64,000 bases of DNA. Source: Ralstonia sp. 25mfcol4.1. GTDB lineage: Bacteria; Pseudomonadota; Gammaproteobacteria; Burkholderiales; Burkholderiaceae. How positions within the stretch are numbered: the stretch's first letter is position 1; each line of letters starts with the position of its first letter. The translations under genes and the position numbers were made by a program. Of this stretch, positions 1 to 64,000 are shown piece by piece. Location: positions 1 through 64,000 of the forward strand of contig NZ_FNJO01000001.1 in assembly GCF_900104095.1 (NCBI RefSeq). Reading direction: 5' to 3'. The notes beneath the pieces were generated by a model. That model saw only the letters and a program-made list of their open reading frames with translations, was not told where the DNA came from and ran no database searches.

Positions 1-2075
<2,075 letters not shown>

Positions 2076-2121
2076 CAGTCTTCTCCTGTTGGTGCGATGG
2101 TGTGTTAAGGGGGCCCGCCTG

Positions 2122-2823
2122 TCAGACCGTCGCGCCCGAGGCGGCAACGAAGGCAAGCAGGTCGTTCATGTCGTGCCCGGTGCCGGTGGGCGCCACGTCC
2201 AGGCGCTCCGCCGGATGGCCGGCACGGTTGATCCAGTAGGTGGTGTAGCCAAACCACGTGGCGCCACAGGCATCCCAGCAGTTCGACGAGACAAACAGGA
2301 TCTCGCCGGCCGGCAGGTCGAAGGCCTTCGGGCCAAGCGCGTAGGCGGCCGGCGCGGTCTTGTACTGCTTCACGGCATCGACCGACAGCACATGGTCGAA
2401 CAGCCCGTGCATGCCGGCGCTCTTGACCGCGATATCGAGCATCTCCGGGTTGCCGTTGGACAGGATGCCCAGCGGCAGGTTGGCGCGGCGCAGCCGCTTG
2501 AGCGCCGCCAGGTTCTCCGGGAATGCCGACAGGCACGCATATTCCTTGAGCAGCTGCGCCTGCGCGGTGTCATCGAGCTTCAGTGCCAGCCGGTCGGCGG
2601 CATAGCGCAGCGCATCGATCGTGATGTCCCAGAACGGCTTGTAGCGCGCCCCGTCCGGGGCGGCCAGCGAACGCAGCCGGGTGTAGTCGATCTGCCGCTC
2701 GCGCCACAGCAGGGCCAGCGCCTCGCCCTTGCCCGGGAACAGCTGCTCCGCCCGCGCCGTGACCGAATACACGTCGAACAGCGTGCCGTAAGCATCGAAG
2801 ACTACCGCGCGGATTTTGTTCAT
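2122..2823 (-). CDS. Haloacid dehalogenase type II (HAD superfamily)
   Basis: The 233-aa protein has the (S)-2-haloacid dehalogenase layout. The nucleophilic Asp is in VFDAYGTLFDV (about residues 8-18), motif II is LSNGNPEM, and motif IV lies in the SSNCWDACGA stretch. The family hydrolyses L-2-haloalkanoates to hydroxyacids through an aspartyl ester; many members have unknown physiological substrates. It is the first gene of a minus-strand unit continuing into aceB, so a product such as glycolate or glyoxylate entering the shunt is conceivable, but that is inference. It is divergent from the LysR gene at 2991. Confidence 0.88.
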   Translation of the reverse strand: MNKIRAVVFDAYGTLFDVYSVTARAEQLFPGKGEALALLWRERQIDYTRLRSLAAPDGARYKPFWDITIDALRYAADRLALKLDDTAQAQLLKEYACLSAFPENLAALKRLRRANLPLGILSNGNPEMLDIAVKSAGMHGLFDHVLSVDAVKQYKTAPAAYALGPKAFDLPAGEILFVSSNCWDACGATWFGYTTYWINRAGHPAERLDVAPTGTGHDMNDLLAFVAASGATV

Positions 2824-2990
2824 CTCTCAAAACGTCAGGGACTGAATGGACCTGTACACGATTGAATGCATCGAATTCTAGTGTTGCGCTGCAGTGCGGA
2901 AAATAGGCACGCTGTCACTTGATCTTTTACTTTTACGCTACTAATCTTGGCCATCCCCATCAAGACTCGTGTACCACCGAGCTAATTTTC
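2824..2990. promoter_or_regulatory. Divergent promoter region, dehalogenase / LysR
   Basis: This 167-bp gap separates two divergent genes, the typical arrangement for LysR control of the neighbouring operon. It is AT-rich compared with its surroundings, notably at 2919-2950. No unambiguous T-N11-A site or sigma-70 pair could be fixed by eye. Confidence 0.4.
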
Positions 2991-3947
2991 GTGGATCACT
3001 TCAAACAACTGGAGACTTTTGTATCGGTGGCGTCACGTGGCAGCCTGTCGGCCGCCGCAGCCGCCGAAGGCGTTGCGCCGGCCATCATCGGCCGCCGCAT
3101 CGATGCCCTCGAAGAGCGGCTCGGCGTCAAATTGCTGGTGCGCACCACGCGCAAGATCACCCTCACGTTCGAAGGCTCGGCGTTCCTCGAAGACTGCCAG
3201 CGCATCCTCAACGACCTCCACAATGCCGAAGCCAGCGTCTCCGCTGGCGGGGTCAAGGCCAGCGGCCACCTGCGCATTACCGCGCCGGCCGGTTTCGGCC
3301 GCAAGCACGTGGCGCCGCTGGTGCCGCTGTTCATCGAATCCCACCCCGACGTCACGCTCACGCTCGACCTGTCCGACCGCGTGGTCGATCTGGTCAACGA
3401 GGGCTTCGACTGCGCCATCCGCCTGGGCGACCTGCCCGACTCCAGCCTGGTATCGATCCGACTGGCCGAAAACCGTCGCGTGGTCGTGGCGTCGCCCGAA
3501 TACCTGGCGCGCGCCGGCACCCCCGCCCTGCCCGAAGACCTGGCCCGCCACAACTGCCTGCACTTCGGTGCCAGCGCCAACGTGCAGCGCGGCTGGGTAT
3601 TCCAGCAGGACGGCCGCGCCGTCACCGTCAAGGTCGGCGGCAACATGGAATGCACCGACGGTGCCGTACTCCACGCCTGGTGCCTGCAGGGTCACGGCCT
3701 GGCCTGGCGCTCCTGGTGGGAAGTGGGCCAGGAAATCGTCAGCGGCCGGCTGGTGACCGTCCTCGACGAATTCCAGGCACCGCCCATCGGCATTCACGCC
3801 GTCTTTCCGCAACGCAAGCACCTGCCGCTGCGCGTGCGACTGTTTATCGACCATCTCAAGAACACCTATGGCAACCCGGCCTACTGGCGCCGCGCCGAAC
3901 AGGCGCCCAGCAGCGCCGCCGCCGAAGTCCACGCCGTCGTCGCGTAG
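2991..3947 (+). CDS. LysR-family transcriptional regulator
   Basis: About 318 aa. An N-terminal winged helix-turn-helix (FKQLETFVSVASRGSLSAAA, residues about 4-23, then GRRIDALEERLGVKLL) is followed by a periplasmic-binding-like effector domain (from about residue 90). The start is taken as the GTG at 2991 because family alignment begins at VDHFKQLE; the frame stays open upstream to 2919. Divergent transcription from the dehalogenase-aceB unit suggests it controls that unit, but the effector is unknown. The opposite strand carries a long open frame that is only a codon-bias shadow. Confidence 0.9.
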   Translation: MDHFKQLETFVSVASRGSLSAAAAAEGVAPAIIGRRIDALEERLGVKLLVRTTRKITLTFEGSAFLEDCQRILNDLHNAEASVSAGGVKASGHLRITAPAGFGRKHVAPLVPLFIESHPDVTLTLDLSDRVVDLVNEGFDCAIRLGDLPDSSLVSIRLAENRRVVVASPEYLARAGTPALPEDLARHNCLHFGASANVQRGWVFQQDGRAVTVKVGGNMECTDGAVLHAWCLQGHGLAWRSWWEVGQEIVSGRLVTVLDEFQAPPIGIHAVFPQRKHLPLRVRLFIDHLKNTYGNPAYWRRAEQAPSSAAAEVHAVVA

Positions 3948-4077
3948 CACCGTCCGTACGCTGTCAATCGCAGAATCTTGATATTTCACAATGACGAACA
4001 CTGCACACTGACTACAATCGATTCAGACAGGCGCCCCGCTGGCCTGCACCCGTTCCCACTCGCGAAAGGAGTCCGGT

Positions 4078-4512
4078 ATGTTCAAGCACATCCTGCTGCC
4101 CACCGACGGTTCGGAGCTGTCCAAGAAGGCCATAGACGGCGGCCTGGAACTGGCCAAGGTCATCAATGCCCGCGTTACTGCCTACGTCTGTCTTGAGGAA
4201 TATCCGTATACGCCCTTCAGCGAGATCGTGGTCGAGGCACCCCAGGCGTTCAAGGAACGCATCGAGAACCAGGCCCGGCTGTACCTGAAGGAAATCGAGA
4301 GCGCCGCCGTGGCCGCCGGCCTGCCTTTCGACGCCGACATGACCACCTTTGCCGTGCCCTACCTGGGCATCATCGACGCGGCGGAACGCCATGGCTGCGA
4401 TGTGATCTTCATGGCCTCTCACGGCCGGCGCGGCCTGTCAGGCCTGCTGCTTGGCAGCGAAACGCAGAAAGTGCTCACGCATACGGATATTCCGGTGATC
4501 GTCTACCGATAG
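4078..4512 (+). CDS. Universal stress protein (UspA family)
   Basis: A single-domain, 144-aa cytoplasmic stress protein. The N-terminal strand MFKHILLPTDGSELS and the C-terminal nucleotide loop SHGRRGLSGLLLGS are clear. The loop fits the ATP-binding G-x2-G-x9-G-S pattern except that the first Gly is Ala, so ATP binding is probable rather than certain. AAAGGAG precedes the ATG. Upstream at 3978-3991 is a degenerate FNR-like site (TTGAT-N4-CACAA). Usp genes of this type are often oxygen-regulated in other proteobacteria, so this is suggestive only. Confidence 0.93.
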   Translation: MFKHILLPTDGSELSKKAIDGGLELAKVINARVTAYVCLEEYPYTPFSEIVVEAPQAFKERIENQARLYLKEIESAAVAAGLPFDADMTTFAVPYLGIIDAAERHGCDVIFMASHGRRGLSGLLLGSETQKVLTHTDIPVIVYR

Positions 4513-4534
4513 CTCCCACACCGAGAGGCGTTAG

Positions 4535-4628
4535 AAAAACGCAGCGCAGCGGTTCTGGCTAGGCGCGCGGCCGCCGGACAGTACAAGTGGTACGGCCAAG
4601 GGCGCGCAACGACGCCAGGATCGTTTTG
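4535..4628. repeat. Long imperfect inverted repeat, intergenic
   Basis: Two arms of about 30 bp, 4535-4569 and 4599-4628, are imperfectly complementary: AAAACG, TCTGGC and GGCGCGC on the left mirror GGCGCGC, GCCAGGA and CGTTTT on the right. The centre is the small palindrome GTAC-aagtg-GTAC. It follows the usp stop codon by about 22 bp. It resembles dispersed intergenic palindromes of this bacterial group, but only one copy is seen here. Confidence 0.5.
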
Positions 4629-4641
4629 CTGGTGCCTCTTG

Positions 4642-4673
4642 AAAAAAGCCGCGCCGTGGGTCTCACGGCGCGG
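4642..4673 (-). terminator. Intrinsic terminator of aceA
   Basis: A 10-bp perfect stem (4649-4658 with 4664-4673) with a 5-nt loop, followed on the minus strand by six Ts (4642-4647). It sits about 60 bp beyond the aceA stop. A second hairpin with arms GACGGCGCG and CGCGCCGTC lies between it and aceA at about 4682-4704. Confidence 0.85.
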
Positions 4674-4734
4674 AGCCAAACTGACGGCGCGATGGTCGCG
4701 CGCCGTCCCCGAATCCCCTTTCCGGTCAGGTGGC

Positions 4735-6030
<1,296 letters not shown>

Positions 6031-6333
6031 GTTCACTCTCCTGTAGCGATTTCGAGATGGCATGGAAATCGGTGACGGCTCCCCGGCCGTTGCCTGCCGG
6101 GCGACCGGGGCGCTGTGTCTTTGGCGCCTCAGGTCATGTGTCTTATATAAGAGTGTAGAGAAGCCTCCCGCGTTGCAACAAGCACGGACCGTAACGCGCG
6201 TACAGTTTTTTAGTTGATATAAATCAATACGTTAGCTTTGCCTTTTCACAATATGGCACGACATCTTTCAGGATGAGAAATGCCGGGCCCGATAGGTGGA
6301 CCGCATTTTTGCGGACCAAAACATCGTTCCGCA
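6031..6333. other. aceA upstream region
   Basis: This 303-bp gap holds the aceA control region. Apart from the FNR-type palindrome (listed separately), an AT-rich TATATAAG element lies at 6142-6151 and could serve as a -10 region for aceA. Near 6300-6313 is a short CCGCA-TTTT-TGCGG hairpin, possibly the weak end of the upstream hydrolase transcript. No gene was found. Confidence 0.5.
6214..6227. promoter_or_regulatory. FNR/Anr-type binding site
   Basis: A perfect TTGAT-ATAA-ATCAA palindrome, identical in both half-sites to the FNR/Anr/Dnr consensus. It lies about 185 bp upstream of the aceA start, and the only other neighbouring gene ends just beyond it, so aceA is the likely target. Oxygen or nitric-oxide control of the shunt is an inference. 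Confidence 0.65.
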
Positions 6334-7338
6334 TCATGAAATTTTGGCAGCCTCCGGGTCGACACAAGCCAGCTCCAGCGCGGGTGACGCGGCCGTGCCG
6401 TCGAGATGGTCGACAAACTCGCACACCATGGCCGCCATGCGTTGTGGATGCGACAGCGGCAGCCAGTGATGCGCATCGATCTGCCGGCGCCATAGCCGGG
6501 CCACCCAGCGGCCCAGATCCTCGGTCACGGCGGGCCGCACGTAGCGGTCGCGCGTGGGCACGATGACCTGCACCGGCGCATGCGCCCGGCGTTCGCGCGG
6601 CGCACGCAGCCGTGCGCGGAAATTGGCGCGATACAGCCGAAGTCCGTGGATACCGTCCGCCGTCTGGGTGGGATTGGCGGGCACGTGCAGCCCTTCGGTG
6701 CGGCGCAGCCAGAACGGCCAGCCGCGCCCGAGCCAGAGCCTCCAGTTCCATTCGGGCAGCAGCGGGATATGAAAGAACACGATGTACCAGGACGCCAGCG
6801 CCTGGCGCAGCGTGGCGCCCCATTGCCGGAGACTGCGGCGGCCACCGGCGCGCAACGCGCTGCCCGCGTGGTCGAGGCACGGCCCCGAGCACGACGTGAA
6901 CGACGCGATACGGCCGTACAGGCGCGGATCGGTCACAAACTCCCAGCCCTGGATCGAACCCCAGTCATGCCCCACCAGATGCACCGGCCGGTCCGCCGAC
7001 ACGGCGTCGATCACCGCAATGAAATCGTCGGCCAGTCGTTCCAGGCGATAGTCGGCCACGTCAGGCGGTGCATCGGACTGCCCCGCCCCGCGCACGTCAT
7101 AGGCAATGACATGGAACCGCACCGCCAGCGCCTGCGCCACGCCGCGCCACACCTCGCTGTTGTCGGGGTAGCCATGCACCAGCACCACCACGGGACGCGC
7201 GGGATCACCCCAGGCCGAGGCGGTCAGGCGGATGCGGCCGGACTGAACGTGGAATCGAAGCGGAGCCCTTGCGGAATGCGCGGGCGCAGGCGGCTGGGTC
7301 ATGGGCGGGCGTTGAGCGTTGACGGCATCGGATGTCAT
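6334..7338 (-). CDS. Alpha/beta hydrolase, epoxide-hydrolase-like
   Basis: An alpha/beta-hydrolase fold with HGYPDN (oxyanion-hole HGxP motif), an aspartate nucleophile in GHDWGS, an acid in PTRDRYV and the catalytic His near HHWLPLSHP. An Asp rather than Ser nucleophile points to epoxide hydrolase or related haloalkane dehalogenase chemistry. The start is uncertain: ATGs at 7338 (MTSDAVNAQ) and 7302 (MTQPPAPA) both lack a strong Shine-Dalgarno, and homology only begins after about residue 25. It stands alone between aceA and a small cyclotransferase-like gene. Substrate unknown. Confidence 0.82.
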   Translation of the reverse strand: MTSDAVNAQRPPMTQPPAPAHSARAPLRFHVQSGRIRLTASAWGDPARPVVVLVHGYPDNSEVWRGVAQALAVRFHVIAYDVRGAGQSDAPPDVADYRLERLADDFIAVIDAVSADRPVHLVGHDWGSIQGWEFVTDPRLYGRIASFTSCSGPCLDHAGSALRAGGRRSLRQWGATLRQALASWYIVFFHIPLLPEWNWRLWLGRGWPFWLRRTEGLHVPANPTQTADGIHGLRLYRANFRARLRAPRERRAHAPVQVIVPTRDRYVRPAVTEDLGRWVARLWRRQIDAHHWLPLSHPQRMAAMVCEFVDHLDGTAASPALELACVDPEAAKIS

Positions 7339-7395
7339 CGCCGGCCATGCTAACGCCGTCACGTGCCGCGTGACGGCGTTTGAAATGTTTCGTCT

Positions 7396-7815
7396 TCAGG
7401 CGGCCGCGGCGGTGTCGCGCGCCTGGCGATAGGCCACCCAGTCGCCGCCGTCGATGCGGGCCAGGCCGGCCACGGCGGCAGCGGCCACCGGGTACAGCAG
7501 GCAATCGACCGGCGCGCCGTCCAGCATCACGGACTGCGTTTCGCGGATAAACAGCGTGGCCTGCCCGGGATAGACCTCCTCGATCTCGTCCAGCACCGGC
7601 AGCAGCGCGTCGGGAATGTCGTACACGTCGCCCAGCACCGGGCCGGCCGATGCATCGAGCACCAGGCCCGGATACGTGCCGAAGTCGTAGAGCCGCCCGG
7701 CAATGCTGGCTGTGCCCACCAGCGTCGCCGCGCCGATGCCATGCTGCACGGCGGCCCGGTTCAGATCGTTGACCTCGCCGGCACGAAGGGTGCCGTAGAC
7801 AAACACACGCTGCAT
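7396..7815 (-). CDS. Gamma-glutamylcyclotransferase-like family protein
   Basis: A 139-aa protein with the family opening VFVYGTLRAGEVN (substrate-binding YGSL-like loop) and the conserved acidic segment LLPVLDEIEEVYPG that supplies the catalytic glutamate in the fold. Members cyclise gamma-glutamyl amines or peptides or are uncharacterised (YtfP/AIG2-like). The exact substrate cannot be told from sequence. There is no clear partner gene; the upstream neighbour is the LytTR regulator, 129 bp away on the same strand. Confidence 0.82.
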   Translation of the reverse strand: MQRVFVYGTLRAGEVNDLNRAAVQHGIGAATLVGTASIAGRLYDFGTYPGLVLDASAGPVLGDVYDIPDALLPVLDEIEEVYPGQATLFIRETQSVMLDGAPVDCLLYPVAAAAVAGLARIDGGDWVAYRQARDTAAAA

Positions 7816-7944
7816 GGCGCAATCCTTTGCTGACGGAACAGGGAACGCTCATGGTAGAGGAAGCCGCGCGGCGGCGGAACCATTGCGCCAGCTTTCCCCG
7901 CCGTGGTGCAGGCCGATCCGGAAACGGCCGCGACGCGGACCGTC

Positions 7945-8793
7945 CTACATCTGCTTGAACAGGTGCGCGTACTGCCGGGCAACCGGCAGCGACTCCGGCC
8001 GGTCGCGCAGCTTCAGCGACAGCCGCCCCAGCGACTGGTTCACCGCGCTGGCCACGCAGTCGATATTGACCACGGTGCCGCGATGGATCTGCCAGAAGCG
8101 GTCGGGGTCCAGCTGCTGCGTCAGCTCGCGCAGGCTGGTGCGGATCAGCGCCTCGCCGCTGGTGGACACCACGTTGACGTACTTGTCGGTGGCTTCCAGA
8201 TACACCACTTCATCGACCGGGATGATGCGTACCTCCTGCCCCACCAGCGCCTTGATGAAGCGCAGGTAGTGGCCGCGCGGGGCGGCGGCGGGCTGCTCCA
8301 GCGACTCCAGCCGCTGCAGCAGTTGCGCCAGCCGGTCGGTGTCGACCATGGTGCCGATGTCCGTGGCGGCTGTCTCGTCGCCGTCATCCCCATCGTCGTC
8401 ACCGGCCGCTTCGGCGGCCTTGGCGCTCAGGCGCGCCTTCAGGCGCCCCACCGTGGCCTCCAGCCGTTCGTGCTGCACGGGCTTCAGCACGTAGTCCACC
8501 GCCGCGCGTTCGAAGGCTTCCAGCGCAAACTGGTCGTAGGCGGTAACGAACACCACCAGCGGCGGGTGGTCGAACTCGATCAGCTCACGTGCCACGTCCA
8601 TGCCGCTCATGCCCGGCATGCGGATATCCAGGAAGGCCACGTCGGGCCGGTGGGCGCGCGCGGCGTCCAGCGCGGCCATGCCGTCATGCACCACGGACAC
8701 GATCGTGGCTTCGGGCCACAGGGCTTTCAGTTCGGCTTCGAGAACGCGGGCGAGCAGCAGCTCGTCGTCGGCGATCAGCAGGGTCGGAGACAT
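7945..8793 (-). CDS. LytTR-family response regulator (AlgR/LytR-like)
   Basis: 282 aa. The N-terminal receiver domain (residues 1-120) has the acidic pocket at IADDE and the phospho-acceptor Asp at about residue 56 in VAFLDIRMPG. A linker rich in Asp and Ala (about 135-160) is followed by a C-terminal LytTR DNA-binding domain (about 175-280, with VVYLEATDKYVNVV and IHRGTVVNIDCV). It is encoded 52 bp downstream of a matching sensor kinase, so the two form a co-transcribed two-component system. In pseudomonads the AlgZ/AlgR homologues control exopolysaccharide and pili; the target here is unknown. Confidence 0.92.
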   Translation of the reverse strand: MSPTLLIADDELLLARVLEAELKALWPEATIVSVVHDGMAALDAARAHRPDVAFLDIRMPGMSGMDVARELIEFDHPPLVVFVTAYDQFALEAFERAAVDYVLKPVQHERLEATVGRLKARLSAKAAEAAGDDDGDDGDETAATDIGTMVDTDRLAQLLQRLESLEQPAAAPRGHYLRFIKALVGQEVRIIPVDEVVYLEATDKYVNVVSTSGEALIRTSLRELTQQLDPDRFWQIHRGTVVNIDCVASAVNQSLGRLSLKLRDRPESLPVARQYAHLFKQM

Positions 8794-8845
8794 GTGGGAC
8801 GAATGTCAGGGACAGAACGGTTCAGGGGGCGTGGCTCGGGTGCGC

Positions 8846-10003
8846 TCAGGTCCGGGAGATGGCCGGCGCCACAGTGGCCGGCGGCGCCGGGCGAGCGTCG
8901 GGCGCGGCGCGCATCGGCACGAAGGTGGGCTCGGTGCTGCGCGTGAGCGGCAGCGTCAGCCGCACCACCACGCCGCGCGGCGTGTTTTCTTCCATTTGCA
9001 TCGTGGCCGCCGCGCCAAAAATGCGCGCCAGCCGCTCGCGCACATGCGTCAGCCCCAGGCCGGATCCGCTCTTGCCACTCTGGCAGAAGCCCACGCCGGT
9101 ATCGGCAATCAGCACCTGCAGGCTGCCGTCCCCGGACTGACGTGCGGACAGCACGATCTTGCCGCCCCGCATGCAGGGCTCGATGCCGTGCGTGACCGCG
9201 TTTTCCACCAGCGGCTGGATCAGCATCGGCGGAATCTCGGCATCGGCCAGCGCCGGCGGCAGATCCACCTCGTAGTCGAGCCGGGCGCCGAAGCGCATGC
9301 CCTGGATGTCGAGGTAGCTGCGCAGCAGTTCGAATTCCTGCGCCAGCGTGCAATGCTCGGCGCGCGTGTGCGACAGCGACATGCGCAGGAAGCCGATCAG
9401 CCGCTGCAGCAGCTGGCGCGCCGCGCGCGGGTCGGTGGCGATCAGCCCGTCCAGGTTGGCCAGCGAGTTGAACAGGAAGTGCGGCTCGATCTGCGCCTGC
9501 AGCGCCATCAGCTGGGCGCGCACCAGCTGCTTTTCGGCCTCCTCGCGCTGCAGGGCGTCCAGCGCCGCCTGGCGTTCCAGGTAGGCCAGCTTTTCGCGCG
9601 ACCAGTAGAAATAGATCATGCTGGCCGACGCCAGCATGCCGACGATCAGGCACATGCGCAGCATGTCCCCCGTGGCAGCGGCGGATTTCTCGGGCAGGTG
9701 CAGCAGTTCGCGCGTGGCCCAGCTGCCCAGCACCACGCCCATCGGCACGGCCACCACGGCCAGGCACATGAACGGCCAGCGGCGCGGGCGGTCGTTCCAC
9801 CAGATCAGCACGCGCGGCACGTCGATCAGTACCCAGATCGACAGGCCGATCAGTTGGCTGTAGACGAAGTTCTGCACCAGCGTGCCGCCGGTCTGGAAGC
9901 CGTAATTGAGGCTGACCGCGATGACGGTGTTCATGCAAAGCACGAACAGCAGGTCTCGCGCCAGAATATTGAGCCGTGACGGCACCGCGCACGACATGCG
10001 CAT
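8846..10003 (-). CDS. LytS/AlgZ-like sensor histidine kinase
   Basis: 385 aa. Four hydrophobic segments in the first about 150 residues form a membrane sensor. The His_kinase domain follows, with phospho-acceptor His in QIEPHFLFNSLANL, an N-box LVENAVTHG and a G-box GSGLGLTHVRERL. The start MRMSCAVP at 10003 has a strong GGAGGGAGAG purine tract upstream; a longer start at 10054 has none. It transfers phosphate to the LytTR regulator immediately downstream. The signal sensed is unknown. Confidence 0.92.
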   Translation of the reverse strand: MRMSCAVPSRLNILARDLLFVLCMNTVIAVSLNYGFQTGGTLVQNFVYSQLIGLSIWVLIDVPRVLIWWNDRPRRWPFMCLAVVAVPMGVVLGSWATRELLHLPEKSAAATGDMLRMCLIVGMLASASMIYFYWSREKLAYLERQAALDALQREEAEKQLVRAQLMALQAQIEPHFLFNSLANLDGLIATDPRAARQLLQRLIGFLRMSLSHTRAEHCTLAQEFELLRSYLDIQGMRFGARLDYEVDLPPALADAEIPPMLIQPLVENAVTHGIEPCMRGGKIVLSARQSGDGSLQVLIADTGVGFCQSGKSGSGLGLTHVRERLARIFGAAATMQMEENTPRGVVVRLTLPLTRSTEPTFVPMRAAPDARPAPPATVAPAISRT

Positions 10004-10340
10004 ATCTCTCTCCCTCCTTCTGCTCCACAAACCGCGTGCAATTCTGTGATGCACTGCAGCAAAGGCAGCGGCCCGGGCATTCGGCGGGTTCCGGGCGCGG
10101 CGATGAAGGGCACTTTACGCCGGAGCGCGACGGGAAGAAAGCGCCGTGCGACGAACCGGCGTGAAATGGCGCGATCGGTTCAGGGATTCGACCAGCGGGT
10201 CGTACGCGCGTTTGAAGGCACGCGGCGGGCCGGGCGGGCGCCGGACGGCCTGCCTGGCGGTGCGCGGGGCGGCACGCAGGCGGCTGCCCGGATGGCCCGG
10301 GCAGCGGTCAAGGCGAGGATCGGGCCGGTAACAGGTGGCC
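10004..10340. other. Intergenic region, no gene found
   Basis: This 337-bp stretch lies between the sensor kinase promoter and the cysB stop. It is very GC-rich with low-complexity GGCG/CGGG runs. No convincing ORF, terminator with a T-run, or RNA gene was seen. The kinase promoter should be in the right-hand part of the kinase-proximal 100 bp, but no clear -35/-10 pair was found. Confidence 0.4.
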
Positions 10341-11288
10341 TCAGGCGGCGACCGCCAGGCGGCTGGTCGCCTCGGCCAGCGCGGTCGACACGGTGTCGCG
10401 CGACAGGTGCGGCGCGAACATGTTGATGAACGCATGGGCGTAGCCGCGCAGGTAGGCCCCACGCCGCACGGCCACGCTGGTGGTGTTCGGCTCGAACAGG
10501 TGATCGGCGGAAATCTGCGTCAGGCCGGCGTCCTTGCGCGAGTCGTACGCCATCGACGCGATGATGCCCACGCCCAGTTCCAGCTCGGCATAGGTCTTGA
10601 TCACGTCGGCATCCATGGCGGTCAGCACGATCTCCGGCTGCAGCCCGGCGGCGGCAAACGCGCCATCGATCTTGCGGCGCCCGGTGAAACCGGCGTCGTA
10701 GGTGATGATCGGGAAATTGCACAGGTCTTCGAGCGTCGGCTCGGGCAGGCGGGTCAGCGGATGCTCCGGCGACACCACGATCACGTGCTGCCAGCTATAG
10801 GCCTCGAACGACGTCAGCCCCGCCTCGCTGGCCACCGCCTCGGTGGCAATGCCGATATCGGCCTGCCCCGTCAGCAGCAGTTCCACGATATGCGACGGCG
10901 ACGCTTCCTGCAGCGCCAGCGTGACGTGCGGATATTCGCGCCGGAAGCTCTGCACCACCCGGGGCAGCGCGTAGCGCGCCTGGGTGTGGGTGGTGGCCAC
11001 GGTCAGCCGGCCGGTATGGCGGCCCGCGAACTCGTCGCCGGCCTGGCGCAGGTTCTCGGCTTCGAGCAGCAGCCGTTCGACGATGCGAACGATCTCGCGG
11101 CCCGGCTCGGTCAGCCCGGTCAGCCGCTTGCCGTAACGCTCGAAGATCTCCACGCCAAGCTCTTCCTCAAGCTCGCGGATCTGGCGCGACACGCCCGGTT
11201 GCGACGTGTACAGCGCGTTGGCCACTTCGGTCAGGTTGAACTGGCGGCGCACCGCCTCGCGAATCGATCGCAGTTGCTGGAAGTTCAT
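10341..11288 (-). CDS. cysB: CysB-family LysR regulator of sulfur assimilation
   Basis: 315 aa. The N-terminus [19 protein letters not shown] and [18 protein letters not shown] match the CysB/Cbl helix-turn-helix. The effector domain contains [11 protein letters not shown] and [11 protein letters not shown], conserved residues of the sulfate/N-acetylserine-binding pocket of this subfamily. CysB activates sulfate and sulfonate uptake genes under sulfur limitation. It is the last gene of the cysTWA unit: its ATG overlaps the cysA stop by 4 bp (ATGA), implying translational coupling. Two 42-bp motifs upstream of cysT and sbp are candidate binding sites. Confidence 0.95.
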
Positions 11289-12391
11289 CGTGCCGCCCCT
11301 TGATCCTGTGTTGTTGTCTGGTTGCGGTTGAAGACGCGCAGCTGGCGCGGACGCACCGCCAGCAGTTCGCCCTCCCGGAAGCCCTGGTGCCGGAAGCGTT
11401 CCAGCGGCAGCGCCACCTCGATCACGTCCTGGTTGTCTTCGCGCTCCAGCTCCAGCTGGGCCACCGGGCCCAGCGTCAGCGCGCGGCGCAGCGTCACGGC
11501 GATGCCGTCGGTGCCCGGCGCGTAGCGTTCCAGTTCCAGGTCGTGCGGGCGGACGTAGGCCACCGCGTCGCCGGCCGTCTCGTGGCCGCTGCCTACCACG
11601 GGCAGCACCGCCTCGCCCGTATGCAGCAGGCCGCCGCTGTCGCCCACTTCCAGGCGGCCGTGGAACAGGTTCACGTTGCCCAGGAAGCCGAACACGAACG
11701 GCGTGGCCGGATGGTTGTAGACCGCCTCGGGCGTGCCGAACTGCTCCACGCTGCCACGGTTCATCAGCACCACCTGGTCGGCCACTTCGAGCGCCTCTTC
11801 CTGGTCGTGGGTCACGAACACGCTGGTCACGTGCAGTTCGTCATGCAGCCGGCGCAGCCAGCGGCGCAGTTCCTTGCGCACCTTGGCGTCGAGCGCGCCG
11901 AACGGTTCGTCGAGCAGCAGCACACGCGGCTCCACGGCCAGCGCGCGGGCCAGCGCGATACGCTGGCGCTGGCCGCCCGACAGCTGCGCCGGGTAGCGGT
12001 CGCCCAGCCAGTCGAGCTGCACCAGTTCCAGCAGCGACTTCACCTTCTCGCGGATCTTCGCCTCGGACGGGCGCTCGGCGCGCGGCTTCACGCGCAGGCC
12101 GAAGGCCACGTTCTCGAACACGGTCATGTGCTTGAACAGCGCGTAGTGCTGGAACACGAAACCGACGCTGCGCTGGCGCACGTGCGTCGACGAGGCGTCC
12201 TGCCCGGCCAGCACCACCTGGCCCGCGTCGGCGCGTTCCAGGCCGGCGATAATGCGCAGCAGCGTGGTCTTGCCGCAGCCGGACGGCCCCAGCAGCGCCG
12301 TCAGTTCCCCTTCGGCGAAGTCCAGCGAGACGTCGTTGAGCGCCACAAAATCGCCAAACCGCTTCTGCACGTTCCTGACCTGAATGCTCAT
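11285..12391 (-). CDS. cysA: Sulfate/thiosulfate ABC transporter ATPase
   Basis: 368-aa ATPase of the sulfate permease. Walker [13 protein letters not shown], signature [15 protein letters not shown] and Walker [13 protein letters not shown] are intact. The C-terminal about 120 residues form the TOBE-like regulatory domain typical of CysA ([13 protein letters not shown]). It couples ATP hydrolysis to uptake through CysT/CysW at the inner membrane. The gene overlaps cysW and cysB by 4 bp each, so cysTWAB is one tightly coupled unit. Confidence 0.96.
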
Positions 12392-13278
12392 GATGGCTGC
12401 CCTTCCGATGCGTGTTCACGGCTGGCGCGTGCTTCCACCAGCGTCTTGATTCCGAGTGTGACCAGCGCCAGCAGCGTCAGCAGGGACGCCACCGCGAACG
12501 CGGCCGCAAAGTTGTATTCGTTGTAGAGAATTTCCACGTGCAGCGGCATGGTGTTGGTCAGGCCGCGGATATGGCCCGATACCACCGACACGGCGCCGAA
12601 TTCGCCCATCGCCCGGGCGTTGCAGAGGATCACCCCGTACAACAGGCCCCAGCGGATGTTCGGCAGCGTCACATGCCAGAACGTCTGCCAGCCAGAGGCG
12701 CCCAGCACGATGGCCGCCTCTTCCTCTTCACTGCCCTGCGACTGCATCAGCGGAATCAGTTCGCGCGCCACGAACGGGAAGGTCACGAAGATCGTGGCCA
12801 GGACGATGCCCGGCACCGCGAACATGATCTTGATATCGTGCGCTTCCAGCCAAGGCCCGAACCAGCCCTGCGCGCCGAACATCAGCACGTAGATCAGGCC
12901 CGAGATCACCGGCGACACCGAGAACGGCAGGTCGATCAGCGTGATCAGGAGGTTCTTGCCCCGGAAGTCGAACTTGGCGATGGCCCAGGCCGCCGCCACG
13001 CCGAACACCACGTTCAGCGGCACCGCGATGGCCGCCACGGTCAGCGTCAGCTTGATGGCTTCCACCGCGTCGGGCTCGGTCAGCGCCGCCAGGTAGGTGT
13101 CCAGGCCCTTGCGCAGCGCCTCGTAGAACACCGAAGCCAGCGGCACGAACAGGAACAGCGCCAGGAACAGCACCGCCACCGTAATCAGCGTATAGCGCAC
13201 CCACCGGGATTCGCCCGTGGCGTCGTGCGGATGTTGGGCGGCAGCCGGGCCGCCCAGTCGGGATACAGCGCCGGCCAT
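12388..13278 (-). CDS. cysW: Sulfate ABC transporter permease CysW
   Basis: 296-aa inner-membrane permease with six predicted helices and an EAA-type cytoplasmic loop around [20 protein letters not shown], which contacts CysA. The start [10 protein letters not shown] at 13278 lies 1 bp after the cysT stop; a longer frame reaching 13326 would overlap cysT and is not favoured. It forms the channel with CysT. Confidence 0.95.
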
Positions 13279-13279
13279 G

Positions 13280-14215
13280 TCAGTTCGCCTCCGGGTTGCC
13301 GTCAGGCAGCGCGGCCGCGCGGGCACCGGTCTGGTGGCGGCGCGTCCAGGCCTGCAGCAGGTTGATCAGCAGCAGCAGCACGAACGAGATCACCAGCATC
13401 ACCACGGCCACCGCGGTGGCGCCGGCATAGTCGTACTGTTCCAGCTTCGAATAGATCATCAGCGGGGCAATCTCGGACACCATCGGCATGTTGCCGGAGA
13501 TGAAGACCACCGATCCGTACTCGCCGGTGGCGCGCGCGAACGACATCGCAAAGCCCGTCAGCAGCGCCGGCAGGATGGCCGGCAGGATCACCCGCCCGAA
13601 CGTCTGCAGGCGTGAGGCGCCCAGGCTGGCGGCCGCTTCCTCCAGTTCGCGTTCCACGTCTTCCAGCACCGGCTGCACCGTGCGCACCACGAACGGCAGG
13701 CCGATGAAGGTCAGCGCCACCACCACGCCCAGCGGCGTAAACGCCACCTTGATGCCGTGCGGCTCCAGCCAGCGGCCGATCCAGCCGTTGCCGGCGAACA
13801 GGGCGGTCAGCGCGATACCAGCCACCGCCGTGGGCAGGGCGAACGGCAGGTCAACCAGCGCATCGATGAATCGCTTGCCGAAGAAGCGGTAGCGCACCAG
13901 CACCCAGGCCACGACAAGGCCAAAGGCCGTGTTGACGATGGCGGCAATCAGCGACGCGCCAAAGCTCAGTTCCAGCGATGCCACCACGCGCGGGTTGCTC
14001 ACCGTCGCCCAGAAGCCATCCCAGGTCAGCGTGAAGGTCTTCAGGAACACCGCCGACAGCGGGATCAGGACGATCAGCGTCAGGTAGAAGATGGTGAAGC
14101 CAAGCGACAGCCCGAAGCCCGGCAACACGGTAAATCGCTGGGCCGGCGCAGCGCGCAGGGGCGCGGCGCTGGCCGTCTGCGGCGGCGCGTCCGCCAGGGA
14201 AATCGAGGAAGGCAT
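13280..14215 (-). CDS. cysT: Sulfate ABC transporter permease CysT
   Basis: 311-aa inner-membrane permease, partner of CysW. Six hydrophobic helices are visible and the EAA loop ([20 protein letters not shown]) is intact. It is the first gene of cysTWAB. The candidate CysB-responsive motif lies 77 bp upstream of its start and overlaps the end of the preceding hydrolase gene. Unlike many bacteria, the binding-protein gene is not adjacent: sbp is 6 kb upstream. Confidence 0.95.
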
Positions 14216-14292
14216 GCGTGTCTCGTCTTATGAAACCGGCGCATAAGGCGCCGGCGTACGAGACAAATTTTGCAGATGCGCCCTTATAAAAA

Positions 14293-14334
14293 GAACGAAT
14301 CTTTCCGAATTTTCTTAGACGTTTTAGATATAAG
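14293..14334 (-). promoter_or_regulatory. Candidate CysB-responsive element upstream of cysT
   Basis: Read on the minus strand it is CTTAT-N4-AAAACGT-N18-ATTCGTTC. The same three blocks with the same spacing occur upstream of sbp (21348-21389). The two sequences agree at 26 of 42 positions by hand count. Its position before cysT and at the head of the other sulfur unit makes CysB the obvious candidate binder; this is inference. Confidence 0.6.
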
Positions 14335-14989
14335 GCGATGTCTGTGCGACATCTGCCGACGCTTCCCACGAGTCCGAACCGTCTCCCAGGTGCAGAATAC
14401 GGCCCTCGGAATCGATCCGCTGCAGCAATGTGGCGAGCAAGGCCTGCCCTGCCGGCCATTCGTCGAGGCGGGAATCGGCATTGATATGGCCGAGCGCGCC
14501 CGCATCCACCAGTTCGCTGCCCCACAGCGTGCCCCAGCTGAACGCGGTGCGTTGCGACATCCACGGGTCATTGGTGCTGGCCACCAGCACGGTGGGGAAC
14601 GGCAGCCGCCAGGTGGGCAGCAAGCCACCCACGCCGAACTTGTCCGGATCCGCGGGGGCTACCAGCAGCGCGCCGGCGATGCCCACGGGGTCCAGCGACG
14701 CCTGGCGCAGCGTAGCCAGGCAGCCGAAGCTGTGCGCCACCAAGACCGCGCCGCGCGATGCCACGCGCAGCGCGCGCGACACGCCTTCCGATACACGTTC
14801 GGCCCACAGCGGCAGGCTGGGGCGTCCCCAGTCGTGCTGCTCGATGCGCTGCCAGTCGGGGTACAGCGCTTCCCAACGGCTTTGCCAATGTGCGGGCCCG
14901 CTGCCATGCAGGCCCGGTACGGTCAGGATCTGCAGGCCGCGCGGCACTTCCAGCCGCGCGACACCGCCCGATAGAGTCGATGCCGCCAT
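14324..14989 (-). CDS. RBBP9/YdeN-family serine hydrolase
   Basis: 221-aa compact alpha/beta hydrolase. The family opening LTVPGLHGSGPAHWQSRWE, the nucleophile in VAHSFGCLA, the acid in ASTNDPWMS and the His in LGHINADS are all present, so it is probably active. Members have poorly defined substrates. It sits between the EAL gene and cysT on the same strand, inside the sulfur block, with its 3' end overlapping the cysT control motif. A role in sulfonate or ester metabolism is only suggested by position. Confidence 0.85.
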   Translation of the reverse strand: MAASTLSGGVARLEVPRGLQILTVPGLHGSGPAHWQSRWEALYPDWQRIEQHDWGRPSLPLWAERVSEGVSRALRVASRGAVLVAHSFGCLATLRQASLDPVGIAGALLVAPADPDKFGVGGLLPTWRLPFPTVLVASTNDPWMSQRTAFSWGTLWGSELVDAGALGHINADSRLDEWPAGQALLATLLQRIDSEGRILHLGDGSDSWEASADVAQTSPYI

Positions 14990-15119
14990 ACGCGCTCTCC
15001 TTCTCTGCTTCGGTGCTTCGTTGTTCAGGACTTATGGGTACTGCAACAGCTTTCCGACTGCGGGTCGATGTTCGATTGCAGGCACGGCCCGCCTGCGAGT
15101 GCCGGCAGGCCGATGCCGC

Positions 15120-15974
15120 CTAGGGAGCACTGCCCGCCTGCAACGGCTCATGCAACTGCCGTGCCGGCACCGGCCCGCCGGCCACGGCCTCGCCCTGCCC
15201 CAGCGCGATGCCCGCGTTCTGCAGCCGCTCCACGGCTTCGTCGTTCTGCAGCCGCCGGCCGATCAGCGTGACGCCGGCGCCCTCGGCGCTGGCACGCAGC
15301 CCGGCAAGCTGACGGTCGGTCCAGATGCGACGCATGTCCAGCTTGAGCCAGTCGGGCAGCGCGTGGGCCATCAGCGCGCCGGCCTCGGCCGGGTCGGACG
15401 CCTGCAGGCTCACGGCAAACCCATTGCGGCGATAGTTGCCCACCACGTGCAGCAACAGCGGCAGGTCGTCATTGGCGCTGGCAGGCACCTGAATGACAAA
15501 ACGGTCCACGGGCAGGCCCAGAGACTCCAGCGCGCGCCGGAATGCCGCGCCATGATCGTCGGCCACGGCCGCCAGCAGGCGGTTATGCACGTTGAGCACG
15601 AGCTTGCGCTCGCCGTTCGCCGCGAAGTAGTTCATCGCGTGCACCAGCCGCGACAGGCGGTCCAGCGACACCAGCGACGCATCGTCGGCCGCCATCGCGA
15701 ACAGCTTCCAGGCGGCCAGCCCCACGCCATCGTCGGCATAGGTGCGGATCGAGCCCTCGTGGGCCACCACCTCGCGGTCGGCCAGGGTCACCAGGGGCTC
15801 GAATGCGCTGGTCAGCGAGCAGTTGAAGTACTGGCCCTGCACCTGCCCGCGCGCGTCGCGCCACAGCTCGCGGCCGGGCACCGGCTCGCGCGGCAGGGTT
15901 TCAAGGTAGCGTTCGAGTGCGGAGGTTGCGGAAGGTGCGGAAGTTGCGGAAGCGTGGGTCATGGTGAAGTCCAT
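15120..15974 (-). CDS. Degenerate EAL-domain protein
   Basis: 284 aa with the overall EAL-domain layout (FEPLVTLADREVVAHEGSIR, LVLNVHNRLL, LPDWLKLDMRRI), preceded by about 45 residues of Ala/Ser/Thr-rich sequence. Catalytic EAL phosphodiesterases need the EAL glutamate and the metal-binding DDFGTG loop. Here the loop is replaced by SLQASDPAE, and the strand giving the second Glu reads IQVPAS, so cyclic-di-GMP hydrolysis is very unlikely. It could bind a nucleotide or act as a protein adaptor. It lies 27 bp after ssuB. The start could also be the ATG at 15962; neither has a good Shine-Dalgarno. Confidence 0.82.
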   Translation of the reverse strand: MDFTMTHASATSAPSATSALERYLETLPREPVPGRELWRDARGQVQGQYFNCSLTSAFEPLVTLADREVVAHEGSIRTYADDGVGLAAWKLFAMAADDASLVSLDRLSRLVHAMNYFAANGERKLVLNVHNRLLAAVADDHGAAFRRALESLGLPVDRFVIQVPASANDDLPLLLHVVGNYRRNGFAVSLQASDPAEAGALMAHALPDWLKLDMRRIWTDRQLAGLRASAEGAGVTLIGRRLQNDEAVERLQNAGIALGQGEAVAGGPVPARQLHEPLQAGSAP

Positions 15975-16001
15975 GTCGGTACGCGCGGTTCGCCTGATTG
16001 C

Positions 16002-16919
<918 letters not shown>

Positions 16920-16934
16920 GGGGATCTCTCCTTG

Positions 16935-17756
16935 TCAGTTGGTCTGGTAGCCCGGATGCCAGCGCAGCCAGAACCGTTCCAGCGCGCGCGACAGCACATC
17001 GGCCAGCTTGCCCAGCAGCGCGTAGAGCAGGATGCCGACCAGTACCACGTCGGTCTGCAGGAATTCGCGCGCATTCATCGTCATGTAGCCAATGCCCGAC
17101 TGCGCCGAGATGGTCTCGGCCACGATCAGGATCACCCACATCAGGCCCAGCGAAAACCGCACGCCCACCAGGATGTTCGGCAGTGCGCCGGGCAGGATCA
17201 CTTCGCGATACAGGCGCCAGCGGGACAGGCCATAGCTGCGCGCCATCTCCACCAGGCCCGGGTCCACGGCGCGGATGCCGTGGTAGGTGTTCAGGTACAC
17301 CGGGAAGAACACGCCCAGCGCCACCAGGAACAGCTTGGCGGTCTCGTCGATGCCGAACCACAGGATCACCAGCGGGATCAGCGCCAGCGTGGGGATGTTG
17401 CGCACCATCTGCAGCGTGCTGTCGAGCAGCGTGGCCGCCGTGCGGAACGTGCCGGTCAGCAGGCCCAGCGCCAGGCCCAGCCCGCCGCCCACTGCCAGCC
17501 CGATCAGCGCCCGCCAGGTGCTGACCCAGACGTGGCGCCACAGCTCGCCGGATACGGCCAGCGACCACGCCGCCTCCACCACGGCCAGCGGTGCCGGCAA
17601 CACACGGTTCGACAGCCAGCCCAGTTGCGAGGCGCCCTGCCAGACCACGATCAGCAGCACCGGCACGATCCACGGTGCCACGGCCTGCGCCGCGGTTTTC
17701 TTCCCAGCCTTGTTCGCGGTTTTCTTCGCGACCTGGCTCGATATAGGCGTCGTCAT
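16935..17756 (-). CDS. ssuC: Aliphatic sulfonate ABC transporter permease
   Basis: 273-aa inner-membrane permease with about six helices and the EAA loop VEMARSYGLSRWRLYREVIL. The start MTTPISSQVAKK at 17756 gives a Lys/Ala-rich cytoplasmic tail; a much longer open frame reaching into ssuD is a shadow. It is separated from ssuD by 13 bp. Works with SsuB and SsuA. Confidence 0.94.
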   Translation of the reverse strand: MTTPISSQVAKKTANKAGKKTAAQAVAPWIVPVLLIVVWQGASQLGWLSNRVLPAPLAVVEAAWSLAVSGELWRHVWVSTWRALIGLAVGGGLGLALGLLTGTFRTAATLLDSTLQMVRNIPTLALIPLVILWFGIDETAKLFLVALGVFFPVYLNTYHGIRAVDPGLVEMARSYGLSRWRLYREVILPGALPNILVGVRFSLGLMWVILIVAETISAQSGIGYMTMNAREFLQTDVVLVGILLYALLGKLADVLSRALERFWLRWHPGYQTN

Positions 17757-17769
17757 GGTTGCGCCCTCC

Positions 17770-18933
17770 TCAACTCTGCGACGCCCGCGGCACGATGCCG
17801 GTGGCCATGACTTCGCCAAACGGGCCCGACAGCACCTGGCCGGGCAGCTTGTCGCGCACCGAGCGCGGCAGCAGCGGGAAGACCAGTTCGGCAAAGCGGT
17901 ACGCTTCTTCCAGATGCGGATAGCCCGAGAAGATGAACGTGTCGATGCCCAGCGCGGCGTATTCCTCCATGCGCGCGGCCACGGTCTGCGGGTCGCCCAC
18001 CAGGGCCGTGCCCGCGCCGCCGCGCACCAGCCCCACGCCGGCCCACAGGTTCGGGCTGATTTCCAGCGCCTCGCGGGTCCGCCTGGCGCCGCCGGCATGC
18101 AGGGCCGCCATGCGGCGCTGGCCTTCGGAATCCATCTTCGCGAAGACGGCCTGCGCGCGCGCCACGGTGTCGTCGTCGAGCCGGCTGATCAGTTCGTCGG
18201 CAGCCGCCCACGCCGCCGCTTCGGTTTCGCGCACGATCACGTGCAGGCGGATGCCGAAGCGCACCGTGCGGCCGTGCTTCGCGGCCCGGGCGCGCACGTC
18301 GGCGATTTTCTTCGCCACCTCGGCCGGCGGTTCGCCCCACGTCAGGTAGGCCTCCACCTGCTCGGCGGCCAGGTCGTGCGCGGCCGCCGACGATCCGCCG
18401 AAATAGACCGGCGGATGCGGGCGCTGCACCGGCGGATACAGCACCCGCGCGCCCTTCACGGTGATGTGCTTGCCCTCGAAGCTGATGTCGCCGTTGTCGT
18501 GGCTGGCCGCGAGCACGTCGCGCCAGACGCGGATGAACTCGGACGACGCCTCGTAGCGCGCCGCGTGGTCAAGGAACAACCCGTCGCCCTCCAGCTCCGC
18601 CACATCGCCGCCGGTCACCAGATTCACCAGCAGGCGGCCGCCCGACACGCGGTCGAACGTGGCGGCCATGCGCGCAGCCAGCGTTGGCGTCATCAAACCC
18701 GGTCGCACGGCCACCAGGAACTTGAGCTGGCGCGTCACGGCAGCCAGCGCCGACGCGGCCACCCATGGGTCTTCGCACGAGCGGCCGGTGGGAATCAGCA
18801 CGCCTTCGTAGCCCAGCGTATCGGCAGCCACGGCGATCTGCTTCAGGTAGTCGAAATTGACTTCGCGCGCCCCTTCCGAGGTGCCCAGGTAGCGGCTGTC
18901 GCCGTGGGTGGGGATGAACCAGAAAACTTGCAT
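17770..18933 (-). CDS. ssuD: FMNH2-dependent alkanesulfonate monooxygenase
   Basis: 387-aa TIM-barrel, luciferase-family enzyme that cleaves C1-C14 alkanesulfonates to aldehyde and sulfite using FMNH2 and O2. The sequence opens [20 protein letters not shown], and GRSCEDPWV and VNLVTGGD are family landmarks. It needs a flavin reductase (SsuE), but no ssuE is found in this cluster, so FMNH2 must come from elsewhere. It lies between ssuA and ssuC in one unit. Confidence 0.95.
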
Positions 18934-18993
18934 GTCGAGCCTCTTGTTTTATCGGTTGCGATGGACGGCCTGGCGATTCGGCGATTCACCGAT

Positions 18994-20013
18994 TCAGCGT
19001 TGCGCCGTGGCGGCCGGCGGTTGCCAGGCGGCATCGGCCACCTTGATCGGCTTCGGAATCAGCTTCAGCGTCACGAACGCGTCGGCAATACGCTGCTGTT
19101 CGGCCAGCACGCCTGCCGTCACAGGCTTCGCGCCATAGGAAAATCTTGAAACAGCAAGATCGAGCACGCTCGGGTCGAGCCCGGTTTCCCTGGCCAGGAA
19201 CTGCGTGGCGTCCTTCGGATTTTTCTCAGCCCACTGGCCCAGTTGCGCCAGTTCGTCGAGGATCGCGTTCACCACGTCCGGGCGGGCATTCGCATAGGGG
19301 CGCGACGCCAGATAGAACTGATGGTTGCTGACGAGGTTCTTGCCGTCGGCGGTACGGCCATCGGCCAGCACGCGGGCATCGAGCTGCTTTTCGGCGGCGG
19401 CCAGGAACGGGTCCCAGATCACCCAGGCATCCACGGCGCCGCGCTCGAAGGCCGCGCGGGCGTCGGCGGGCGGCAGGTAGACCGGCTGGATCTCGCTCCA
19501 GGGGATACCGGCCTTTTCCAGCTGGCGCACCAGCAGGTAATGCACGTTCGAGCCCTTGTTCAGCGCCACGCGCTTGCCGCGCAGGTCGGCCACGGACTTC
19601 AGCGTCGAAGTCTTCGGTACGACGATGGCTTCGGACGTCGGGGCGGGCGGCTCGTTGCCGATATAGGCCAGCTGCGCCCCGGCGGCCTGCGCGAAGATCG
19701 GCGGCGCCTCGCCGACGGTGCCGAAGTCGATGGCGCCCACGTTCAGGCCTTCCAGCAACTGCGGGCCGGCCGGGAATTCGGTCCACTTCACGGTGATGCC
19801 CTGCTGCGCCAGGCGCTTTTCCAGCGTGCCGCGCGCCTTGAGCAGCGTCAGCGTGCCGTACTTCTGATAGCCGATGCGCAACTGCTTCGGATTCACGGTC
19901 TGGGACTGCGCCTGGGCCGGCTTGGCCAGCAGGCCGTAGGTCAGGCCGGTGGCCACCACGAGCGCGCCAAGCAGCAGGCGCCGGCGCAGGGAAAGCGGTT
20001 TGAACGATGTCAT
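18994..20013 (-). CDS. ssuA: Sulfonate ABC transporter substrate-binding protein
   Basis: 339 aa. An N-terminal signal peptide (SLRRRLLLGALVVATGLTYG, cleavage near KPAQAQS) precedes the periplasmic binding domain typical of the NMT1/SsuA family (LRIGYQKYGTLTLLKARGTL). The RRR before the hydrophobic core is compatible with Tat or Sec export. The start at 20013 was preferred to 20100 because the signal peptide begins there. First gene of ssuADCB, 60 bp before ssuD. Confidence 0.94.
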   Translation of the reverse strand: MTSFKPLSLRRRLLLGALVVATGLTYGLLAKPAQAQSQTVNPKQLRIGYQKYGTLTLLKARGTLEKRLAQQGITVKWTEFPAGPQLLEGLNVGAIDFGTVGEAPPIFAQAAGAQLAYIGNEPPAPTSEAIVVPKTSTLKSVADLRGKRVALNKGSNVHYLLVRQLEKAGIPWSEIQPVYLPPADARAAFERGAVDAWVIWDPFLAAAEKQLDARVLADGRTADGKNLVSNHQFYLASRPYANARPDVVNAILDELAQLGQWAEKNPKDATQFLARETGLDPSVLDLAVSRFSYGAKPVTAGVLAEQQRIADAFVTLKLIPKPIKVADAAWQPPAATAQR

Positions 20014-20242
20014 ATCGGGGTTCCGGATGAGGAGAAGTTCGAAATCGATGGCGGCACGACGCCCTGCCGGCGCCAGCGCGCGGCATGCGGAAAACGTCAT
20101 GCGTGGAGGAAACTTCAGGTCAGGCGGGACATCGCCCCATGGCGACGCGGGAAGGCAGGACAGCGCGAACAGCGGACATCTCGGGCTCCTTCGTCAGGCG
20201 CACCGGGGCGGCAAGGTGGAATTGGCCGCCCCGGCGCTGGGA
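20014..20242. other. sbp-ssuA intergenic region
   Basis: A 229-bp gap within the sulfur block. No copy of the CTTAT/AAAACGT/ATTCGTTC motif was found here, so ssuADCB may be transcribed from the sbp promoter or from an unrecognised one. No T-run terminator is visible after sbp. Confidence 0.4.
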
Positions 20243-21250
20243 TTACCGCTTGCCGGGCTGGTACACCTGGTCAAACGAACCGCCATCGGCAAAGTGCGCC
20301 TTCTGGGCCTTGGCCCAGCCGCCGAATACTTCGTCGATCGTGAACAGCTTCACCTTCGGGAAGTTGGCGGCGTACTTGGCAGCCACCTTTTCCGAGATCG
20401 GACGGTAATAGTTCTTGGCCGCGATTTCCTGGCCCTCGTCGGTGTACAGGAACTGCAGGTAGGCCTCGGCGGCCTTGCGCGTGCCCTTCTTGTCCACCAC
20501 CTTGTCGACCACGGCCACCGGCGGCTCGGCCAGGATCGAGACCGACGGCGCCACGATGTCGAACTTGTCCGGACCCAGTTCCTTGATGGCCAGGATGGCT
20601 TCGTTTTCCCATGCGATCAGCACATCACCCAGGCCACGCTCGACGAACGTGGTGGTGGCGCCGCGCGCGCCCGAATCCAGCACCGGCACGTTCTTGAGCA
20701 GCTGGCCGACGAATTCCTTGGCCTTGGCTTCATTGCCGCCCGGCTGGCGCAGCGCATAGCCCCAGGCAGCCAGGTAGTTCCAGCGGGCGCCGCCCGACGT
20801 CTTCGGGTTCGGCGTGATGACCTGCACGCCCGGCTTCACCAGGTCGTTCCAGTCCTTGATTTGTTTCGGGTTGCCCTTGCGCACCAGGAAGACGATCGTC
20901 GACGTGTACGGCGATGCGTTGTGCGGCAGGCGCTTCTGCCAGTCGGGCTTCAGCAGGCCCTTCTCGGCAATGGCGTCGATGTCATAGCCCAGCGCCAGCG
21001 TGACCACGTCCGCGTCCAGGCCATCGATCACCGAACGCGCCTGCTTGCCCGAACCGCCGTGCGACTGGCGAATCTGCACCGTATCGCCGCCCTGCGCCTT
21101 GTACGCCTTGGCAAACGCGGCGTTCACGTCCACGTACAGCTCGCGCGTGGGGTCATAGGAAACGTTCAGCAGGTTGGTATTGGCCAGGGCGGCCGGTGCG
21201 GCGCCGATTGCGGACAGTACTGCGAGGCCCAGGGCCAGCTTGCGAATCAT
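20243..21250 (-). CDS. sbp: Sulfate ABC transporter substrate-binding protein
   Basis: 335 aa. A Sec signal peptide ([20 protein letters not shown], cleavage near ALA-NTN) is followed by a sulfate-binding fold starting [17 protein letters not shown], with [12 protein letters not shown] and [13 protein letters not shown] as anion-binding segments. It delivers sulfate or thiosulfate to CysTWA. The ATG at 21250 is preceded by GGGAGC. It leads the block sbp-ssuADCB, and a candidate CysB motif lies about 97 bp upstream. Confidence 0.95.
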
Positions 21251-21347
21251 GTTCAATTGCTCCCGTCAGAGTTGTCGTGAATGCCCCCGCCTGGATCGGA
21301 CGGGGTTTCTGTCAGGGAGAAAGGCTACCGGCCGGTCCTTCTGAACG

Positions 21348-21389
21348 GAACGAATGGTTTCGCCGATCCAAGCACGTTTTCTGCATAAG
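21348..21389 (-). promoter_or_regulatory. Candidate CysB-responsive element upstream of sbp
   Basis: Minus-strand sequence CTTAT-N4-AAAACGT-N18-ATTCGTTC, with block positions 21385-21389, 21374-21380 and 21348-21355. The blocks and spacing equal those before cysT at 14293-14334. It stands about 97 bp upstream of the sbp start. Confidence 0.6.
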
Positions 21390-21453
21390 ATCGGACGGGA
21401 ATATGGGAATGCCGGAAACGTAACCTGGCGAAGGCGGTACTGGCGGGCCGCCC

Positions 21454-21492
21454 AAAAGAAAAAACCCGCAGCACCGGAGTTGCGCTGCGGGT
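21454..21492 (-). terminator. Intrinsic terminator of ggt
   Basis: The stem CCCGCAGC (21465-21472) pairs with GCTGCGGG (21484-21491), with one more A-T pair outside, followed on the minus strand by a long T-run (21454-21464). It lies about 195 bp beyond the ggt stop and insulates the sbp promoter from ggt. Confidence 0.85.
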
Positions 21493-21687
21493 CAAGTTTC
21501 CATTCCGGAAACGGGTAGACAAGTCATGAAGAGCGCCCCCGCATCTCCATGACGGTTCAGATATTAGCCATCCGTTCCCATTCGCAAGTTGACGCAGGTC
21601 AACCGCCCCACAATCGCGGGCGGTTGGCTGCGAAATCCGGCCGACGCGACCGGATGGCCCTGCCGAACGGCGTAGTTCAGGTGGCAG

Positions 21688-23682
21688 TCATGGCGTGAAG
21701 GTGTTGCCCAGCACGACGCCCTCGCGCCGGGGGTCGGTGCCGCCCTGCAGCACTGGCGCGCCGCCGGCCTGGGTGCGCAGGATCGTGTTGACGCCGCTGG
21801 ACTGTGCCGCGGTGGAGATCGTGTGCCCCAGCGCCTTGAGGCCGGTGATCAGCGGATCGTTGGCGCCGGCGTTGCTGGCATCGATGTCCGGATGCTCGCC
21901 GCCGATGGTCGTGGTCGCGCTGTTGCTGGCGCCAAAATCCACCAGATTCGACGCCTGCTGCGCGTCAAGCCCCCAATCGAGCACGCCCACGAGCGTCTTG
22001 ACCACGTATTGCGGGATGGTGCCGCCGCCCGGCGAGCCCGTGGCCATCAGGAAATCGCCAATCGACCCGTCGGGCGCCTTGCGGAACACCAGCGTCGGCG
22101 CCATCGAGCTGCGCGGCCGCTTGCCCGGCTGCACCCGGTTGGCCACCAGGTTGCCGCTGGCGTCGGTCGGGGCGGCCGAGAAGTCGGTGAGCTGGTTGTT
22201 GAGCAGGAAGCCGTTGGTCATGTGGAACGACCCCATGCTCGACTCTACCGACGTCGTGGCGCTGACCACATTGCCCTGCGCGTCGACGATCGAGTAGTGG
22301 TTCGTGCCGTGTTCGACCAGCGGTACCACGCCCAGCGGCACCGCACCGAAGTTGCCGGCCGTTGCCGTACCCATCGAACGGGTCGGATCGATCAGCGCCG
22401 CACGCGTCTGCAGGTAGGGCTTGTTCAGCAGCGTGTCCCACGTTCCGCCTGGCAGCGGCACGAAGTCGGTATCGGCCACGTACTTGTCGCGGTCGGCGTA
22501 GGCCAGCCGTTCGGCCTCGCTCACCCGATGCACCCCCTGCACGGTCGGCTTGCCGCCCTCCCCATCCACGGGGTGGGGCTTGAACGACGCCATATCGAAG
22601 TTCTCGATGATCTGCATCGCCGATGCCACGGTGATGCCGCCCGATGTCGGGGGCGGCGCGCCGCAGATCCAGTACGCGCGGTACGTCACGCAGACCGGCG
22701 TGCGCAGCTTGGCCTCGTACGCGGCCAGGTCGGCCAGCGTGGTCTTGCCCGGGGTGGTCGGCGTGCCGTCCGTGGCGGTGGTCGCGCCGATCTTGGCGAT
22801 GATGTCGCTGGCGATGGCGCCCTTGTACAGCGCGTCGGCGCCCTGCGCGGCCATGGCGGTCAGCGTGTTGGCATAGGCCGGGTTCTTGAGCACCGTGCCC
22901 AGCGCCTTGGGGGTGCCATCGGCGTTGAAGAAATAGGCGGTGGCTTCGGGGTCGCGTTTCAGGCTGGCAGCGTTCGACGAGATGGCCTGCGCGAGCCGGC
23001 CGCCGATGGGGAAGCCGTTGGTGGCCAGCGAGATGGCGTCGCCGAACAGGTCCTTCCAGGCCAGCTTGCCGTGTTCCTTCTGCACGCGCTCGATCAGCCG
23101 GGGCACCCCAATGGTGCCGATCGACCGGCCGCTGGCACGCGCACTGGGCTTGGGCAGCGTCTGGTCGGTGGCGTCGTCCACGTAGCGCAGGTAGTTCTCG
23201 GTGGCCGCCGCCGGTGCCGTTTCGCGCCCGTCGTAGGCCTGCACCGTCTTCGCGGTGGCATCGTAATAGAGCATGAAGCCGCCCGACCCCATGCCCGTGG
23301 CCTCTGGCACCGTCAGGCCCAGCACGGCCTGCACGGCCACCGCGGCATCGGCGGCCGTGCCGCCATTCTTGAGCACCGCGCAGCCCGCCGCGCTGGCGTA
23401 GGCGTTCGATGTCGACACCATATAGGTCCTGGCGTACACCGGCTTCAACCCGGTGCGATAGCCGGTGGCAGCTTCCGGCAATGCCGGGTCGCCGGGCTGG
23501 TTCGACCCGACCACCACCGTGCTGCCGTTGCTGGCCAGCACCTGGCAACTGTTATCGGCCTGTGGCGTGGCGGGCGTGGTCGGCGTCGAGTTGTCGTCGC
23601 TGCCACCGCAGGATACGACCAGCAGCGTGCCCGCAACCGCGGCCGCCAGGGTCAGGGGGACCTTCCGTATTGGCAACACCAT
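21688..23682 (-). CDS. ggt: Gamma-glutamyltransferase (glutathione hydrolase), lipoprotein
   Basis: 664 aa. A lipobox signal (LLVVSC, Cys about residue 25) and a Thr-rich linker suggest an envelope-anchored enzyme. The nucleophilic Thr that begins the small subunit after autocleavage is in EHGTNHYSIVDAQ, and the lid/oxyanion segments (GTIGVPRLIERV, GSPGGGTIPQYVV) are present. It hydrolyses glutathione and other gamma-glutamyl compounds in the periplasm. The start at 23682 has GGAGGAAAT directly upstream. A single-gene unit with its own terminator. Confidence 0.93.
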   Translation of the reverse strand: MVLPIRKVPLTLAAAVAGTLLVVSCGGSDDNSTPTTPATPQADNSCQVLASNGSTVVVGSNQPGDPALPEAATGYRTGLKPVYARTYMVSTSNAYASAAGCAVLKNGGTAADAAVAVQAVLGLTVPEATGMGSGGFMLYYDATAKTVQAYDGRETAPAAATENYLRYVDDATDQTLPKPSARASGRSIGTIGVPRLIERVQKEHGKLAWKDLFGDAISLATNGFPIGGRLAQAISSNAASLKRDPEATAYFFNADGTPKALGTVLKNPAYANTLTAMAAQGADALYKGAIASDIIAKIGATTATDGTPTTPGKTTLADLAAYEAKLRTPVCVTYRAYWICGAPPPTSGGITVASAMQIIENFDMASFKPHPVDGEGGKPTVQGVHRVSEAERLAYADRDKYVADTDFVPLPGGTWDTLLNKPYLQTRAALIDPTRSMGTATAGNFGAVPLGVVPLVEHGTNHYSIVDAQGNVVSATTSVESSMGSFHMTNGFLLNNQLTDFSAAPTDASGNLVANRVQPGKRPRSSMAPTLVFRKAPDGSIGDFLMATGSPGGGTIPQYVVKTLVGVLDWGLDAQQASNLVDFGASNSATTTIGGEHPDIDASNAGANDPLITGLKALGHTISTAAQSSGVNTILRTQAGGAPVLQGGTDPRREGVVLGNTFTP

Positions 23683-24060
23683 ATTTCCTCCAGACTACAA
23701 AGAAGCGCCAGGGGGGGCGCGATTTGCGGATGTCGGATTGGCAGGCGGGGAGCAACGGGCAAGCAGCGTCTGCCGTGTTTTTGTCGGACGCAAGGGCGAA
23801 CGCGGCCCGCCGGGCTGATGGCTCGGAACATTCAGACGACGGGCTGGGATGGAAGGATTGCCCGCGCGACAGCGCGGGCGCAGGGCGCTATGAGGAGTTG
23901 GTCAGGGCAACATGGGGATTCATGACCGTGCTGACTGTTGGCTTGTCAATCAATGCAATGTGTCAACACTAGACCATGAGCATGGTGATGGCCAGGCATC
24001 TTTCGCGCGGTATGGGTGAGACAGCGGACATACGCCCTGCCCCACCTGCCAGCATATGGC
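23683..24060. other. Intergenic region upstream of ggt
   Basis: 378 bp. It holds the ggt promoter, the downstream end of osmC and a GC hairpin CCCGCGC-gaca-GCGCGGG at 23861-23878. Two TTGACA-like elements on the minus strand (at 23962-23967 and 23944-23949) may belong to the ggt promoter, but no good -10 was found. No gene seen. Confidence 0.4.
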
Positions 24061-24540
24061 TCAGGCGGCGGCCGCCTGGTCGATGACCGCTTCGCACCGG
24101 ATCGGGAAATTGACCGAATTGGCGACGTAACACTTCTCATGCGCCACGTGGTGCAGGTGCGCAGCCCGTTCCGCATCGTCGCCGGTCCGGATGGTCACAT
24201 GCGGGCGCAGCACGATTTCCGAAAACTGCCCGCCTGCCGGGCCATCGGTCATGGTGCCCTCGGCCTGGTCCACATAGGCCAGCACCGCAATGCCGGCGTC
24301 CGAGCACAGGTGCAGGTACCAGAGCTTGTGGCAGGCGCTGGCCGACGCGACGAGCAGGTCTTCCGGATTCCAGCGCGTGGCATCGCCCAGGAAGGCCGGG
24401 TCCGAAGAACCGGGGATCTCGGGCTTGTCGCCGGCGCGGATCGTGTGGTCGCGGCCGTAGGCGCGGTAGCCGGTGGTGCCGGTGCCGCGGTTGCCAGTCC
24501 ATTCCACGGTGACGTGGTACTTGTGCTCGCCATGAGCCAT
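24061..24540 (-). CDS. OsmC/Ohr-family peroxidase-like protein
   Basis: 159 aa with the two redox cysteines of the OsmC fold, in SASACHKLWYLHLC and HEKCYVANSV. The family reduces organic hydroperoxides using lipoyl or dithiol partners, with the first Cys attacking the peroxide. The WTGNRGTGTTGYRAYGRDH segment places it in the general OsmC branch rather than Ohr. No regulator of the OhrR type is adjacent. Convergence of stress genes (clpB next door) is a positional note only. Confidence 0.88.
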   Translation of the reverse strand: MAHGEHKYHVTVEWTGNRGTGTTGYRAYGRDHTIRAGDKPEIPGSSDPAFLGDATRWNPEDLLVASASACHKLWYLHLCSDAGIAVLAYVDQAEGTMTDGPAGGQFSEIVLRPHVTIRTGDDAERAAHLHHVAHEKCYVANSVNFPIRCEAVIDQAAAA

Positions 24541-24610
24541 GGGATTGCTCCAGAGGGTGGGAATCGGGTCGAGCCGGTATTGTGGCGCAAAAGGCCGAAA
24601 GCGGAAGGCG

Positions 24611-24638
24611 AAAAAAAAGGACCTCCGCAGAGGTCCTT
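24611..24638 (-). terminator. Intrinsic terminator of clpB
   Basis: A 9-bp perfect stem AAGGACCTC (24617-24625) with GAGGTCCTT (24630-24638) and a CGCA loop, followed on the minus strand by eight Ts. It lies about 50 bp past the clpB stop. Confidence 0.88.
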
Positions 24639-24687
24639 CCTTCGTTGGCGATGATGGCGACGCTGGCGATACCGCCTGCCGCCCGGC

Positions 24688-27276
<2,589 letters not shown>

Positions 27277-27383
27277 CAGGCGCCCTCTCTCTGGTCGATG
27301 AGTGTGTCCTGGTGCGGGGCGGCGGCGTGGCAGCCCTGCGGCTGCCATTGCGCGGATGCCCTGCCGGACACGTTACTCACGAA

Positions 27384-27411
27384 AGATAGGGCTTTGCATT
27401 GACATTTCAAG
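27384..27411 (-). promoter_or_regulatory. Sigma-32 heat-shock promoter of clpB
   Basis: On the minus strand CTTGAAA (27405-27411), a 13-bp spacer, then CCCTATCT (27384-27391) matches the sigma-32 consensus (CTTGAAA / CCCCATnT) with one mismatch. It ends 107 bp before the clpB start. Confidence 0.85.
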
Positions 27412-27484
27412 ACACCCGCCACACAACTTGTACAGACTGCAAGTGCATGGCGGGCGACTTCGTCTTCCGCGCGCTGCGGCGCGG

Positions 27485-29650
27485 CTAGTTCGGCACGTCG
27501 ACGGTCGTGCCGCTGACCGAGATCGTGTCGGCGGCGGCCGGGTTGGCCGCGATCGGCGGCACGTTGGACGGCAGGATCTGCGGCCCCACCGCGACCGTGT
27601 TGCTGCCGCCACGCGGCGTGGTCCGCACCACCTGCGACGGCGGCAGCGCAGTGCCGCTCTTCAGGTTGGCATACACGGCGTCGAGCGCGCGGTTCAGGTA
27701 GAGGTGCATCGGGATATACCGCGCACCGTAGCCGGCGATCACGTCGATAAAGCCATCGAAGTGCTGCCCGTTGGTCACCTCGACATACGACAGCTTGCTG
27801 GCGCTGCCCTCCACCGACTTGTTCAGGCCCAGGTAGGGCCGCGACGTGTGGTTGACCGGCAGCAGGGCATCGCTGCGGCCGTGGACGATCATCGCCGGCT
27901 TGCCGCGCAGGTTGCCGTTACGGTATGTCTGGCCGATCCCGGCCATCAGCGCCGCGTTTTGGTTGTCGAGCAAGGCTCGCAGGCACAGGGCGCCGTCGAG
28001 ATTGCCGTCGGCCAGGTTGGTCGATGGCGATTGCGAGACCAGATCGCGGAGCGGACCGCTCGGGTTCGCGTCGTTGATCAGCGTAACGGGCGCGGTCGGC
28101 GGAATGCCATTGCCGGTGGAGAACATGCCGGCCAGCGAGCCCGCCGGAATCGCCACGGGCGTCAACGCCGTACCGACCGCCGCAAAGCTGTAGTTGCACA
28201 GCCGGTCCGTCACACTGGCGCGCGAATAGGCGTTGGCATAGGTGACCGAGATCGAACTGGCCACTTCCAGCGCCGACAGCGACGAATGCAGCTCATCGGA
28301 TTCGGTTTCCCATCCCGCGGCATGCAGGGCCGCCAGTGCCGATGTGCCCCGGTCGCCGGCGGTGGCTCCGGTCACCTTGCCCTTGCCATTCAGCGATGTG
28401 CAGCGATTGACGCCAAACGTGCCGGGCGCCGCCGCCAGCGGAGCGTTGACCAGCGTGGGATCCTGGCTGGCACACAGCTGGAACAGGTTGGCCGTCGTCG
28501 TGTAGTCATACAGATGCTTGCCGGACGCGGCCACCTGCGTACCGCCGCGCCGCACGGTAATGACCGGGCTCGGCGGCATTTCCACGTTCGGCTCGCCAAC
28601 GGCCACGCCGTCGATCAGGCCGTCGGTGTCCTGCTCGGCGGCGGCCACTGCCGCCCCGCCGCCATTCGAGATGGCCGACGCGATGACCAGCACGTTGTTC
28701 TTCGTAAAGGTAGCCTGGCGCACGCCGTCGGCGCCCATCGTGCCGAAGCGGTCATTGATGGCGAACAGGGCGAACTGGATGGCCTGGAGGGTGTTCTTGC
28801 CCCAGTCGGCTTCGGGGTTCTGCTGCGAGTGGGCGTGCTTGAAGGCCAGTCGATGGGGGTTGGCCGTGGTGAAGTCCGCCAGCGATTGTGCGCCAGGCTG
28901 GGCCGCAAACTGGGCCGCCTTGCCTACGCCGCGACGGTCCCCGCGCGTGCCGTCGATCAGCGGCACGGTGTCGGTATCCAGGTCGTGCGGTGCCGCGCCC
29001 GTGCCCTTGTCGGTATAGGCCACCGCACAGCCGCGCTTGAGACCCCACTCGCCGACCGCGATGCCGCCGTACACGCCGCGCGACCCGGACGAAGTCGCGG
29101 AAATGACGCATGGGTTACTTTTATCGAACGAATCCGGCACCTGCACCATCATCGTCACGTTTTTTGTGCCCGTGCCGTCATCGGCAAAGGCCAGGTATTC
29201 GGTGCCCGGAACCTTGCCCTGGCTGGCCGTGACATTGCCTTGTGCGTCGACGTTCGGCCCATACAGCGAGCCGTAGCCCCCGGCTGCCTGGACGTCCACG
29301 ATGGCGCGGTAGTTGACGAATATGGCATTGCGGCGCAATTCCGCCGCCGTTGGCGCAGTGGGATCGGCAAATGCCGGTGCCGCGGCGGCCGCCAGACCGT
29401 CCTTGCCAAGCCCCGCCGTCAGCAGGTCATCCGACGAGCCGTCGTAGGATTTGACCGAAATCGTCCCGACAATGAATGTGGGCCGATTGTTAGGATTCTG
29501 CGTAGTGCTGCCCCCGCCACCTGGCGTACTGGGCGAATCTCCGCCTCCACAGGCCGAGATCAACAGGGTGGCCGCCGCAGCCGCGACGGCGGTCTCCTGG
29601 AACCGGCGCCGCAGTTGCGGGCTGGCGGGCGAGGCATGGCGATGCTGCAT
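27485..29650 (-). CDS. D-(-)-3-hydroxybutyrate oligomer hydrolase, lipoprotein
   Basis: 721 aa. A signal with lipobox (LLISAC) and a Gly/Ser linker (about residues 28-55) precede a large hydrolase domain. SATSSGSRGVYGGIAVGEWG carries the family nucleophile region, and HGRSDALLPVNHTSR and NGQHFDGF supply likely acid and His. The family cuts 3-hydroxybutyrate oligomers released from polyhydroxybutyrate, a trait of Ralstonia/Cupriavidus. The start MQHRHASPAS at 29650 has AAGGAGA upstream. A monocistronic-looking gene between clpB and crcB. Confidence 0.88.
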   Translation of the reverse strand: MQHRHASPASPQLRRRFQETAVAAAAATLLISACGGGDSPSTPGGGGSTTQNPNNRPTFIVGTISVKSYDGSSDDLLTAGLGKDGLAAAAAPAFADPTAPTAAELRRNAIFVNYRAIVDVQAAGGYGSLYGPNVDAQGNVTASQGKVPGTEYLAFADDGTGTKNVTMMVQVPDSFDKSNPCVISATSSGSRGVYGGIAVGEWGLKRGCAVAYTDKGTGAAPHDLDTDTVPLIDGTRGDRRGVGKAAQFAAQPGAQSLADFTTANPHRLAFKHAHSQQNPEADWGKNTLQAIQFALFAINDRFGTMGADGVRQATFTKNNVLVIASAISNGGGAAVAAAEQDTDGLIDGVAVGEPNVEMPPSPVITVRRGGTQVAASGKHLYDYTTTANLFQLCASQDPTLVNAPLAAAPGTFGVNRCTSLNGKGKVTGATAGDRGTSALAALHAAGWETESDELHSSLSALEVASSISVTYANAYSRASVTDRLCNYSFAAVGTALTPVAIPAGSLAGMFSTGNGIPPTAPVTLINDANPSGPLRDLVSQSPSTNLADGNLDGALCLRALLDNQNAALMAGIGQTYRNGNLRGKPAMIVHGRSDALLPVNHTSRPYLGLNKSVEGSASKLSYVEVTNGQHFDGFIDVIAGYGARYIPMHLYLNRALDAVYANLKSGTALPPSQVVRTTPRGGSNTVAVGPQILPSNVPPIAANPAAADTISVSGTTVDVPN

Positions 29651-29965
29651 GGGGTGTCTCCTTGTCATTGGACGGAACGGTAAGCCGCGATAACACAAGG
29701 ACTGCTGGGGGGCGCGAAGCGGATGGCCGCCGACGGACCGCCGGATTCTTGAAGGCCACGGCGGGCCGGCAAGCGACCGTAGCTGCACTTTCTAATGATT
29801 GTGAAAGCAGACAGGCGAACGACGCGAGGTGCGTTGCACACCTCAATGCCCATGCGGGAAATAGTAGTCGGTCCGCGACGGACCGCTAGCGGCAAAAGTA
29901 TCGGGACTGTTACCTATGCCCCAGAACGGGGGATTCGTGCGAGACCTCCCGCACAGTCCGACGGT
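29651..29965. other. Intergenic region upstream of the 3HB-oligomer hydrolase
   Basis: 315 bp. A perfect hairpin CGGTCCG-cga-CGGACCG lies at 29869-29885, after the crcB stop, and may end the moe/moa/crcB transcript although it lacks a T-run. No gene or clear promoter was recognised. Confidence 0.4.
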
Positions 29966-30346
29966 TCAGGATAGCGTGCGGTACGTCCAGATGCCCAGCG
30001 CGGTCAGCAGCAGCGACCCGCCGAGGTGGGTCGCCAGGTGCGCCAGCGCCCAGCGATAGTCCCCAGCCAGCAGGTTGCCGATCACCTCGCTGGAAAACGT
30101 CGAAAACGTGGTCAGGCCGCCCAGAAAGCCGGTGACGGCCAGCAGGCGCCACTCGGGGGGCAGCGACGGATGGGTGTCGAAGAACGCCACCGCCAGGCCT
30201 ATCAGATATCCGCCAACCAGGTTCGAAGCCAGCGTGCCGTACGGCAGCGCCGGATTGACGGCATTCCACATCACGGAAAACCCCCAGCGCAGCCATGCCC
30301 CCAACGCGGCGCCCACGCCCACCGCCACAAACCCCATCGGACCCAT
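29966..30346 (-). CDS. crcB: Fluoride ion channel/exporter CrcB (Fluc)
   Basis: 126 aa with four hydrophobic helices, a conserved Asn in LASNLVGGYLIG and the pore motif GGLTTFSTFSSE. Fluc dimers export fluoride across the inner membrane. The start MGPMGFVAVG at 30346 has AAAGG upstream. It begins 34 bp after moaE, so it is likely the last gene of moeA-moaD-moaE-crcB; no room exists for a separate fluoride riboswitch. Confidence 0.92.
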   Translation of the reverse strand: MGPMGFVAVGVGAALGAWLRWGFSVMWNAVNPALPYGTLASNLVGGYLIGLAVAFFDTHPSLPPEWRLLAVTGFLGGLTTFSTFSSEVIGNLLAGDYRWALAHLATHLGGSLLLTALGIWTYRTLS

Positions 30347-30380
30347 CGATTCGACCTTTCGTCCGTTCGAATTTTCGAAC

Positions 30381-30878
30381 TTATTTGTTGTTGTCGGGCG
30401 TACCCGCCGCCTCGGCGTTGAACGATTCGATACCCCAGCGGCGCAATGCCGCATCGTCCGACACCCGCGCGTCCACCCAGCGCGCGCCCTCCGGCGTGGC
30501 TTCCTTCTTCCAGAACGGCGCCTCGGATTTTAGGTAATCCATGATGAACTCGCACGCGGCAAAGGCGTTGCCACGATGCGCGGACGCCACCGCGACCAGT
30601 ACGATCTGGTCCAGCGGCTGCAACAGCCCCACCCGATGCACGATCGTCACGCCCAGCAGCGCCCATCGCTGGCACGCCGCAGCCTCGATCCGGGCCAGCG
30701 CCTTTTCGGTCATGCCCGGGTAATGTTCCAGCTCCATCGTGCTGACGGGGGTGCCGTCGCTGACATCGCGCACCGTGCCGATAAAGCTGGCCACGGCTCC
30801 CACGCCCGGATTGCCGGCGCGCAGCGCGGCCACTTCGGCACCGAGATCGAAATCCTCGTGTTGCACACGGACCGTCAT
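30381..30878 (-). CDS. moaE: Molybdopterin synthase catalytic subunit MoaE
   Basis: 165 aa. Conserved stretches GAVASFIGTVRD, LEHYPGMTEKAL and VHRVGLLQPLD bracket the active site, and KKEATPEGARWVDAR near the end carries the family lysine/arginine residues. With MoaD it inserts two sulfurs into cyclic pyranopterin monophosphate. The gene starts 1 bp after the moaD stop, forming the usual moaD-moaE pair. Confidence 0.95.
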   Translation of the reverse strand: MTVRVQHEDFDLGAEVAALRAGNPGVGAVASFIGTVRDVSDGTPVSTMELEHYPGMTEKALARIEAAACQRWALLGVTIVHRVGLLQPLDQIVLVAVASAHRGNAFAACEFIMDYLKSEAPFWKKEATPEGARWVDARVSDDAALRRWGIESFNAEAAGTPDNNK

Positions 30879-30879
30879 C

Positions 30880-31143
30880 TCAGCCTCCGGTCACGGGCGG
30901 GAAGAAGGCGACCTCGCAGCCGTCGGCCAGCGGCGTGTCGGCACGGGCCACGGCATGGTCCACCGCCATGCGCAGCGCGCGGCCTTCGGCCAGCGTCTCG
31001 GCCCAGACACCGCCGCGCGCGCGCAGCCAGCCGCGCAGATCGCCGACGGTACGTACGTCGGCGGGCACCTCGGCGCGTTCGGCGGCCTGGCCTACCTGCT
31101 CGCGCACACTGGCGAAATAACGAAGTTCAAGTTGCATCGGCAT
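30880..31143 (-). CDS. moaD: Molybdopterin synthase sulfur carrier subunit MoaD
   Basis: 87-aa ubiquitin-like protein ending in the diagnostic Gly-Gly (PPVTGG), the C-terminus that is thiocarboxylated by MoeB and then used by MoaE. The start could be the ATG at 31143 or at 31137 (MQLELRYF). It is 5 bp after moeA and 1 bp before moaE. Confidence 0.94.
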   Translation of the reverse strand: MPMQLELRYFASVREQVGQAAERAEVPADVRTVGDLRGWLRARGGVWAETLAEGRALRMAVDHAVARADTPLADGCEVAFFPPVTGG

Positions 31144-31148
31144 GAAAC

Positions 31149-32384
31149 CTAGGCCAGCAGGCTGGCAAACGGGATGAACCGCACGGTGTCGCCGCGCGCA
31201 ATGGGCTGGTTGGGCGGATTGTCGATCAGGCCATCGCCCCAGACCGTGGACGTCAGCACGCCCGAACTCTGGTTCGGGAACAGGTCGAGCCCGCCCGCAT
31301 CGTTCAGGCGCGCGCGCAGGAATTCATTGCGGCGGTCGCCTTTCGGCAGATCGAAGTCGGCGCGCATGGCAATGCGGCGCGGCGTCACGTCCGCCACGCC
31401 CTGCAGGCGCAGCAGGAACGGCCGCACGAACAGCAGGAACGTGACGAAGCTCGATACCGGATTGCCTGGCAGGCCGATGAAGAAGGTCGGCTGGTCGGTG
31501 CCATTGGCCACCTGGCCGAACGCCAGCGGCTTGCCGGGCTTGATCGCGATCTGCCAGAGGTCCAGGCGCCCTTCCGCCGTCACGGCCGGACGGATATGGT
31601 CTTCCTCGCCCACCGACACCCCGCCCGACGTGATGATCAGGTCGTTGCCTTCGGCCGCTCGCCGCAGCGTGTCGCGCGTGGCAGCCAGGGTATCGGGCAC
31701 GATGCCGAAGTCGGTGATTTCGCAGCCCAGGTTTTCCAGCAGGCCACGCAGCGTGAAGCGGTTGGAGTTATAGATGGCGCCGGGCTTCAGCGGCTCGCCC
31801 GGCATCGCCAGTTCGTCGCCGGTAAAGAACACGGCCACCCGGACGCGGCGAATCACATCGAGCCTGGCCTGCCCGACCGAAGCGGCCAGCCCCAGCGCCT
31901 GCGGCGACAGCCGTGCGCCCACCGGCAGGATCTGGCTGCCGGCCTCGATATCCTCGCCCGCGCGGCGGATCCACTCGCCCGACGCCGGCACATGGTTCAC
32001 GATCACCGCATCGCCGTCGGCCTGGCATTGCTCCTGCATGACCACGGCATCGGCACCCGGCGGAATCAGGCCGCCCGTGAAAATGCGCGCGGCCGTGCCC
32101 GGCGCCAGCTCGGACCCGACATGACCGGCCGGGATGCGCTGCGACACCGGCAGGCGCGTGCCTTCGGCCGGCACATCGGCCGCGCGCATCGCGTAGCCGT
32201 CCATCGACGTATTGTCGGCGGGCGGCACACGCAGCGTACTGGTCACCGGCGCCGCCAGCACGCGGCCGTTGGCATCGAGCGTATCGACGGTTTCCGTTTC
32301 GGTGATGGGACGAACGCCAGCCAGCAGGGCTTCCAGCGCCTGGGCCATCGTCAGCATCGGGGGACGCGCTGCGGGTTGGGTCAT
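31149..32384 (-). CDS. moeA: Molybdopterin molybdenumtransferase MoeA
   Basis: 411 aa. Domains are in MoeA order: an N-terminal region with DNTSMDGYAMRA, a MoaB/MogA-like domain with TSGGVSVGEEDHIRP, and a C-terminal beta domain. It inserts molybdate into adenylylated molybdopterin. The start MTQPAARPP at 32384 was chosen; a longer frame to 32471 overlaps the thrC terminator. First gene of the moeA-moaD-moaE-crcB unit. Confidence 0.95.
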   Translation of the reverse strand: MTQPAARPPMLTMAQALEALLAGVRPITETETVDTLDANGRVLAAPVTSTLRVPPADNTSMDGYAMRAADVPAEGTRLPVSQRIPAGHVGSELAPGTAARIFTGGLIPPGADAVVMQEQCQADGDAVIVNHVPASGEWIRRAGEDIEAGSQILPVGARLSPQALGLAASVGQARLDVIRRVRVAVFFTGDELAMPGEPLKPGAIYNSNRFTLRGLLENLGCEITDFGIVPDTLAATRDTLRRAAEGNDLIITSGGVSVGEEDHIRPAVTAEGRLDLWQIAIKPGKPLAFGQVANGTDQPTFFIGLPGNPVSSFVTFLLFVRPFLLRLQGVADVTPRRIAMRADFDLPKGDRRNEFLRARLNDAGGLDLFPNQSSGVLTSTVWGDGLIDNPPNQPIARGDTVRFIPFASLLA

Positions 32385-32411
32385 GGGGGTCTTTGGAATC
32401 TGGGTTGGCCC

Positions 32412-32450
32412 CAGAAAGCAAAACAGCCCCCGGGAGCAACGCCCGGGGGC
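32412..32450 (-). terminator. Intrinsic terminator of the alaA-hom-thrC unit
   Basis: Stem GCCCCCGGG (32426-32434) with CCCGGGGGC (32442-32450) and a 7-nt loop, followed on the minus strand by TGTTTTGCTTTC. It lies about 80 bp past the thrC stop and just before moeA. Confidence 0.85.
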
Positions 32451-32527
32451 CGTGGCAGCGGGGCCCGGCAAACCCGATTGTAGCGAGTTGGCGCCGGAAC
32501 CACAGGAGTCTGAGGCAATACCCCTTA

Positions 32528-33973
32528 TTACAGGCCCGTGTGCTGCACGATATACGCCTTGACGGTGTCGGCGTCGGCCGGCATGACCTCGAACCGCTGC
32601 GGCAACGACTCGATGCCATCGAACGCAGCCGGGCGCTCGGGCTCGTGTCCGAGCGCCTCGCGGATCGTGTCGGCGAACTTGGCCGGCAGCGCGGTTTCCA
32701 GCACGACCATCGGCACGCCGGCCGACAGGTGCTCGCGCGCCACCTTCACGCCATCGGCGGTATGGGTGTCGATCGTCACGTCGTAACGCTGCTTGACGTC
32801 GCGGATGGTGGCCAGGCGGTCATCGTGCGTGCTGCGGCCCGAGACGAAGCCGAACTGGCGGATGCGGTCGAATTCCGGCGTGCCGGACAGGTCGAAGCCG
32901 CCCTTGGCGTCCACGTCGCGGAACAGCGCGGCCAGCTTGCCGGCGTCCTGGCCGAGCAGGTCGAAGATGAAGCGTTCGAAATTCGACGCTTTCGAGATAT
33001 CCATGCTCGGGCTCGACGTGTGGTACGTCTGCGCCGACGTGCGCACGCGGTAGGTGCCGGTGCGGAAGAACTCGTCCAGCACGTCGTTTTCGTTGGTGGC
33101 CACCACCAGCCTGTCGATCGGCAGCCCCATCATGCGCGCGATATGGCCGGCGCAGACGTTGCCGAAGTTGCCCGACGGCACGCAGAACGACACCTTCTGA
33201 CCCGGACCATCGGTGGCCAGCAGCCAGCCCTTGAAGTAGTACACCACCTGGGCCACCACACGCGCCCAGTTGATCGAGTTCACGGTGCCGATGCACTGGC
33301 GGGCCTTGAACGCGTGGTCGTTCGACACGGCCTTGACGATGTCCTGCGCGTCGTCGAACACGCCTTCGATGGCGATATTGAAGATGTTCGGGTCCTGCAG
33401 GCTGAACATCTGCGCGGTCTGGAACGCACTCATCTTGCGGTGCGGGCTCAGCATGAACACGCGGATGCCTTCCTTGCCGCGCATCGCGTACTCGGCCGCG
33501 CTGCCGGTGTCGCCCGACGTGGCGCCCAGGATGTTGAGCTTCAGCCCGGCACGCTTGAGCGCGTACTCGAACAGGTTGCCCAGCAGTTGCATGGCCATGT
33601 CCTTGAAGGCCAGCGTCGGGCCGTTGGACAGGCCCAGCAGTTGCAGCCTGGTGCCCCCTTCCTCGCCCAGCGTGCGCAGCGGGGTGATGTCGGCGGTGTT
33701 GTCGCCGGGACGCGCGTTGCAGTACACCTCGGCCTTGTACGTCTTGCGCGTCAGCGCGCGCAGGTCGTCGGCCGGGATGTCGTCGCAGAAGCGCGACAGC
33801 ACCTCGAACGCCAGATCGGCGTACGGCAGCTTGCGCCACGCCTCGAGTTCATCGGCGGTAACTTGCGGATACTGCTTCGGCAGATACAGGCCGCCGTCCG
33901 GCGCCAGGCCCCCGAGCAGGATCTCGGAGAACGATTGCGGCATGTCATGGCCGCGCGTCGACTGGTATTTCAT
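32528..33973 (-). CDS. thrC: Threonine synthase
   Basis: 481 aa. PLP enzyme converting O-phosphohomoserine to threonine. The PLP lysine is in LAFKDMAMQLL and the phosphate-binding loop is around GDTGSAAEYAMRGK. Length and the N-terminal MKYQSTRGHDMPQSFSE match the proteobacterial class. It is 24 bp downstream of hom, and the last gene before the terminator at 32412-32450. Confidence 0.96.
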   Translation of the reverse strand: MKYQSTRGHDMPQSFSEILLGGLAPDGGLYLPKQYPQVTADELEAWRKLPYADLAFEVLSRFCDDIPADDLRALTRKTYKAEVYCNARPGDNTADITPLRTLGEEGGTRLQLLGLSNGPTLAFKDMAMQLLGNLFEYALKRAGLKLNILGATSGDTGSAAEYAMRGKEGIRVFMLSPHRKMSAFQTAQMFSLQDPNIFNIAIEGVFDDAQDIVKAVSNDHAFKARQCIGTVNSINWARVVAQVVYYFKGWLLATDGPGQKVSFCVPSGNFGNVCAGHIARMMGLPIDRLVVATNENDVLDEFFRTGTYRVRTSAQTYHTSSPSMDISKASNFERFIFDLLGQDAGKLAALFRDVDAKGGFDLSGTPEFDRIRQFGFVSGRSTHDDRLATIRDVKQRYDVTIDTHTADGVKVAREHLSAGVPMVVLETALPAKFADTIREALGHEPERPAAFDGIESLPQRFEVMPADADTVKAYIVQHTGL

Positions 33974-33997
33974 GGCAATTCGTCCAGTTTCGGCGTC

Positions 33998-35308
33998 TCA
34001 GTTCAGTTCTTCCATGCGCAGGCGCGTGACCGGCGACAGCACGGTCTGCAGGCCTTCGATGCTGCGGATGGCGGCATTGACGTGCTTTTCGCGCGTCAGG
34101 TGCGTCAGGATGATGATGTCGGTCTGCGGCTCGCCCTCGCGCGATTCCTTCTGCAGCATCGCGTCGATGCTGATGCCGGCTTCGGCCAGGATGCGGGTGA
34201 TTTCGGCCAGCACGCCGGTCTGGTCGGCCACGCGCATGCGCAGGTAGTACGAGCTGGTGACTTCGTCGATCGGCAGCACCGGCACGCTCGACAGTTCGTC
34301 CGGCTGGAACGCCAGGTGCGGCACGCGATGGTTCGGATCGGCGGTGTGCAGGCGGGTCACGTCCACCAGGTCGGCGATCACGGCCGACGCGGTCGGCTCG
34401 GCGCCCGCGCCCTTGCCGTAGTACAGCGTGGCACCCACGGCGTCGCCCTGCACCAGCACGGCGTTCATCGCGCCTTCCACATTGGCGATCAGGCGCGAGG
34501 CCGGCACCAGCGTCGGATGCACGCGCAGTTCCACGCCCTCTTCGCGGCGGCGCGTGATGCCCAGCAGCTTGATGCGGTAGCCCAGCTCCTCGGCGTACTT
34601 GATATCGATGGCGGCCAGCCTGGTGATGCCTTCCACGTGGGCGCGGTCGAACTGCACCGGCATGCCGAAGGCGATGGCGCTCATCAGCGTCACCTTGTGC
34701 GCGGCGTCGATGCCTTCGATGTCGAAGGTCGGATCGGCCTCGGCATAGCCCAGCTGCTGCGCTTCCTTGAGCACGGTGTCGAAATCCAGCCCCTTGTCGC
34801 GCATCTCGGACAGGATGAAGTTCGTGGTGCCGTTGATGATGCCGGCAATCCACTGGATGCGGTTGGCCGTGAGGCCTTCGCGCAGCGCCTTGATGATGGG
34901 GATGCCACCGGCCACCGCCGCCTCGAAGGCCACGATCACGCCCTTCTTGCGGGCGGCCTCGAAGATCTCGTTGCCATGCACGGCCAGCAGCGCCTTGTTG
35001 GCGGTGACCACGTGCTTGCCGTTCTCGATGGCCTTCAGCACCAGCTCGCGCGCGATGCCGTAGCCGCCGATCAGCTCGACGACGATGTCGATGTCCGGGC
35101 GCGTCACCACGTCGTTGGCGTCGCTGACCACGTCCACGGTACCCCCGGTCAGCTCACGGGCGCGTTCGGTGTTGAGGTCGGCCACCACCGCAATCTCGAT
35201 GCCGCGGCCTGCACGGCGGCGAATTTCCTCCTGATTGCGCTTGAGCACGTTGAACGTGCCGCTACCGACGGTACCGATGCCGAGAAGGCCGACTTTGATG
35301 GGATTCAT
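33998..35308 (-). CDS. hom: Homoserine dehydrogenase
   Basis: 436 aa. The Rossmann motif is GLLGIGTVGSGTFNVL, the catalytic domain contains GIINGTTNFILSEM, and a C-terminal ACT domain (SSYYLRMRVADQTGVLAEIT, from about residue 350) probably mediates threonine feedback. It reduces aspartate semialdehyde to homoserine. It lies 51 bp after alaA and 24 bp before thrC. Confidence 0.96.
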   Translation of the reverse strand: MNPIKVGLLGIGTVGSGTFNVLKRNQEEIRRRAGRGIEIAVVADLNTERARELTGGTVDVVSDANDVVTRPDIDIVVELIGGYGIARELVLKAIENGKHVVTANKALLAVHGNEIFEAARKKGVIVAFEAAVAGGIPIIKALREGLTANRIQWIAGIINGTTNFILSEMRDKGLDFDTVLKEAQQLGYAEADPTFDIEGIDAAHKVTLMSAIAFGMPVQFDRAHVEGITRLAAIDIKYAEELGYRIKLLGITRRREEGVELRVHPTLVPASRLIANVEGAMNAVLVQGDAVGATLYYGKGAGAEPTASAVIADLVDVTRLHTADPNHRVPHLAFQPDELSSVPVLPIDEVTSSYYLRMRVADQTGVLAEITRILAEAGISIDAMLQKESREGEPQTDIIILTHLTREKHVNAAIRSIEGLQTVLSPVTRLRMEELN

Positions 35309-35359
35309 GGACGTCTGACTCTGGGTTGCTTGATACGAAAATGGGGGCGCCCCGGCGGC

Positions 35360-36589
35360 TCAGGCCGTGCCGTGACGTTTGCGATAGTTCTCAAGGAAGC
35401 GTGCCACGCGGCTGATGGCCTCGCGCAGGTCTTCCTCGTGCGGCAGGAACACGATCCGGAAATGGTCCGGTGCGTCCCAGTTGAAGCCCGTGCCCTGCAC
35501 CAGCAGAACCTTCGACTCCTGCAGCAGTTCGTAGATGAATTCCTGGTCGTCCTGGATCGGATACATCGACAGGTCGAGCTTCGGGAACAGGTACAGCGCC
35601 GCCTTGGGCTTGACGCAGGTAATGCCGGGGATCTGCGTGATCAGTTCGTGGGCCAGGTCGCGCTGCCGGCGCAGGCGGCCGCCTTCGGCGACCAGGTCGT
35701 TGATGCTCTGATAGCCGCCCAGCGCGGTCTGGATCGCCCATTGGCCCGGCACATTGGCGCACAGGCGCATCGACGACAGCATGTTCAGGCCTTCGATATA
35801 GTCCTGCGCCGGGCGCTTGTCGCCCGACACCACCATCCAGCCGGCACGGTAGCCGCACGAGCGGTAGTTCTTCGACAGGCCGTTGAAGGTCACGGTCAGC
35901 ACGTCGGTGGACAGCGAGCCGATCGACGTGTGCTCGTTGCCGTCGTACAGGACCTTGTCGTAGATCTCGTCGGCAAAGATGATCAGCCCGTGCTCGCGCG
36001 CGATGGTGACGATCGCCTGCAGCAGTTCGTCCGAATACAGCGCGCCGGTCGGGTTGTTCGGGTTGATGACGACGATGGCCCGCGTGTTCGGCGTGATCTT
36101 GCGGCGGATGTCGTCCAGGTCGGGCATCCAGTCGTTGGCCTCGTCGCACACATAATGGACGGGCGTGCCGCCCGACAGGCTCACCGCGGCCGTCCAGAGC
36201 GGATAGTCGGGCGCCGGCACCAGCACTTCGTCGCCGCTGTTTAGCAGCGCGTTCATCGACATCACGATCAGTTCCGACGCGCCGTTGCCCACGTAGATGT
36301 CGTCCAGCTCCACGCCCTGGATCTTCTTTTCCTGGGTGTAGTGCATGATCGCCTTGCGCGCGGCGAAAATGCCCTTGGAATCGGAATAACCCGCCGAATT
36401 CGGCAGGTTGCGCATCATGTCCTGCTGGATTTCCTCCGGCGCATCGAAGCCGAACACGGCCAGGTTGCCGATGTTGAGCTTGATGATCTTGTGCCCCTCT
36501 TCCTCCATCTGCTTGGCCTTTTCCAGCACCGGGCCGCGGATGTCATAGCAAACGTTCTGGAGCTTGTTCGATTTCTGGATGGGTTTCAC
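35360..36589 (-). CDS. alaA: Alanine transaminase-type aminotransferase
   Basis: 409-aa class I PLP aminotransferase. The PLP lysine is in FNGLSKNYRSCGYRAGW, and VVINPNNPTGALYSDEL and the Arg near FRIVFLPHEEDL are standard. The full-length match to AlaA/YfbQ-type enzymes (opening MKPIQKSNKLQNVCYDIRGP) suggests glutamate-pyruvate transamination. It heads alaA-hom-thrC. The next upstream feature on the same strand is the group II intron, whose 3' end is 128 bp before this start. Confidence 0.93.
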   Translation of the reverse strand: MKPIQKSNKLQNVCYDIRGPVLEKAKQMEEEGHKIIKLNIGNLAVFGFDAPEEIQQDMMRNLPNSAGYSDSKGIFAARKAIMHYTQEKKIQGVELDDIYVGNGASELIVMSMNALLNSGDEVLVPAPDYPLWTAAVSLSGGTPVHYVCDEANDWMPDLDDIRRKITPNTRAIVVINPNNPTGALYSDELLQAIVTIAREHGLIIFADEIYDKVLYDGNEHTSIGSLSTDVLTVTFNGLSKNYRSCGYRAGWMVVSGDKRPAQDYIEGLNMLSSMRLCANVPGQWAIQTALGGYQSINDLVAEGGRLRRQRDLAHELITQIPGITCVKPKAALYLFPKLDLSMYPIQDDQEFIYELLQESKVLLVQGTGFNWDAPDHFRIVFLPHEEDLREAISRVARFLENYRKRHGTA

Positions 36590-36791
36590 GGCGGTTTCGG
36601 CGATGTCAGGGCAAGCTGCCGGTCTCTGCGGCAGCGGTCTTGGGAATCTTCTGGATTGTCCTGGACGTCTGGCGGCGCGCGTCGCTGGGCAGCAGTCGAG
36701 CGTGGCAGACCGGGAGGGTAGGGTAGGAGAACGGTCATTACTGACCCCCTCCCCCCTAAGAACCGTACGTGCGAGTTTCCCCGCATACGGC

Positions 36792-38516
36792 TCAAGCCTC
36801 TACAAAGTATATGGACGAATCATACACCGGCTTCACAGCAACTTGGCCGTGGAAATGGACTTGAATATGACAATCGGGGTGCACCAGAACGCGGTTCCCT
36901 AGAGCATCCGAGCCCCCGGATACCCGAGGTTCGATGTGATGGTCATCCCATCCTGTCTCTTTGGTAATCTTGCTCTGGCATACCGCACACAAGCCCCGCT
37001 GGGACATGAACAGCTTTGCCCACTGCCTTCGGTACGACATGCTTTCTGCCATACGTTCCTGCCGCAGCGTCTCGCCATACATTTCCTGCGCTGGGTCGAA
37101 GGGATGGTAGTCCCCGCGAACCTTCTTGTGCCTCCGGATAGGCGTACTCGGCATCGAATACAGTTCCATCCAGTAGCGCTCACCCGCCCTATTCCACATC
37201 GTGGCACCGAACACCCAGTTCCGGTTCCCAACTGAGGCGAAGTATGTCCTTCGCACCCACTCGGTATCCTTCCTTCGGTGTCGCCGCTTTGCCCACCTCC
37301 ATAGAGACCTAAAAATCAGATGCTCCATGTGGGCGAACATCGCTTTCGCAACCACTGGGCTGTGATACTGCGCCCAGCCCCTCAGCATCGGGTTCAACGT
37401 CTGGATTAAATCTGCCGTCCGTTTCCCCCTATGTGTCCCGATGACCTCCTTGACCTTGCGATAGAACGCTTGCGCGTTTTTCTTGCTCGGTTTGATGAGC
37501 AGCGTTCCCGAGTATTTCCGGAAATTCCACCCAAGAAAGTCAAAGCCGTCAGCGATGTTGACGATTCGTGTTTTCTCCGTGGAGAGCGTCAGTCCCCGTG
37601 TTGCTAGGAACTGCTCTACCCACGGCTTCACTTCGTGCTCCAAAACTTCCGGCGTGTTGCCGGTGATCACAAAGTCATCCGCGTACCGTACGACGTTCAC
37701 TTTCAGCTTCTTCGTGTTGGCAACGCCCAGTCTTGCCCGCAAGGACTCGATCAGTTGTTGCTCCAACCCGTTCAGTGCCACATTTGCCAAGGTCGGGGAA
37801 ATGATGCCCCCCTGTGGTGTTCCAGCGTCGGTCGCCTGAAACTGGCCCTGAAAGACCACGCCAGCTTTCAACCACTTCCGTAGGATTGCTTTATCCATTG
37901 GGACATTGCGCTCCAGCCAGTCGTGGCTGATATGGTCAAAGCACCCTTTGATATCTGCTTCCAACACCCATTGAGCCGAGGCTTTCTTGGATAGGGAAAC
38001 AAACAGCTGGGACATGGCATCCGCAGTAGAGCGATTGATCCGAAACCCGTAAGAGTTCGGGTCGCTCGTTCCTTCGGACACCGGTTCCAGCGCCAGCAGA
38101 TACAGCGCCTGCATGGCCCGGTCGTGCATGGTCGGAATGCCCAGAGGGCGTTCTTTCCCATTTGCCTTGGGGATGTACACCCGCCTTAACGGCAGCGGGC
38201 GATACCCCCGGCGCTTCAACCTCCCAATGGCTGCCCATCGGGCTTCAGGTGAGTCCCACTCGACGCGGTCGACTCCCGCCGTCCGCGCTCCTTGGTTCAT
38301 CGCCACTCGTCGTACCGCCGATGCTTTGGCGGAAAACGAGCGGGTCAGAGATCGTTGCAAGGCTTTCACCCTGCGCCAATCCCCTTCCTGTGTTGCCTTC
38401 GCAATTCGAATCTGCATTGCCCGAACATTCCGGTCGACGCGGCGCCAGTTGATGTCGCCCCATCGCTGCGGGATGCCGGAGGGCGCAGATTCATCCTCGC
38501 GGATCAATGCTTCCAT
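36792..38516 (-). CDS. ltrA: Group II intron reverse transcriptase/maturase with HNH endonuclease
   Basis: 574 aa encoded in intron domain IV. The N-terminal RVT_N region (WRRVDRNVRAMQIRIAKA) is followed by reverse-transcriptase blocks with GIPTMHDRAMQALYLLALEP, TPQGGIISPTLANV and the catalytic YADD. A maturase X domain (RGWAQYHSPVVAKAMF) and a C-terminal HNH nuclease (CAVCQ, DDHHIEPRVSGG, VHPDCH) follow. All key residues are present, so splicing, target-primed reverse transcription and mobility look possible. The start at 38516 has GGAGAGCAGC upstream. The ORF type is the chloroplast-like class. Confidence 0.95.
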   Translation of the reverse strand: MEALIREDESAPSGIPQRWGDINWRRVDRNVRAMQIRIAKATQEGDWRRVKALQRSLTRSFSAKASAVRRVAMNQGARTAGVDRVEWDSPEARWAAIGRLKRRGYRPLPLRRVYIPKANGKERPLGIPTMHDRAMQALYLLALEPVSEGTSDPNSYGFRINRSTADAMSQLFVSLSKKASAQWVLEADIKGCFDHISHDWLERNVPMDKAILRKWLKAGVVFQGQFQATDAGTPQGGIISPTLANVALNGLEQQLIESLRARLGVANTKKLKVNVVRYADDFVITGNTPEVLEHEVKPWVEQFLATRGLTLSTEKTRIVNIADGFDFLGWNFRKYSGTLLIKPSKKNAQAFYRKVKEVIGTHRGKRTADLIQTLNPMLRGWAQYHSPVVAKAMFAHMEHLIFRSLWRWAKRRHRRKDTEWVRRTYFASVGNRNWVFGATMWNRAGERYWMELYSMPSTPIRRHKKVRGDYHPFDPAQEMYGETLRQERMAESMSYRRQWAKLFMSQRGLCAVCQSKITKETGWDDHHIEPRVSGGSDALGNRVLVHPDCHIQVHFHGQVAVKPVYDSSIYFVEA

Positions 38517-38558
38517 GCTGCTCTCCTATCTTGAGGACTTCCCCAAACAGCAGAGACA

Positions 38559-38580
38559 ACATGCCCCCTTGGGGGCATGT
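38559..38580. repeat. Perfect hairpin before the maturase start
   Basis: A 10-bp perfect stem ACATGCCCCC/GGGGGCATGT with a 2-nt loop, 43 bp upstream of the maturase ATG. No T-run follows, so it is more likely part of intron domain IV, where such stems tune maturase translation, than a terminator. Confidence 0.6.
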
Positions 38581-39685
38581 CACCCCCCAAAGGGAAGAAA
38601 ATTAAACAAGCGAGTTCAGTCAGCCGTCTTGCGACGAAAGACCAGTTGGAAGTCTGCTCGCTTTCGCGTGGGATGATGTTTCAACCCCTATCCGGATCAT
38701 TACAACCCGGCGTTCGCTTTCTCCAACCTCCCATACCCGCACAGCCAACAGCGTCCCTTGCGGTTCGCCTGCCAGAGCCATACGGCGCTCCGGCAGCCAT
38801 ACGGGCTTACCACGTTCCCTGCGCATTACACGACTGGCTTAGGGCCTGCCTCTTCGCCGGTGATCTATCTAGCGACGTACTCCGACTTTCGAGCGGAGCA
38901 TCCGATCACGTACCGTTTGGTTAGTGCCTATCAGCAGCTTTGGCACCGCCTTATTTACGACGTTTATCAGCAGTTCACTTACATTACCCATACCAGTCAG
39001 CCTGGCTCCTTGACCCCATTGCTGCTCGGAGTCTCTGCGAACCTATCTCACGACAGGGACGCACCCTTACAGGGGCTACGTTGTCAGGAGAGCTTCACAC
39101 CCCACCGTTACCAGTGACGCATGTCTCCCTAGGCTACTGCTAGTCGCATAGCAGGTTCTCTATCGAGGCACCCTCGCGGGTGTATTCGACCGAACCATAA
39201 CGCGCAGAGCTATCGCTCCGGGAACCTCACTTCATTACTTCAGTGCCTCCGTGCTGGCAGGCGCTTGACGACAGACGGGCTCTCGCGAGCGCATGGCCTG
39301 CGTCCCAAAGAACGTAGCGCCGACCCTATTGGGCCGGTTTAAATGCTATGTAGCGAACACGCAGCGAAACTGCTGCTGCATGTCCACCCGCACCCTCCGG
39401 GGAGCGTGCGTACTGCAAAGACACCTGCCCATAGGCAAGCGTCCCCGCCTTTGGGCAATGGCTGGAAATCCATCCAGCAAATAGCAAGCTGCGAGTTAGC
39501 CGATACGCTGGCCTTCCCACAACACATGGACTCGCTCCAACCTTGCGGCTGGGCTTGTCAAAGCAAGAAATGGCTGAGATGGGACGGTTCAGGCCGAGGC
39601 CTTCCCCTTGTCTCAGCAAAGGTCGATGCTCTATTGAGCGTGCTCTTAACGATGAGCTACCGGACACGAAAAGTGCGTGTCGCAC

Positions 39686-39874
39686 CAAAAGCTATAAGAT
39701 ATCGGATTATGACAGACTTCGGCATGGATTCTTGCATTGCAGCGAGCCTTTTGGGCCCGCGCGCGCATGATCCTGCCACCAACCCGCCGCCCGCCCCTCC
39801 CGTGGCCGGTCCGGCCGCCCGTCCCACGCAGGGAGCGGCCTCCGGACACCCCCGGGCGGCATGAGGCCCCCTCC
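39686..39874. promoter_or_regulatory. Presumed promoter region, alaA operon / Mth938-like gene
   Basis: Between the intron and the plus-strand gene at 39875 is a region of host-like composition. On the minus strand it holds CATAAT and TTATAG hexamers (about 39692-39713) within 30 bp of the 39685 intron boundary, plausible -10 elements for alaA. If correct, the intron lies in the alaA transcript leader. The rightmost 100 bp are proline-codon-like GC sequence with no clear signal. Confidence 0.4.
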
Positions 39875-40261
39875 TTGAAACTCCACGCCGACCAACCCCA
39901 GAACCTGAATACCGTGACCGGCTACGGCCCCGGCTATGTCGAAATCAATGCGGTCCGACACGACCAGTCGGTGCTGGTCATGCCCGAGGGTGATGTCGCG
40001 CCCTGGCCGGTGGGCCGCTTCGAAGACCTCGAACCCGCCCACTTCGAGGCGCTGCTGGAAAAGAAGCCGGAAGTCGTGCTGCTGGGCACCGGCAACCGCC
40101 TGCGCTTTCCGCACCCGCGCCTGACGGCGGCGCTGGCCCGCCTGCATATCGGCGTCGACGCCATGGACCTGCAGGCTGCATGCCGCACCTACAATATCCT
40201 GATGGCCGAGGGCCGCAAGGTCGCGGCGGTCCTGCTGGTGGAGCCGGCTGCACAGGGCTGA
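39875..40261 (+). CDS. Mth938-like domain protein
   Basis: About 128 aa. The Mth938/NDUFAF3-type fold is visible: LNTVTGYGPGYVEINAVRHD, then SVLVMPEGDVAPWPV, KPEVVLLGTGNRLRFPHP and GVDAMDLQAACRTYNILMAEGR. These small proteins have no established bacterial function. The TTG at 39875 (LKLHADQ) is the preferred start since homology begins there; the frame remains open to 39737 but encodes only Pro/Arg-rich sequence. It was probably divergent from alaA before the intron entered. Confidence 0.85.
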   Translation: MKLHADQPQNLNTVTGYGPGYVEINAVRHDQSVLVMPEGDVAPWPVGRFEDLEPAHFEALLEKKPEVVLLGTGNRLRFPHPRLTAALARLHIGVDAMDLQAACRTYNILMAEGRKVAAVLLVEPAAQG

Positions 40262-40459
40262 CGCGGACCACCCGGGGGAAGCACGCAGCTGGCGTGCCCC
40301 GCCATGCGCCACTTTTTTGCCGGGTTGCGCCTCCGCCACGCTTGAAGTCTGCCCGACTGCCCCAATCTGCACCCGCCATGGCGCAGGTCCGGGCGAACAA
40401 ACCAACAATGGGCCGCTGCCGTCACCGATGATGCACTGCCATCCAGGAGAGCCACCAGC

Positions 40460-40921
40460 ATGACCGTCAGTCTCAACAAGGCCGTTCCCGACTTCCAGGC
40501 CCCCGCTACCGGCGGGGATTTCCGTCTTGCCGACCACCGCGGCAAGACCACGGTGCTGTACTTCTACCCGAAGGACAACACGCCGGGCTGCACCACCGAG
40601 GCGATGAATTTCCGCGACCAGCATGACGCCTTCGAGGCCGCCGGCGTGACGGTCTTCGGCATTTCGCGCGACAGCCTGAAGTCGCACGAAAACTTCAAGG
40701 CCAAGCTGAAACTGCCCTTCGAGCTGATCTCCGACGCGGACGAAGCCATCTGCAACATCTTCGATGTCATCAAGATGAAAAAGATGTATGGCAAGGAAGT
40801 GCGCGGCATCGAGCGGAGCACCTTCATCCTCGACGCCAAGGGCGTGCTGCGCCACGAAATGCGCGGCATCAAGGTGCCGAACCATGTGGACGAGGTGCTG
40901 GAGATCGTCAAGGGGATGTGA
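40460..40921 (+). CDS. bcp: Thioredoxin-dependent peroxiredoxin Bcp (PrxQ type)
   Basis: 153 aa. The peroxidatic Cys44 is in DNTPGCTTEA. The usual resolving Cys five residues on is Met (CTTEAM), while a second Cys at about 98 (EAICNIF) matches a non-resolving Cys in E. coli Bcp, so a one-cysteine mechanism or an unusual disulfide is likely. It reduces hydroperoxides in the cytoplasm. GGAGAG stands upstream; a terminator follows at 41139-41177. Confidence 0.94.
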   Translation: MTVSLNKAVPDFQAPATGGDFRLADHRGKTTVLYFYPKDNTPGCTTEAMNFRDQHDAFEAAGVTVFGISRDSLKSHENFKAKLKLPFELISDADEAICNIFDVIKMKKMYGKEVRGIERSTFILDAKGVLRHEMRGIKVPNHVDEVLEIVKGM

Positions 40922-41316
40922 ACCGGAACATCCTCGGCGAGGCAACCCGCGCGTCGCACGGCCCGACGACAGTTGCGCAACCGCGACGAGAATCTGACCG
41001 ATTGCAAAAGCGAAAACCTTCGGGTAGATTTGGCCTCAATGCGTTCCGATCACAGTTGCCACGCTGCAGTAACGTCCCGGCCCGACAGGCACAGTCCCAG
41101 GGCTGGTAGCGAACCTGCCGCGTCGCGGGACCACAGACAAGCCGCCACCCCTGTATTCCAGGCCTGGCGGCTTTTTTGTTTGCTGGTTGGTTTCCTTCCG
41201 GGACGCCTTGCGTCCCGCCACTCCGGTTTTCCCGATTTCCGTCGTTTCCCGGTTGTACGTCCGGCTGTAAGCCAGCTTTTTCGCCCCCGTTTGCTCCCCT
41301 GAAAGGAAAGCCAAGC
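40922..41316. other. bcp-phoH intergenic region
   Basis: 395 bp with the bcp terminator in its middle and the phoH leader after it. Between 41215 and 41300 the sequence is pyrimidine-rich (many CCG/TTC runs). No gene was recognised and no clear phoH promoter could be fixed. Confidence 0.4.
41139..41177 (+). terminator. Intrinsic terminator of bcp
   Basis: Stem AAGCCGCCA (41139-41147) with TGGCGGCTT (41165-41173), followed by a run of Ts to 41177. About 220 bp after the bcp stop and upstream of phoH. Confidence 0.85.
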
Positions 41317-43014
41317 ATGCCGCTGCCTACCATGCCCGCCAAGCCTGCCCAACTGCTGGACCCGAGCGAATTCGCTCCGGTGACACTGCCCAAGGCCAAA
41401 GCCGCGCAGGGTAAGAAACCCGTGCCGGTGCTCGAGCGTGTGGCACTGCTCGAGACCGGCGACACCGAGGCGCCAGCCACCCGTGCACGCGCCGGCAGCA
41501 CAACCCGGGCCAAGACCGCCGACGCCCCGGCGCCGGTCGCCACCCCGCCGGCATCGCCGTCCGTCAGCCTTGTCAAGCCCGCCGCCGGCCCCACCCGCCG
41601 CACGCGCAAGGCAGCCGGCCCGAGCAAGCTGTTCGTGCTCGACACCAACGTGCTGATGCACGACCCGAGCTCGCTGTTCCGCTTCGAGGAACACGACATC
41701 TATCTGCCGATGATGACGCTCGAGGAACTGGACAACCACAAGAAGGGCATGAGCGAAGTTGCGCGCAACGCGCGCACGGTCAGCCGCACGCTGGACCAGC
41801 TCGTGGGCGGCACCGACGGCGTGCTCGACGAAGGCCTGCCGCTGGCCACGCTCGGCAACCGCGACGCGGCCGGCAAGCTGTTCTTCCAGACCCGGCTGAA
41901 CGACATCAAGCTGCCCGAAGGCCTGCCGCAGGGCAAGGCCGACAACCAGATCCTGGGTGTGGTCAGCGCGCTGCAGCAGCAGTATCCGGAGCGCCAGGTG
42001 GTGCTGGTGTCGAAAGACATCAACATGCGCATCAAGGCCCGCGCGCTGGGCCTGCCGGCCGAGGACTACTTCAACGACCAGGTCCTGGAAGACAAGGACC
42101 TGCTGTACTCGGGCGTGATGCAGCTGCCCAACGACTTCTGGGCCAAGCACGGCAAGGGCGTGGAAAGCTGGCAGGACCCGAAGTCGGGCACGATGTTCTA
42201 TCGCCTGACCGGCCCGCTGGTGCCGTCGTTCCTGGTCAACCAGTTTGTCTATCTGGAGCCGATGGACGGCAGCCTGCCGCTGTACGCCCAGGTCAAGGAA
42301 ATCAACGGCAAGACCGCCCTGCTGCAGACGCTCAGGGACTACACCCATAACAAGAACAACGTGTGGAGTGTGGTGGCGCGCAACCGCGAGCAGAACTTCG
42401 CGCTGAACCTGCTGATGAGCCCCGACGTCGACTTCGTGACGCTGCTGGGCCAGGCCGGTACAGGCAAGACGCTGCTGGCGCTGGCAGCCGGCCTGGAACA
42501 GGTGCTGGACCAGAAGCTCTACAACGAGATCATCGTCACGCGCGCCACCGTGCCCGTGGGCGAGGACATCGGCTTCCTGCCCGGCACCGAGGAAGAAAAG
42601 ATGCAGCCGTGGATGGGCGCCTTCGACGACAACCTCGAAGTGCTGCAGAAGAGCGACGACAGCGCCGGCGAATGGGGCCGCGCGGCCACTCAGGAACTGA
42701 TCCGCTCGCGCATCAAGGTCAAGAGCATGAACTTCATGCGGGGCCGTACCTTCGTCAACAAGTTCGTGATCATCGATGAAGCGCAGAACCTGACGCCGAA
42801 GCAGATGAAGACGCTGGTCACCCGGGCCGGCCCCGGCACCAAGATTATCTGCCTGGGCAATATCGCGCAGATCGATACGCCGTACCTGACCGAAGGCTCG
42901 TCCGGCCTGACCTATGTGGTAGACCGCTTCAAGGGCTGGAGCCACAGCGGCCATGTGACGCTGGCCCGCGGCGAGCGTTCGCGCCTGGCGGACCACGCGG
43001 CGGACGTGCTGTAA
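41317..43014 (+). CDS. phoH: PhoH-family PIN/ATPase protein
   Basis: 565 aa. After about 90 low-complexity Ala/Pro/Lys residues comes a PIN ribonuclease-like domain (LFVLDTNVLMHD, about residues 105-240) and a C-terminal PhoH ATPase with Walker A GQAGTGKTLLAL and the DEAQ box VIIDEAQNLTPKQMK. Such PIN-PhoH proteins act in RNA unwinding and cleavage. GAAAGGAAAG precedes the ATG at 41317. Confidence 0.94.
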   Translation: MPLPTMPAKPAQLLDPSEFAPVTLPKAKAAQGKKPVPVLERVALLETGDTEAPATRARAGSTTRAKTADAPAPVATPPASPSVSLVKPAAGPTRRTRKAAGPSKLFVLDTNVLMHDPSSLFRFEEHDIYLPMMTLEELDNHKKGMSEVARNARTVSRTLDQLVGGTDGVLDEGLPLATLGNRDAAGKLFFQTRLNDIKLPEGLPQGKADNQILGVVSALQQQYPERQVVLVSKDINMRIKARALGLPAEDYFNDQVLEDKDLLYSGVMQLPNDFWAKHGKGVESWQDPKSGTMFYRLTGPLVPSFLVNQFVYLEPMDGSLPLYAQVKEINGKTALLQTLRDYTHNKNNVWSVVARNREQNFALNLLMSPDVDFVTLLGQAGTGKTLLALAAGLEQVLDQKLYNEIIVTRATVPVGEDIGFLPGTEEEKMQPWMGAFDDNLEVLQKSDDSAGEWGRAATQELIRSRIKVKSMNFMRGRTFVNKFVIIDEAQNLTPKQMKTLVTRAGPGTKIICLGNIAQIDTPYLTEGSSGLTYVVDRFKGWSHSGHVTLARGERSRLADHAADVL

Positions 43015-43182
43015 CGCGGCAGTCACTGCAAAACCGGCAATTCCACGGGCGGCCTGTTCCATGGCTGCCCGTGGCCGCATCGCGTAGTGTGGTGCAACCC
43101 ACAGCGTCGGCGTTTGACCGACAGCCAGCACCGCACGACCCGGCTATGATGGCCGGGTGTTCATGTCGATACGGAGGCGTCG

Positions 43183-43713
43183 ATGAACAGGCAGCAATCT
43201 TTCAGCAGATACCTGTCCACCAGCAGGACCCTGTTTTCTCACAACGCGCGCGCCACCCGGCGCAAGCGCCTTGCCGTGGCTGCGCTGATTGGCGCGACGG
43301 TGATCGTGGCGGCCGCCCTGCAACCGGCCAAGGCCGCGGACGCCAGCGCGCCGGTAGCAAGCGCGCCGGCAGCAAGCGCCCCGGTAGGCAACGAAATGGT
43401 GATCCGCACCATGGGCCCGGTCAGCTATGTCTGCGGCGGCATTGCCGAGGACGAACGGGCCAGGCTGGCCGAACAGGAGAAGAACTTCAACATGGGCATC
43501 CTGTTCACCCGGGGTGCCAACGGCGAGTACCTGGCCGATGTTGACGTAAAACTGACACGTGATGGCCAGAGTGTGGCCGATTTCCGCGCGGGTGGCCCGC
43601 GCTGCCTCATACGTGCGCCAGAAGGCAGCTACAATATCGAGGCCAGTTACAAGGGTCAGCCAAAGTCCATCAAGATCAGTACCGGTACGCGCAACGCGCA
43701 GTTGCGCTGGTAG
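43183..43713 (+). CDS. Secreted hypothetical protein with carboxypeptidase-regulatory-like fold
   Basis: 176 aa. A long basic N-terminus precedes a signal-like helix (LAVAALIGATVIVAAALQ, about residues 30-48), then an Ala/Ser/Pro repeat (SAPVASAPAASAPV) and a beta-rich domain with DVDVKLTRDGQSV and APEGSYNIEASYKG typical of carboxypeptidase-regulatory-like folds. Two Cys (YVCGG, RCLIRA) could form a disulfide. Function unknown; probably periplasmic. The ATG at 43183 follows an ACGGAGG Shine-Dalgarno. Confidence 0.75.
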   Translation: MNRQQSFSRYLSTSRTLFSHNARATRRKRLAVAALIGATVIVAAALQPAKAADASAPVASAPAASAPVGNEMVIRTMGPVSYVCGGIAEDERARLAEQEKNFNMGILFTRGANGEYLADVDVKLTRDGQSVADFRAGGPRCLIRAPEGSYNIEASYKGQPKSIKISTGTRNAQLRW

Positions 43714-43793
43714 TCATACCTGGAATTTTCGCTGGCAGTCCCACCCTGTACGGTGGGGCGGACGCCTGACCCGGCAACCGAACGACAAGAAGG

Positions 43794-44513
43794 ATGCCGC
43801 AGCGCCCGCTTCTATTGCCGCCCTCACCACGCCCGGCGCGTGTGTCGATGTCCCCGGCTCCGTCACCGCGGAGTTCGTCCCGGCTCGCCTTGACTGCACT
43901 GTGTGCCAGCGCCCTGCTGCTGGCCGCTTGCGCCGGTAGCCCGCCTGCCCGTCATACGTCTTCGCCGCCCCGTACCCCGGGCAAGCCCATGATCGACCCG
44001 AGCGCAGGCCTGGAAGAAATCTCGATCCAGGCGATGTCGTTGGTCGGCACGCCCTATCGCTACGGCGGCAACACGCCCGATTCCGGATTCGACTGCAGCG
44101 GCCTGGTCCGCTACGTGGTGCAGCGCGCCGCCAGCGTCAACCTGCCGCGCACCACCGAGCAGATGGGCCAGCGCGGCGTATCGCTCGACCGCAGCGACGT
44201 GGCATCGGGCGACCTGGTGTTCTTCAATACCACTGGCCGCGCCAACTCGCATGTCGGCATCTATGTCGGGCAGAACCGCTTCGTGCACGCGCCCGCCACC
44301 GGCGGCACGGTCCGGCTCGAAGACATGGGCAAGTCCTACTGGGCGTCGCGCTACAACGGCGCGCGGCGCGTCGTGGCGGCCAGCAATTTGCCGATGACGC
44401 CAGCCCCTGCTCCGTCGATCACGCCCGCCCCGACCTCGCCCATGCCACCGCCCGCCGCACCCCCGGCCTCACCGCCGGAAGACGACCCGATCGCGGCATT
44501 CGCGAATCAATAG
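43794..44513 (+). CDS. NlpC/P60 (C40) peptidase lipoprotein
   Basis: 239 aa from the first ATG, or 221 from the ATG at 43848; the latter gives a cleaner 27-residue lipoprotein signal (lipobox LLLAAC). The catalytic domain has Cys in DSGFDCSGLVRYV, His in NSHVGIYVG and a third polar residue near VHAPATGG, so it is likely an active peptidoglycan endopeptidase. The C-terminus is a Pro/Ala-rich tail. It points toward pitA and shares a two-way terminator with it. Confidence 0.9.
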   Translation: MPQRPLLLPPSPRPARVSMSPAPSPRSSSRLALTALCASALLLAACAGSPPARHTSSPPRTPGKPMIDPSAGLEEISIQAMSLVGTPYRYGGNTPDSGFDCSGLVRYVVQRAASVNLPRTTEQMGQRGVSLDRSDVASGDLVFFNTTGRANSHVGIYVGQNRFVHAPATGGTVRLEDMGKSYWASRYNGARRVVAASNLPMTPAPAPSITPAPTSPMPPPAAPPASPPEDDPIAAFANQ

Positions 44514-44514
44514 T

Positions 44515-44545
44515 AAAAAAGCCAGGCGCAATGCCTGGCTCTTTG
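44515..44545. terminator. Bidirectional terminator, NlpC gene / pitA
   Basis: Stem AGCCAGGC (44520-44527) with GCCTGGCT (44533-44540). A-rich on the left and T-containing on the right, so it can end transcription from both converging genes. Confidence 0.8.
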
Positions 44546-44569
44546 GTGTGCCGATACTTCCGGCAAGGC

Positions 44570-45580
44570 TTACAGAATCTGCTTGCCGATCCACCAGGCG
44601 ATGGCCGACATGAACGCCGATGCCGGAATCGTCAGCACCCACGCCCATACGATATTGCCAGCCACGCCCCAACGCACGGCCGACATCTTCTGCGCCGAGC
44701 CAACGCCGACGATGGCGCCGGTGATGGTATGCGTCGTCGACACCGGCACGCCCAGCGCCGAAGCGATGAACAGCGTAATCGCGCCGCCGGTTTCCGCGCA
44801 GAAGCCACCCACCGGCTTCAGCTTGGTGATCTTCTGGCCCATGGTTCGCACGATCCGCCAGCCGCCGAACAGCGTGCCCATGCCGATGGCCACGTAGCAG
44901 CTCACGATGACCCACATCGGCGGCTCTGCGCCGCCCACGGCCACGTGGCCGCTGGCGATCAGCAGCATCCAGATAATGCCGATGGTCTTTTGCGCGTCAT
45001 TGCCGCCGTGCCCCAGGCTGTAGAGCGACGCCGAAACCAGCTGCAGCCGGCGGAACCAGCGGTCCACGCGCGACGGCGGCGTCCGGAAGAACGTCCAGCC
45101 CACGATCACCATCATCAGCGAGCCCAGGATGAAGCCCAGCAACGGCGAGATCAGGATGAAGGCCACGGTCTTCAGCAGGCCATTGCCCACCAGCACGCCC
45201 GTGCCACCCTTGGCCACCGCAGCGCCCACCAGGCCGCCGATCAGCGCGTGCGACGACGACGACGGAATACCGTACAGCCAGGTAATCACGTTCCAGGCGA
45301 TGGCGCCGACCAGCGCGCCGAATATCACATAGTGATCGACGATATGCACGTCGATGGTGCCCGTGCCCACCGTGGCCGCCACCTTCAGGTGGAAGATGAA
45401 GATCGCCACCACGTTGCACATGGCCGCCATGGCCACGGCATGGTGCGGCTTCAGCACGCCCGTGGAGACCACCGTGGCAATCGAATTGGCCGCGTCGTGA
45501 AAGCCGTTCATGAAGTCGAACAGCAACGCCAGCGCCACCAGCAAGCCGATGACCCACAAGCTCATTTGTACTGTTTGCAT
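44570..45580 (-). CDS. pitA: Low-affinity inorganic phosphate transporter Pit
   Basis: 336 aa, about ten hydrophobic helices, with the duplicated PiT signatures (GFHDAANSIATVVSTGVL near the start and GVPVSTTHTITGAIVGVG near the end). It co-transports divalent metal-phosphate with protons. It follows the DUF47 gene by 13 bp; such DUF47-Pit pairs are widespread and the DUF47 protein is thought to regulate the transporter. Confidence 0.95.
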   Translation of the reverse strand: MQTVQMSLWVIGLLVALALLFDFMNGFHDAANSIATVVSTGVLKPHHAVAMAAMCNVVAIFIFHLKVAATVGTGTIDVHIVDHYVIFGALVGAIAWNVITWLYGIPSSSSHALIGGLVGAAVAKGGTGVLVGNGLLKTVAFILISPLLGFILGSLMMVIVGWTFFRTPPSRVDRWFRRLQLVSASLYSLGHGGNDAQKTIGIIWMLLIASGHVAVGGAEPPMWVIVSCYVAIGMGTLFGGWRIVRTMGQKITKLKPVGGFCAETGGAITLFIASALGVPVSTTHTITGAIVGVGSAQKMSAVRWGVAGNIVWAWVLTIPASAFMSAIAWWIGKQIL

Positions 45581-45593
45581 GCCAGTGCGAGCC

Positions 45594-46220
45594 TCAGGCG
45601 TTTTCCAGGACGATGCCTTCGATGATGTTCGCCACGTCCTCGCACTTGTCGGTGATGGACTCCAGCTGCTCGTAGATCGCCTTCAGCTTGATCAGACGCT
45701 TGACGTCGGTTTCGTCGCGGAACAGCTTCGACATGGCCGAGCGCATCACGCGGTCGGCTTCCGATTCGAGCTGGTCGATCTGCTGGGCCGTCTTCAGGAT
45801 CGTGCTGGCGTTGCCCATGTCTTCGAGCAGGCCGACGGCGATCTTGACGGCTTCGCAGCACTGCACGCAGATCGTGGCCAGGCGGCGGGCCTCGTCGGTG
45901 AGGTGCGTAACGTCGTACAGCGAGATCGTCTCGGCCACGTCCTCCATCAGGTCCAGGATGTCGTCCATGGTCGTGATGAGCTTGTGGATCTCGTCACGGT
46001 CAAGCGGTGTGATGAAGGTCTTGTGCAGCAGGTCGATCGTGTCGTGCGTGATACGGTCTGCCTTCTTTTCGGTAGCCTGCACGCGGCGCGCATGGCCTTC
46101 GGCGTTGGGCAGGTCATTGACCAACGCTTCCAGCTCGTGCGCGGCGGTAACGGCGCAATCGGCGTGCTGGTTGAAGTATTCGAAGAACTTGCCCTCGGTG
46201 GGCATGAAACGGCCGAACAT
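45594..46220 (-). CDS. DUF47 (PhoU-like) phosphate transport regulator
   Basis: 208-aa all-helical protein of the DUF47/TIGR00153 family (FGRFMPTEGKFFEYFNQHAD; MDDILDLMEDVAETISLY; DKCEDVANIIEGIVLENA). Cytoplasmic. First gene of the DUF47-pitA unit. Regulation of the adjacent transporter is inferred from family context. Confidence 0.93.
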   Translation of the reverse strand: MFGRFMPTEGKFFEYFNQHADCAVTAAHELEALVNDLPNAEGHARRVQATEKKADRITHDTIDLLHKTFITPLDRDEIHKLITTMDDILDLMEDVAETISLYDVTHLTDEARRLATICVQCCEAVKIAVGLLEDMGNASTILKTAQQIDQLESEADRVMRSAMSKLFRDETDVKRLIKLKAIYEQLESITDKCEDVANIIEGIVLENA

Positions 46221-46289
46221 GAAATGTCCTTGTGGCGGGCCTCACGGCACGCTCGGTTGTGTTGCAAATGGGAGGCAGAGCAATCGCAC

Positions 46290-46314
46290 GACAGCCGCCT
46301 CGTGGGCGGCTGTC
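46290..46314 (-). terminator. Probable terminator hairpin of dnaB
   Basis: A 10-bp stem GACAGCCGCC (46290-46299) with GGCGGCTGTC (46305-46314) just beyond the dnaB stop. It lacks a T-run on the minus strand, so termination may be Rho-assisted. Confidence 0.5.
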
Positions 46315-46369
46315 ATCAAAGCGCAATATTTTACAGGGTTGCACCGTCCAGCGGTGTAACCCCTGACAA

Positions 46370-47761
46370 TCAGGTGTCGTTGTCGAAGAACGCCGGGCCG
46401 CCGCTGAAGTTGTCGAACTTCGTGAATTGCCCCAGGAACGTGAGCCTAACGGTGCCGATCGGGCCGTTACGCTGCTTGCCGATGATGATTTCGGAAGTAC
46501 CCTTGTCCTGCGAATCCGGGTTGTAGACTTCGTCGCGATAAATGAACAGGATCACGTCGGCATCCTGCTCGATGGCGCCCGACTCACGCAGGTCGGACAT
46601 CACGGGGCGCTTGTTGGGACGCTGCTCCAGGCTTCGGTTCAGCTGCGACAGCGCGATGACCGGGCAGTTCAGCTCCTTGGCCAACCCCTTCAACGACCGC
46701 GAAATTTCGGAAATTTCCGTGGCCCGGTTTTCTCCGCCACCCGACCCGGACATCAGCTGCAGGTAATCGATGATGATCAGACCCAGCTGGCCGCACTGGC
46801 GCGCCAGGCGGCGCGAGCGGGCCCGCAACTCCATCGGATTCAGCGCCGGCGTCTCGTCGATGAATAGTTGCGCGTCGTTCATGCGCTGGATCGAGTGCGT
46901 CAGGCGCGGCCAGTCCTCGTCCAGCAGGCGGCCGGTACGCAGACGGTGCTGGTCCAGGCGCCCCACCGAGCCCAGCATACGCATGGCCAGCTGCACACCG
47001 GCCATTTCCATCGAGAACACGGCCACGGGCAGGCCCTGCTCTACCGCCACATGCTCGCCAATATTCAGCGAAAACGCGGTTTTACCCATGGAAGGGCGAC
47101 CGGCGACGATAATCAGGTCACCCGGCTGCATCCCGCTGGTCATGCGGTCCAGGTCGATGAAGCCGGTCGGCACACCGGTCACGTCCGTGGTGCTGTCGCG
47201 ATGATAGAGCTCGTCGATCCGCTCCACCACCTGCGTCAGCAGCGGCTGGATCTCCTGAAAGCCTTTCTGGCCACGCGAACCTTCTTCCGCAATCGCAAAA
47301 ACCTTGGATTCGGCCTCGTCGAGCAGTTCGCGCACCTCGCGCCCCTTGGGCGCGAAAGCCGCGGAAGCGATGTCGTCGGCAACCGTCACCAGCTTGCGCA
47401 GCACCGAGCGTTCCCGGACGATTTCGGCGTAGCGACGGATATTGGCCGCACTCGGCGTGTTCTGCGCCAGCGAATTCAGATAGGCCAGCCCGCCCACTTC
47501 CTCGGCCTTGCCGGCCACCTGAAGCATTTCGAAGACCGTGATCACGTCCGCCGGCTTGGTGGCGGAAATGAGGCGGGCGATGCTCTGGAAGATCACCCGG
47601 TGGTCAAAGCGATAGAAATCGGCTTCGGACAGGAAGTCGGCGATGCGGTCCCAGGCGGCGTTATCCAGCAGCAACCCGCCAAGCACCGATTGTTCGGCCT
47701 CGATCGAGTGCGGAGGAACCTTGAGGTTGTCTAGTTGGGGATCTGCGGCGGGCGCGTTCAT
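46370..47761 (-). CDS. dnaB: Replicative DNA helicase DnaB
   Basis: 463 aa. The N-terminal helical domain (PPHSIEAEQSVLGGLLLDN) and RecA-like motor with Walker A GRPSMGKTAFSL, Walker B region GLIIIDYLQLMSG and arginine finger region near SDLRESGAIEQDAD are intact. The hexamer unwinds DNA at the replication fork. It lies downstream of the ribosomal operon, separated by that operon's terminator. No intein is present. Confidence 0.97.
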   Translation of the reverse strand: MNAPAADPQLDNLKVPPHSIEAEQSVLGGLLLDNAAWDRIADFLSEADFYRFDHRVIFQSIARLISATKPADVITVFEMLQVAGKAEEVGGLAYLNSLAQNTPSAANIRRYAEIVRERSVLRKLVTVADDIASAAFAPKGREVRELLDEAESKVFAIAEEGSRGQKGFQEIQPLLTQVVERIDELYHRDSTTDVTGVPTGFIDLDRMTSGMQPGDLIIVAGRPSMGKTAFSLNIGEHVAVEQGLPVAVFSMEMAGVQLAMRMLGSVGRLDQHRLRTGRLLDEDWPRLTHSIQRMNDAQLFIDETPALNPMELRARSRRLARQCGQLGLIIIDYLQLMSGSGGGENRATEISEISRSLKGLAKELNCPVIALSQLNRSLEQRPNKRPVMSDLRESGAIEQDADVILFIYRDEVYNPDSQDKGTSEIIIGKQRNGPIGTVRLTFLGQFTKFDNFSGGPAFFDNDT

Positions 47762-47800
47762 GGGAGGGAATTATAACGGCGCCGGGCGCCACGCAAAAAA

Positions 47801-47830
47801 CAAAAAAGGCAGGAGCGTGGCCCCTGCCTT
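47801..47830 (-). terminator. Intrinsic terminator of rpsF-priB-rpsR-rplI
   Basis: Stem AAGGCAGG (47806-47813) with CCTGCCTT (47823-47830), followed on the minus strand by Ts (complement of the A-runs at 47795-47807). Sits about 55 bp beyond rplI. Confidence 0.85.
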
Positions 47831-47883
47831 TCTTGAGCATCCGACGCGCCGGTCCGGACCGGCACATCCTGGACGCGTACAGC

Positions 47884-48336
47884 TTAGACGTGCTCGCCCA
47901 GCACCGAAACAGTGATGTCGACCAGCACGTCGGTGTGCAGCGACACGCCAACGGCGTAGTCGCCAACCATCTTCAGCGGGCCGTTCGGCAGACGCACTTG
48001 CGACTTTTCGACCTTGAAACCTTGGCCTTCCAGGGCTTGAGCGATGTCGGCGTTGGTCACCGAACCGAACAGACGGCCGTCCACGCCCGACTTCTGCGTG
48101 ATCTGGACGGTCAGACCGTTCAGCTTCTCGCCTTCGGCTTGCGAAGCAGCCAGCTTGGCGGCGGCGGCCTTTTCCAGCTCGGCGCGCTTCACTTCGAATT
48201 CGGCGATGGCGGTTTGCGTAGCACGGCGAGCGCGCTTGGTCGGGATCAGGAAGTTACGTGCGTAACCGTCCTTCACGCGAACGATGTCGCCCAGGTTGCC
48301 CAAGTTGATGACTTTTTCCAGCAGAATGACTTGCAT
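47884..48336 (-). CDS. rplI: 50S ribosomal protein L9
   Basis: 150 aa. Conserved N-domain [19 protein letters not shown] that binds 23S rRNA, a long connecting helix (about 40-75) and a C-terminal domain ending in LGEHV. Standard length. Fourth gene of the rpsF operon, 30 bp after rpsR. Confidence 0.98.
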
Positions 48337-48366
48337 CGTGTATTTCTCCTTGCGGTCCCGGGACTA

Positions 48367-48645
48367 TCAGTTCTTGTGCAGGTCGGTGTACGGCATCAGC
48401 GCCAGGAAGCGGGCGCGCTTGATGGCCGTATCCAGCTGACGCTGATAGTGCGCCTTGGTACCGGTCAGACGGGCCGGCGTGATCTTGCCGTTGTCGCCGA
48501 TGAAGTCCTTCAGCGTGTCCAGATCCTTGTAGTCGATCTGTTCGACGCCAGCCACGGTGAAGCGGCAGAAGCGCTTGCGCTTGAACAGCGGGTTCTGTTG
48601 CTGGAAGCGCTTCTTGTTCTTGTTGTCACGTTTGACGAATGCCAT
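48367..48645 (-). CDS. rpsR: 30S ribosomal protein S18
   Basis: 92 aa with the conserved [20 protein letters not shown] and the C-terminal [12 protein letters not shown]. Binds S6 in the 30S platform. Located 3 bp after priB. Confidence 0.97.
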
Positions 48646-48648
48646 GAT

Positions 48649-48948
48649 TCAATCCTTTTCGAATGCTTTACATCGAGTGATGTGAAAGACCAGTGTCTTG
48701 CTGTTGCGGTGCTTGCGGGCCAGAAAGCCTTCGCAGTCGAGCAGCGTGCCGAGCGGCATGCGCTCGAGCCGCTGGCCAATCGGGCCGATGCCCATGGCCA
48801 CCACTGCGAATTCCACCTGCCGGGGCGTTTCCGCCTCCATCACCTCGCCGGCATGCTGCAGGATGCAGTTGACGACAGGGATGCCGGCTGGCGTATAGCG
48901 CAGCGTATCTCGCTCGGCGAGCGTGGCGGTCAGCCGAAGCTGGTTCAC
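48649..48948 (-). CDS. priB: Primosomal replication protein PriB (protein N)
   Basis: 99-aa single OB-fold protein (RLTATLAERDTLRYTPAGIP; LGTLLDCEGFLARKHRN). It binds single-stranded DNA and helps PriA reload DnaB at stalled forks. It is in its usual place between rpsF and rpsR, with dnaB downstream, 20 bp after rpsF. Confidence 0.95.
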   Translation of the reverse strand: MNQLRLTATLAERDTLRYTPAGIPVVNCILQHAGEVMEAETPRQVEFAVVAMGIGPIGQRLERMPLGTLLDCEGFLARKHRNSKTLVFHITRCKAFEKD

Positions 48949-48968
48949 CGCGACACAGCAGTCCGCAC

Positions 48969-49343
48969 TCAGGCGGCCTGGCCTTCCGTGGTCGTTTGCG
49001 CGGCCTTGCGGGCTTCTTCGCGCTGCACTTCCTTCATCATCGGCGACGGAGCGGTTTCAGCCTTCTTGGTCTGGACGATCAGGTGACGCAGCACGGCGTC
49101 ATTGAACTTGAACGCGTGCTCGAGTTCAGCCAGCGTGTCCTTGCCGCATTCGATGTTCAGGCAAACGTAGTGAGCCTTGGCCAGCTTCTGGATCATGTAG
49201 GCCATCTGACGACGACCCCAGTCTTCCACGCGATGGATCTGGCCATTTTGCGACGTGACGAGCTGCTTGTAACGCTCGATCATCGCCGGCACTTGTTCGC
49301 TCTGGTCCGGATGGACGATAAATACGATTTCGTAATGACGCAT
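48969..49343 (-). CDS. rpsF: 30S ribosomal protein S6
   Basis: 124 aa: [18 protein letters not shown] opening and [17 protein letters not shown] core. The C-terminal charged tail is usual. The start at 49343 has AAAAGGAG upstream; an open frame extending to 49676 is not real. First gene of the operon; a hairpin upstream may be an autoregulatory S6:S18 site. Confidence 0.97.
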
Positions 49344-49363
49344 TGACGCTCCTTTTGGGATGA

Positions 49364-49391
49364 GCCACCCGGGCGTCACGTCCGGTGCGGC
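49364..49391 (-). promoter_or_regulatory. Candidate S6:S18 autoregulatory hairpin in the rpsF leader
   Basis: In the leader, GCCGCACCGG can pair with CCCGGGTGGC around an 8-nt loop, with a CCG-containing internal irregularity. S6:S18 feedback hairpins with a CCG trinucleotide occur in rpsF leaders of many bacteria. This match is by eye only. Confidence 0.4.
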
Positions 49392-49409
49392 AAGGTTGAA
49401 TAGCCCGCG

Positions 49410-49439
49410 AGTATAGCCCGGAACCCCGGGAATCCGCAA
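49410..49439 (-). promoter_or_regulatory. Sigma-70 promoter of the rpsF operon
   Basis: On the minus strand TTGCGG (49434-49439), an 18-bp spacer, then TATACT (49410-49415). It places the transcript start about 60 bp before the rpsF ATG and fits a strongly expressed ribosomal operon. Confidence 0.7.
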
Positions 49440-49458
49440 GGAGCGCGGCGCAGACGGC

Positions 49459-50469
49459 TTAGCAGGCTGCAAAAAGCGACTGCAGACGCCCGGCGTCGAA
49501 GCCCAGCGCGGGCTCGGCTGCCAGCGCCACCAGCAGCAGCACGCGCGCCTTGTAAGGGTTGAGGTCTGCGGCCGACACGAACAGACCGGCCCGCGTCGCC
49601 GGCCGCGCCGGAATCGACACATGGCCGGCGCCAGTACGTGAACTGCGCACCACTGCGACGCCAGCCGCCGCCGCATCGGCCAGCGCCGCCATCAATGTTT
49701 CGTGGACCGAGCCATTGCCGGTGGCAGCGACCACCAGCCCCCTCACACCGGCCGACACCAGTGCATCGACGGCCACCCTGCCCGGCTGGGCATGGCTGAC
49801 GACGATTTCCACCATTGGCCAGGCCGACGGCACCGGCAAATACGACGTCTCGCGCCTGGCCGGCGCACGCGTGAATCGAATATAGGCGTCCTGCACGTAG
49901 CCGATCGGACCGGCATTCGGCGAGACAAAGGCATCGACGGCGGACGTATGCGCCTTGGTCACGTCGCGCCCGGCGTGGATCTGCTGGTTCAGCACCACCA
50001 GCACACCCAGCCCGCGCGCGTCCGGACTGGCCGCGACGCGCACGGCATCAAGCAGGTTCAGCGGGCCGTCAGCCGACAGCGAGGTCGCCGGGCGCATCGC
50101 CGCGGTGATGACCACCGGCACGGGACACGGCTGCGTCAGGTGCAAGAACATCGCCGTTTCTTCAAGGGTATCGGTGCCGTGCGTGATCACGATGCCGGCC
50201 ACGTCCGACTGGCCGGACCAGTACGCCACCCGTGCCGCCAGCTGCTGCCAGAGGCCGAACGTCATGTCCTTGCTATCGACCTGCGCCACCTGCTCGGTCT
50301 CCACGCGCGCCACATCGGCCAGCGCGGGCACGGCGTGCACCAACTGCGACACCGGCACGGTAGCCGCCTGGTACTGGGCGCTGCTGGCTGGGTCGCCGGA
50401 CGATCCGGCAATGGTGCCGCCGGTGGCGAGCACGATGACACGAGGCAACGAGAACGAAGAAGCTGACAT
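49459..50469 (-). CDS. L-asparaginase
   Basis: 336 aa. The two catalytic Thr motifs are intact: [15 protein letters not shown] (first Thr) and [12 protein letters not shown] (second Thr). It hydrolyses asparagine to aspartate and ammonia. No signal peptide is seen, so it is cytoplasmic. The start [11 protein letters not shown] at 50469 was chosen; upstream coding potential to 50628 is low-complexity. Divergent from lexA. Confidence 0.93.
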
Positions 50470-50622
50470 GAAAATAGGCTGGCTGAGGGGCTGCCCAGGC
50501 TGGCGCGGCCCGGGATCTGGCCGACGATTGTAACTGCCACCCCGCGCCGGCGCCCCCTTGGCAAACCCGCGAAGCCATCGGTGCCGCTGCCGCCCATGTA
50601 GAGCGCACTGCGCAAATTGTGC

Positions 50623-50675
50623 TTGCACTTCACACGATACTGTATAAAATCACAGCATACTGTTTAAACATACAG
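50623..50675 (+). promoter_or_regulatory. lexA promoter with two SOS boxes
   Basis: Two CTG-N10-CAG LexA operators occur at 50640-50655 and 50660-50675, their centres 20 bp apart. They overlap a likely promoter (TTGCAC at 50623-50628, 16-bp spacer, TAAAAT at 50645-50650). Paired boxes give tight autorepression of lexA. Confidence 0.9.
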
Positions 50676-50702
50676 TGCTTCGGCACGAGAGACCGGCGAA
50701 CC

Positions 50703-51359
50703 ATGGCGACCCTGACACCCCGGCAGCAGCAGATTTTCGATCTGATCCGCGACACGATCCGCAATACGGGCTTCCCGCCCACCCGCGCAGAGATCGCCGC
50801 CGAGTTTGGTTTTTCCTCGCCCAATTCGGCTGAGGAACATCTGCGGGCGCTGGCACGCAAGGGCGTCATCGAACTGACGCCCGGCGCATCGCGTGGCATC
50901 CGACTCAAGGTGGCGCGCAGTGATTCGGAGCGTTCGGACCAGTTCACGCTGCCGATGGCAGGCGTGCTGCAGTTGACGCTGCCGCTGGTCGGTCGCGTCG
51001 CTGCGGGCAGCCCGATTCTTGCCGCAGAGCATATCGACCGTCAGTACCAGGTAGATGCGTCAGTCTTCGACGAGCGTCCGGACTACCTGCTGCGCGTACG
51101 CGGCCTGAGCATGCGCGACGCCGGCATTTTGGACGGCGACCTGCTGGCGGTGAAAAAGGCCAGCGAGGCAGCCAACGGCAAGATCGTCGTGGCCCGCCTT
51201 GGCGAGGACGTCACCGTCAAGCGCCTGAAGAAACGCGGCGACACGATCGAACTGATCGCAGAAAACCCGGATTTCCAGAACATCGTGCTCCATTCGGGCC
51301 GCGACGAGTTCTCTCTTGAAGGTATCGCTGTCGGCCTGATTCGATCGTCAGGCTTCTAG
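50703..51359 (+). CDS. lexA: LexA repressor
   Basis: 218 aa. An N-terminal winged helix ([33 protein letters not shown]) binds SOS boxes. The C-terminal peptidase keeps the Ala-Gly cleavage site in [11 protein letters not shown], the Ser in [12 protein letters not shown] and the Lys in [11 protein letters not shown]. Self-cleavage with RecA induces the SOS response. The ATG at 50703 was chosen because homology starts at MATLTPRQQ; two operators lie just upstream. Confidence 0.97.
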
Positions 51360-51512
51360 CGTGATCGGAGTCGCCTGACAGCGCCTCCGGCTCCCGAGAC
51401 TTAGGCAGCACGGCCGTCTGCCCTGGTCACCCGCTTTGCTTTGCCCATGCCGCCCCGTCCTTGCTGGACGACGGGCGCGGACCACTGCTGTCGCAAATAA
51501 CGAGGTGTTGCC

Positions 51513-51686
51513 ATGCTGCAATCGAATCCCATCGCTTCCCGTCGCCCGGTCAAGCCGGTCCCGTTCCGGCAAATCAAAGGCGTCCGCGTCTACCAGGGCG
51601 CGCAACGTCGCACGATGGTCGGCAACATGGCAGCCATCTGCCGCATGCTGGAACTTGCCGAACCGAGCACGAAACTGCTCGACTGA
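51513..51686 (+). CDS. Small hypothetical protein (57 aa)
   Basis: Predicted basic protein MLQSNPIASRRPVKPVPFRQ and then IKGVRVYQGAQRRTMVGNM, AAICRMLELAEPSTKLLD. GAGGTG lies 5 bp before the ATG and a strong terminator follows 180 bp later. No recognised domain. It follows lexA by 153 bp on the same strand, so it could be read through from lexA or have its own promoter. Regarded as real because of the Shine-Dalgarno and amino-acid composition. Confidence 0.55.
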   Translation: MLQSNPIASRRPVKPVPFRQIKGVRVYQGAQRRTMVGNMAAICRMLELAEPSTKLLD

Positions 51687-52018
51687 ATTCCGGCCGCCCA
51701 CTCGAGGAAACGCACTAATAGCGCCTCACGACCTCGGGCGACCCGCTTTGTAAAAAGTGGAGTTGCGGCCTCACAACGTGTAATTAAGGCTTTATTTAAA
51801 ACTGAGCAAAGCCTGATTAAACTCACTGGCGCGCAACTGCATCACTGCGCATTCGCGTCATGCGCAGAACCGGACCTTGTCGACCCCGCCAAAGTCCGGT
51901 TTTTTTTCGTCGATCGGCTCGCGTCGCCGTTCAGCCGGCGAACGGCGAGCCAAGGCCGCCGGCCTCCAGGTCCGCCTCAGCGTCGGCTTCCCCGGGATTA
52001 GCTGGAGAGGCGCTACGG
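51687..52018. other. AT-rich intergenic region after the 57-aa gene
   Basis: 332 bp. It contains an AT-rich segment (51775-51815) with an AGGCTTT...AAAGCCT hairpin, a TGCGCAT/ATGCGCA inverted repeat at 51846-51866 and the terminator at 51869-51907. No gene was recognised. The AT-rich stretch is unlike the host average. Confidence 0.4.
51869..51907 (+). terminator. Intrinsic terminator
   Basis: Arms ACCGGACCTT and AAAGTCCGGT flank a 13-nt loop, followed by eight Ts. Ends plus-strand transcription coming from lexA or the 57-aa gene. Confidence 0.85.
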
Positions 52019-52393
52019 TCAGCCCTCGATGTGCCACAAAATGACGTGATAAACAGCCGTGATCGTCGTGTGAAAAAATCCGCAGACGATGGCGTATGCG
52101 ATCGCAACCATGATGCCGTGCTGCAACCTCGATACGTAGCGGATTTCGTCGCTGCTCCGAATATCGCGCCATAGCCGAGGCACAGCACTGGCCGTCATCA
52201 CCCACATCGTGACGAGAATCGCAAGATATGCCGCCTCAAGGTCAGATGCAGCGTAGCTGACTACCTCCGGCGCGCCCGATGCAACCCGTAAAGCGGGGCC
52301 TGCCTCTTCCCGTCCGCCCCCACCCCCGCTGCCGCATCCCATCTGGAGGCTCAAGGCCCCGAGCGATGCACTGATAAGCGTGCGCAGCCTCAT
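52019..52393 (-). CDS. Hypothetical lipoprotein-like membrane protein
   Basis: 124 aa. Starts MRLRTLISASLGALSLQMGC, a short signal with a possible lipobox, then a Gly-rich run and two hydrophobic segments (AYLAILVTMWVMTASAVPRL and MVAIAYAIVCGFFHTTITAV). GGGAGG is just upstream of the ATG at 52393. No family recognised. It lies downstream of tRNA-His and its terminator, on the same strand. Confidence 0.6.
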   Translation of the reverse strand: MRLRTLISASLGALSLQMGCGSGGGGGREEAGPALRVASGAPEVVSYAASDLEAAYLAILVTMWVMTASAVPRLWRDIRSSDEIRYVSRLQHGIMVAIAYAIVCGFFHTTITAVYHVILWHIEG

Positions 52394-52511
52394 ACCGCCT
52401 CCCCGATACCATTCAGATGCGACCTTGTGGTTGCGGCCGCTCTCTGAATGATAGGAACCGTTGGCGCCAGTTGCACTAGGCGGAAGGGATGATGGAAGGG
52501 ATATACAGAAA

Positions 52512-52542
52512 GCAAAACAGCCGCTTGAGTAAGCGGCTGTTT
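52512..52542 (-). terminator. Terminator of tRNA-His
   Basis: A 12-bp perfect stem AAACAGCCGCTT (52515-52526) with AAGCGGCTGTTT (52531-52542) directly downstream of the tRNA, with TTTTGCTTT after it on the minus strand. Confidence 0.85.
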
Positions 52543-52557
52543 CGTAAGGGAATTCTT

Positions 52558-52634
52558 TGGGGTGGCTGATGGGACTCGAACCCACGACGACAGGAATCAC
52601 AATCCTGGACTCTACCAACTGAGCTACAGCCACC
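52558..52634 (-). tRNA. tRNA-His (GTG anticodon)
   Basis: A full cloverleaf is seen. The acceptor GGTGGCTG pairs with CAGCCACC (including the extra G at position -1 typical of tRNA-His), the D-arm is GCTCAGTTGGTAGAGT, the anticodon stem-loop CCAGGATTGTGATTCCTG shows GTG, and the T-arm GTGGGTTCGAACCC is standard. CCA is encoded at the 3' end (52558-52560). Confidence 0.97.
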
Positions 52635-52756
52635 GTAGAGATTTTTCGTTGACCGTTGCGTCGATCAGCGAAGAACAAGACTATACAAGCATTCTCGGCA
52701 GATGGCTAGTATCCCGCACAAAAAAATTTCCGGTTCGCTGGTGAGGCTGCGGGACT

Positions 52757-53017
52757 TCATCGTGGGCCGACCCACTTTGCTTCCAGCAGCACCGCTTCCT
52801 TGATTGCAGCGATGGTCTCTGCCTCGCTCGGAAAGAGTCCAAGCAAGCGTTTCGACTTGCCGTTCAGGACGTCGCGCTGCAACGCCTTGCCCGCGTCGAG
52901 GGATGTGCCTGGATGCCAGCAGTAGCGCGCAGTCCATTTGCCGTCCTGCAGTTGCTCGGCTACCCAGATCACCCGGTAGTCCTCGAAGACTTCACCGAAT
53001 GGTTCTTCCGCTTCCAT
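52757..53017 (-). CDS. Hypothetical protein (86 aa)
   Basis: Acidic 86-aa protein opening MEAEEPFGEVFEDYRVIWVA with WTARYCWHPGTSLDAG in the middle and IAAIKEAVLLEAKWVG near the end. GAGGAAA precedes the ATG. No recognised domain. It begins 2 bp after the stop of a smaller upstream ORF, so the two may be translationally coupled. Confidence 0.6.
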   Translation of the reverse strand: MEAEEPFGEVFEDYRVIWVAEQLQDGKWTARYCWHPGTSLDAGKALQRDVLNGKSKRLLGLFPSEAETIAAIKEAVLLEAKWVGPR

Positions 53018-53019
53018 TT

Positions 53020-53163
53020 CATTTCCTCAGGGCTCGCTTCCGCTTCGCTTGCTTCGACAATCCCCGTCGCACCGACGAACCGGCCAGCCCACCTGCTTTT
53101 CCCCCACTTGGAGCCGCCTTCTTCAAGAACCGACTCGCATCCCATGCCGACTGTCGCGGCATT
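53020..53163 (-). CDS. Small basic ORF (47 aa), possible partner of the 86-aa gene
   Basis: Reads MPRQSAWDASRFLKKAAP... and ends with a strongly basic tail SKQAKRKRALRK. An alternative start is the ATG at 53184 (seven more residues). No Shine-Dalgarno is strong for either, so its reality is uncertain. Its TGA is 2 bp from the start of the 86-aa gene, an operon-like junction. Confidence 0.35.
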
Positions 53164-53350
53164 TTTAAGGCGCATCGTAACATGACCTACGCACCGCTCG
53201 ACAGGGCATGTCTTAACAATAACCACGGTTTCACGTATCGGCCTATGTTCCGAAAAGCGAAGGCCTTGCCCCACCACGGCAGGGTTTTGCCGCAAATAAT
53301 GCTATTGGATACTCTTTCCCGAGGGACATTGACCCCCTCGACATTCCCGA

Positions 53351-53389
53351 CAGGCGATCACTCCCGACGAGCATCGCCTGCTTTTTTTT
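53351..53389 (+). terminator. Intrinsic terminator
   Basis: Stem CAGGCGAT (53351-53358) with ATCGCCTG (53373-53380), followed by eight Ts. No plus-strand gene has been assigned that would need it, so an unnoticed transcript is possible. Confidence 0.8.
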
Positions 53390-53442
53390 CAGCGTCAGCT
53401 GTGGCCCCGCTTTATGCCTGATCCGTGCATACCGTGACCCGC

Positions 53443-53475
53443 GAAAAAAAAGAGCCCGCTCGCAAGCGGACTCTT
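53443..53475 (-). terminator. Intrinsic terminator (minus strand)
   Basis: Stem AGAG-C-CCGCT (53451-53460) with AGCGG-A-CTCT (53465-53474) and a CGCA loop, followed on the minus strand by eight Ts (the A-run at 53444-53451). It lies about 105 bp beyond the dusA terminator. Confidence 0.8.
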
Positions 53476-53582
53476 AAATTAGCGATCTCAATGCCCTGAA
53501 GGCACATTCAATGTAGACCCCGAACGCACGGCGCACCATCCGGGCAAACCCACGGTAGCTGTGGCAACAAGGAGACGGGGCA

Positions 53583-53613
53583 GAAAAAAAGCCCGCACAC
53601 GGCGGGCTCAAAA
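53583..53613 (-). terminator. Terminator of dusA
   Basis: Stem AGCCCGC (53590-53596) with GCGGGCT (53602-53608), followed on the minus strand by seven Ts. About 230 bp after the dusA stop. Confidence 0.8.
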
Positions 53614-53837
53614 ATCAGTTGAAGAAAGCCCCGTATTCGAGGGCAGGCACAGTGTAAGAACATGCCACAGTACTGGCGAATTAGGGGAATCCCTTTGCCC
53701 ACGCGGGTTTCCGGTCACCTCAACCGCCGCAAACGCCCTTGGGGCATACATTCGCGCCATCTGCATAGCACGATCGTTCGAAATTAGAGCTTTTCCTCCA
53801 GCCCGGTTCGCATACGGCCGTCACGTGCGCAGGGCGC

Positions 53838-54842
53838 TCACGCCGCTTCCAGGAGGTCTGGACGCAAATGGGAGCGCGCTTCTTCGAACAGCGCATCTAC
53901 GTCGGAACGGGTGCGGGCGGCGTTCATGCGCCGTGCATCCGACAGCACCCGGCGCCAGCCGCGTCCGCCATAGACCCCGCGATGGAGACCCAGCATATGC
54001 CGGGTGGCAGCGCCCATATAGCCGCCCCGCTCCACCAGTTCGCCAATATAGGCTTGCATGGCGAGTTCGGCGTCTTCGCGTGTGGGAACCGGCCCGTCGA
54101 CGCCGTAGAAACGGCTGTCCATTTCGGCGAGGATATAGGGATCGTGATAAGCCTGACGGCCGATCATTACCCCATCCACGTGGCGCAAGTGCTCTTCCAT
54201 TTCGCCATAAGAGCCAATGCCGCCGTTAATCAGGATTTCGAGTTGGGGAAATTCCTTCTTCAGCTGGTATGCGACTTCGTACCGCAGCGGCGGAATTTCT
54301 CGATTTTCTTTCGGGCTAAGGCCTTTCAGAATGGCATTACGGGCGTGGACAATAAATGTTTCGCAACCGGCCTCGGCAATAATGCCAACGAAGTCGCGAA
54401 CAAAGTCATAGTGCTCGATCGTATCGATACCAATGCGATGCTTCACCGTCACCGGCACGGACACCACATCCCGCATCGCCTTGACGCAATCGGCCACCAG
54501 CCGAGGCTCCGCCATCAGGCAGGCACCGAACGCACCGCGCTGCACGCGCTCAGAGGGGCAGCCGCAGTTGAGGTTGATTTCCTTATAGCCCCATTGCTCG
54601 CCCAGCCTGGCTGCCTGCGCGAGATCGGCGGGTTCGCTGCCGCCCAGCTGCAGCGCCACGGGCTGCTCGGCCACATCGAAATCCAGGTGCCGCGCCACAT
54701 CGCCATGCAATAGCGCGCCCGTCGTCACCATCTCGGTATAAAGCCACGTGTGCTGGCTCAGCGACCGGTGGAACGTGCGGCAGTGGCGATCAGTCCAGTC
54801 CATCATCGGAGCAACCGAGATGCGGCGCGGATTTGCAGTCAT
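53838..54842 (-). CDS. dusA: tRNA-dihydrouridine(20/20a) synthase DusA
   Basis: 334-aa FMN enzyme reducing U20/U20a of the tRNA D-loop. ISVAPMMDWTDRHCRTF begins the TIM barrel, the catalytic Cys lies in NCGCPSERVQRGAFG, and the FMN phosphate site is around INGGIGSYGEM. The start MTANPRRIS at 54842 was chosen; the frame to 54980 lacks homology. Confidence 0.95.
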   Translation of the reverse strand: MTANPRRISVAPMMDWTDRHCRTFHRSLSQHTWLYTEMVTTGALLHGDVARHLDFDVAEQPVALQLGGSEPADLAQAARLGEQWGYKEINLNCGCPSERVQRGAFGACLMAEPRLVADCVKAMRDVVSVPVTVKHRIGIDTIEHYDFVRDFVGIIAEAGCETFIVHARNAILKGLSPKENREIPPLRYEVAYQLKKEFPQLEILINGGIGSYGEMEEHLRHVDGVMIGRQAYHDPYILAEMDSRFYGVDGPVPTREDAELAMQAYIGELVERGGYMGAATRHMLGLHRGVYGGRGWRRVLSDARRMNAARTRSDVDALFEEARSHLRPDLLEAA

Positions 54843-54978
54843 GGGTATGGCGTCGAGGGAGCGTCCGGGTTCGGTTTTCAGGTCCACGGACTGAGGAAGA
54901 CCCGCAAGTATACGCGAGATGGCAGTCCTGAGCAGAGCCCCGGATCGTTCACATCGGATGGGCGGCGGCGCAGCCAGC

Positions 54979-55004
54979 AAAAACGGCGCCCGAAGGCGCC
55001 GTTT
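54979..55004 (-). terminator. Terminator of the 24-aa membrane peptide gene
   Basis: Perfect 10-bp stem AAACGGCGCC/GGCGCCGTTT with a CGAA loop (54981-55004), flanked by A/T tracts so it may act in both directions. 22 bp past the small ORF stop. Confidence 0.8.
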
Positions 55005-55025
55005 CTCATGTTGGGGGGCATGCGC

Positions 55026-55100
55026 TCAGTGCATGAACAGCCAGATCAGGATCAGAACGAAGGCCGGTACGCCGAGCAGCCAGGCGAGAATGTACGGCAT
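55026..55100 (-). CDS. Predicted 24-aa single-helix membrane peptide
   Basis: ORF MPYILAWLLGVP then AFVLILIWLFMH, almost entirely hydrophobic with no charge until the last residue. A near-perfect Shine-Dalgarno AAGGAGG lies 7 bp upstream and a strong terminator is 22 bp downstream, so it looks like a genuine monocistronic gene. No homologue is recognised. Orientation in the membrane is unknown. Confidence 0.6.
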   Translation of the reverse strand: MPYILAWLLGVPAFVLILIWLFMH

Positions 55101-55245
55101 GGTGTTTCCTCCTTATCTATGTGTATGAACATGGCTTCACTATAGAAAGGAGGGGTCGCTGCCGGTGTCGGGTCTCTCCCGCTTCGCCTTGTAGGACGGG
55201 GCTTACCGACGTTTGAATCGGCCTGATGCGGTCAGCAGCCGCCCG

Positions 55246-55809
55246 TCAGCGCGCGGCGGCGTTGCGGTCGATCCAGGCCGCGAAGGTCGTCAGGTATTTG
55301 CTCAGGAAGCCGCGGGTGGAGTCGTTGCTGATGCCGCCCTGCTCGTCGAACAGCTTGTCCACTCCGCTGATATAGGCTTCCGGCTGTTGCAGCACCGGAA
55401 TATTCAGGAACACCAGCGACTGGCGCAGATGGTGGTTGGCGCCAAAGCCGCCGATATTGCCCGGTGACGCGCTGATCACGCCGCCCGGCTTGCCATCCCA
55501 TGCACTTTGGCCATACGGCCGCGATCCCACGTCGATGGCGTTTTTCAGCACGCCCGGCACCGAGCGGTTGTATTCGGGGGTGACGAACAGCACCGCATCG
55601 GCCCGGCGAATACGATCGCGGAAGGCCACCCATTCCGACGGCGGATTGTCGTCGTCGTCCTGGTTGTAGTGGGACAACTGGCGGATCTCGACGATATCGA
55701 GTTTGAGCTGCGGGGGCGCAATCGCGGCCAGGGCCTTGGCCAGTTTCAGGTTCAGGGATTCCTTGCGCAGGCTTCCCACCAGTACGGCGACATCACGAGG
55801 ATTGCTCAT
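55246..55809 (-). CDS. NADPH-dependent FMN reductase / quinone reductase (ChrR/YieF-like)
   Basis: 187-aa flavodoxin-like fold. The phosphate-binding loop is GSLRKESLNLKLA and the signature FVTPEYNRSVPGVLKNAIDV is clear. Such enzymes reduce quinones, nitroaromatics or chromate with NAD(P)H. The start MSNPRDVAVLV at 55809 has AAAGGAAC upstream. Not close enough to the sulfur cluster to be called SsuE. Confidence 0.9.
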   Translation of the reverse strand: MSNPRDVAVLVGSLRKESLNLKLAKALAAIAPPQLKLDIVEIRQLSHYNQDDDDNPPSEWVAFRDRIRRADAVLFVTPEYNRSVPGVLKNAIDVGSRPYGQSAWDGKPGGVISASPGNIGGFGANHHLRQSLVFLNIPVLQQPEAYISGVDKLFDEQGGISNDSTRGFLSKYLTTFAAWIDRNAAAR

Positions 55810-55968
55810 TACGGTTCCTTTCACTGTTCACACACGGTCGAAGAGAATCAAAGGCCAGCCCCCCGGAAGCAGGGCCAGTCCTGCCCACACTCTACTTGAC
55901 TTGCAAGGCCGCTGCCGGCCACCGCGCGCACCGCCGCCCCGATGCGAATGGCGCGGCGGGCGGAGCGA

Positions 55969-57048
55969 TTATTCCAGCGAAGCCAGTGGATGTTCCTCGC
56001 GCCGCCATTTGCTGTCGAAAAACGCGCGCACCCGGCCGGGTGTCACTTCGTCAAGGCGGGCCGGATTCCACTTCGGCTGGTGGTCCTTGTCGATGACCAG
56101 CGCGCGGATGCCCTCGATGCCATCGCCGTGACGGAACACGTCGTACATCATGTCGCGTTCCATGCGCAGTTCGTCTTCCAGCGTCATCGTGCGCGCCCGG
56201 CGAATCTGTTCCAGCGTGACGCAAAGCATCAGCGGCGACCGGCTGCGCAGCATGGCGGCGGTCTGGGCCGCCCAGTCGCCGGCCGTGTCGCTAACCGCGC
56301 TCAGAATCTCCTGAGCCGTCGCCCCGGCGAACAGCGCGTCGATCATGCCGGCATACTGCGCCAGCGGGCTGGTCTGCGGCGCGCACGCCGCCGCGTGCTG
56401 GCCCGTGAAGGTGGCGATGTGGGCCAGCACGGCGTCGCTGCTGTCAAACGCATGCGCCTGCAGCGATGCCGCCAGTTCGGCCATGACATTGGTCGGCAGA
56501 TAGGCATCGGCCAGCTTCGCGTACAGCGCGTCGGCGGCGTGAATCACCGCGCCGGTCAAGCCCAGGTACTCGCCGATATGGCCCGGCGTGCGCGCCAGGA
56601 ACCAGCCCCCGCCCACATCGGGGAACAGCCCGATATTCGTCTCGGGCATCGCCATCTTGGTACGGTCGGTGACGATGCGCAGCCGGGCGCCCTGCGAGAT
56701 GCCCATGCCGCCGCCCATCACCACGCCGTCCATCAGGGCGATGTAGGGCTTGCTGTAGCGGTGGATCAGATGGTTGAGCGCGTACTCCTCGACAAAGAAC
56801 TGGTCGAGCAGCGGATCGTTGGCGTGGTACGCCTGATGGAACCAGCGGATATCACCGCCGGCGCAGAACGCCTTGCCGCCCGCGCCGGCCACCACCACCG
56901 CATGCACGGCGGCATCGGCTTCCCACTGCTGCAACGCCTGCGTGATCGCGCGAATCATGTCGAGCGACAGCGCATTCAGGGCCTGCGGGCGGGTCAGCGT
57001 CAGATAGGCCACACCGCCCTGCACCGCCTTCGATACAAACTCCGTCAT
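55969..57048 (-). CDS. Enoyl-CoA hydratase family; 3-hydroxyisobutyryl-CoA hydrolase-like
   Basis: 359 aa of the crotonase superfamily. The oxyanion-hole segments are GAGGKAFCAGGDIRWF and DGVVMGGGMGISQGARLR, and the acidic active-site motif PETNIGLFPDVGGGWFLAR is typical of 3-hydroxyisobutyryl-CoA hydrolases, which act in valine degradation. A C-terminal extension of about 90 residues also fits that class. The start at 57048 has GGAGAC upstream. A single-gene unit; the substrate is family inference. Confidence 0.88.
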   Translation of the reverse strand: MTEFVSKAVQGGVAYLTLTRPQALNALSLDMIRAITQALQQWEADAAVHAVVVAGAGGKAFCAGGDIRWFHQAYHANDPLLDQFFVEEYALNHLIHRYSKPYIALMDGVVMGGGMGISQGARLRIVTDRTKMAMPETNIGLFPDVGGGWFLARTPGHIGEYLGLTGAVIHAADALYAKLADAYLPTNVMAELAASLQAHAFDSSDAVLAHIATFTGQHAAACAPQTSPLAQYAGMIDALFAGATAQEILSAVSDTAGDWAAQTAAMLRSRSPLMLCVTLEQIRRARTMTLEDELRMERDMMYDVFRHGDGIEGIRALVIDKDHQPKWNPARLDEVTPGRVRAFFDSKWRREEHPLASLE

Positions 57049-57163
57049 TTCCGTCTCCGTTCCAGTAGGCGGCAATTTTACGCCACCTGCCTTGCCCGGA
57101 TTCGATGACGATGACGTTTCAGAATCGGCTCATCGTCTGCCGAACGTGTGTCGGCCCTGCCGA

Positions 57164-58732
57164 TCACGCCAGCCGGAAGGCCGACATCAGCCCTGTCAGC
57201 CGCTGCGCCTGGTCTTCGAGCGAGCCGGCCGCGGCGGCGGCTTCCTCCACCAGCGCCGCGTTCTGCTGTGTCATGCCGTCCATGTGCGAGACGGCCACGT
57301 TCACCTGCTCGATGCCGCGCGACTGCTCGTCCGACGCCGCGCTGATGCCGCCGACGATATCGCTCACGCGGCGCACCGCATTGACGATGTCCTGCATGGC
57401 GCGCTCCGCATCGTCCACCAGCGACGTGCCTTCGCGCACATTCGACACCGAGGCGCCGATCAGCGTGCGGATTTCCTTCGACGCCGCCGCGCACCGCTGC
57501 GACAGATCGCGCACGTCGCCGGCCACCACCGCGAAGCCACGGCCGTGCTCGCCGGCCCGCGCGGCCTCCACGGCCGCATTGAGCGCCAGGATATTGGTCT
57601 GGAAGGCGATCTTTTCGATCACCTCGATGATGTCCACCACCTTGTTGGCGCCGGTGTCGATCTGCTGCATGGTGCTCTGCACCCGCGACACGGCCTGGCT
57701 GCCGGTCTCGGCCAGCCGGCGCGCATCCACCGCCAACGTGCTGGCCTCGCGGGCGCTATCTGCGTTGTGGCGCACGGTGCTGGTCAACTCCTCCATGCTC
57801 GAAGCGGTCTCCTGGAGCGAAGCGGCCTGTTGCTCGGTACGCTGCGACAGGTTCGCATTGCCGCTGGCAATCTGCTGGCTGGCCGCCGCAATCGAATCGG
57901 CGCCGCTGCGCACTTCGCCCACCATCTCGGCCAGGCGCCCCTGCATGCGTCCCAGCATGCCGAGCATGCGGCTGGTCTCGCTTCTAGCGTGCTCGTCGGC
58001 CATTGCATCGCCATCGCGCATCGCCGAAACACTAAGATCGCCGTCCGCCATGCGCGCGAAGCGGCCAATGGCGATATCCAGCGGATTGACGATCGATGCA
58101 CGCAGCCGCCAGGCCACCACAGTGCTGAACGCCAGGCCAAGCACCAGGACGGCGATGGAAACGGTCAGGAGCCGGTCGTAGCGATGCTGGGAATTCTCGT
58201 AGACTGCCTTGGCGCTTTCCACCTGCAGGCGCCCAAGTTCCGTATTGACAGCCGTGAACTGGATATCGAGTTTCGGAATTGTCTCCATGACCGCCTTCAT
58301 CATCGCGTCGCGGTTACCCGCGTTCAGGGCGGCGATCATCGGCGTCACGCCCTCCTGGAACAGCGCGCGGCGTTTCTCGGACACCTTCTCGGTAGCGCGC
58401 GTCTGCTCGTCGGTTCGCGGAATGGCCAGATACGACTGCCATGCGGCGTCGGACAGCCGCACGAAGTCCTGCGCCGTGGCGGCGCGGGCCTTGGCATCGG
58501 CCGCTTCGGTGGCAAAGGCCGCCTGGTCCAGCAGCACACGCACCAGCAACTGATTCGAGCGCGCCTCGGCCAGGTGGGTGGCCGCCGACAATTGCTGCTG
58601 GTAGATCTGGCGCGTGGCGTCGTTGCTACGCGACATGCCGAACCAACCAACAGCACCGACAATCAACAGCAACAAGTTTGTGACAATCGTCAGCAGCCAC
58701 AAACGGGCTCCGATCGTAGTGTTGCGAAACAT
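57164..58732 (-). CDS. Methyl-accepting chemotaxis protein
   Basis: 522 aa. TM1 (about 11-32), a periplasmic four-helix-bundle-type sensor (about 33-185), TM2 (about 188-208), HAMP and a C-terminal signalling domain with the conserved tip [20 protein letters not shown] and [14 protein letters not shown]. It lacks a C-terminal NWETF-type CheR tether (ends LMSAFRLA). Ligand unknown. Divergent from the fatty-acid-hydroxylase-like gene. Confidence 0.93.
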
Positions 58733-58928
58733 GGGGCAGTTCTCTCCGTGACGTGAAAATCGGCCACTCCTCCATGGCCGTCGCCCCTATGACGGCATTG
58801 CCGTGCGCCGACTTGATTGCCTTTCGGTGATAGTCAGTCCTTCATTTTCGTGATGGATGGCAATACGTTAAGCAGGCGCCACTTGACGGCCGTATGGAGG
58901 AAATCCTCAGTGCGAATCTGAGGGAAAT
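58733..58928. promoter_or_regulatory. Divergent promoter region, chemoreceptor / hydroxylase-like gene
   Basis: 196 bp between two divergent starts. No sigma-28 (flagellar-type) promoter with a clear GCCGATAA-like -10 could be fixed by eye, and no other signal was decisive. Confidence 0.35.
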
Positions 58929-59891
58929 ATGCACACTTGCGCCATGACATCCCCCATGACATCTGGCGCCCCTGCCGCCCAGGGTTTCGACCCCGGCCTG
59001 ATCCTGATGGCCTTTGCGCCAATCTTCGTACTGACGATTGCCTGGGAGGCCTGGTACTGGTCGAAGCGCGACCGCTCGATCTACAGTTGGCGCGACACGC
59101 TGTCGAACGCCACGCTGGCGCTAATGCACCAGGCATCGGACGCCTTCTTTCTCTGGCTGATGATCCGCACGGTCTACACATGGTGCTACGCGCACGGCCT
59201 GCGCGCCATGCCGGAGACGTGGTGGTCGTTTGCGCTGCTGTTGCTGCTGCAGGACTTTCTGTATTACTGGTTCCACCGCGCCAGCCATCGGGTGCGATGG
59301 ATGTGGGCGTCGCACGTTGCCCATCACTCGTCGGAAGGCATGAATTTCTCGACGGCGTTCCGGCAAAGCCTGACCTATCCGATCTCGGGCATGTGGCTCT
59401 TCTGGATTCCGCTGGCTTTTATCGGATTTTCGCCAGACTGGGTCATCCTGGCTGTCGGCCTGAACCTGGCGTTTCAGTTCTGCGTCCATACACGGCTTAG
59501 GCGACGATGGCCGGTCATTGAGAAGATCGTCAATACGCCAAGCGTCCACCGCGTCCATCACGCAAGGAATCCGCAGTACATCGACCGCAACTACGCGGGC
59601 GTGCTGACGGTCTGGGATCGCATGTTCGGCACGTTCGTGCCCGAGCAGGAGGCGCCGCAATACGGCATCACGCGGCAGGTCCGTACTCACAACCCGCTGA
59701 CGCTGACGTTCCACGAATGGCGCGACATGTTTGCCGATGTGTGGCGCGAGCGCGATCTGCGCTACCTCTGGAAGCCGCCGGAATGGCGGGGGCCGCAGGC
59801 TGTCCCGCAGGGTGTCGCTTCGCAGGTTGATCCCCTCTCCCCCAATCCCACGGGCCCATCTTCCGCAAGCGGCCGAGCCGAGCAAACCTAG
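58929..59891 (+). CDS. Fatty-acid hydroxylase/sterol desaturase superfamily membrane protein
   Basis: 320 aa with about four transmembrane segments. The di-iron His clusters are HRASH (116-120), HVAHH (129-133) and HRVHH (207-211), matching the superfamily in order and spacing. These enzymes hydroxylate or desaturate lipids; the precise substrate is unknown. The C-terminal 40 residues are Pro/Ser-rich. The start could also be the ATG at 58944. Convergent with typA. Confidence 0.9.
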   Translation: MHTCAMTSPMTSGAPAAQGFDPGLILMAFAPIFVLTIAWEAWYWSKRDRSIYSWRDTLSNATLALMHQASDAFFLWLMIRTVYTWCYAHGLRAMPETWWSFALLLLLQDFLYYWFHRASHRVRWMWASHVAHHSSEGMNFSTAFRQSLTYPISGMWLFWIPLAFIGFSPDWVILAVGLNLAFQFCVHTRLRRRWPVIEKIVNTPSVHRVHHARNPQYIDRNYAGVLTVWDRMFGTFVPEQEAPQYGITRQVRTHNPLTLTFHEWRDMFADVWRERDLRYLWKPPEWRGPQAVPQGVASQVDPLSPNPTGPSSASGRAEQT

Positions 59892-59913
59892 GGAATTTGT
59901 CCGGCCCCAGCCA

Positions 59914-59943
59914 TAAAAAAACCGCGCCACATGGGCGCGGTCT
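59914..59943. terminator. Bidirectional terminator, hydroxylase-like gene / typA
   Basis: Stem ACCGCGCC (59921-59928) with GGCGCGGT (59934-59941), with an A-run on the left that serves as a T-run for typA on the minus strand. Confidence 0.82.
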
Positions 59944-59979
59944 TCGTTTCCGACCGGCCAGCAGGCCGGATGCCGGAAA

Positions 59980-61800
59980 TCAGTTCGCGTCGCGCGAAGC
60001 ACGCTTGCGCTCGTGCTCCTTCAGGTGACGCTTGCGCAGACGGATGCTCTTCGGCGTGATTTCCACCAGTTCGTCGTCGGCGATGAATTCCACCGCGTAT
60101 TCCAGCGACATCTGGATCGGCGGCACCAGGCGCACCGCTTCGTCGGTACCCGACGCGCGCACGTTGGTCAGCTGCTTGCCCTTGATCGGGTTCACGACCA
60201 GGTCGTTGTCGCGGCTGTGGATGCCGATGATCATGCCTTCGTACAGCGCATCGCCCGGCTTCACGAACATGCGGCCGCGATCCTGCAGCTTCCACAGTGC
60301 GTAGGCCACGGCGTCGCCGTCGTCCTGCGAGATCAGCACGCCGTTGTGGCGCTCGCCCAGGCCGCCTTCGCGCACCGGTGCGTAGTCGTCGAAGATGTGG
60401 CTGATCAGGCCCGTACCGCGGGTCAGCGTCAGGAATTCACCCTGGAAGCCGATCAGGCCACGCGCCGGAATACGGTATTCCAGGCGGGTACGGCCCTTGC
60501 CGTCCGACGCCATGTCGAGCAGCTCGCCCTTGCGGCGGCCCAGCTCTTCCATGACCGAACCCTGGTGGCCGTCTTCGACGTCCACGGTCAGCAGTTCGTA
60601 CGGCTCGTGCTTGACGCCGCCGATGTCCTTGAACACCACGCGCGGACGCGACACGGCCAGCTCGTAGCCTTCGCGGCGCATGTTTTCCAGCAGGATGGTC
60701 AGGTGCAGTTCGCCACGGCCCGACACTTCGAAGATGGTGTCGTCGCCGGTGTCGGCCACGCGCAGCGCCACGTTCGACTTCAGTTCGCGGTCCAGACGCT
60801 CGCGCAGCTGGCGGCTCGTCACGAACTTGCCTTCACGGCCGGCCAGCGGCGACGTGTTGACGCAGAAGTTCATCGTCAGCGTCGGCTCGTCCACCTTCAG
60901 CATCGGCAGCGCGTCCTGGGCTTCCGGGGCGCACACGGTGCAGCCGATGCCCAGTTCCTCGATACCGTTGATCAGCACGATGTCGCCGGCTTCCGCCTCG
61001 GCCACGATTTCGCGCTCCAGGCCGCTGAACTTCAGCACCTGGTTGATGCGGCCCTTGATCGGGTTGCCTTCCGGACCGAACTTCACCACCACGTCCTGCA
61101 GCGGCTTGGCGCGGCCACGCGAGATACGGCCAACGCCGATCTTGCCGACGTAGCTCGAATAGTCCAGCGAGATGATCTGCATCTGCAGCGGGCCGTTCGG
61201 GTCGTCGTTACGCACCGGCACCTTGTCCAGCACGGTCTCGAACAGCGGCTTCATGTCCCCGTCGCGCACGTCTTCGGTCAGGCCGGCGTAGCCGTTCAGG
61301 CCCGAGGCGTAGATCACCGAGAAATCGAGCTGGTCGTCGTTGGCGCCCAGCTTGTCGAACAGGTCGAAGGTCTGGTTGATCACCCAGTCCGGACGGGCGC
61401 CCGGACGGTCGATCTTGTTGATCACGACGATCGGCTTGAGGCCCAGGGCCAGTGCCTTGCGCGTCACGAAACGCGTCTGCGGCATCGGGCCTTCCACGGC
61501 GTCCACCAGCAGCAGCACGCCGTCGACCATCGACAGGACGCGCTCCACTTCACCGCCGAAGTCGGCGTGGCCCGGGGTATCGACAATGTTGATGTGCGTG
61601 CCGTTGTACTCGACGGCACAGTTCTTCGCGAGGATGGTAATCCCGCGTTCCTTTTCCAGGTCGTTCGAGTCCATCACCCGTTCGGCGATTTGCTGGTTGT
61701 CGCGGAAGGTGCCTGCCTGGCGCAGGAGTTGGTCGACCAGGGTGGTCTTGCCATGATCGACGTGAGCGATGATGGCGATATTACGGATGGCGCGGGTCAT
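59980..61800 (-). CDS. typA: Ribosome-associated GTPase TypA/BipA
   Basis: 606 aa, EF-G-like GTPase: G1 [14 protein letters not shown]3 [12 protein letters not shown]4 NKIDRPGAR, then domain II, the EF-G III/V domains and a TypA-specific C-terminal domain ending RKRASRDAN. It helps 50S assembly at low temperature and stress. The start [11 protein letters not shown] at 61800. A single-gene unit divergent from marR. Confidence 0.96.
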
Positions 61801-61937
61801 TCGGCGTCCCCTGAAGGCGGAGCTATCGGAAAAAATTAACCCGACATTCTAGCATGTTGCAGCGCAGAACACTCTATCGCTGTTCAGCATAGATCAAGAC
61901 GCGTCATTGCGTTTTCCGCAATAACGAATTTCGGTGC

Positions 61938-61978
61938 TTGAACATCACTTGCTACATGCTTATATTTGCCCAGGCAAA
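61938..61978 (+). promoter_or_regulatory. Promoter and candidate MarR operator
   Basis: TTGAAC (61938-61943), 17-bp spacer, TATATT (61961-61966), overlapped by the palindrome TTTGCC-CA-GGCAAA (61965-61978). The palindrome sits across the -10 downstream edge and transcript start, where a MarR repressor would block RNA polymerase. Start codon at 61996. Confidence 0.6.
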
Positions 61979-61995
61979 GATTGCAGCGACAAGAG

Positions 61996-62511
61996 ATGAC
62001 GTACCCGACACCCCTTTCCCCGCCCGAAGACCTGTTCGACCCGGCCGACTATGAAATCGGCAAGAGCGTCGGCTACCTGCTGTCGCGCGCCAAGAACACG
62101 TTGTCGCAGGGCGTGGAGCAGGAGGTCAGCAGCCTGGACATGACCCAGGCCCAGGCCAGCTGCCTGATGATGCTGGCCAAGGGCGAGGCCACCACGGTGA
62201 CCGACCTGGCCCGCAACCTGAACACCGATGCCGGATCGGTCACGCGCCTGCTGAGCCGCATGGAAAAGCGCGGGCTGATCGCGCGCACGCGCCGCGACGA
62301 CGACCGCCGTGTGGTGGACCTGTCGATCACCCCGGCCGGCCACGCCATGGTCGAGAAGCTGCCGGCCGTGTTCTGCAATGTCATGCGCCGGCACTTCGAG
62401 GGCTTCAGCCATGACGAGGTCGAGGCGCTGCGCGGCATGCTGCTGCGGATCATCGCCAACAACCGCGGCCCGGACCCCGCGGGCTGTCCATTCGAGCGCA
62501 ACACAGGATAG
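61996..62511 (+). CDS. MarR-family transcriptional regulator
   Basis: 171 aa. The winged helix-turn-helix spans VTDLARNLNTDAGSVTRLLSR and the wing RRDDDRRVVDLSI. The family represses efflux or stress genes and is relieved by phenolic ligands. Start at 61996 chosen because family homology begins after MTYPTPLSPP. It is followed after 87 bp by an outer-membrane efflux gene, the typical marR-OMF-emrA-emrB order, so it probably represses that operon. Confidence 0.92.
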   Translation: MTYPTPLSPPEDLFDPADYEIGKSVGYLLSRAKNTLSQGVEQEVSSLDMTQAQASCLMMLAKGEATTVTDLARNLNTDAGSVTRLLSRMEKRGLIARTRRDDDRRVVDLSITPAGHAMVEKLPAVFCNVMRRHFEGFSHDEVEALRGMLLRIIANNRGPDPAGCPFERNTG

Positions 62512-62598
62512 GCGGACCACCCACGACACCGAAGAAGAATTCCAATCGTCAGACACGCCATTCCTGAAATCGCCAGACCGCGTCACAGTTCACACCCT

Positions 62599-64000
62599 AT
62601 GACCACCGCTCATTCTCTTTCCCACCGTGCCAGCCGCGCGGACCAGCTTCGCCGCACGGGCACGCTTGCGCTGACCGTGCTGGCCGCTGCCGTGCTGGCT
62701 GGATGCGCCGCGCTGGGCAATTCGCACAGCACGCAGACCATGACCGACGCCGGCACGCTGGCCTCGCCGCAGACCTTCACCAGTGAACACGGGCAGTGGC
62801 CGTCGCAGGACTGGGTCGACCAGTTCCACGACCCGCAACTTCGTGCGCTGGTGGACGAAGCCATCCAGGGCAATCCGAACCTGCAGGTGGCCTTTGGCCG
62901 CCTGGAAGCCTCGCGCGCGATGGCCGATGCCACGCGTTCGGCGCTCTACCCCGGTGTGGACTTCGAAGGCAGCCTGGTGCGCCAGCGTTTTTCGGAAACC
63001 GACCTGTTCACGGGCACGCCGCTGGCCGGATCGTGGCAGAACCAGTCGCGCCTGCAGCTGGGCCTGTCGTGGGACCTCGATTTCTGGGGCAAGAACCGCG
63101 ACGCGCTGGAAGCCGCACTGTCCGATGACCGTGCGATGGAAGCCGAGACCCAGGCCGCCCGCCTGATGCTGACCACGTCGGTGGCTCGCGGCTACAACCG
63201 CCTGGCCGCGTTGTACGCGCAACGCGACGTGGCCGAACGCGCCATCGCCCAGCGCCGCGACCTGACTGACCTGTCGCGCCAGCGCCTGGCTGCCGGCCTC
63301 GACACCCAGGTGGAAACCACCCAGGCGCGCGGCACCGTGGCCGCCGCCCAGACCGACCTGCAACGCGTTGACGAGGAAATCGCGCTGGCGCGCAACCAGA
63401 TCGCCGCGCTGCTGGGCAAGGGGCCCGACCGCGGCCTGCAGATCACGCGGCCCACGCTGCTGGCCAATGCCACGCCGCAACTGCCCGACGACCTGACCAT
63501 CGGCCTGATCGGCCGCCGGCCGGACATCGTGGCCGCGCGCTGGCGCGTGGAGGCTTCGTCCAAGGACATCACCGTGGCGAAGAAGGAATTCCTGCCCGAT
63601 GTGAAGCTGACCGCCTTTGCGGGCGTGGCCTCGCTCGATCCGTCGAACCTGCTGATGAGCATGAGCCGCACATTCGGCGTGGGGCCGTCGGTGACGCTGC
63701 CGATCTTCCAGGGCGGCCGCCTGCGCGCCAACCTGAAGGGCAAGTACGCGCAGTACGACATCGCGGCGGCCAGCTACAACCAGACGCTGGTCGACGCGCT
63801 GCGCGAGACCGCCGACACCGTGACCAGCATCCGCAGCGTGGACCAGCAGATCCAGACGCAGCGCGAGACGCTGGACCTGGCCGAACATGCCTACGCACTG
63901 TCCACCACGCGCTACAAGGCGGGCCTGGGCACGCAACTGACGGTGCTCAATGCCGAAAGCAACGTATTGCAACAGCGCCGGCTGGCCACCGACCTTCAGG
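62599..64000 (+). CDS. Outer-membrane efflux lipoprotein, RND/EmrAB type (partial)
   Basis: 467 residues are visible and the 3' end is outside the window. A lipobox (VLAGC, about residue 35) and TolC-like duplicated helical barrel (SWDLDFWGKNRDALEAALSD; LDTQVETTQARGTVAAAQTD; GRRPDIVAARW) match the NodT/OprM family. It would form the outer-membrane exit of a multidrug or fatty-acid efflux system whose inner-membrane parts should lie beyond the right edge. No frameshift seen in the visible part. Confidence 0.92.
   Translation, partial: MTTAHSLSHRASRADQLRRTGTLALTVLAAAVLAGCAALGNSHSTQTMTDAGTLASPQTFTSEHGQWPSQDWVDQFHDPQLRALVDEAIQGNPNLQVAFGRLEASRAMADATRSALYPGVDFEGSLVRQRFSETDLFTGTPLAGSWQNQSRLQLGLSWDLDFWGKNRDALEAALSDDRAMEAETQAARLMLTTSVARGYNRLAALYAQRDVAERAIAQRRDLTDLSRQRLAAGLDTQVETTQARGTVAAAQTDLQRVDEEIALARNQIAALLGKGPDRGLQITRPTLLANATPQLPDDLTIGLIGRRPDIVAARWRVEASSKDITVAKKEFLPDVKLTAFAGVASLDPSNLLMSMSRTFGVGPSVTLPIFQGGRLRANLKGKYAQYDIAAASYNQTLVDALRETADTVTSIRSVDQQIQTQRETLDLAEHAYALSTTRYKAGLGTQLTVLNAESNVLQQRRLATDLQ

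Follow-up and report, generated by a model that had tools for sequence, protein, structure and literature searches.

A 42-bp promoter element shared by sbp and cysT is a probable activation site for a CysB-family regulator

Two sulfur-gene promoters on the minus strand of the window (the whole 64,000-nt stretch of DNA analysed here) share a spaced pattern, CTTAT-N4-AAAACGT-N18-ATTCGTTC, which raises the question of what the shared element does. The pattern occurs without mismatch at both sites, 21348–21389 in the sbp promoter and 14293–14334 in the cysT promoter. As the preliminary description of this DNA had reported, all 20 block positions are identical (5/5, 7/7, and 8/8) and the spacing is exact while the spacers differ (identity 0/4 and 6/18), giving a whole-length identity of 26/42. 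That description proposed a likely CysB box, and conservation across genera together with profile matches at sulfur genes points the same way. We infer that both elements are very probably sites where a LysR-type regulator of the CysB family activates transcription, located at activator-dependent sigma-70-type promoters.

All genes discussed here are on the minus strand. The first element precedes sbp (sulfate-binding protein, 20243–21250; NF008022, TIGR00971), for which the ATG start is used, the mechanical ORF beginning with TTG at 21256. After a 142-bp gap come genes for an SsuA-type aliphatic sulfonate binding protein (18994–20100; TIGR01728), the alkanesulfonate monooxygenase SsuD (17770–18933; TIGR03565), an SsuC-type permease (16935–17747; NF008470, start picked by hand), and an SsuB-type ATP-binding protein (16002–16919; best match NF008420, under its curated cut-off). 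A separate site for ssuA in this gap was rejected, as a position weight matrix (PWM) scan gave nothing above 9 bits there.

The second element overlaps the 3′ end of a serine hydrolase ORF (14324–14989; PF06821), as had been noted, with CCT TAT ATC TAA forming the last residues and stop. Because of this overlap, conservation of the first block at cysT may partly reflect coding constraint where the hydrolase gene is kept. Downstream, cysT (sulfate permease, 13280–14215; TIGR02139) leads cysTWA and a regulator gene. Next is an ORF at 12388–13326, read as cysW by position (its tblastn relatives adjoin cysT in related loci), then cysA (sulfate ATP-binding protein, 11285–12391; TIGR00968, over cut-off), and finally a CysB-family LysR regulator gene (10341–11288; NF009327, HTH_1 and LysR_substrate domains, and tree placement), whose product, here called CysB1, is the local candidate binder.

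How much does the pair say by itself? A chance pair had been called improbable, and the pair is mild evidence, weaker than claimed: when the two upstream regions (250 bp each) were shuffled by dinucleotide, 21/2000 shuffles gave an equally good 42-mer pair (threshold 26/42, no block choice), and the three blocks were chosen after the match was seen. The CysB-type reading is favoured because of the comparison across genomes. With up to three mismatches allowed, the three-block pattern matches just these two sites in the window (100 shuffles gave none) and just these two in the whole 6,337,400-bp genome. Scanning for it, as had been suggested, thus found sulfur genes at both own-genome matches, but the pattern was seen only in Cupriavidus, with 0/24 genomes of other genera carrying it; its reversed control matched once each in 4/60 genomes. 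The literal pattern was for this reason rejected as the true motif, and is best read as the local Cupriavidus form of a 44-column element.

In several families of betaproteobacteria, this longer element precedes sbp and cysT. Conservation before the orthologous genes, which the preliminary description had made a test of its proposal, held in Cupriavidus: over 14 and 12 rows, mean pairwise identity for sbp/cysT is 0.86/0.87 in the element vs 0.56/0.58 in the preceding 42 bp, and the element recurs in other genera. The training set began with 137 upstream regions, cysT regions less than 500 bp from sbp being excluded. Ninety sites passed a score and TTCGTTC filter, 62 of them non-Cupriavidus; 42 were left without near-duplicates, and 41 once a Pelotalea row, which is not betaproteobacterial, had been dropped by hand. 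Note that the filter is biased toward sites with TTCGTTC and discarded some high-scoring distant rows (e.g., L085), and some Geobacter-type rows without that block score level with the window's sbp site in the motif search. The real core is approximately ATAAG..AA....AAA..TTCGTTC with a −10 hexamer at a fixed distance; the conserved length is 42–44 bp, and the AAAACGT block is not part of the core. A usable consensus exists, contrary to the earlier statement that the site has no simple one in this lineage.

Using the non-Cupriavidus PWM, only two of the 127,914 positions in the window exceed 9 bits: the sbp site (21.2 bits) and the cysT site (48.2 bits). For genome-wide searches, R2 is the profile built from the 41 non-Cupriavidus sites and R3 is the same profile with its columns reversed, as a control. 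R2 gives 11 matches in the own genome, all at E<0.02, of which eight are clearly at sulfur genes (cysT, sbp, the safE/cysI operon, tauA, two ssuA-type genes, a sulfatase gene, and msuE), two are at plausible transporter clusters, and one is unassigned. The operon holds safE, cysI, DUF934, cysH/cysD, and more sulfur-type genes, while no sulfur gene lies immediately downstream of the match at C30:109149. R3 gives no match in the own genome, and does match in other genomes. The cysT site is the top whole-genome match of both R1 (E 7.2e-5) and R2 (E 7.1e-8); the sbp site has E 0.00545 with R2 and is absent from the R1 listing of the whole-genome search. The enrichment at sulfur genes that had been proposed as a check is thus present for a profile trained without Cupriavidus.

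Elsewhere in the order, R2 at E<=0.01 matches in just 6/24 other-genus genomes, where seven of its eight matches lie before sulfur genes or operons. CysB-family matches occur in 21 of these 24 genomes, and at least one CysB-family regulator in 56/60 genomes overall (own included). One of the six genomes (G058, 99% complete) has such a sulfur-gene site together with a single CysB-family match at E<=1e-60. No R2 match was found in three near-complete genomes without a CysB-family gene (G036, G049, and G054), nor in 15 genomes having one.

The motif was also tried on the promoters of nine cys/Cbl-related genes in E. coli plus controls, with 500 shuffles each. The sole clear match is cysK (18.5 bits, 0/500 shuffles). 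Results for cysB (2/500) and cysD (8/500) are near those of the best controls, ptsH (7/500) and cysZ (14/500), and the motif is unmatched at cysP (41/500), cysJ (125/500), tauA (257/500), ssuE (176/500), sbp, and cbl. So cysK bears a recognisable copy of the element, whereas cysP and cysJ do not. An earlier test with plain shuffles and eight controls agreed, with 0/300 for cysK, 8/300 for cysD, and 23/300 for cysP, with ptsH the best control (3/300). In a cmsearch of E. coli stretches, R1 ranks cysK first, yet at E 0.22.

Which regulator would read the site is a separate matter. The preliminary description placed CysB in the same block, and a CysB-family LysR gene is there, but it is one of two in the genome, and the tree does not support orthology to E. 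coli CysB. E. coli CysB falls in a starred clade of eight (100/99) with the window regulator outside it, which does not favour one-to-one orthology; the window regulator instead belongs to a 27-row group with Cbl (94/89, not starred). Its full length is 46% identical to both E. coli proteins, and its residues 1–65 are 71% identical to Cbl and 54% to CysB.

One paralog alone might read the site, instead of a CysB equivalent to that of E. coli. It would be either the window's protein, acting as a sulfonate regulator of the Cbl/SsuR type, or the other paralog, encoded next to cysI. We consider this a serious possibility, though somewhat below even. Two CysB-family matches at E<=1e-60 are found in 32/36 same-genus genomes (own included), and the Cbl-like DNA-binding part and tree position of the window regulator suit this, as does the grouping of E. 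coli CysB with regulators of which several adjoin safE or cysI. Against it, the sites adjoin members of several tree clades, that of E. coli CysB included; a site is present in the single-regulator genome; the motif fails at tauA and ssuE, which Cbl targets in E. coli; and the second paralog's tree placement is loose (87/52). A single acting paralog would narrow the CysB-family reading without excluding it.

Cbl of E. coli and SsuR of Burkholderia cenocepacia have sites at sulfonate genes. The present case is like Cbl/SsuR in that own-genome matches include sulfonate and taurine genes, and differs in that they also include the sulfite/sulfate reduction operon. A Cbl-type site was rejected, as the motif fails at the two E. 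coli Cbl targets.

Exactly 20 bp past TTCGTTC is a −10-like hexamer of the sigma-70 type (T A N N N T), with A2 and T6 in 38/40 homologous sites from other genera (40 of the 41 training sites, one row being too short) vs 0–4 sites at 12 other offsets tested. The predicted hexamers in the window share this geometry: TAGCCT at 21322–21327 for sbp and CAAAAT at 14267–14272 for cysT, each 20 bp after the element. Could the conserved unit chiefly be the promoter that one specific sigma factor recognises, rather than a regulator site? The fixed distance to the hexamer would suit this, but we consider it quite unlikely: the hexamer is of the sigma-70 type, conservation extends well upstream of the −35 box, the −35 positions of the two promoters (TTCCGT and TTCTTT) fit TTGACA poorly, and matches are mostly at sulfur genes.

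LysR-type tetramer sites combine a distal T-N11-A box with a promoter-proximal box. The element has a similar look, as TAT-N11-ATA (at least 5/6 letters) occurs in the distal part of 27/41 sites and AA-N15-TT in the proximal part of 29/41, with the two best centres 21 bp apart. However, the dyad symmetry in the element is insignificant, since 692 and 397 of 2000 column permutations equal it. Two LysR boxes with dyad symmetry, although appealing by eye, were dropped because they do not exceed what column composition yields.

Named enterobacterial CysB sites include CBS-K1 (cysK) and CBS-J1 (cysJIH). In the relevant passages of one paper (PMC11329422), known CysB sites are centred 50–60 bp upstream of the start, and the scheme is a site of ~40 bp with two half-sites of ~19 bp, abutting the −35. 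The position predicted here fits that centre, provided the −10-like hexamer is genuine, and the length of the element fits as well. The enterobacterial cysK, cysJIH, and cysP sites (including CBS-P1) resemble our element in length, in their position just upstream of the −35 and in preceding cys genes. Those passages describe CysB sites as having a very weak consensus and as lacking a confident assignment, whereas here the consensus is clear and the −10 follows at a fixed 20 bp. No published betaproteobacterial CysB consensus was found among the papers listed by literature searches, nor in passages of PMC5343134, PMC10179380, PMC5002191, PMC11957545, PMC9045368, and PMC6277577, and we do not claim its absence from print. 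When the literature was searched by letters for ATTCGTTC, titles among the matches listed looked unrelated. The likeliest place for a published consensus would be a Burkholderia cenocepacia CysB/SsuR study.

Recent copying of one promoter, by duplication or gene conversion, would account for identical blocks on the same strand 7 kb apart. We consider it very improbable: each site is kept with its own ortholog and its own spacers in other Cupriavidus, elements occur at both sbp and cysT in other genera, and identity falls off upstream of the element. Least probable of all, to the point of being negligible, is chance likeness of two unrelated promoters, for although the pair alone is a ~1% event with blocks picked afterwards, chance is rejected, like copying, because of the orthologous conservation and the empty reversed control, with conservation across genera and profile matches at sulfur genes also against it.

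Returning to a CysB-family activator, the element would lie at about −74 to −33 from the predicted start, with its TTCGTTC end overlapping the −35 location. Under sulfur shortage, an acetylserine-type inducer would let a regulator tetramer occupy the element, and the bound tetramer would recruit RNA polymerase. The sbp site would drive sbp, with transcription probably reading through into ssuADCB; the cysT site would drive cysTWA and the regulator gene itself.

Sites of this kind were already known, although a sequence pattern for them had been difficult to define. With a clear, spaced consensus tied to the −10, the CysB problem can be tested in a lineage whose promoters are simple, and Cupriavidus genomes yield a predicted sulfur-starvation regulon covering genes for sulfate, sulfonate, taurine, and sulfate esters. 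The consensus also raises the question of whether one site is common to both paralogs.

More tentatively, and with a chance we put just short of even, the element may be an ancestral, family-wide operator of CysB-type regulators. With its single strong consensus and rigid −10 distance, it would serve several paralog clades in Burkholderiales and would persist at E. coli cysK and next to cysB in distant gammaproteobacteria. If so, CysB would gain a readable code, and the sulfur-starvation regulon could be mapped from sequence alone. In a class-wide scan of 184 distant genomes (strict filters, with no more than 27 candidates per genome scored), R2 gave no excess over the control, with 4 matches vs 4 for R3; what proved informative was only where the matches lie. 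None of the four R3 matches directly adjoins a cysB gene, whereas two of the four R2 matches do (identity to E. coli CysB 63% and 51%).

The three-block pattern CTTAT-N4-AAAACGT-N18-ATTCGTTC is exact at two minus-strand sites, before cysT (14293-14334) and before sbp (21348-21389). Allowing up to three mismatches, neither the window nor the full 44-contig assembly of 6,337,400 bases holds a third match, and the identical blocks and spacing from which the preliminary description had proposed a CysB box are confirmed. Because the blocks were picked after the match had been seen, we tested overall identity instead, which is 26 of 42 positions; when the 250 bp upstream of each gene were dinucleotide-shuffled 2000 times, 21 of the shuffles reached this value. 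Taken alone, the pair is an event of about 1% and only suggestive, so the remainder of the case rests on comparison between genomes. In a plain PWM scan of the window, the two elements are the only positions above 9 bits (2/127,914).

The genus is Cupriavidus by named loci, with an Sbp 97% identical to that of C. pauculus. The literal pattern (up to three mismatches) is found in the genome itself, in 34 of the 35 further genomes of the genus (the exception is 54% complete) and in 0 of 24 other-genus genomes; its reversed control gave one match each in 4 of 60 genomes. When the DNA ahead of sbp and of detached cysT genes, 137 regions in all, was searched by expectation maximisation, a broader, ungapped 44-column element emerged, roughly.aTATg..taaa.cGtaTAagcAAatgagAAAtgaTTCGTTctc, which is present at both genes in Cupriavidus, Ralstonia, Paucimonas, Janthinobacterium and Duganella, and at sbp in Dechloromonas, Propionivibrio, Rubrivivax and a Bordetella. 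Conservation at orthologous sbp and cysT genes thus holds across several genera for the broader element, and among the 60 genomes the literal pattern was seen only within the genus. Many distant rows score near or below 0 (e.g., Azospirillum, Paenibacillus, several Geobacter-type). Three upstream regions lacking TTCGTTC (L085 from Geobacter, 16.3; L102, 14.7; L088, 13.7) nevertheless score at about the level of the sbp site in the window (15.3), and score alone therefore sets no motif boundary. In loci L213, L223 and L226, which come from other families (genomes G058, G041 and G048), the proximal block is TTATTTC, TTACTTT or TTCTTTC rather than TTCGTTC, a variation that may follow lineage or regulator clade.

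Within Cupriavidus, conservation is 0.86 in the sbp element versus 0.56 in the 42 bp upstream (14 rows; downstream flank 0.67), and 0.87 versus 0.58 at cysT (12 rows; downstream flank 0.83). As had been described, the cysT element overlaps the 3' end of the preceding hydrolase gene, with its last codons and stop inside the element, so selection on the coding sequence may account for part of the first-block conservation there in genomes that keep this gene.

DNA downstream of the 44 columns played no part in the motif search. A hexamer exactly 20 bp after TTCGTTC has A at place 2 and T at place 6 in 38 of 40 sites (T at place 1 in 26), compared with 0 to 4 sites at 12 other offsets, and these A and T columns are almost invariant in a 70-column alignment. 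The predicted -10 hexamers, each 20 bp after its element, are TAGCCT for sbp (21327-21322, minus strand) and CAAAAT for cysT (14272-14267, minus strand). With a predicted start ~7 nt past the hexamer, the element would span about -74 to -33, overlapping a -35 position with no good TTGACA match (TTCCGT, TTCTTT). Such a layout is what would be expected if the promoters depend on an activator. For CysB activation sites, PMC11329422 gives a centre 50-60 bp upstream of the start and a very weak consensus, and mentions the proposal that they are paired 19-bp half-sites. The element agrees with these in position and length, provided the predicted start is correct. Its internal dyads are not significant.

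We built two profiles from 41 non-Cupriavidus sites: R1 (44 columns) and R2 (70 columns, -10 included). R1 gave eight matches at E<=10 in the own genome, led by the window cysT site; the second to sixth precede two ssuA-type genes (one with a divergent tauD-type gene), a sulfatase gene, tauA (divergent luciferase-type monooxygenase) and msuE, and the two lowest-ranked (E 0.58, 0.77) have a TctC gene and a MauG-like gene nearby. The sbp site was not among these whole-genome matches; on the window alone, filters off, it ranked second (E 0.15). R2 gave 11 matches, all at E<0.02 and now including sbp, and eight are clearly at sulfur genes. One precedes an operon of safE, cysI, DUF934, two PAPS-reductase-domain genes (cysH, cysD), a GTPase-type gene (labelled cysN by position) and a tetrapyrrole methylase gene. 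Two are at transporter clusters for which a role in sulfur use is plausible (C36:29605, C19:84893). The remaining match, without gene assignment (C30:109149-109203, L153), has a good -10 but is not followed directly by a gene on its strand, along which genes for a four-domain rhodanese and a Cys/Met-metabolism PLP enzyme come only later. R3, the R2 alignment with columns reversed, found nothing in the own genome and is able to match, as it does in four other genomes. The predicted concentration at sulfur genes is thus borne out genome-wide. Two CysB-type elements (20.9, 21.3 bits) also point outwards from each other at about C30:172397-172491 (L119, L134:4397-4491), with an ssuA-type gene on one side and, on the other, a tauD-type gene and then a further ssuA-type gene.

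At E<=0.01, R2 matched 36 of 36 same-genus genomes and 6 of 24 from other genera. Of the eight matches in the latter, G042 has three (at cysT, sbp and a tauA-like gene) and the other genomes one each: G040 at cysI, next to a CysB-family gene; G051 at cysT; G058 about 0.5 kb ahead of a porin-sbp-cysTW cluster; G041 at a sulfite reductase gene; and G037 at a site without gene assignment. Among 184 more distant genomes, nearly all from other orders of the class, R2 showed no excess over the control (four each). Two of these R2 matches (G210, G070) are directly beside and divergent from cysB (51% and 63% identical to E. coli CysB), with a cytochrome-b-type ORF and safE, respectively, on the far side, and two are at unrelated genes; none of the four R3 matches there matched any sulfur protein used as query.

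E. coli promoters were scored by PWM against 500 dinucleotide shuffles each. cysK matches clearly (18.5 bits, 0/500), with TTACTTC 19 bp ahead of TATGCT; cysB (2/500) and cysD (8/500), which contains ATTCGTTC, are weak, and cysP (41), cysJ (125), sbp (332), cbl (342), tauA (257) and ssuE (176) have no match. The best of 20 other promoters were ptsH (7/500) and cysZ (14/500). A cmsearch with R1, filters off, over four E. coli stretches placed the cysK promoter top, at only E 0.22. CysB binding at cysK and cysJIH is described as extensively characterised (PMC6277577). The cysK match ties the element to a CysB promoter that has been studied by experiment, though to this one alone. Conservation, the fixed -10 and the sulfur-gene matches argue, at the level of sequence, that the proposed CysB-type box is right in essence, with corrections: both elements are very probably CysB-family activation sites, predicted further examples of a known site class.

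Which family member would act there is a separate matter. The genome encodes two, the window gene and a 54% identical paralog at C33:123238, which is divergent from the safE-cysI operon, in whose promoter a site lies. Of the 36 same-genus genomes (own included), 32 show two CysB-family matches at E<=1e-60, three show more and one shows none; for the 24 other-genus genomes the counts are one match in 16, two or three in five, and zero in three. G058 (99% complete) has one, as does G041, but that genome is 68% complete. In a 39-row tree, E. coli CysB falls in a starred clade with regulators of G059, G058, G041, G051, G048, G210 and G070, the window regulator in a 27-row group containing E. coli Cbl (94/89), and the paralog has no firm place (87/52). 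Over its first 65 residues, the window regulator is closer to Cbl (71% identity) than to E. coli CysB (54%). In one Cupriavidus genome (G023:C9:1442034-1442959), the window-type gene matches as two separate pieces, one with an internal stop.

The minus-strand gene order is sbp, ssuA, ssuD, ssuC, ssuB, an EAL-domain gene, a serine hydrolase gene, cysT, cysW (named by position), cysA and the CysB-family LysR regulator. The PWM scan found no second element above 9 bits in the sbp-ssuA gap, so ssuADCB probably relies on the sbp promoter. The EAL-domain protein (PF00563, above cut-off; 15120-15974, minus strand) is encoded within the sulfur block, after ssuB and ahead of the hydrolase gene; judged by eye, the usual EAL signature seems to be altered in it (HEGSIR). 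The gene immediately preceding sbp, also on the minus strand, encodes a gamma-glutamyltranspeptidase (PF01019; 21688-23682), which may make glutathione available as a sulfur source.
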